Assembly: GCA_030595925.1 (NCBI GenBank)
Contig: JAUVLC010000031.1
Span: 1 to 23,202, forward strand
From: Clostridia bacterium
GTDB lineage: Bacteria > CBDUZB01 > JAGLHV01
DNA: 23,202 nt
Direction: 5' to 3'
The position numbers and the translations under genes were made by a program. The notes below the pieces were generated by a model. That model ran no database searches, was not told the origin of the DNA, and saw only the letters and a list, made by a program, of their open reading frames with translations. Numbering within the stretch: position 1 is the first letter of the stretch; every line of letters starts with the position of its first letter. Below, in pieces: positions 1-23,202 of the stretch.

Positions 1-1022
1 GTTTGGTTATTGCTTATGCCTGGCTGTTTAGTGTTTTTTCGCTTTCTTTTTCACGGTGGCTGCTAAACATTTTGAGTAATAAAATTTTTATTTTTAACAA
101 AACATTAATAATGGGGCAAGGTAAAATTTTTGAGCATCTCAAAAAAATATTGAAGAAACAAAAAGGAGGATATTGCTTTTCTGATTTAATGGAAGGAAAA
201 AGATTAGCAGGTTTTATAAAAAAGAATAAAATACAAGAGGTTGTTATATCGAAGTTTCCGGCTATACATACGGAAATATTGAATATTTCTCAGCAGTGTG
301 AAAAATTAAACCTGGATTTTAAATTCGTGCCGGATTTAGTAGAGTTACGTATGGGAGAAGTAATTATGGATGATTCATTGGGACTTCCTTTAATTCAACT
401 AAGGTCAATTTCTTTGCACGGGATGAATTTTTTTATTAAACGGTGTTTAGATGTTTTTCTTTCCATTTTGGTTTTATCTGTATTATTTGTTCCCTTAGTA
501 ATAATAGTCATTATGATAAAGTTAGATACGCCGGGTTCTGTTTTATATTGCCAGTCGCGATTAGGTCATAAAGAAAAAATGTTTCCTTTTTTTAAGTTTA
601 GGACAATGGTTCAGGATGCGGATATAATTTTAGAAAAAATAAAACATTTAAGTGAACGAAAGGGTCCGGTTTTTAAGATGAAAAAAGACCCCAGAATTAC
701 TTTTTGCGGAAAGATTTTAAGGCGTTATAGTCTGGATGAATTACCCCAGATAATTAATGTATTGAGGGGAGAGATGAGTTTGGTAGGTCCCCGTCCCCAG
801 GTGCTTTGGGAAGCAGCCCATTATGATGATTGGGCAAAAAAGCGTTTACGGGTTTTACCCGGGATTACCGGTTTGTGGCAGATTAGCGGAAGAAGTGATT
901 TGAGTTATGAAGAGATGATTCGTTTGGATATTTTTTATTTAGAAAACTGGTCGTTTATTTTTGATTTAAAAATCTTGTTAAAAACTGTTCCGGTGGTGTT
1001 GTTAGCTAAGGGAGCGTATTGA
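1..1022 (+). CDS. Polyprenyl-phosphate sugar-1-phosphate transferase (exopolysaccharide initiating enzyme), 5' partial
   Basis: Membrane enzyme that moves a sugar-1-phosphate from a UDP-sugar onto undecaprenyl phosphate, the first step of a surface polysaccharide repeat unit (WbaP/WcaJ-type bacterial sugar transferase family). The frame is open to the left edge, and full-length members with an N-terminal set of membrane helices are about 450-480 residues, so the start lies outside the window; the TTG at 3 is not a credible start. Counting from that TTG, residues about 35-130 look like the middle nucleotide-binding-like domain, 146-172 form a membrane segment, and 173-339 are the catalytic domain. 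Family signatures are clear: DPRIT (229-233), SLDELPQ (243-249), MSLVGPRP (258-265), PGITGLWQISGR (286-297) and a C-terminal GAY. It lies 30 bp before an epimerase, which fits a polysaccharide cluster. The sugar used cannot be read from the sequence. Confidence 0.93.
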   Translation, partial: LVIAYAWLFSVFSLSFSRWLLNILSNKIFIFNKTLIMGQGKIFEHLKKILKKQKGGYCFSDLMEGKRLAGFIKKNKIQEVVISKFPAIHTEILNISQQCEKLNLDFKFVPDLVELRMGEVIMDDSLGLPLIQLRSISLHGMNFFIKRCLDVFLSILVLSVLFVPLVIIVIMIKLDTPGSVLYCQSRLGHKEKMFPFFKFRTMVQDADIILEKIKHLSERKGPVFKMKKDPRITFCGKILRRYSLDELPQIINVLRGEMSLVGPRPQVLWEAAHYDDWAKKRLRVLPGITGLWQISGRSDLSYEEMIRLDIFYLENWSFIFDLKILLKTVPVVLLAKGAY

Positions 1023-1052
1023 TAAATAAAATCATTTAAGTGGGGGAAAAGA

Positions 1053-1970
1053 ATGAAAGTGTTGGTGACCGGAGGGGCGGGATTTATTGGTTCACATCTG
1101 GTGGATGCTTATCTTGCCAGAGGGGATGAAGTAGTAATTGTGGATGATTTGTCTTCCGGGAAGGAAGAGAATATTAATAAACAGGCTAAATTCTATAAAA
1201 TGGACATACAGGATACATCTTTAGCTAAGATTTTTAAAGAAGAAAAGATTGAGCTGGTTAATCATCATGCTGCTCAGTTAGATGTGAGAAAATCGGTAGC
1301 TGATCCTATTTTTGATGCCCGGGTGAATATATTAGGGATATTAAATATTTTAGAAAATTGCAGACAGTTTGAAGTAAATAAAGTAATTTTTGCTTCTTCC
1401 GGAGGAGTAATTTACGGAGAGTGTAAGGATGAGTCAGCCGCTGAAAGTTTTCCTGCCGGACCTCTTTCTCCCTATGGGGTGAGTAAACTTGCCAGCGAGT
1501 ATTACCTATATTATTATGGAAAAACTTTTGCTCTCAAATATACTGTTCTTCGTTACGGAAATGTTTATGGTCCCCGGCAAGACCCTTATGGAGAAGCCGG
1601 GGTAGTAGCAATATTTTTTGAAAAAATGCTGGAGAATAACGAAATAAATATTTTCGGAGATGGGAAACAAATGAGAGATTATGTATATGTGGGAGATGTG
1701 GTAAGAGCCAGTCTGTCTTGCATGGAAAATGGTCACAATGACATATTTAATGTTGGAACAGGGGAGGCCATTTCAGTTAATTCGCTATTCAAAGAGATGA
1801 AAGGAATTCTTGATTATAAAAAAGATGCAATTTATAAACCGGCAAGAACGGGTGAATTATTTAAGAGTTTTTTAAATGTTAGTAAAGCAGAAAAAGTATT
1901 GGATTGGAAACCGGAAGTGAATTTTTCACAAGGTTTAAAAGAAACCACTGCCTGGTTTAGGAAAACTTGA
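1053..1970 (+). CDS. NAD-dependent sugar-nucleotide epimerase, UDP-glucose 4-epimerase (GalE)-like
   Basis: Extended short-chain dehydrogenase/reductase that probably interconverts UDP-hexoses for polysaccharide synthesis in the cytoplasm. The N-terminal Rossmann motif GGAGFIG (residues 7-13) binds NAD. The catalytic set is visible as the SSGG region (115-118) and the YGVSK motif (Tyr141, Lys145). NVYGPRQDP and the DYVYVGDV motif further on are typical of the GalE-like branch. At 305 residues the length is normal. The ATG at 1053 follows a purine-rich GGGGG stretch at a workable distance. It sits 30 bp after the sugar transferase and is probably co-transcribed with it. The substrate (glucose/galactose or their N-acetylated forms) is an inference from the family and is not determined. 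Confidence 0.9.
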   Translation: MKVLVTGGAGFIGSHLVDAYLARGDEVVIVDDLSSGKEENINKQAKFYKMDIQDTSLAKIFKEEKIELVNHHAAQLDVRKSVADPIFDARVNILGILNILENCRQFEVNKVIFASSGGVIYGECKDESAAESFPAGPLSPYGVSKLASEYYLYYYGKTFALKYTVLRYGNVYGPRQDPYGEAGVVAIFFEKMLENNEINIFGDGKQMRDYVYVGDVVRASLSCMENGHNDIFNVGTGEAISVNSLFKEMKGILDYKKDAIYKPARTGELFKSFLNVSKAEKVLDWKPEVNFSQGLKETTAWFRKT

Positions 1971-2040
1971 GAAAAGATAATATGGTTTTTAGTTAGAAGA
2001 GAGTATCAAAAATAGAATGGAATAGTAGATTAATAGATAG

Positions 2041-2104
2041 AAATACTAAATTCGAATATCGAAATACTAAACAAATTCAAAATTCTAAATACAAAATTCA
2101 AAAC
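2041..2104. repeat. AT-rich degenerate short tandem repeat (words like AAATTCAAAATTC and GAAATACTAAA)
   Basis: A non-coding stretch made of recurring words such as GAAATACTAAA and AAATTCAAAATTC. A related reverse-oriented stretch occurs near 9953-9990. It resembles the degenerate intergenic arrays elsewhere in this window. It lies in the 284-bp spacer before the nucleotidyltransferase gene, and I see no gene in that spacer. Confidence 0.5.
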
Positions 2105-2122
2105 AGGAAGATTTTTTGCAAG

Positions 2123-2229
2123 AGTATGTGTTTAAAGGTTTGTTGGATTTTGATTTAGAAGAAATTACTACATAAAAACGCAGGCTAAAGCCTGCGGCTA
2201 CCAAAAAAATAAAACATTTTTGACGTTAC
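2123..2229 (+). repeat. REP-like interspersed repeat, copy 1 (107 bp, with GCAGGC/GCCTGC hairpin)
   Basis: This 107-bp segment matches 14770-14875 with, by eye, only eight base changes (all transitions) and one single-A indel. Its core is the hairpin GCAGGCTAAAGCCTGC at 2180-2195 followed by GGCTACC. The 5' half encodes a short open tail ending in TAA at 2174-2176 (F-K-G-L-L-D-F-D-L-E-E-I-T-T), which has a counterpart in the other copy, so both may be the 3' end of a lost gene. Hairpins of this form are typical of REP elements mobilised by RAYT/Y1 transposases. That link is inferred from family knowledge; no transposase is in the window. The copy ends 25 bp before the start of the next gene. 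Confidence 0.75.
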
Positions 2230-2254
2230 TTTTAAAACTAATAGGGGATGATTG

Positions 2255-3310
2255 ATGAAAGCTTTAATTCTTATCGGGGGATTGGGGACGCGATTACGTC
2301 CTTTAACTTGTACTACTCCTAAACCGATGTTACCTATTATAAATCGTCCGTTTTTAACTTATCAAATTGATTTAATAAAGAAGTACGGTATAAAAGAAAT
2401 TATTTTTTGCCTGGCTTATTTACCTTCTTCTTTTCGCAAATATTTTGGCAACGGAGAAAAATTTGGTGTAAAAATTCGCCATGTAGTGGAAAAAGTTCCC
2501 CTGGGTACCGGTGGAGGAGTAAAAAATGCGCATAAATTTGTTGATGAACCGGTGATTATTTTTAACGGCGATGTTTTGACTGATATAAATTTAGGAAAAT
2601 TGATTGTTTTTCATCGCCAAAAAAAAGCGAAAGCAACGATTTCTTTGGTAAAGGTAAAGGATCCTACGATATATGGGTTAATAAAGACGGACAAAAAGGG
2701 AAAAATTAAACAGTTTTTAGAAAAGCCCACATGGGCGGAAGTTACCTGTAATACTATAAATGCCGGGATTTATGTTTTTGAGCCGGAAGTGTTTGATTAT
2801 ATTCCCCGGGGGGTTAATTACTCTCTGGAACGGGGATTATTCCCTTTATTGTTGGATAAGAAAGAGCCGTTTTATGGTTATGTTGCTTCGGATTATTGGT
2901 TGGACATTGGAACTAACGAAAAATATTTACAGGCCAACAGGGATGTTTTGTCCGGAAAAGTTAATTGCCGGATTCCTTATCGTAGTGTAAAAGGGAAAAT
3001 GTTGTTGGGAAAGGGTTGTAAAATTTCTTCGGGGTTAAAAATTGTTGGTAAGGCGGTTATTGGGAATAAAGTAAAGATTGAAAAAGATGTTTGCATAAAT
3101 GGCCGGGTAAGTATAGGTAATAATGTGTTTATCGCTTCCGGTACTCTGCTTTCTGATTGTGTTATTTTAGATAATACGAGAATTGGAGAAGGGGTAAAAT
3201 TAGAAAAATGTATAGTGGGGAATAATTGTATTATTGAGTCTTATAGTTTTTTACGAGAGGGAATAGCTATCGGTGACGGCAGCATAATAAAAAAATACAG
3301 CTGTCTATAA
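2255..3310 (+). CDS. Sugar-1-phosphate nucleotidyltransferase, GDP-mannose pyrophosphorylase-like
   Basis: Cytoplasmic enzyme that joins an NTP and a sugar-1-phosphate to give an NDP-sugar. The N-terminal signature GGLGTRLRPLT (residues 8-18) with TPKPM is the nucleotidyltransferase loop, and FNGDVLTD carries the metal-binding Asp. The C-terminal third is a left-handed beta-helix of hexapeptide repeats (IGNKV, IGNNV, IGEGV and similar). The order of domains and the N-terminal wording resemble mannose-1-phosphate guanylyltransferases of the GMPPB type, but glucose-1-phosphate uridylyl- or thymidylyltransferase activity cannot be excluded. I chose ATG 2255 over TTG 2252 because AGGGG at 2243-2247 is well placed for it. 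It lies 25 bp before a phosphohexomutase, which would supply its sugar-1-phosphate. Confidence 0.9.
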   Translation: MKALILIGGLGTRLRPLTCTTPKPMLPIINRPFLTYQIDLIKKYGIKEIIFCLAYLPSSFRKYFGNGEKFGVKIRHVVEKVPLGTGGGVKNAHKFVDEPVIIFNGDVLTDINLGKLIVFHRQKKAKATISLVKVKDPTIYGLIKTDKKGKIKQFLEKPTWAEVTCNTINAGIYVFEPEVFDYIPRGVNYSLERGLFPLLLDKKEPFYGYVASDYWLDIGTNEKYLQANRDVLSGKVNCRIPYRSVKGKMLLGKGCKISSGLKIVGKAVIGNKVKIEKDVCINGRVSIGNNVFIASGTLLSDCVILDNTRIGEGVKLEKCIVGNNCIIESYSFLREGIAIGDGSIIKKYSCL

Positions 3311-3335
3311 TATATGAAATAGAAAGGGGACTTTA

Positions 3336-4787
3336 GTGTATAAAATAAAATTTGGCACTGACGGATGGCGGGGAGTAATTGCCCGTGACTTTACTTTTGA
3401 TAATGTAAGAATTATTTCTCAGGCTATTGCTGATTATATTAAGCAAAATTCACCGGGTAAATCATTTAATGTGGTTATTGGCTATGATATGAGATTTCTT
3501 TCGGAAAACTATGCAGAAATTGCAGCTCGGGTAATGGAAGGTAATGGGATATCAGTATTATTTAGCAGCCAGCCGATTACTACTCCCACAGTTTCTCATG
3601 CGGTAGTTAAGCGTAAAGCTAATGCCGGAATAATGGTTACTGCCAGTCATAATCCTCCTTTTTATAACGGCATAAAAGTTAAAGCAGCCTTTGGAGGTTC
3701 TATCTCAGCCGGTACCGGCAAACAAATCGAGAAATTTTTGTATAAGAATTCTCCCCGTGTTAAAGAAGGAAATAGTAAAATAACAAATTTTTATACGGAT
3801 TATATAAAGGACTTGCAAAGTTACATTGATTTAAATTTGATGAAAAAATCGAGGTTAAAAATAGTTTTCGATTCTATGTATGGGTCGGGATGTTCTTATT
3901 TACAGGACGTTTTAAAATCAACTAATTGTAAAATAATTGCTATTCATAGTCAACGAAAGGCAATGTTCGGCGGATTAAATCCCGAGCCGATAGAGAAAAA
4001 CCTGGAAGAATTAAAAAAGAAAGTAATTGAAGAAAAAGCCGACATCGGGATTGCTGTAGACGGAGATGGTGACCGTGTAGGTGTAGTGGATAATAAAGGT
4101 AAATATCTGTCTCCGCATCAGGTTTTTCCGTTAATTCTTTCATATTTAATTGAATCCAAACAATGGTCGGGAAAAGTGGTGCAGGCAATTTCTTTAGGAT
4201 ATTTAGGGGAAAGAATTGCCCGGCATTATCGTTTGCCTTTTCAGGAAGTTCACGTGGGATTTAAAAATGTTTGCGAATTAATGTTAAAAGAGAATATTCT
4301 TATGGGTGGGGAAGAAAGTGGAGGGTATGGGTATCAGGGATATCTTCCGGAACGCGACGGGGTTTTGTCCGGATTATGGATAGTAGAAATGTTAGCAAAA
4401 AGAAAAAATAAATTATCACAGATTCTTTCGGAAATGCAAAAAAGATTTGGCAAGTCGGTTTTCGAAAGAAAGGATGTACAGATAACAAAGATAAAAAAAC
4501 TGCTTTCAAGTAAGCAGGGGTCCAAAAAAAACAAAACAGAGTTGGATAAAAAACTTTTTACTGATTTAGTAACACAAAAGATTCCCAATAAATTAATAAA
4601 TATTCCGGTTAAAGAGGTTAAAACATTTGATGGAGTAAAAATTATTTTAAAGGATGATGCCTGGTTATTACTTCGTCCTTCAGGAACGGAACCGGTAGTG
4701 CGTTTATATTCGGAAGCAGAGTCAAAAAGAAAAGTAGATTTGCTTCTTGATGAAGGCAGAAAAATAATCAATAAAATTAGTAGTTAA
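3336..4787 (+). CDS. Phosphomannomutase/phosphoglucomutase (alpha-D-phosphohexomutase family)
   Basis: Interconverts hexose-6-phosphate and hexose-1-phosphate, feeding the nucleotidyltransferase encoded just upstream. All four family motifs are present: the phosphoserine loop TASHNPP (102-108, Ser104), the metal loop DGDGDR (242-247), the sugar-binding loop GGEESGG (324-330) and the phosphate-binding RPSGTEP (447-453). The N-terminal GTDGWRG is also typical. Length 483 is normal. The start is GTG 3336, preceded by AAAGGGGA at 3323-3330; starting there keeps the conserved FGTDGWRG close to the N-terminus. Between the phosphate-sugar part and the last domain (about residues 385-410) there is a Lys/Ser-rich, low-complexity stretch. 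Whether mannose or glucose is preferred cannot be told. Confidence 0.93.
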   Translation: MYKIKFGTDGWRGVIARDFTFDNVRIISQAIADYIKQNSPGKSFNVVIGYDMRFLSENYAEIAARVMEGNGISVLFSSQPITTPTVSHAVVKRKANAGIMVTASHNPPFYNGIKVKAAFGGSISAGTGKQIEKFLYKNSPRVKEGNSKITNFYTDYIKDLQSYIDLNLMKKSRLKIVFDSMYGSGCSYLQDVLKSTNCKIIAIHSQRKAMFGGLNPEPIEKNLEELKKKVIEEKADIGIAVDGDGDRVGVVDNKGKYLSPHQVFPLILSYLIESKQWSGKVVQAISLGYLGERIARHYRLPFQEVHVGFKNVCELMLKENILMGGEESGGYGYQGYLPERDGVLSGLWIVEMLAKRKNKLSQILSEMQKRFGKSVFERKDVQITKIKKLLSSKQGSKKNKTELDKKLFTDLVTQKIPNKLINIPVKEVKTFDGVKIILKDDAWLLLRPSGTEPVVRLYSEAESKRKVDLLLDEGRKIINKISS

Positions 4788-4809
4788 GAAAGAGAAGAGG
4801 ATTTTAATT

Positions 4810-6045
4810 ATGAAAAAACAAATAAAAAAAGCAGTACTTGCATATTCGGGGGGATTGGATACTTCGGTAATTATTCACTGGCTTAAAGAAAATTACGGAT
4901 GCAAAGTAATTGCTTATACGGTTGATGTAGGACAGGGCAAAAATTTAAAACCTTTAAAGAAAAAAGCACTAAATTCAGGAGTGGACAAAATAATTATTGA
5001 AGACTTGAGGAAGGAATTTGCTTATAATTATGTTTTGCCCGCTTTGCAGGCAAATGCCGTTTATGAAAATAAATATCTTTTAGCTACGGCTTTATCCCGT
5101 CCTTTGATTGCCGAAAAGCTTGTTTCTTTAGCATTGAGGGAAAAAGCGGATACCATTGTGCATGGTTGTACGGGTAAAGGAAACGACCAGGTGCGTTTTG
5201 AAGTTACTATAGCGAAGTTGTCTCCGGGGTTACAAATATTAGCTCCCCTGCGTGAATGGGAAATGAAATCAAGAGAAGATGAGATTGCTTATGCAAAAAA
5301 GCATAAAATTCCATTGGAAATAAAGAAAAAAAACCCTTATAGTATTGACCGTAATTTATGGGGAGTAAGTATTGAATGCGGACAGTTGGAGGATCCTTGG
5401 GTGGAACCACCGGTAGATGCTTATCAAATGACAGTTGCCCCGGAAAAAGCACCCGGAAAGCCTTTATATATAGAAATTGATTTTCAGGCAGGTGTACCGG
5501 TAAAGATAAATGGGAAAAAACTTCCCCTGGTTGAATTAATTGAAAAATTAAATACATTAGGTGGAAAACATGGCATAGGCAGGATTGATTTGGTAGAAAA
5601 TAGATTAGTTGGGATAAAATCGCGGGAAATTTATGAATGTCCTGCGGCAATGATTCTGACTCTTGCTCACAGGGAACTGGAAATGCTGGTTTTGGATAGA
5701 GAGTTATTGCATTATAAGGAATTACTTTCCTGTCGGTACGGAGAGCTGATTTATTATGGGTTGTGGCATTCGCCGTTAAGGGAAGCCATAGCTTCTTTTG
5801 TTAAAACTACCCAAAAAGAAATAACAGGGAAAGTGCGGCTTAAGTTGTATAAAGGCCTTTGTCAGGTTGTGGGTAGGAAATCTCCTTATTCGTTGTATCA
5901 TCATTCTTTAGCTACTTATACTAAGGAAGATATTTTTAATCACTCCTCAGCGGAAGGATTTATTGAATTGTGGGGTTTGCCGTTAAAAGCAAAGGCAATG
6001 TTGGAAGCAGAAAAAAGAGTTGTAAAATCAAAGAAAAAAAGATAG
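4810..6045 (+). CDS. argG: Argininosuccinate synthase
   Basis: Seventh step of arginine synthesis: citrulline plus aspartate plus ATP give argininosuccinate. The N-type ATP-pyrophosphatase loop AYSGGLDTS is at residues 11-19. HGCTGKGNDQVRFE (about 118-131) binds citrulline and aspartate, and SIDRNLWG with its ECG follow-on (about 180) is also typical. Length 411 matches the usual 395-415. The ATG has a GAAGAGG ribosome-binding site at 4793-4799, and the gene starts 22 bp after the mutase. It is directly followed by argH, the next enzyme, so the two are almost certainly one operon. The extreme C-terminus is Lys-rich and not conserved. Confidence 0.97.
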   Translation: MKKQIKKAVLAYSGGLDTSVIIHWLKENYGCKVIAYTVDVGQGKNLKPLKKKALNSGVDKIIIEDLRKEFAYNYVLPALQANAVYENKYLLATALSRPLIAEKLVSLALREKADTIVHGCTGKGNDQVRFEVTIAKLSPGLQILAPLREWEMKSREDEIAYAKKHKIPLEIKKKNPYSIDRNLWGVSIECGQLEDPWVEPPVDAYQMTVAPEKAPGKPLYIEIDFQAGVPVKINGKKLPLVELIEKLNTLGGKHGIGRIDLVENRLVGIKSREIYECPAAMILTLAHRELEMLVLDRELLHYKELLSCRYGELIYYGLWHSPLREAIASFVKTTQKEITGKVRLKLYKGLCQVVGRKSPYSLYHHSLATYTKEDIFNHSSAEGFIELWGLPLKAKAMLEAEKRVVKSKKKR

Positions 6046-6082
6046 AATTCAAATGAAATAGATGTTATGGCAGGAGGAAAAA

Positions 6083-8749
6083 GTGAAACTCTGGGATGGA
6101 AGATTTAAAAAGGAAATGGATCCGGATTGTTCTAAATTCCTTGCTTCTATTACTTTTGATATTAGATTGGCTGAATACGATATTATAGGGAGTATTGCCC
6201 ATGTCAGGATGTTGGGTAAATGTGGGATAATTAAGAAAGAAGAGACGAAGAAAATTATTGCGGGTTTGGAAAAAATTCTGGGTGAAATTAAAAATGGAAA
6301 GTTGACTTTTTCTTCTAAAGACGAAGATATTCATATGTTGATAGAGAGAAAACTTATAGAAAAAATAGGTCCTGTAGGAGGAAAGTTACATACTGCCCGT
6401 TCGCGTAATGACCAGGTAGCATTAGATGTACGAATGTACTTGCGGGAAGAAATAGGAATAATATTAAATTTAGTACTGAAATTTCAAAAAGTAATAGTAA
6501 AAATGGCACAAAAGAATATCGATGTAATTATGCCCGGGTTTACCCACTTACAACATGCTCAACCCATACTTTTTTCTCACCATTTTTTAGCTTATTGGTG
6601 GATGTTAGAAAGGGATAAAGGGAGGTTGTTTGATTGTTTGAGGAGGGTAAATGTAATGCCTCTGGGAGTAGGGGCTTTAGCCGGAACATCTTTTCCTATA
6701 GACCGAAATTATGTAGCCCGATTATTAAAATTTCCGCAGGTTTCGCAAAACAGCATTGATACGGTCGGAGATAGGGATTTTATCATTGAATTTTTATCCG
6801 ATGCAGCGACATTAATAATGCATTTATCCAGATTTTCCGAAGAGATTATTTTGTGGAATTCTACTGAGTTTTCTTTTGTAGAAATGGATGATGCTTTTTC
6901 TACAGGTTCTTCTATTATGCCTCAGAAAAAAAACCCGGATATAGCGGAGTTAACCAGAGGAAAGACAGGCAGGATTTATGGGGCATTAATTGCCTTACTT
7001 ACCCAAATGAAATCTCTTCCTTTAGCTTATAATAAAGATATGCAGGAAGATAAAGAGGAATTATTTAAAACAATAGATACCCTAAAAGAGGTTTTAACTG
7101 TTTTTCCAAAAATGCTTTCTTCTGTTTTGATAAACAAAAAAAGAATGTATGCTGCTTGTCAGGAAGGATTCCTTAATGCGACTAATGTTGCCGAGTATTT
7201 AACCAACAAAGGAATTCCTTTTAGAGAAGCACACAAGATAACAGGTAAAATAGTGGCTTATTGTATTGAAAACAAAAAAAGGTTAGAAGATCTTTCCGAA
7301 GAGGAATTTTATAAGTTTTCTCCGAAGTTTAAAAATGATGTAAAGAAAGTTATTCGTTTGGAAAATTGTGTTAATTTACGAAATTCTTTTGGAGGGACTG
7401 CTCTTTCTTGTGTGAAGAAACAAATTAAAAAAATAAAAGAATTAATGATTAACAAAAAAATGCTCCATTTTTGCCTTTCTTTTTTTTTCATTTCTGTCTT
7501 TTTGGGAAAACTTATTTATGCTGATGAGTTTTCTGAAAGAAAATTAACCCTTCCTCAGAGTGTAAAATTAGCTTTGTTAAATAGTCAAAGTCTGCTAAGT
7601 ATACAGCGGGATGTGTCTATTGCCAAAGGAAAAGTAAAAGAAGCAAAGTCTTTTATGTATCCTCAAATGGATCTCAATTGTAATATGTCCCGGTTGAAAA
7701 CAGTGTCACCTTTATCTCTTTCACCGGAATTGGGAGGGATATGGCTCGAACCTAATGAAGAAGGAAATTTTTATGCGGTTCAATTGTCTCTGTATCAATA
7801 CATTTATCAGGGGAGTTGGTTTAGAGGGGATACTAAAAAATTAGCGGACATCAATTTAAAAGGAGCAAATTCATCGTATGAACAGTTAAAGAATGAAATA
7901 GCATACGAAGTAAAAAAAGTTTTTTATCAGCTTCTTTTACTGCAGAAAAAATTTGAAATTTATGAAAAAGCCATTCAGGAATTTAAAGAAAAGTTTGCGC
8001 AAAAAAAATATAATTCTTCCTATTCAAAAATGAAACAGCAAAAATTTTTAACTGTGTTAAAATCAAACTTGAGAAAGTGTGAAAAAGATATTTCTTTGAC
8101 CCGGTTGAGTTTTAATAATGTTTTAGGTATAGAAATGAATACCAGTGTAAAGTTGATTGGCAAATTGGATTTTAGAGCCTTAAAAGTAGATTTGAACAAA
8201 TATATAGCATGGGCTTTTCAGTATAGGCCGGAATTGCTTCAAACCCGTGCCCAGGAAGAAATGGATGCTTTGGCCGTAAGTCTTTCCAAACGGGAGAGAT
8301 ATCCGACGATAGTAATGGGGGCTAATTATCAATATGGTGGTAGAGATTTGCCTTTGGATGAGAAAAACTGGATTGCTTCTATAAATTTAAGAATTCCTAT
8401 TTTTGATGCATGGGCGAGTTGGGCGAGACTAAAGCAAAAAAAAGCGAAATTGGAAAAAGCCAGATTTCAAAAAGCAGCGGTTGAAGATAAGGTCCGATGG
8501 GAGGTAAATAAAAGTTACCTGGAATTTGTAGCAGCTCAGGAGTGGGTACGGGAAACTAAAGTTGATTGGAACAAAGCAAAAAATATACGGATAGAAGCGG
8601 AAAAGGAAAAAACTAATCACTTTGAATTAATGGAAATATATGACTTTTATATAAAAATGAGATTAGAGTATATTAAATCTGTCTATAACTATATTGTTAT
8701 CAGAGCGGATTTGGAAAAAGCAATAGGGATAGATATCGTAGAAAAATAA
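6083..8749 (+). CDS. argH: Argininosuccinate lyase, fused in frame to a TolC-family outer-membrane protein
   Basis: Residues 1-454 are a complete ArgH, which splits argininosuccinate into arginine and fumarate. Visible motifs are the N-terminal KLWDGRF, TARSRNDQVALD (104-115), HLQHAQP (155-161) and the fumarase/lyase signature GSSIMPQKKNPD (275-286). The start is GTG 6083, because AGGAGG lies five bases upstream and ArgH proteins normally begin M-K-L-W; an ATG at 6062 would add seven unconserved residues and has no such site. After a normal ArgH C-terminus (GGTALSCVKKQIKKIKEL) the frame runs on with no stop into a hydrophobic signal peptide and a roughly 430-residue outer-membrane efflux (OEP) domain. 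A working protein with an internal signal peptide is unlikely. Either a second start makes the TolC part, or an indel removed the argH stop. A run of seven A at 7427-7433 is suspect: one A fewer gives TAA right after QIKK. Confidence 0.9.
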   Translation: MKLWDGRFKKEMDPDCSKFLASITFDIRLAEYDIIGSIAHVRMLGKCGIIKKEETKKIIAGLEKILGEIKNGKLTFSSKDEDIHMLIERKLIEKIGPVGGKLHTARSRNDQVALDVRMYLREEIGIILNLVLKFQKVIVKMAQKNIDVIMPGFTHLQHAQPILFSHHFLAYWWMLERDKGRLFDCLRRVNVMPLGVGALAGTSFPIDRNYVARLLKFPQVSQNSIDTVGDRDFIIEFLSDAATLIMHLSRFSEEIILWNSTEFSFVEMDDAFSTGSSIMPQKKNPDIAELTRGKTGRIYGALIALLTQMKSLPLAYNKDMQEDKEELFKTIDTLKEVLTVFPKMLSSVLINKKRMYAACQEGFLNATNVAEYLTNKGIPFREAHKITGKIVAYCIENKKRLEDLSEEEFYKFSPKFKNDVKKVIRLENCVNLRNSFGGTALSCVKKQIKKIKELMINKKMLHFCLSFFFISVFLGKLIYADEFSERKLTLPQSVKLALLNSQSLLSIQRDVSIAKGKVKEAKSFMYPQMDLNCNMSRLKTVSPLSLSPELGGIWLEPNEEGNFYAVQLSLYQYIYQGSWFRGDTKKLADINLKGANSSYEQLKNEIAYEVKKVFYQLLLLQKKFEIYEKAIQEFKEKFAQKKYNSSYSKMKQQKFLTVLKSNLRKCEKDISLTRLSFNNVLGIEMNTSVKLIGKLDFRALKVDLNKYIAWAFQYRPELLQTRAQEEMDALAVSLSKRERYPTIVMGANYQYGGRDLPLDEKNWIASINLRIPIFDAWASWARLKQKKAKLEKARFQKAAVEDKVRWEVNKSYLEFVAAQEWVRETKVDWNKAKNIRIEAEKEKTNHFELMEIYDFYIKMRLEYIKSVYNYIVIRADLEKAIGIDIVEK
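7445..8749 (+). other. TolC-family outer-membrane channel domain with its own signal peptide; probable separate translation start
   Basis: This is the 3' part of the fused frame. From ATG 7445 (or ATG 7460) the protein begins with a Lys-containing start, a long hydrophobic core rich in Phe, and a likely cleavage site after LIYA before DEFSER, which is a standard export signal. The mature part has the LTLPQSVKLALLNSQ opening of OEP/TolC proteins and two halves with long helical stretches (around residues 130-190 and 320-410 of this part). At 435 residues it has the size of a whole TolC-type monomer, which forms trimeric channels across the outer membrane. There is no good ribosome-binding site before either ATG, so translation could be coupled to argH. 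The efflux or secretion partner proteins are not in the window, so its substrate is unknown. The patatin gene begins four bases after its stop. Confidence 0.82.
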
Positions 8750-8753
8750 AAAA

Positions 8754-9719
8754 ATGAAAAGATTTATTAAATTTATAACGTTACTGATAATTTTAGCTAA
8801 TTTACAAAGCGAAAACATTTTAGCTTTAGATTTTAAAGAGGAAGAAGCTTTATTAAAAAGATATATCTGGAATGAAGTTAATACCATGGAAAAGGATGTG
8901 AGGCCTAAAGTAGCACTGGTTTTGGGGGGAGGAGGAGCCAGGGGTTTAGCCCATATAGGTGTTTTAAAAGTATTTGAAGAAGAAGGAATTCCCATAGATA
9001 TAATCGTTGGAACGAGCGTGGGTGCGTTGATAGGGGCATTATATGCAACTGATAAAAAAATCGAAGACATAGAGAATATGAGTGAAGAGATTGGTTGGAA
9101 TGAATTGATTTCCATTTCTTCTTTTAATCCGGTAAAATTGCTTTCCTTAAAAAACATATTTGATTCCCGAAAAACAGAAGAGTATATTTCTTTACATATC
9201 AAAAATAAAAGATTTGATGAATTAAAAATTGCTTTTGCCTGTGTCGCCAGCGATATTCAAACCGGAGAGCGGATTATTTTCAGGGACGGGCTTGTTGCTC
9301 CTGCTGTTCGGGCCAGTGCCTCTGTTCCGGGACTTTTTAAACCGGTAGAATATCGGCATAGGCTTTTGGTTGATGGAGGAATTGTAGATAATGTTCCTGT
9401 GGATATAGCTAAAATGTTAAAAGCGGATATAGTTATTGCTGTTATAGTAGATGGTGATTTTACCGGGTATGATCTTTCTAATATTCTACTTATTTTAGCA
9501 CAGGTCATTTCGATACAGGGGAATCAATTATTGTCTAATCAGATAAAGAATGCAGATATAGTGATTCAACCACAAGTCGGGGATGTAAGCATTGTTGATT
9601 TAAACAGAGGAGAAGAATGTATAGAAGCAGGAATTATAGCAACGCGTAAAGAGCTATCTAAAATTAAAAAATTAATTATGGATAAAGGATTTGAAAGAAT
9701 GTTGTTGAGGGGGAAATAG
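8754..9719 (+). CDS. Patatin-like phospholipase (RssA/YchK-type), exported
   Basis: A lipid acyl hydrolase of the bacterial patatin family. The oxyanion loop GGGGARG (58-64), the nucleophile motif GTSVG (Ser88) and the DGG motif with the catalytic Asp207 form the Ser-Asp dyad. The first 25 residues (MKRFIKFITLLIILANLQSE and a few more) look like a signal peptide or membrane anchor, so the enzyme may act in the periplasm or at a membrane. Length 321 is typical of short bacterial patatins. ATG 8754 lies four bases after the stop of the preceding frame without a clear ribosome-binding site, which suggests translational coupling. Its TAG stop overlaps the first bases of an intergenic heptanucleotide repeat. 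The target lipid is unknown. Confidence 0.9.
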   Translation: MKRFIKFITLLIILANLQSENILALDFKEEEALLKRYIWNEVNTMEKDVRPKVALVLGGGGARGLAHIGVLKVFEEEGIPIDIIVGTSVGALIGALYATDKKIEDIENMSEEIGWNELISISSFNPVKLLSLKNIFDSRKTEEYISLHIKNKRFDELKIAFACVASDIQTGERIIFRDGLVAPAVRASASVPGLFKPVEYRHRLLVDGGIVDNVPVDIAKMLKADIVIAVIVDGDFTGYDLSNILLILAQVISIQGNQLLSNQIKNADIVIQPQVGDVSIVDLNRGEECIEAGIIATRKELSKIKKLIMDKGFERMLLRGK

Positions 9720-9810
9720 TCCATAGTCCACAGTCGATAGTCCATAGACAACAGATAAACAAAAGTCCATAGTCGACAGTCCATAGTCCATAGATTACAG
9801 ATAACAGACA
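9718..9810 (+). repeat. Heptanucleotide tandem array, copy A1
   Basis: Consecutive 7-bp units of the type AGTCCAT. The first 30 bases (9718-9747) are identical to 11150-11179 and 16754-16783, and they consist of four heptamers that differ only at positions 5 and 7 plus AG. After that the units drift (AGACAAC, AGATAAA), a second run of AGTCCAT-type units follows at 9764-9793, and then AGATTAC and AGATAAC. The array begins inside the TAG stop of the patatin gene. A seven-base period reads open in several frames, which explains the spurious reverse ORFs rich in Leu-Trp-Thr here. Confidence 0.85.
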
Positions 9811-9859
9811 AAGAATAAAAATAAAAACGAAGACAAAGATAAAAACAAAAGAGGAAAGA

Positions 9860-9898
9860 CAGTTTTCCCCCTTTGAAAAAGGGGGGTAGGGGGATTTT
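9860..9898 (+). repeat. GC-rich palindromic interspersed repeat, copy B1
   Basis: A 39-bp block whose core CCCCCTTTGAAAAAGGGGG can fold as a hairpin, followed by TAGGGGGATTTT. Copies occur at 11299-11337 and 16915-16954 in the same orientation. The striking GC content in an AT-rich spacer and the conserved flanks mark it as an interspersed element. Confidence 0.85.
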
Positions 9899-10000
9899 GA
9901 TAAAAGAGAGTTGAAAAATTTGTTATGTCGTTCGAAATACATTTCACCTTCATTTTTTTGTTTTTAATTTTGAATTAGTTTAAATTCGTTGATTAAATCT

Positions 10001-10022
10001 GTAGTCGCAGAGCTTGCTCTGC
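10001..10022 (+). repeat. REP-like hairpin, variant stem (GCAGAGC/GCTCTGC)
   Basis: GTAGTC followed by the hairpin GCAGAGCTTGCTCTGC. The GTAGTC flank and stem size match the hairpin at 14691-14715, but the stem bases differ in a paired way, which points to the same structural family with compensatory change. Confidence 0.6.
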
Positions 10023-10035
10023 TTATAAGTTTTTA

Positions 10036-10082
10036 GTTGCTTTGCTGTAGCAAAGCGACAGTCCGCCAGTCAGTAAGGCGGA
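10036..10082 (+). repeat. 47-bp element D1 (hairpin CTTTGCT/AGCAAAG plus CCGCC...GGCGG)
   Basis: It contains the hairpin GCTTTGCTGTAGCAAAGC and a second pairing TCCGCC/GGCGGA. An inverted copy with a few changes lies at 11232-11278 on the other side of the TPR gene. Confidence 0.75.
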
Positions 10083-10096
10083 TCTTTATCCGTAAT

Positions 10097-10124
10097 CTAT
10101 GGACTCTGGACTATCGACTGTGGA
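10097..10124 (-). repeat. Heptanucleotide array A2, reverse orientation
   Basis: The reverse complement reads as AGTCCAT-type heptamers and matches A1, A3 and A4 except for one base. It is 30 bp before the TPR gene and is inverted relative to A3, which lies 13 bp after that gene. Confidence 0.8.
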
Positions 10125-10153
10125 TTATTTTTGTTTGGTTAAAGGAATAAACA

Positions 10154-11137
10154 ATGCGGAAATATATTAAAATTATTTTAGTAATAATATTTTCTTCTTT
10201 TTACCTGTCAGGTTTATCAGATAAAAAATTAATGGCAGAAGATAAAAAAGACATTTTATCTTATCTTGATAGGGCACAGGAATTTGCTCAAAAGGGAGAT
10301 GATAAAGAGGCTCTCATTTATTATAGTAAAGCTTTGGGTTTTAAATCGTCTAATGCGCAAAAGAGGTTGATTTGGTCTCGTATCGGTAATATTTATGAAA
10401 CCCGGAAAAAATATGAAAAGGCTATTATTGCATATAAAGAAGTTATATCATTAAAGAAAAAAAATTGGGAGGGATATTTTAATTTAGGGAGGATATATCA
10501 AATAGTAGGGTTAGATGATTTGGCTATTTCTTCCTATGAGAAAGTTATTAAAATTAAACCGGAAATTTTTCAGGTTTGGTTTAATTTGGGTAAAATATAT
10601 CAAAGGAAAAAACTTTATAGTGATGCTTTAAAATATTATAAGAAAGCACAAACTATTAACAAAAGTAATATTGAAATATGTTTGGAATTGGTCAGTATTT
10701 ACGAGAAGTTAGGAGAGTTAGATATAGCCAGTTCTTATCTTGAGGATGTTATTACTCTTTATCCCCGGGAAGAATTTTTTAATAAGTTAGGAACGCTATA
10801 TCTTTCACAAAATAAATTGGATCGTTCGAGGGTTATTTTTCAGAAAATATTGGATAAAAACCATCTTTCCTGTGAAGTACGTTTAAATCTCGGCTATATC
10901 TATTTTAAACAAGGTCTAATTAATAAATCAATAAGAGAGTTTAATCTGGTGCTTGATATCGATTCGGGTAATGTTTTGGCTCGTTTTTTGCGGGGATTAG
11001 TTTATTATAAAGAGGGGAAAGATGATTTAGCTAAACGGGATTGTCTTTTTGTTTATACTAATGCTAAGGGGAAAATGCTTAAGACATATGCCAGAAAGAT
11101 GTTAAATGAATTAAGTAAAGTGCGAAAAAAGAGTTGA
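10154..11137 (+). CDS. Exported tetratricopeptide-repeat (TPR) protein
   Basis: A 327-residue protein with an N-terminal signal sequence (hydrophobic residues about 5-21) followed by at least seven TPR-like helical pairs from about residue 35 to 315. Typical TPR features are seen several times: Ala/Gly at the first-helix positions and Y-Y-x-K-A or Y-E-K-V-I-K-I-K-P endings (for example EALIYYSKALGFK, LAISSYEKVIKIKPE, DALKYYKKAQTINKS). TPR arrays bind other proteins, so a scaffold role in the periplasm or at the outer membrane is likely, but no partner is visible. The ATG at 10154 follows AAAGGA at a good distance. The gene stands alone between repeat-rich spacers and is flanked by inverted copies of two repeat families. 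Confidence 0.88.
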   Translation: MRKYIKIILVIIFSSFYLSGLSDKKLMAEDKKDILSYLDRAQEFAQKGDDKEALIYYSKALGFKSSNAQKRLIWSRIGNIYETRKKYEKAIIAYKEVISLKKKNWEGYFNLGRIYQIVGLDDLAISSYEKVIKIKPEIFQVWFNLGKIYQRKKLYSDALKYYKKAQTINKSNIEICLELVSIYEKLGELDIASSYLEDVITLYPREEFFNKLGTLYLSQNKLDRSRVIFQKILDKNHLSCEVRLNLGYIYFKQGLINKSIREFNLVLDIDSGNVLARFLRGLVYYKEGKDDLAKRDCLFVYTNAKGKMLKTYARKMLNELSKVRKKS

Positions 11138-11149
11138 AAGACAAAAAAC

Positions 11150-11202
11150 AGTCCATAGTCCACAGTCGATAGTCCATAGACAAGGACAAAGACAAAGAAT
11201 AA
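11150..11202 (+). repeat. Heptanucleotide tandem array, copy A3
   Basis: The first 30 bases (11150-11179) equal A1 and A4. They are followed by drifting units such as AGACAAG and GACAAAG. It starts 13 bp after the TPR stop codon and is inverted relative to A2. Confidence 0.8.
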
Positions 11203-11231
11203 ATACTACAGACAACAACAGGCACAGAGGC

Positions 11232-11278
11232 ATCCTCCTTACTGATTGGCGGACTGTTGCTTTGCTCCAGCAAAGTTA
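11232..11278 (-). repeat. 47-bp element D2, inverted copy of D1
   Basis: Reverse complement of 10036-10082 with a few differences; it keeps the CTTTGCT/AGCAAAG hairpin and the GGCGGACTGT core. With D1 it makes an inverted pair around the TPR gene. Confidence 0.75.
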
Positions 11279-11298
11279 AAAGATTAAAGACACAAATA

Positions 11299-11337
11299 CA
11301 GTTTTCCCCCTTTGAAAAAGGGGGTTAGGGGGGATTT
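11299..11337 (+). repeat. GC-rich palindromic interspersed repeat, copy B2
   Basis: Near-identical to B1 (9860-9898): the same CCCCCTTTGAAAAAGGGGG core, with TTAGGGGGGATTT on the right. It lies about 75 bp before lysA. Confidence 0.85.
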
Positions 11338-11410
11338 GTAACATAGTATTTATGATGGGATTTCGGAATTTGTAGTTCAAGATTGTATTAAAAGAGGAGG
11401 GAGTGTTTTT

Positions 11411-12670
11411 ATGCATAATTTTAACTATGTTGACGGGAAATTGTATTGCGAGGGAGTAGGGGTAGAAAAAATTGATAGAGAGATAGGTACACCTTTTTAC
11501 CTTTATAGTTACCAAACCATTTTTAATCATTACAATGCTTTCAAAAGAGCGTTAAAAGATATAGATCCTCTTATTTGTTATGCTTATAAAGCAAATTCAA
11601 ATAGTGCTATTTGTAGGATTTTTGCTAAAGCAGGGGGAGGAGCGGAAGTTGTTTCAGGAGGAGAATTAAGGCAAGCTTTGAAAGTAGGGGTGTCCCCGGA
11701 AAAAATAGTTTTTAGTGGAAACGGAAAGACAGAAAAGGAAATCGGATTTGCTTTAAAATCAAATATTTTAATGTTTGATGTTGATTCCGAAGCGGAATTA
11801 CGCTTACTTAATGAAGTAGCGCATTCTTTAGGAAAAAGAGCAAGAGTTGTTTTAAGGGTTAATCCCGACTTAAATCCTCAAACGCATCCGTATTTGGCTA
11901 CAGGCCTTAAAGAAAGTAAATTTGGATTTGATTTTGAGCAGTCTCTTGATGGATATAAATTAGCGCGGGACTTAGAAAATATAAAAATAGCAGGAATTCA
12001 TATGCATATTGGTTCGCAGATAACAAGTTTAGAACCTTTTGTAGAAGGGTTAGATAAGATAATTTCTTTAATAAGTGAATTAAAAAAAATGGGTATAGCC
12101 ATTGAATACATAAATGTAGGAGGGGGGTTAGGAATAGTTTATTTTGATGAGGAACCTCCTGGTTTAGACAATTATGCCCAGGTAGTAGTTCCTAAACTTT
12201 TGGAGTTAAATATGAAAGGTATTTTTGAACCGGGAAGAGTTTTAATGGGGAATGCCGGAATATTAGTAAGTAAGGTAATTTATCGTAAGGAAACGGCAAA
12301 AAAAACTTTTATTGTTGTTGATGCAGGGATGAATGATTTTGTTAGGCCTGCTTTTTATCAGGCACAGCATAGAATTGAACCGGTGAGAAAAAAAGAAGAA
12401 AAAGAAGAGGTTGTTGATATAGTGGGGCCAATATGTGAGTCAGCTGATTTTTTTGCCCGGGACAAGAAATTTCCCAGGGTAGAAACAGGGGAATTATTAA
12501 GTATTTTTGGAGCAGGGGCTTATGGTTTTTCTATGGCTTCTAATTATAATTTTCGCTGCCGGCCGGCTGAAGTGTTGGTAAGTGGAGAAAATTATTTTGT
12601 GATTCGTCAACGGGAAACTTATGAGGATTTAATTAAAAATGAAAAGATGCCGGATATTTTGGAAATATAG
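11411..12670 (+). CDS. lysA: Diaminopimelate decarboxylase
   Basis: PLP enzyme of the alanine-racemase fold that removes CO2 from meso-diaminopimelate to give lysine, the last step of the pathway. The Schiff-base lysine is in YAYKANSN (Lys60). HIGSQ (199-203), the glycine-rich GGGLG (237-241) and EPGR (273-276) bind PLP phosphate and substrate, and CESAD (Cys342) is the conserved active-site cysteine from the partner subunit. Length 419 is normal. The ATG follows AGAGGAGGGAG at 11393-11403. The stop TAG is directly abutted by dapF, and dapA follows, so lysA-dapF-dapA form a compact diaminopimelate/lysine cluster that also serves peptidoglycan synthesis. Confidence 0.97.
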   Translation: MHNFNYVDGKLYCEGVGVEKIDREIGTPFYLYSYQTIFNHYNAFKRALKDIDPLICYAYKANSNSAICRIFAKAGGGAEVVSGGELRQALKVGVSPEKIVFSGNGKTEKEIGFALKSNILMFDVDSEAELRLLNEVAHSLGKRARVVLRVNPDLNPQTHPYLATGLKESKFGFDFEQSLDGYKLARDLENIKIAGIHMHIGSQITSLEPFVEGLDKIISLISELKKMGIAIEYINVGGGLGIVYFDEEPPGLDNYAQVVVPKLLELNMKGIFEPGRVLMGNAGILVSKVIYRKETAKKTFIVVDAGMNDFVRPAFYQAQHRIEPVRKKEEKEEVVDIVGPICESADFFARDKKFPRVETGELLSIFGAGAYGFSMASNYNFRCRPAEVLVSGENYFVIRQRETYEDLIKNEKMPDILEI

Positions 12671-12688
12671 TTGATAAAGGCAAAGAAT

Positions 12689-13507
12689 ATGGTTAGAAAA
12701 AGAATTAATTTTGTAAAGATGAGTGGTGGGGGAAATGATTTTATTCTAATTGATAATAGAAAAGAGCTTTTACCTGAAAAAAAATCTTCTTTAGTAAAAC
12801 AGGTTTGTCAAAGGAAAATTTCTGTAGGAGCTGATGGGGTGGTTTTGGTGGAAAAGTCAGGGAAAGCGGATTTTAAAATGCGTATTTTTAATCCGGATGG
12901 AAGTGAAGCAGAGATGTGTGGAAACGGGGCGAGATGTGTTGCCCTTTTTAGTTATAAAGAAAAAATAACAAAAAAAAATATGTGTTTTGAAACAAAAGCG
13001 GGTATTATTGGTGCACAAATAATTAATGATAAAAAAATAAAAATAGAAATGAGTAAGCCTTTTGACTTAAAAAAAGATTTGAAGCTTAAGATTAACGGAA
13101 AAGCATTGAAAGGGTCATTTATTAATACGGGTGTTCCTCATACAATAATTTTTACTTCCCGGATAAAAACCATTGAGGTGGAAGAAATAGGAAGAAAAAT
13201 TCGCCGGCATAAAATGTTTGCTCCGCAAGGGACAAATGTTGATTTTGTTTCACTTAAAGATAAGTCAAGTATTTATTTGAGAACTTATGAACGGGGGGTA
13301 GAGGCGGAGACCTTATCTTGTGGAACTGGAAGTGTTGCTTCGGCTATTATTGCCGGTTTAAAGAAGGGACTTAAATCCCCGGTAGAGGTTATTACCCAAA
13401 GTGGGGAAATTTATACAATTTATTTTAGGATAGAAAAAGAGGAAATAAAAGAGGTATATCTGGAAGGGCCGGTTGCAGTAAGTTATGAAGGCCGGTTTGT
13501 AATCTAA
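12689..13507 (+). CDS. dapF: Diaminopimelate epimerase
   Basis: Cofactor-free racemase converting LL- to meso-diaminopimelate, which lysA then decarboxylates and peptidoglycan synthesis uses. The two catalytic cysteines are visible in EMCGNGARC (Cys77) and LSCGTGSVASA (Cys211), as is the N-terminal FVKMSGGGNDFILID. Length 272 is normal. I chose ATG 12689 with AAAGG at 12676-12680; a TTG at 12671, immediately after the lysA stop, would add six residues before the conserved start and has no ribosome-binding site of its own. It is co-directional and practically contiguous with lysA, so co-transcription is very likely. Confidence 0.96.
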   Translation: MVRKRINFVKMSGGGNDFILIDNRKELLPEKKSSLVKQVCQRKISVGADGVVLVEKSGKADFKMRIFNPDGSEAEMCGNGARCVALFSYKEKITKKNMCFETKAGIIGAQIINDKKIKIEMSKPFDLKKDLKLKINGKALKGSFINTGVPHTIIFTSRIKTIEVEEIGRKIRRHKMFAPQGTNVDFVSLKDKSSIYLRTYERGVEAETLSCGTGSVASAIIAGLKKGLKSPVEVITQSGEIYTIYFRIEKEEIKEVYLEGPVAVSYEGRFVI

Positions 13508-13619
13508 TGGGTTTAATAAAGACTAAATATATTTTTCTCTAAACTCATAATTTTACCCTTTGGGCATGCAAAAAATTGACAATACTAAACAATACTAATA
13601 AAAAACGGAGGTATTAAAA

Positions 13620-14495
13620 ATGTTTTCCGGTTCGTATGTGGCATTGGTAACACCATTCAAAAATGGCCAGGTGGATAAAGAAAAATTAGAAGAATTAGTA
13701 GAGTGGCATATTGCACAGGGAACTAACGGTCTGGTACCTTGTGGAACTACCGGGGAATCAGCAACCCTTTCTCATAAGGAACATGAGGAAGTTGTTGAAA
13801 CGGTGGTAAAAGCGGCTAAAGGACGGGTGAAGGTCATTGCCGGAACAGGTTCTAATAATACTATAGAAGCATTAAGAATGACCCGGTTTGCGAAGGAAAT
13901 AGGTGCAGACGGAGCGCTAATTATTACTCCTTATTATAATAAGCCAACTCAGGATGGATTGTATTTACACTTTAAGAAAATTGCGGACGAAGTGGATATC
14001 CCTATTATTCTTTATAATGTTCCGGGAAGAACGGCGGTAAATTTATTGCCGGCTACAGTCGTTAAATTAGCTAAAGACTGTAAAAATATTGTTGGAGTGA
14101 AAGAAGCCAGTGGGTTACTCGGGCAGGCAACTAAGATTATAAAGGGTTGTGGGGAAGATTTTATTGTTTTGTCCGGGGATGATTCTCTTACTTTTCCTAT
14201 GTTGGCTTTAGGGGGGAAAGGGGTTATTTCGGTTATGGCTAATATTATGCCAAAAGATATGGCAGATATGGTAGGGGCTTTTTTATCGGGTAATATAATT
14301 AAAGCTAAAGAATTACATTATAAAATGTTCCTTTTAATGGAAGCAATGTTTTATGAGACCAATCCTGCGCCGGTAAAAGCAGCGATGGAGTTAATGAGAA
14401 AGTGTTCTGCACAGGTGAGGCTTCCTTTGTCTCCGATGCGCGATGAAAATCTGGAAAAATTGAAAAACATAATGAGGGAATGTAAGTTGCTGTAA
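13620..14495 (+). CDS. dapA: 4-hydroxy-tetrahydrodipicolinate synthase
   Basis: Class I aldolase-type enzyme that condenses pyruvate with aspartate semialdehyde, the first committed step to diaminopimelate and lysine. The motifs are GTTGESATL (42-50, with the Thr-Thr pair), YNVPGRT (132-138, catalytic Tyr132 and Arg137) and the Schiff-base lysine in GVKEASG (Lys161). Length 291 is standard. The ATG has an ACGGAGGT site at 13605-13612. The 112-bp gap to dapF contains TTGACA at 13576-13581, but I see no good -10 at the right distance, so a separate promoter is uncertain. No dapB, dapD or dapL is in the window. Confidence 0.97.
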   Translation: MFSGSYVALVTPFKNGQVDKEKLEELVEWHIAQGTNGLVPCGTTGESATLSHKEHEEVVETVVKAAKGRVKVIAGTGSNNTIEALRMTRFAKEIGADGALIITPYYNKPTQDGLYLHFKKIADEVDIPIILYNVPGRTAVNLLPATVVKLAKDCKNIVGVKEASGLLGQATKIIKGCGEDFIVLSGDDSLTFPMLALGGKGVISVMANIMPKDMADMVGAFLSGNIIKAKELHYKMFLLMEAMFYETNPAPVKAAMELMRKCSAQVRLPLSPMRDENLEKLKNIMRECKLL

Positions 14496-14900
14496 GTTTG
14501 TTAGTGTTTTAAATATAATCTTAACACTAAAAAAATATGATGTTATATTTATTATAGTGTAGGGTCCTTTTCTGATTTTATTAAAGCCGGTGAAGGTAGT
14601 AAAAATAAAATGATAAAAACTCAGAAAAGAGTTGTAAATAACTTTTTTTTTTCATAATGTGAAGATGAATAATGGTAATTGTGGAAATCTGGTAGTCGCA
14701 GGCTTTAGCCTGCGTAGGGGGAAGGATGTACAGATTACCTTTGAATTGTTATAATTGCTCACTGGGAACAGTATATGTTTAAAGGTTCGTTGGATTTCGA
14801 TTTAAAAGAAATTATTATATAAAAACGCAGGCTAAAGCCTGCGACTACCAAAAAATAAAACATTTTTGACATTACCCCTGTGAAATAAAGGATGAATTAA
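14496..14900. other. Spacer between dapA and the secreted protein gene (405 bp): hairpins and a REPIN-like element, no gene
   Basis: It holds an 8-bp inverted repeat TTAGTGTT/AACACTAA at 14501-14530 (followed by A, not T, so not a + strand terminator). A larger AT-rich imperfect palindrome lies at 14567-14629 (outer arms CTTTTCTGA/TCAGAAAAG, inner arms TTTTATT/AATAAAA), followed by the REPIN-like element at 14691-14849. TTGACA at 14866-14871 has no matching -10. Confidence 0.7.
14691..14849. repeat. REPIN-like element: perfect 25-bp inverted repeat around a 109-bp core
   Basis: The left arm 14691-14715 and right arm 14825-14849 are exact reverse complements over 25 bp. Each arm itself contains the hairpin GCAGGC/GCCTGC. 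The core ends in a short open tail M-F-K-G-S-L-D-F-D-L-K-E-I-I-I with TAA at 14819-14821. The right part (14770-14875) is repeated at 2123-2229, where the left arm is missing. Two inverted REP hairpins in one unit is the defining form of a REPIN; the mobilising transposase would be encoded elsewhere. Confidence 0.75.
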
Positions 14901-16718
14901 ATGAGAAAATATTTTTTGTTTGTTAGCTTGTTGATATTGGTTCTTTTTTTATTTACGATGAGTGGCTGGGCTAAAATCATCACTAAAAAATCAATGATTT
15001 CTATAACCCTCCCCGCTGAAACCACTCTTCCGAACATATCTAATGATTATATTCAGGTGGTAATTGGTGAAACTGGAAGATTTACCTTGGGTAATATCGG
15101 AGGGGACCCCGATAATCCTAACGACGATGATAAAATATTATTGTTTGGGCATCCCGGTCCCTGGAGTTCATTTACTTCCATCAGGATAGATGGGACGGAT
15201 TATATATTTGGAGGGGGAACAGAGGTTGTTGCTCCCTGTCAACAAGGAGGTAGTTTAGTTGCTTCTTGGAAAATTGTCCCGCAAATAGTAGTTACCCAAA
15301 CTCTTACTATCATAAGGAGTTTTTCTACAGGGAGAGATGATAATTTACAGATTGCCTATGAAATAAAAAATGAAGGAAGCAGTTTCCCTCAGATAGGGCT
15401 TTCTTTAATGTTGGATACAATGTTAGGCGATAATGACGGGGCTCCTTTTCGTGTTTTGGGATTTGGGGAAGTTACAATAGAGAAAGAATGGGTAAGCCCG
15501 GCAGACACCATTCCTCAGTATTTTCAGGTATTTGATAATTTTGATGATCCTACGGTTCTTTCTATGTTTTCTATAACCGGCGTAGGTTTTCCTGCTCCTG
15601 ACCGTCTTGTTCTTGGTGACTGGTACGAAGCTTCTGGATATACAGTAGATTTTGGAGATCCTTATGCAGGCGATTCTTCTGCACCATGGAATTATACCAT
15701 TGATTCCTCTATTCCGTTTGATGACGGTGCGGTAATCATTTCCTGGAATCCGCTTAGTTTTAGTCCCGGACAATCAAGAACTTACGGGACAGGTTATGGT
15801 TTAGGCGGGATGACCTATGTAGCCTGGGATCCTTTTAATCTTGGTTTATCCGCTCCGGAATTTATTCAGATAGACGGAAGTAATGAATATGTTCCCAATC
15901 CTTTTACTGTCGTCTGTTATTTGAAAAATTCCTCCGGACATGAAGTTGCCGGAGCAACAGTGAAGTTTAATTTAGTTCCCGGATTGGTTTTTGATACCGG
16001 AGAAACAGCAGAAAAGGCCATTGAGCCACCAGTGCCTGCAGAAGAAATTGTACAAGAGGATTGGAGTATAAAAGCCTTGGGTACAATGACCGGTTATTTA
16101 GACCTTTCAGTTACTTGTTATGCCGAAGGAAAAAATCAAACAATTACCAAATCAATATACATTCCGGCTTTACCTAATTCCATTCACGGACGGGTTACCA
16201 ATAGTGATGCCCAACCCTTAGTATCAGTGACAATTAATATTTTTTATAACGGTGCGTTGGTAGCTAGTACTACACCTTTTTCCGATGGAACCTTTTTGAT
16301 TGAAGATTTAACACCGGGAACTTACCAGCTTGTGGCCACTTCTGATGAATATGCTAACCGAACTATGCCGGTTAATGTAGGTTCGGGAACTGATACTGAA
16401 AATATTAATGTTGTTTTATTTCGGCCTTTTGAGGATACGGAAAAATTAGAAGCTTTTTGTTATCCTAATCCGGTTAGGCAAAATCCGGTACGCATTGTAT
16501 TTTATACCGAAGAATCAGCAGAGGTTGAAGTAGAAATATTTACTACTGCCGGAAAACGGGTAAAAACTTATAACACCACTACTAACGGAAGCGGTCATTT
16601 TGGAGTGGATTGGAATATAAATGATGTGGCTAACGGGGTATATTTTTACCGGGTTACTGCTACCTGGGGAGGAAAAGAAAGAACAGTAATCAAGAAAATT
16701 GCGGTAATTAAACGATAG
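14901..16718 (+). CDS. Secreted multidomain protein with carboxypeptidase-regulatory-like and C-terminal sorting-type domains
   Basis: A 605-residue exported protein of unknown function. A signal peptide covers about residues 1-24 (ends SGWA). The large N-terminal part (about 30-310) is beta-rich, with a GDPDNPNDDDK acidic stretch, and I do not recognise its fold. About 310-425 looks Ig-like. About 428-509 is a carboxypeptidase regulatory-like (prealbumin-type) domain beginning HGRVTNSDAQPL and containing TPGTYQL. The last 85 residues begin YPNPV (521-525) and end in a beta-rich tail with GVYFYRV and KIAVIKR. That is the layout of the FlgD-Ig/type-A sorting domains that guide proteins through or onto the outer membrane. 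The neighbouring PorV-family gene supports surface delivery. The start ATG has AAAGGATG just upstream. Confidence 0.82.
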   Translation: MRKYFLFVSLLILVLFLFTMSGWAKIITKKSMISITLPAETTLPNISNDYIQVVIGETGRFTLGNIGGDPDNPNDDDKILLFGHPGPWSSFTSIRIDGTDYIFGGGTEVVAPCQQGGSLVASWKIVPQIVVTQTLTIIRSFSTGRDDNLQIAYEIKNEGSSFPQIGLSLMLDTMLGDNDGAPFRVLGFGEVTIEKEWVSPADTIPQYFQVFDNFDDPTVLSMFSITGVGFPAPDRLVLGDWYEASGYTVDFGDPYAGDSSAPWNYTIDSSIPFDDGAVIISWNPLSFSPGQSRTYGTGYGLGGMTYVAWDPFNLGLSAPEFIQIDGSNEYVPNPFTVVCYLKNSSGHEVAGATVKFNLVPGLVFDTGETAEKAIEPPVPAEEIVQEDWSIKALGTMTGYLDLSVTCYAEGKNQTITKSIYIPALPNSIHGRVTNSDAQPLVSVTINIFYNGALVASTTPFSDGTFLIEDLTPGTYQLVATSDEYANRTMPVNVGSGTDTENINVVLFRPFEDTEKLEAFCYPNPVRQNPVRIVFYTEESAEVEVEIFTTAGKRVKTYNTTTNGSGHFGVDWNINDVANGVYFYRVTATWGGKERTVIKKIAVIKR

Positions 16719-16753
16719 TGAATATTATTTAAAAAAGAAATAAAAATAAATTT

Positions 16754-16840
16754 AGTCCATAGTCCACAGTCGATAGTCCATAGATAACAGATGATAGATG
16801 ATAGAAGATGGATGACAGACGACGGACGATAAGACCGTGT
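16754..16840 (+). repeat. Heptanucleotide tandem array, copy A4
   Basis: The first 30 bases are identical to those of A1 and A3. They are followed by seven-base units AGATAAC, AGATGAT (twice), AGAAGAT, GGATGAC, AGACGAC and GGACGAT, so the period is kept while the unit changes. Confidence 0.85.
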
Positions 16841-16914
16841 TAGTGAAAAGAGAGATGACAGACCATAGATAAAAGACTGCAAATGGCAAATAGCGAATGG
16901 CAAAAGAAAAGGTA

Positions 16915-16954
16915 CGGTTTTTCCCCCTTTGAAAAAGGGGGTTAGGGGGATTTA
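16915..16954 (+). repeat. GC-rich palindromic interspersed repeat, copy B3
   Basis: Same CCCCCTTTGAAAAAGGGGG core and GGTTAGGGGGATTT right side as B1 and B2. As in the two other spacers, it lies downstream of a heptamer array in the same orientation. Confidence 0.85.
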
Positions 16955-17030
16955 GACAAAAGATAAAAGACAGGCACAGAAGTTCAAAGTAAAAGAAAAA
17001 ATAAATTTATGCTTATAAAGGTAAACTTTT

Positions 17031-18047
17031 ATGAATTCTAAAAAAAATTATTATTTAAAAAAAAATTTAATTAGTTTATGGATTTTAATATTAATCTTTG
17101 TTTTTTCTAAATGTTGGTTGTTGGCAGATGATGAGGGCTTGGCTGAAGGAGCAGGTGCTTATCTTAGTATGGGTATAGGAGCAAGACCTTTAGGAATGGG
17201 GAATGCTTTTGTAGCGGTAGCGGATGGTTCTTCCAGTCTTTATTGGAATCCGGCTGGATTGTCCCGGATACGGCGTCATCAGACAATGCTTATGTCCGGT
17301 TCATTAGGGGTAGATCGTTTTTATAATTATTTGGATTATGTTTATCCTTTAGTATGGGGTGATGACGAAGAGGGGGGTACTTTTGCCAGTAGTTGGTCAT
17401 TTGGTGATGAAGATCAAGGACCGTCTTACGGAGGGGTTGCTTTAGGTTGGATAAATTTTAGTGTAAAAAACATTGAAGGAAGAGATGATTATGGCCGGCC
17501 AACGGGAAATTTTGAAGATAAAGAGAACACTCTTATTGTTGGTTTTGGAAAGCAATTCGGAGGAAAATTTTCTTGTGGAACAAGCTTTAAATATCATATA
17601 CAAAAATTAGAAAAGGAAAAAGCTACGGGTTTTAGTTTTGATTTCGGAACAATGTACGATCCTTCACTGGCATGGTCTTTTGGATTGTGTGTACAGAATA
17701 TAATGGGCTCTTTAAAATGGTCTTTGGACGGAGGTTCGGTGAAAGATGATATTTTATTAAACATAAGATTTGGTAGTGCATATAGAGCTTTAAAAAACAA
17801 ATTATTGTTGGCTTTGGATGTGGAAAAAACCCTTCAGCAGAATATAAGGTTTTATTTTGGTAGTGAATATCAGATATCAAAAAATGTTTCTCTTAGAGCG
17901 GGAAGCAGTAATTTTAATCCTACGCTGGGAACCAGTTTAATCCTGCCTTTCAAGATATTTACTATGAAACTTGATTATGCTCTTTTAATGGATATGCAAG
18001 AAGATTTAAATTGGACCAACCGCTTTTCTTTACGTGCTTCTTTTTAA
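17031..18047 (+). CDS. PorV/PorQ (UPF0164)-family outer-membrane beta-barrel protein
   Basis: A 338-residue predicted outer-membrane barrel. The signal peptide spans about residues 1-33, ending CWLLADDEG. The family signature follows: GIGARPLGMGNAFVAVADG with YWNPAGLSRI (about 48-80). The rest alternates hydrophobic and polar residues with Gly/Tyr/Trp turns, as barrel strands do, and the last residues (FSLRASF) end in Phe as outer-membrane barrels often do. In Bacteroidetes the relative PorV shuttles cargo with C-terminal sorting domains in type IX secretion. Here the previous gene encodes a protein with such a domain, so a matching role is plausible but not shown; no other secretion component is in the window. 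Start ATG 17031 has a weak AAAGG 7 bases upstream. Confidence 0.85.
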   Translation: MNSKKNYYLKKNLISLWILILIFVFSKCWLLADDEGLAEGAGAYLSMGIGARPLGMGNAFVAVADGSSSLYWNPAGLSRIRRHQTMLMSGSLGVDRFYNYLDYVYPLVWGDDEEGGTFASSWSFGDEDQGPSYGGVALGWINFSVKNIEGRDDYGRPTGNFEDKENTLIVGFGKQFGGKFSCGTSFKYHIQKLEKEKATGFSFDFGTMYDPSLAWSFGLCVQNIMGSLKWSLDGGSVKDDILLNIRFGSAYRALKNKLLLALDVEKTLQQNIRFYFGSEYQISKNVSLRAGSSNFNPTLGTSLILPFKIFTMKLDYALLMDMQEDLNWTNRFSLRASF

Positions 18048-18098
18048 TTTTCCCAACTATTTCTATTTTTAACTTTCTCAAAAATTTTAAATAAGTTA

Positions 18099-18128
18099 TT
18101 GACTTTGTATCGGGGTAAATTATATAAT
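18099..18128 (+). promoter_or_regulatory. Predicted sigma70-type promoter for the glucan phosphorylase gene
   Basis: TTGACT at 18099-18104 and a perfect TATAAT at 18123-18128, separated by 18 bp. Transcription would start near 18135, leaving a leader of about 210 nt before the coding start at 18346. Confidence 0.65.
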
Positions 18129-18161
18129 AACACAATTTTGAAAAGGAATTTTTTTTTGTGT

Positions 18162-18255
18162 TGGTGTTGTTATTGTTTATGCATCCACATTGTGTCACAA
18201 CCCCATTTTTTTTTGCGGCGATTGTAGGGGGGTGATTATATCAAACCCGTTTTTT
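18162..18255 (+). promoter_or_regulatory. Structured leader with two hairpin-plus-T-tract signals (possible attenuator)
   Basis: The first stem pairs TGGTGTTGT (18162-18170) with ACAACCCCA (18197-18205), one mismatch, 26-nt loop, followed directly by nine T (18206-18214). The second pairs GGGTGAT (18230-18236) with ATCA-AA-CCC (18240-18248), followed by six T (18250-18255). Both look like intrinsic terminators lying between promoter and gene. I do not recognise a known riboswitch class. The first could also be a terminator unrelated to regulation. Confidence 0.4.
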
Positions 18256-18345
18256 GTTTAGTAGAGTGACCCTGGGTGTTCGAAAAAATGGAAAATTATA
18301 AAGGGTGGGCAAGTCCACTCCCTATGTTTAATAAGGAGGATTAAG

Positions 18346-20019
18346 TTGTTGGATGGAATAAAAAATAAAAGAATAGCTTATTTTTCTATGGAAATAGGAT
18401 TTGATAGCCGCGTTCCCACCTATAGTGGCGGTCTGGGTATTTTAGCCGGGGATACCCTGAAAGCCTGTGCTGATTTAAAAATACCGATTATAGGGATAAC
18501 TCTTTTAGCGGAAAGTGGTTATTTTTTTCAGAAAATAGATGAAGAAGGAAATCAAATTGAGATGCCTACCAATTGGAGCAAAGATGATTTTTTAAAACTC
18601 TTGCCGGTTAAAGTTTCTGTTAATATTGAAGGAAAAGATGTTCAAATCCAGGTTTGGGAATATATGATGAAAGGGATAGATGGTTATAATGTTCCCCTTT
18701 ATTTTCTAGATACAAATATAGATGAAAATGATGAATATCACCGTACTCTTACCCATTATCTTTACGGGGAAGACAGAAAATATCGCTTATGCCAGGAGAT
18801 AATTTTGGGAATAGGAGGAGTCAGGGCTATAGAGGCGTTGGGTTATAATAATATTGAAAAGTATCATATGAACGAAGGCCATGCCAGTCTTTTAGTGATT
18901 GAGTTATTAGAAAGAACAAAAAAAGAAAATGGATATGATGTGGAAGCGGTAAAAAAACAATGTATTTTTACTACTCATACCCCTGTATCTGCAGGGCATG
19001 ATAAATTCCCTTTGGATTTAGTGAGAAAAGTTTTTCCTTCTTCTGTGCTGTTTGAGATGCCGGAAATGTTTTGTCGGGACAACGAAGTAAATATGACCTT
19101 AATCGGGATGAACTTTAGTTATTATATAAACGCAGTAGCTAAAAAACATGGAGAAGTTTCTAAAAATATGTTTCCTGATTATAAAATAAATTTCATTACT
19201 AACGGTGTGCATTCTTTTTCCTGGACTTCTGATTCATTTAAAAGATTGTATGACAAATATTTACCCGGATGGGAACAAAATCCTTTTTTTCTGAAAAGTG
19301 CCTTAAGTATTCCGGAAAAAGAGATATGGGAAGCCCATCAGGAAGCAAAGAAACCGCTTATTGATTATGTAAACCGGCAGAAAAATATAGGAATGGATTA
19401 TGATGTATTTACTATCGGTTTTGCCCGGAGGGTTACACCGTATAAAAGAGCGGATTTATTGTTTACAGATATTAATCGGTTATTGGAAATTAATGAAAAA
19501 GTGGGCAAAATTCAGATTATTTTTGCCGGGAAAGCTCATCCTCAGGATGTGGAGGGGAAAAAATTAATTAAATCCGTCTTTTCCAGGATTAGAGAGTTGG
19601 AAGGGGAAGTTAAAGCTGTTTATTTAGAAAATTACGATATGAGATTAGGAAAATTGATTACTTCAGGGGTTGACCTTTGGTTGAATAATCCTTTAAGGCC
19701 GCGAGAAGCATCAGGTACAAGTGGAATGAAGGCAGCACATAATGCTATTCCCAGTTTTAGTGTTTTGGATGGTTGGTGGATAGAGGGGCATATAGAAAAT
19801 GTGACCGGTTGGTCTATCGGTTCTGATCAGGAACAAGCTGATGAAGATAAGGACTTACAGGATTTATATGATAAATTAGAAAAGATAATTATCCCAATGT
19901 TTTATAACCAAAGAAATGAATGGTTGAATATTATGAAACATTCCATTGCCATAAATGCCTCATTTTTTAATACCCATCGAATGATCCAGCAATATGTAAC
20001 CAACGCATATTTTAAATAA
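18346..20019 (+). CDS. glgP: Alpha-glucan (glycogen/maltodextrin) phosphorylase, short form
   Basis: Releases glucose-1-phosphate from the non-reducing ends of alpha-1,4-glucans using phosphate and PLP, in the cytoplasm. The N-terminus IAYFSMEIGFD with TYSGGLGILAGD (about 25-36) and HMNEGHA (174-180) are typical of the short bacterial/archaeal alpha-glucan phosphorylases. The PLP-binding lysine is in SGTSGMKAAHNA (Lys462). RRVTPYKRADLL (361-372) and the ENYDMRLG region (428-435) are family motifs. At 557 residues it is shorter than E. coli GlgP, as expected for this branch. The start is TTG 18346, six bases after AAGGAGG (18333-18339); the next codon is also TTG, so the exact start is open by one codon. 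The gene has its own promoter and leader. Its product would enter metabolism through a phosphohexomutase such as the one at 3336-4787. Confidence 0.94.
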   Translation: MLDGIKNKRIAYFSMEIGFDSRVPTYSGGLGILAGDTLKACADLKIPIIGITLLAESGYFFQKIDEEGNQIEMPTNWSKDDFLKLLPVKVSVNIEGKDVQIQVWEYMMKGIDGYNVPLYFLDTNIDENDEYHRTLTHYLYGEDRKYRLCQEIILGIGGVRAIEALGYNNIEKYHMNEGHASLLVIELLERTKKENGYDVEAVKKQCIFTTHTPVSAGHDKFPLDLVRKVFPSSVLFEMPEMFCRDNEVNMTLIGMNFSYYINAVAKKHGEVSKNMFPDYKINFITNGVHSFSWTSDSFKRLYDKYLPGWEQNPFFLKSALSIPEKEIWEAHQEAKKPLIDYVNRQKNIGMDYDVFTIGFARRVTPYKRADLLFTDINRLLEINEKVGKIQIIFAGKAHPQDVEGKKLIKSVFSRIRELEGEVKAVYLENYDMRLGKLITSGVDLWLNNPLRPREASGTSGMKAAHNAIPSFSVLDGWWIEGHIENVTGWSIGSDQEQADEDKDLQDLYDKLEKIIIPMFYNQRNEWLNIMKHSIAINASFFNTHRMIQQYVTNAYFK

Positions 20020-20163
20020 CTCACACTTTGTTTTCCTCTTTACAGCAGGACAAGATTAAGAAGAACATACGCAGTACCCTCACAGAGAAATAAGAGATTC
20101 AAAAGGATGGGCAGCCTCTCCTCCACTACCTACAATAAGGGACAATTTTTTTTGATAAAGGCC

Positions 20164-20191
20164 TTGACAATATGAAAAAAGGTGTTATATT
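20164..20191 (+). promoter_or_regulatory. Predicted sigma70-type promoter for the riboswitch transcript
   Basis: Perfect TTGACA at 20164-20169 and TATATT at 20186-20191, 16-bp spacing. The expected start, near 20198-20200, places the palindrome and the riboswitch in or at the very start of the RNA. Confidence 0.7.
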
Positions 20192-20193
20192 TT

Positions 20194-20229
20194 AAGTAAT
20201 GGGTGTGATTAAAATCACATTTATTACTT
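20194..20229. promoter_or_regulatory. CRP/FNR-family-type operator palindrome overlapping the transcription start
   Basis: The centre TGTGA-TTAAAA-TCACA (20204-20219) matches the CRP consensus TGTGA-N6-TCACA exactly. It is nested in a larger inverted repeat with outer arms AAGTAAT (20194-20200) and ATTACTT (20223-20229), joined by GGG opposite TTT, which could pair as G-U in RNA. Bound here, just downstream of the -10, a regulator would most likely repress. Alternatively the whole palindrome is a 5' RNA hairpin. Confidence 0.55.
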
Positions 20230-20260
20230 GATAAGTAAATAGAGAAAATTAGTTGCTCTG

Positions 20261-20340
20261 ATAAAGGTAAACCTCGGGAAACCGGGGGGCACAAAACTAC
20301 TGTTCCATAATTATTATGGAAGGCTGGGTTGCCAGGGTAT
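20261..20340 (+). promoter_or_regulatory. GEMM-I class riboswitch aptamer (cyclic di-GMP-I / cGAMP family)
   Basis: The fold and key bases of the GEMM-I motif are present. P1 pairs GGTAA (20266-20270) with TTGCC (20329-20333). Next to it is the conserved AAACC. A stem CCTCGG/CCGGGG (20272-20277 with 20282-20287) carries a GAAA tetraloop (20278-20281). The GCACAAAACTACTG strand follows in the place of the consensus GACGCAAAGCC. The P3 stem TTCCATAA/TTATGGAA has a 3-nt loop (20303-20321). The aptamer closes with GGCTGGGTTGCC, nearly the classical 3' end. It sits after a promoter and before an intrinsic terminator in the 5' UTR of an exported protein gene. Confidence 0.87.
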
Positions 20341-20350
20341 AAACAGAAAT

Positions 20351-20396
20351 AAAACCGAGTTAACCGTAGTAAAAAAACGGAATAACTCGGTTTTTT
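20351..20396 (+). terminator. Intrinsic terminator, expression platform of the riboswitch
   Basis: A 12-bp stem AAAACCGAGTTA (20351-20362) with TAACTCGGTTTT (20383-20394) and an inner CCGT/ACGG pairing, followed by a T tract to 20396. It begins about 18 nt after the aptamer. Its 5' arm CCGAGTTAACC (20355-20365) can also pair with the aptamer strand GGTAAACCTCGG (20266-20277). Confidence 0.88.
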
Positions 20397-20424
20397 ATAT
20401 TGACGATAATTTTGGAGATTGAAA

Positions 20425-20856
20425 ATGAAAAAAAATAGGTTGATGCTTTTGGTTTTTCTTGTACTTCTTCTGTGGAACAATAAAATTCATGCTTCCTGTT
20501 TTAATAAAACATCGTTTTTATTTGCTCCAACCACACAGGATTTTTGTTTCCGCACAAAAATACAATTTTTACCTCTTTATCTGGTTTTTCCTGATTTGGA
20601 TACTCGGGATGAGGAAAACAAACCTATGGAAAATTACGATAATTTATTTTTAGATGATTTTTTTCATAGATATGAAATTTTTACCGTTTGGGGTGTTTTT
20701 GAGAAGAAGAAAACAATTAAAGACATAAAATTAAAAATCATAAATTTAACTATATTAGAAGTTGTAATTTCTCAAAATTACACGAAATATCTCTCTTCTT
20801 CTTACTTTTTCGAAGTAGGAAACCTTTCTTTAAAGCCTGAAATCCTCCTTTGTTGA
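20425..20856 (+). CDS. Small exported protein of unknown function, riboswitch-controlled
   Basis: A 143-residue protein directly downstream of the riboswitch terminator. The N-terminus is a clear signal peptide: Lys-Lys-Asn-Arg, then a run of Leu/Val/Phe to about residue 16, with a likely cut after KIHA. The mature part has two Cys early on, is rich in Phe and Tyr, and has an acidic segment (DLDTRDEENKPMENYD), but I recognise no domain. ATG 20425 has GGAG at 20414-20417; a TTG at 20419 is less likely. The gene could be the intact remainder of a longer gene, because the 384 bp after it look like decayed coding sequence. A role at the cell surface would fit its control but is only an inference. 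Confidence 0.6.
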   Translation: MKKNRLMLLVFLVLLLWNNKIHASCFNKTSFLFAPTTQDFCFRTKIQFLPLYLVFPDLDTRDEENKPMENYDNLFLDDFFHRYEIFTVWGVFEKKKTIKDIKLKIINLTILEVVISQNYTKYLSSSYFFEVGNLSLKPEILLC

Positions 20857-21240
20857 GATCCTTTCTCTTCTTGTAGTTCCAGTTCCTAAAAAAACCAAAG
20901 AAAAAATGATCCAAAAAGTGAAGTAAATCTGAAAAGACTGGTTTTGAAAAGCAGGTAGAACTAAAAATGGGTTACATTCAAAGATTTAAAAAAACTTAGA
21001 TACATCGATAGCACATTGAGAAATTAAAGTAAAGCATTAAAAAGCTCTTTGATTGGCAAAAGGATTAAGTTGGAAAGCAAATAAACATTATGTTTATATT
21101 TTAAAACAATTAGAAAATATCTGTGAATTCAAAAAAACTGAAAAAGAATATTTTCCTGAATGATTAAGGGTTAATATAAATAAATTATTATTTAATACCG
21201 CTTCACTGCTAAGTGAGCAATATACGAGGAGGAAGCAAAG
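20857..21240. other. AT-rich spacer (384 bp), possibly decayed coding sequence
   Basis: There is no intact gene. Short open pieces in different frames look protein-like, for example a 36-codon piece ending in TGA at 21161-21163 with LSWKANKHYVYILKQLE, and another near 20935-20995 with TGFEKQVELKMGYIQRFKK. They might be remains of one broken gene such as a transposase, but I cannot assign a family. A small hairpin GCTTCACT/AGTGAGC lies at 21200-21218 before the next ribosome-binding site. Confidence 0.35.
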
Positions 21241-23202
21241 ATGAGTAAAAGATTACTCTTTAAGGGCATTTTAATTATTGTAACTTTATTTACAATTTCA
21301 AACATTTTTTTGGTTAATAGTTTTTCTGCTACGACGGATAAAGATTTTTTATTGGATGACAAGATCGGTGATTCTCCTCAGGTTATTATGAAAGATCAAG
21401 ACGAAAATAACCTTATCATTCAGAAACTTGATTCTGGGGAGGCAAATATTATTAATGATGAAGGAGATATTAATCTTAAACCATCCGGCGATCTTAATAA
21501 TTATTTTCAAATGCTTACAATTGCCAATGCTCCTTATTTGTATTGGTTTATTAATGGATATACAAATTTACCGGGTTTTAGAGTAAATCCCGCAACAGGA
21601 AAGTTAGAATATCGTGATGAGGATGTTGCTACCTGGGTAGAATTGGATAATTTAGGCGCAGGCAGTACTAACCTGGGGGATTTAGCAGATGTAAATTTTG
21701 GGGGAGGCCCATCTCAAGGCGATATATTGTATTATAATAGTTTAGATTGGGTAAATCTTCCTGCAGGTTCTTCCGGTCAGTTTTTGCGAACACAGGGAGC
21801 AGGAGCAAACCCTATATGGGCTAATGTTTCAGCTACTGACGAATTGGTCAAAGCGGGAGTAGGAGGTACACCTCGATATTTAGACGACGGGGATTTTAGC
21901 GATACCGGGGTCCATATTGAAATAGCTAATGATGCGATTAATACAGTAAAAATATTAGATGCTAATGTTACTACAGCTAAGATTGCTGATTCAAGTATAA
22001 CTACTGTTAAAATCGCTGACGCCAATATTACTACCGCAAAGATATTAAATGCCAACGTAACTACAGCGAAGATTGCTGATGCTAATGTTACTACCGCAAA
22101 GATATTAAATGCTAATGTAACTACGATAAAAATCGCAGATGATGCAGTTACCGAACCCAAGTTAGATGTAATGGATGTGCCTGCAGACGGTGAAGTTCTT
22201 GCTTGGAATAATGGCAGCAGCAAATTCGAATGGGTAGTTCAAACTGCAAGCACTGACGAATTGGTCAAAGCGGGAGTAGGAGGTACACCTCGATATTTAG
22301 ACGACGGGGATTTTAGCGATAATGGAACGAGTCTGGAAATAGCTAATGATGCGATTAATACAGTAAAAATATTAGATGCTAATGTTACTACAGCTAAGAT
22401 TGCTGATTCAAGTATAACTACTGTTAAAATCGCTGACGCTAATGTAACTACCGCAAAGATATTGGATGCCAATGTAACCACTGCGAAAATATTAGATGCT
22501 AATGTTACTACAGCTAAAATCGCCGATTCAAATGTAACCACTGTCAAAATTGCAGACTCGAATGTTACTACCGCAAAGATATTGGATGCAAATGTAACGA
22601 CAGCCAAAGTAGCAGATGATGCAGTTACCGAACCCAAGTTAGATGTAATGGATGTGCCTGCAGACGGTGAAGTTCTTGCCTGGAATAATGCCAACAGCAG
22701 ATTCGAATGGGTGGTTCAAACAGCCGGCAGTGACGAATTAGTAAAGGCGGGAGCTGCCGGAACACCGAGATATTTGGATGCCGGGGATTTTACGGATAAT
22801 GGAATCAGTCTGGAAATAGCTAATGATGCAATAGATACGGCAAAGATATTAAATGCGAATGTGACCACAGCGAAGATAGCGGATTCAAGTATAACCACAG
22901 TTAAAATTGCTGACGCTAATGTAACCACGGTAAAAATCGCCGACGATAGCATAACCACTGTTAAGGTCTTAGACTCTAATATAACTACTTCTAAAATCGC
23001 TGACGCCAATATTACTACCGCAAAAATATTAGATGTAAATGTTACTACCGCTAAAATTGCCGATGCCAATATAACGACAACCAAAGTAGCTGACGATGCA
23101 ATATCCGAACCCAAATTAGATGTAATGGATGTTCCGGCAGACGGAGAAGTATTAGCCTGGAACAATGCCAACAGCAGATTCGAATGGGTAGTTCAAAGCA
23201 GT
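21241..23202 (+). CDS. Large exported fibre-like repeat protein, 3' partial
   Basis: An open frame of 654 codons with no stop before the window edge. ATG 21241 has AGGAGGAA at 21227-21234. Residues 1-30 form a signal peptide (ends NSFSA). Residues 31-198 contain phage-tail-fibre-like wording (LGDLADVNFGG, GDILYYNSLDWVNLPAGSSGQFLRTQGAGANPIW). Then come three modules, each opening DELVKAG..GTPRYLD, followed by tandem decapeptides of consensus K-I-A-D-A-N-V-T-T-A and closing EPKLDVMDVPADGEVLAWNN. Modules 1, 2 and 3 have 8, 10 and 10 decapeptides. Such short repeats are typical of beta-helical, often trimeric, fibres and adhesins; a C-terminal chaperone or anchor may lie past the edge. The spacing from the riboswitch gene leaves co-regulation open. 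The function is not known. Confidence 0.88.
   Translation, partial: MSKRLLFKGILIIVTLFTISNIFLVNSFSATTDKDFLLDDKIGDSPQVIMKDQDENNLIIQKLDSGEANIINDEGDINLKPSGDLNNYFQMLTIANAPYLYWFINGYTNLPGFRVNPATGKLEYRDEDVATWVELDNLGAGSTNLGDLADVNFGGGPSQGDILYYNSLDWVNLPAGSSGQFLRTQGAGANPIWANVSATDELVKAGVGGTPRYLDDGDFSDTGVHIEIANDAINTVKILDANVTTAKIADSSITTVKIADANITTAKILNANVTTAKIADANVTTAKILNANVTTIKIADDAVTEPKLDVMDVPADGEVLAWNNGSSKFEWVVQTASTDELVKAGVGGTPRYLDDGDFSDNGTSLEIANDAINTVKILDANVTTAKIADSSITTVKIADANVTTAKILDANVTTAKILDANVTTAKIADSNVTTVKIADSNVTTAKILDANVTTAKVADDAVTEPKLDVMDVPADGEVLAWNNANSRFEWVVQTAGSDELVKAGAAGTPRYLDAGDFTDNGISLEIANDAIDTAKILNANVTTAKIADSSITTVKIADANVTTVKIADDSITTVKVLDSNITTSKIADANITTAKILDVNVTTAKIADANITTTKVADDAISEPKLDVMDVPADGEVLAWNNANSRFEWVVQSS
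21919..22158 (+). repeat. 30-bp tandem repeat array, 8 units (module 1)
   Basis: Eight exact-length 30-bp units encoding decapeptides from EIANDAINTV to KIADDAVTEP; module 1 as a whole spans 21835-22251. Confidence 0.9.
22336..22635 (+). repeat. 30-bp tandem repeat array, 10 units (module 2)
   Basis: Ten 30-bp units; module 2 spans 22252-22728 and is exactly 60 bp (two units) longer than module 1. Large parts are identical in DNA to module 1. Confidence 0.9.
22813..23112 (+). repeat. 30-bp tandem repeat array, 10 units (module 3)
   Basis: Ten 30-bp units in the module that begins at 22729 and reaches the window edge. The protein pattern is kept, but the codons differ from modules 1 and 2 at many third positions. 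Confidence 0.9.

Follow-up and report, generated by a model that had tools for sequence, protein, structure and literature searches.

In the Cd1 riboswitch of Clostridioides difficile, a transcriptional OFF switch, the terminator does not overlap the aptamer and can form alongside it, and an anti-terminator competes (PMC9262584). The pilM riboswitch of Geobacter metallireducens is an ON switch (PMC9262584), and Geobacter sulfurreducens carries 17 GEMM-I switches (PMC6456294). In Vibrio cholerae, gbpA encodes an exported colonisation factor under cAMP-CRP and c-di-GMP control; CRP activates it, and c-di-GMP inhibits its transcription independently of the Vc1 element (PMC4545359).

Here, we analysed a stretch of 23,202 nucleotides (the window), which is contig C152 of a MAG of 2.6 Mb (193 contigs, 97% complete). 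Its riboswitch is a real GEMM-I element of known class, and the target is an undescribed family of exported proteins. Our preferred reading, with a probability of roughly 0.6, is that a c-di-GMP-type GEMM-I OFF switch, accompanied by a CRP-type operator, controls a genus-specific exported protein and possibly also the fibre-like gene that follows. The features are:

20164..20191, forward strand: sigma-70-type promoter TTGACA-N16-TATATT, 11 of 12 consensus matches, expected start near 20198
20204..20219, no strand assigned: palindrome TGTGATTAAAATCACA of CRP type (TGTGA-N6-TCACA), 12 nt after the -10 and just 3' of the expected start
20256..20336, forward strand: GEMM-I aptamer (c-di-GMP-I, RF01051), from its Rfam score of 60.6 bits, position 20 and covariation in seven copies
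20296..20304, forward strand: 5' strand of P3, ACUACUGUU, the predicted anti-terminator strand from pairing tests and homologue comparison
20352..20396, forward strand: intrinsic terminator hairpin and T tract (-17.1 kcal/mol, T6), with covariation in homologues
20362..20370, forward strand: AACCGUAGU in the terminator 5' arm/loop, the predicted partner of 20296-20304 from pairing and folding
20425..20856, forward strand: small exported protein of 143 aa with an N-terminal signal peptide by inspection, one of three members in the MAG
21241..23202, forward strand, cut by the contig end: exported repeat-rich fibre-like protein, from PHROGs matches and conserved gene order

When the whole window was searched with the Rfam covariance models, RF01051 matched over its full length (model positions 1-87 of 87) with 60.6 bits and an E-value of 8e-10, against a gathering score of 35 bits, and no second Rfam match above threshold was found in it. 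The aptamer consists of P1 (CUCUG/CAGGG), a GAAA-capped P2, P3 and the 3' GGGUUGCC. It retains the conserved J2/3 and 3' strand of the class and the core motifs AAAGGUAAA, GGCACAAA and GGGUUGCC. Its predicted fold was better than that of 199 of 200 shuffled sequences (z -2.7). Across the seven homologous copies, aptamer and terminator together contain 12 pairs with changes on both sides, with 95% of cells paired; shuffled alignments gave a mean of 5.4 such pairs, and none of 500 reached 12.

The window copy thus shares with RF01051 a complete aptamer above threshold, G at position 20, the GNRA-capped P2, J2/3 and the 3' strand, but differs in a short P3, in which the tetraloop-receptor columns of the Rfam consensus are deleted while the GAAA loop is present. 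A tetraloop receptor in P3 is usual in RF01051 and not obligatory for passing the threshold; these columns are also missing in many other switches of the MAG, several of which pass it. The second pair of the model stem 12-13/36-37 is a compensated U-A in place of C-G. The paralogous switch at C137 scores slightly above the threshold of c-di-GMP-I-GGC (RF03167; 59.6 against 59), whereas the window copy falls under RF01051.

The first-pass annotation had recognised a GEMM-I element with P1, a GNRA-capped stem, P3 and the 3' motif, followed by an intrinsic terminator, and had proposed a search with the Rfam model; all of this was borne out. The element itself was correctly located, but its start was placed at 20261, whereas the covariance model begins at 20256, P1 possibly extends back to about 20255, and the gene's ATG is at 20425. 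The terminator hairpin proper spans 20352-20393 and the T tract ends at 20396. A simple consensus scan did not pick up this terminator because it permits only loops of 3-8 nucleotides.

The terminator is separate from the aptamer, so both can coexist, and pairing is possible between the terminator's 5' arm and the P3 5' strand; we therefore predict an OFF switch in which c-di-GMP causes termination. We infer the following course of events. RNA polymerase would start near 20198, cross the CRP-type operator and transcribe the aptamer. Without ligand, the P3 5' strand (20296-20304) would pair with 20362-20370, blocking the terminator hairpin and letting transcription reach the gene; binding of c-di-GMP would lock P3, the terminator at 20352-20396 would form and transcription would end. 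The arrangement resembles Cd1 in its separate, coexisting terminator and its predicted competing anti-terminator. In Cd1, however, the competing strand is the one that stabilises the aptamer, whereas our prediction here assigns this role to the P3 5' strand, and the target genes differ.

Comparison across the genus bears on this logic. Among its switches, 24 have a separate terminator, a group made up of the scan result plus three cases with interrupted T tracts and taking in tandem switches of probable ON type (C9, C178b and G2 C69). In many of these separate-terminator switches the terminator's 5' arm or loop has its complement in the 5' strand of P3. Own pairs averaged -11.65 kcal/mol against -9.87 +/- 0.39 for swapped ones, and none of 20000 permutations was as low, in a statistic that treats the switches as independent although they are related. 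Compensated forms of the anti-terminator occur across the copies (CUACGG/CCGUAG, CUGCGG/CCGCAG and UUACAG/CUGUAG); the seven cassettes of the exported-gene family, taken alone, contain a single compensated pair. In another 14 switches the terminator overlaps the aptamer, and these showed no own-pair effect (16861 of 20000 permutations as low). In them the 3' strand of the aptamer doubles as the terminator's 5' arm, and bound ligand should therefore prevent termination, as in pilM. At C140, C72a, C178a and C56 the MAG shares with pilM a terminator built in this way, unlike the window switch; such other switches of the MAG look ON-type.

The window copy is not the best representative of its own predicted mechanism. 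In transcripts ending just before the terminator's 3' arm, five of the seven cassettes have the pairing between the P3 5' strand and the terminator in their minimum-energy fold, and a sixth uses an alternative register. In the window, position 20301 is U where the six homologues have G, and it mispairs both in P3 and, as a U-C mismatch, in the anti-terminator, which is not the minimum-energy fold; 2.1 pairs are expected downstream against 3.4 within the aptamer. Its own pairing, at -6.9 kcal/mol, ranks poorly. Given this mismatch and weak pairing, the window copy may be leaky or impaired. A stronger version, in which the G-to-U change leaves the riboswitch mostly terminated or insensitive and the copy is decaying, would account for the loss of one P3 pair and one anti-terminator pair, and for an anti-terminator that, unlike that of the orthologue, is not favoured before the terminator forms. 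We regard it as unlikely: no further core position is altered, terminator and promoter are intact, and the open reading frame shows moderate constraint.

The promoter is not peculiar to this locus. A like arrangement precedes nearly all of the 43 GEMM-I aptamers examined in the genus, with a score of at least 10 in 67% of cases against 2% of shuffled upstream regions. The palindrome, on the other hand, marks the exported-gene family: with at most one mismatch it occurs in all seven of its cassettes against one of the 36 other aptamers. Altogether, 8 of the 43 aptamers have it within 90 bp upstream, including all seven of the family (hypergeometric P 2.5e-7 for the association, the copies being related and not independent). 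Perfect TGTGA-N6-TCACA sites number only four in the MAG, and three of them are found no more than 100 bp upstream of a GEMM-I aptamer (P 1.6e-9, again for related and not independent copies). One perfect site is found upstream of an aptamer (L038, C32:458-619, reverse strand) that is split by an insertion between P2 and P3 and scores below the gathering threshold; a group II intron match adjoins it at the contig end.

In all seven cassettes the palindrome begins 11-12 nt past the -10, and because of this fixed spacing an operator is its most likely identity. The position just 3' of the start suggests a putative CRP-type site acting by repression or as a roadblock. The palindrome lies within the expected transcript, where TGTGAT-AAAA-ATCACA could form a 6-bp stem, and it might instead be a hairpin of the leader RNA that affects transcript stability or early pausing. 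We doubt this: three of the seven copies read TGTGA......ACACA and so lose a stem pair with no compensating change, and the spacing is rigid to the -10 but loose on the aptamer side (33-40 nt), which fits a DNA site. Improbable, too, is an activator site in a class II CRP promoter with a start near 20253, just before the aptamer. The distance of about 41 nt from the centre of the site (20211.5) to P1 is indeed the class II spacing, but no -10 is recognisable for such a start, and the near-consensus promoter upstream, whose distance to the palindrome is fixed throughout the seven copies, places this reading below the operator.

The operator reading would assign the site to the sole CRP/FNR-type regulator of the MAG, which would repress or block initiation or early elongation. 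This protein, encoded at C78, contains HTH_Crp_2 and a cyclic-nucleotide domain. Among NCBIfam models it matches CRP best, at 112.6 bits and so below the equivalog cut-off of 266. By inspection, its cyclic-nucleotide pocket shows E...RS and its recognition helix RExxxK, and the MAG also encodes a class III nucleotide cyclase; the C78 protein is probably cAMP-responsive. The genome thus holds both a perfect TGTGA-N6-TCACA site and a CRP-like protein. With its CRP-cAMP promoter and Vc1 element, gbpA offers a precedent for an exported product under such dual control, but CRP activates there, whereas the palindrome here lies 3' of the predicted start and control is read from sequence.

The 143-aa protein had no match in Pfam, NCBIfam, PHROGs or PDB sequences. 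Paralogues are encoded at C137 (42% identity) and C193 (48%) of the MAG, and the two other genomes of the genus each have relatives, one of which is a fragment at a contig end; none was found outside the genus in 57 more distant genomes (domain-level relatives) or in a pattern scan of GTDB species. Orthologue pairs gave dN/dS values of 0.52, 0.40 and 0.34, so the gene is coding and under moderate constraint. AlphaFold, run on four homologous sequences, gave no usable model (mean pLDDT 34). A lipoprotein was considered and rejected, since the cysteine after the signal peptide is not conserved.

The cassette is present in seven copies over the three genomes of the genus, one being the contig-end fragment, always in the same order: TTGACA promoter, palindrome with no or one mismatch, GEMM-I aptamer starting with CUCUG, and separate terminator. 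What follows the family member varies with the paralogous locus: the fibre-like gene, small secreted proteins with a larger exported one, or a short HicB-like protein with T9SS-tail and PorV-like proteins. With different genes downstream at the three paralogous loci, the cassette seems to have been duplicated before different surface loci. In the window, the large fibre-like protein expected after the first gene does run from 21241 to the contig end. Phage tail-fibre PHROGs match over its repeats (best 2.3e-99), and an orthologue follows the homologous cassette in JAGLHV010000132.1, with gene order kept. It was not named a pentapeptide-repeat protein; the NCBIfam matches concern only the repeats and are far under the curated cut-offs.

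These results amend the first-pass annotation, which had described an exported orphan gene and a candidate new class of cyclic-dinucleotide target. The gene product is exported and an orphan as far as curated families go, but it is not a singleton, for its family, confined to the genus, counts three members in the MAG; the riboswitch-gene pair, which was to be looked for in related genomes, is conserved in the genus. A new target family stands. A new class of target is too strong, because this is one of 18 GEMM-I switches in a regulon of otherwise ordinary content (pilin-like, PilZ and secreted proteins). That annotation mentions neither the CRP-like palindrome nor the triplication, nor does it predict OFF logic. 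The analysis adds a new protein family to the likely outputs of c-di-GMP, and the seven naturally occurring versions of the cassette provide material for testing switch logic. More tentatively, and with somewhat less than even odds, a duplicated, self-contained cassette of promoter, CRP-type operator, c-di-GMP OFF switch with an anti-terminator from the P3 strand, and new exported family would front different surface-protein loci in a little-known lineage and integrate two nucleotide second messengers for this new output family.

The MAG contains 18 GEMM-I aptamers above threshold plus one interrupted copy slightly under it, and each of the two other genomes of the genus contains 12. Among the genes 3' of the MAG switches are those for pilin-like proteins, for a subtilase, for a PilZ protein (the second gene at C191) and for proteins that resemble PorV or carry type IX sorting tails. 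Pilin-like, PilZ, protease and secreted-protein genes, which follow many of the 18 switches, are typical GEMM targets, and the GEMM-I regulon of this MAG is of the ordinary kind. In the window itself, a Por_Secre_tail protein (14901-16718) lies beside a PorV/PorQ-family protein (17031-18047), a pair that may be taken as signs of type IX secretion in the lineage.

The predicted ligand of the window aptamer is c-di-GMP rather than cGAMP, because the window copy and all six homologues carry G at RF01051 position 20; the A at this position that marks cGAMP (GEMM-Ib) aptamers appears in none of the seven. That the window aptamer senses cGAMP is very improbable: some GEMM-I aptamers of the genus do have A at position 20, as in the one crystallised with cGAMP (PMC6274999), but all seven cassettes of the exported-gene family have G. 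The MAG has nine GGDEF matches, so c-di-GMP synthesis is expected in it; no EAL domain was found there. The GHxxGD position, at which Ser is the Hypr signature (PMC6456294), was read in six of the nine and is Asp in four, Asn in two (the GGDEF proteins L076 and L080) and Ser in none.

Aptamers with A at position 20 number four in the genus (G0 C56, G2 C179, G1 C125 and G1 C323c). The first of these (L033, C56:6807-6887, reverse strand) matches Rfam c-di-GMP-I-UAU, precedes pilin-like genes and a T9SS-tail protein, and is a candidate cGAMP switch of the MAG. By their similar flanks, L050 1077-1160 (G1 C125, A20) and L005 1501-1583 (G0 C122) seem to be corresponding loci, as do L059 1501-1584 (G1 C323c, A20) and both L015 and L004. 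A20 and G20 at corresponding loci of different species may mean that the ligand has changed naturally, from c-di-GMP to cGAMP. Since ON- and OFF-type platforms, and likewise G20 and A20 aptamers, appear to occur side by side in the genus, seemingly even at corresponding loci, it offers a natural series for the evolution of riboswitch sign and ligand. Tandem or nested GEMM-I elements were also seen, at L028 2822-2961 (C178b), L063, L064 and L034, where a second aptamer-like 3' strand (GCAGCCGAGCUACCGA or similar) precedes the terminator.
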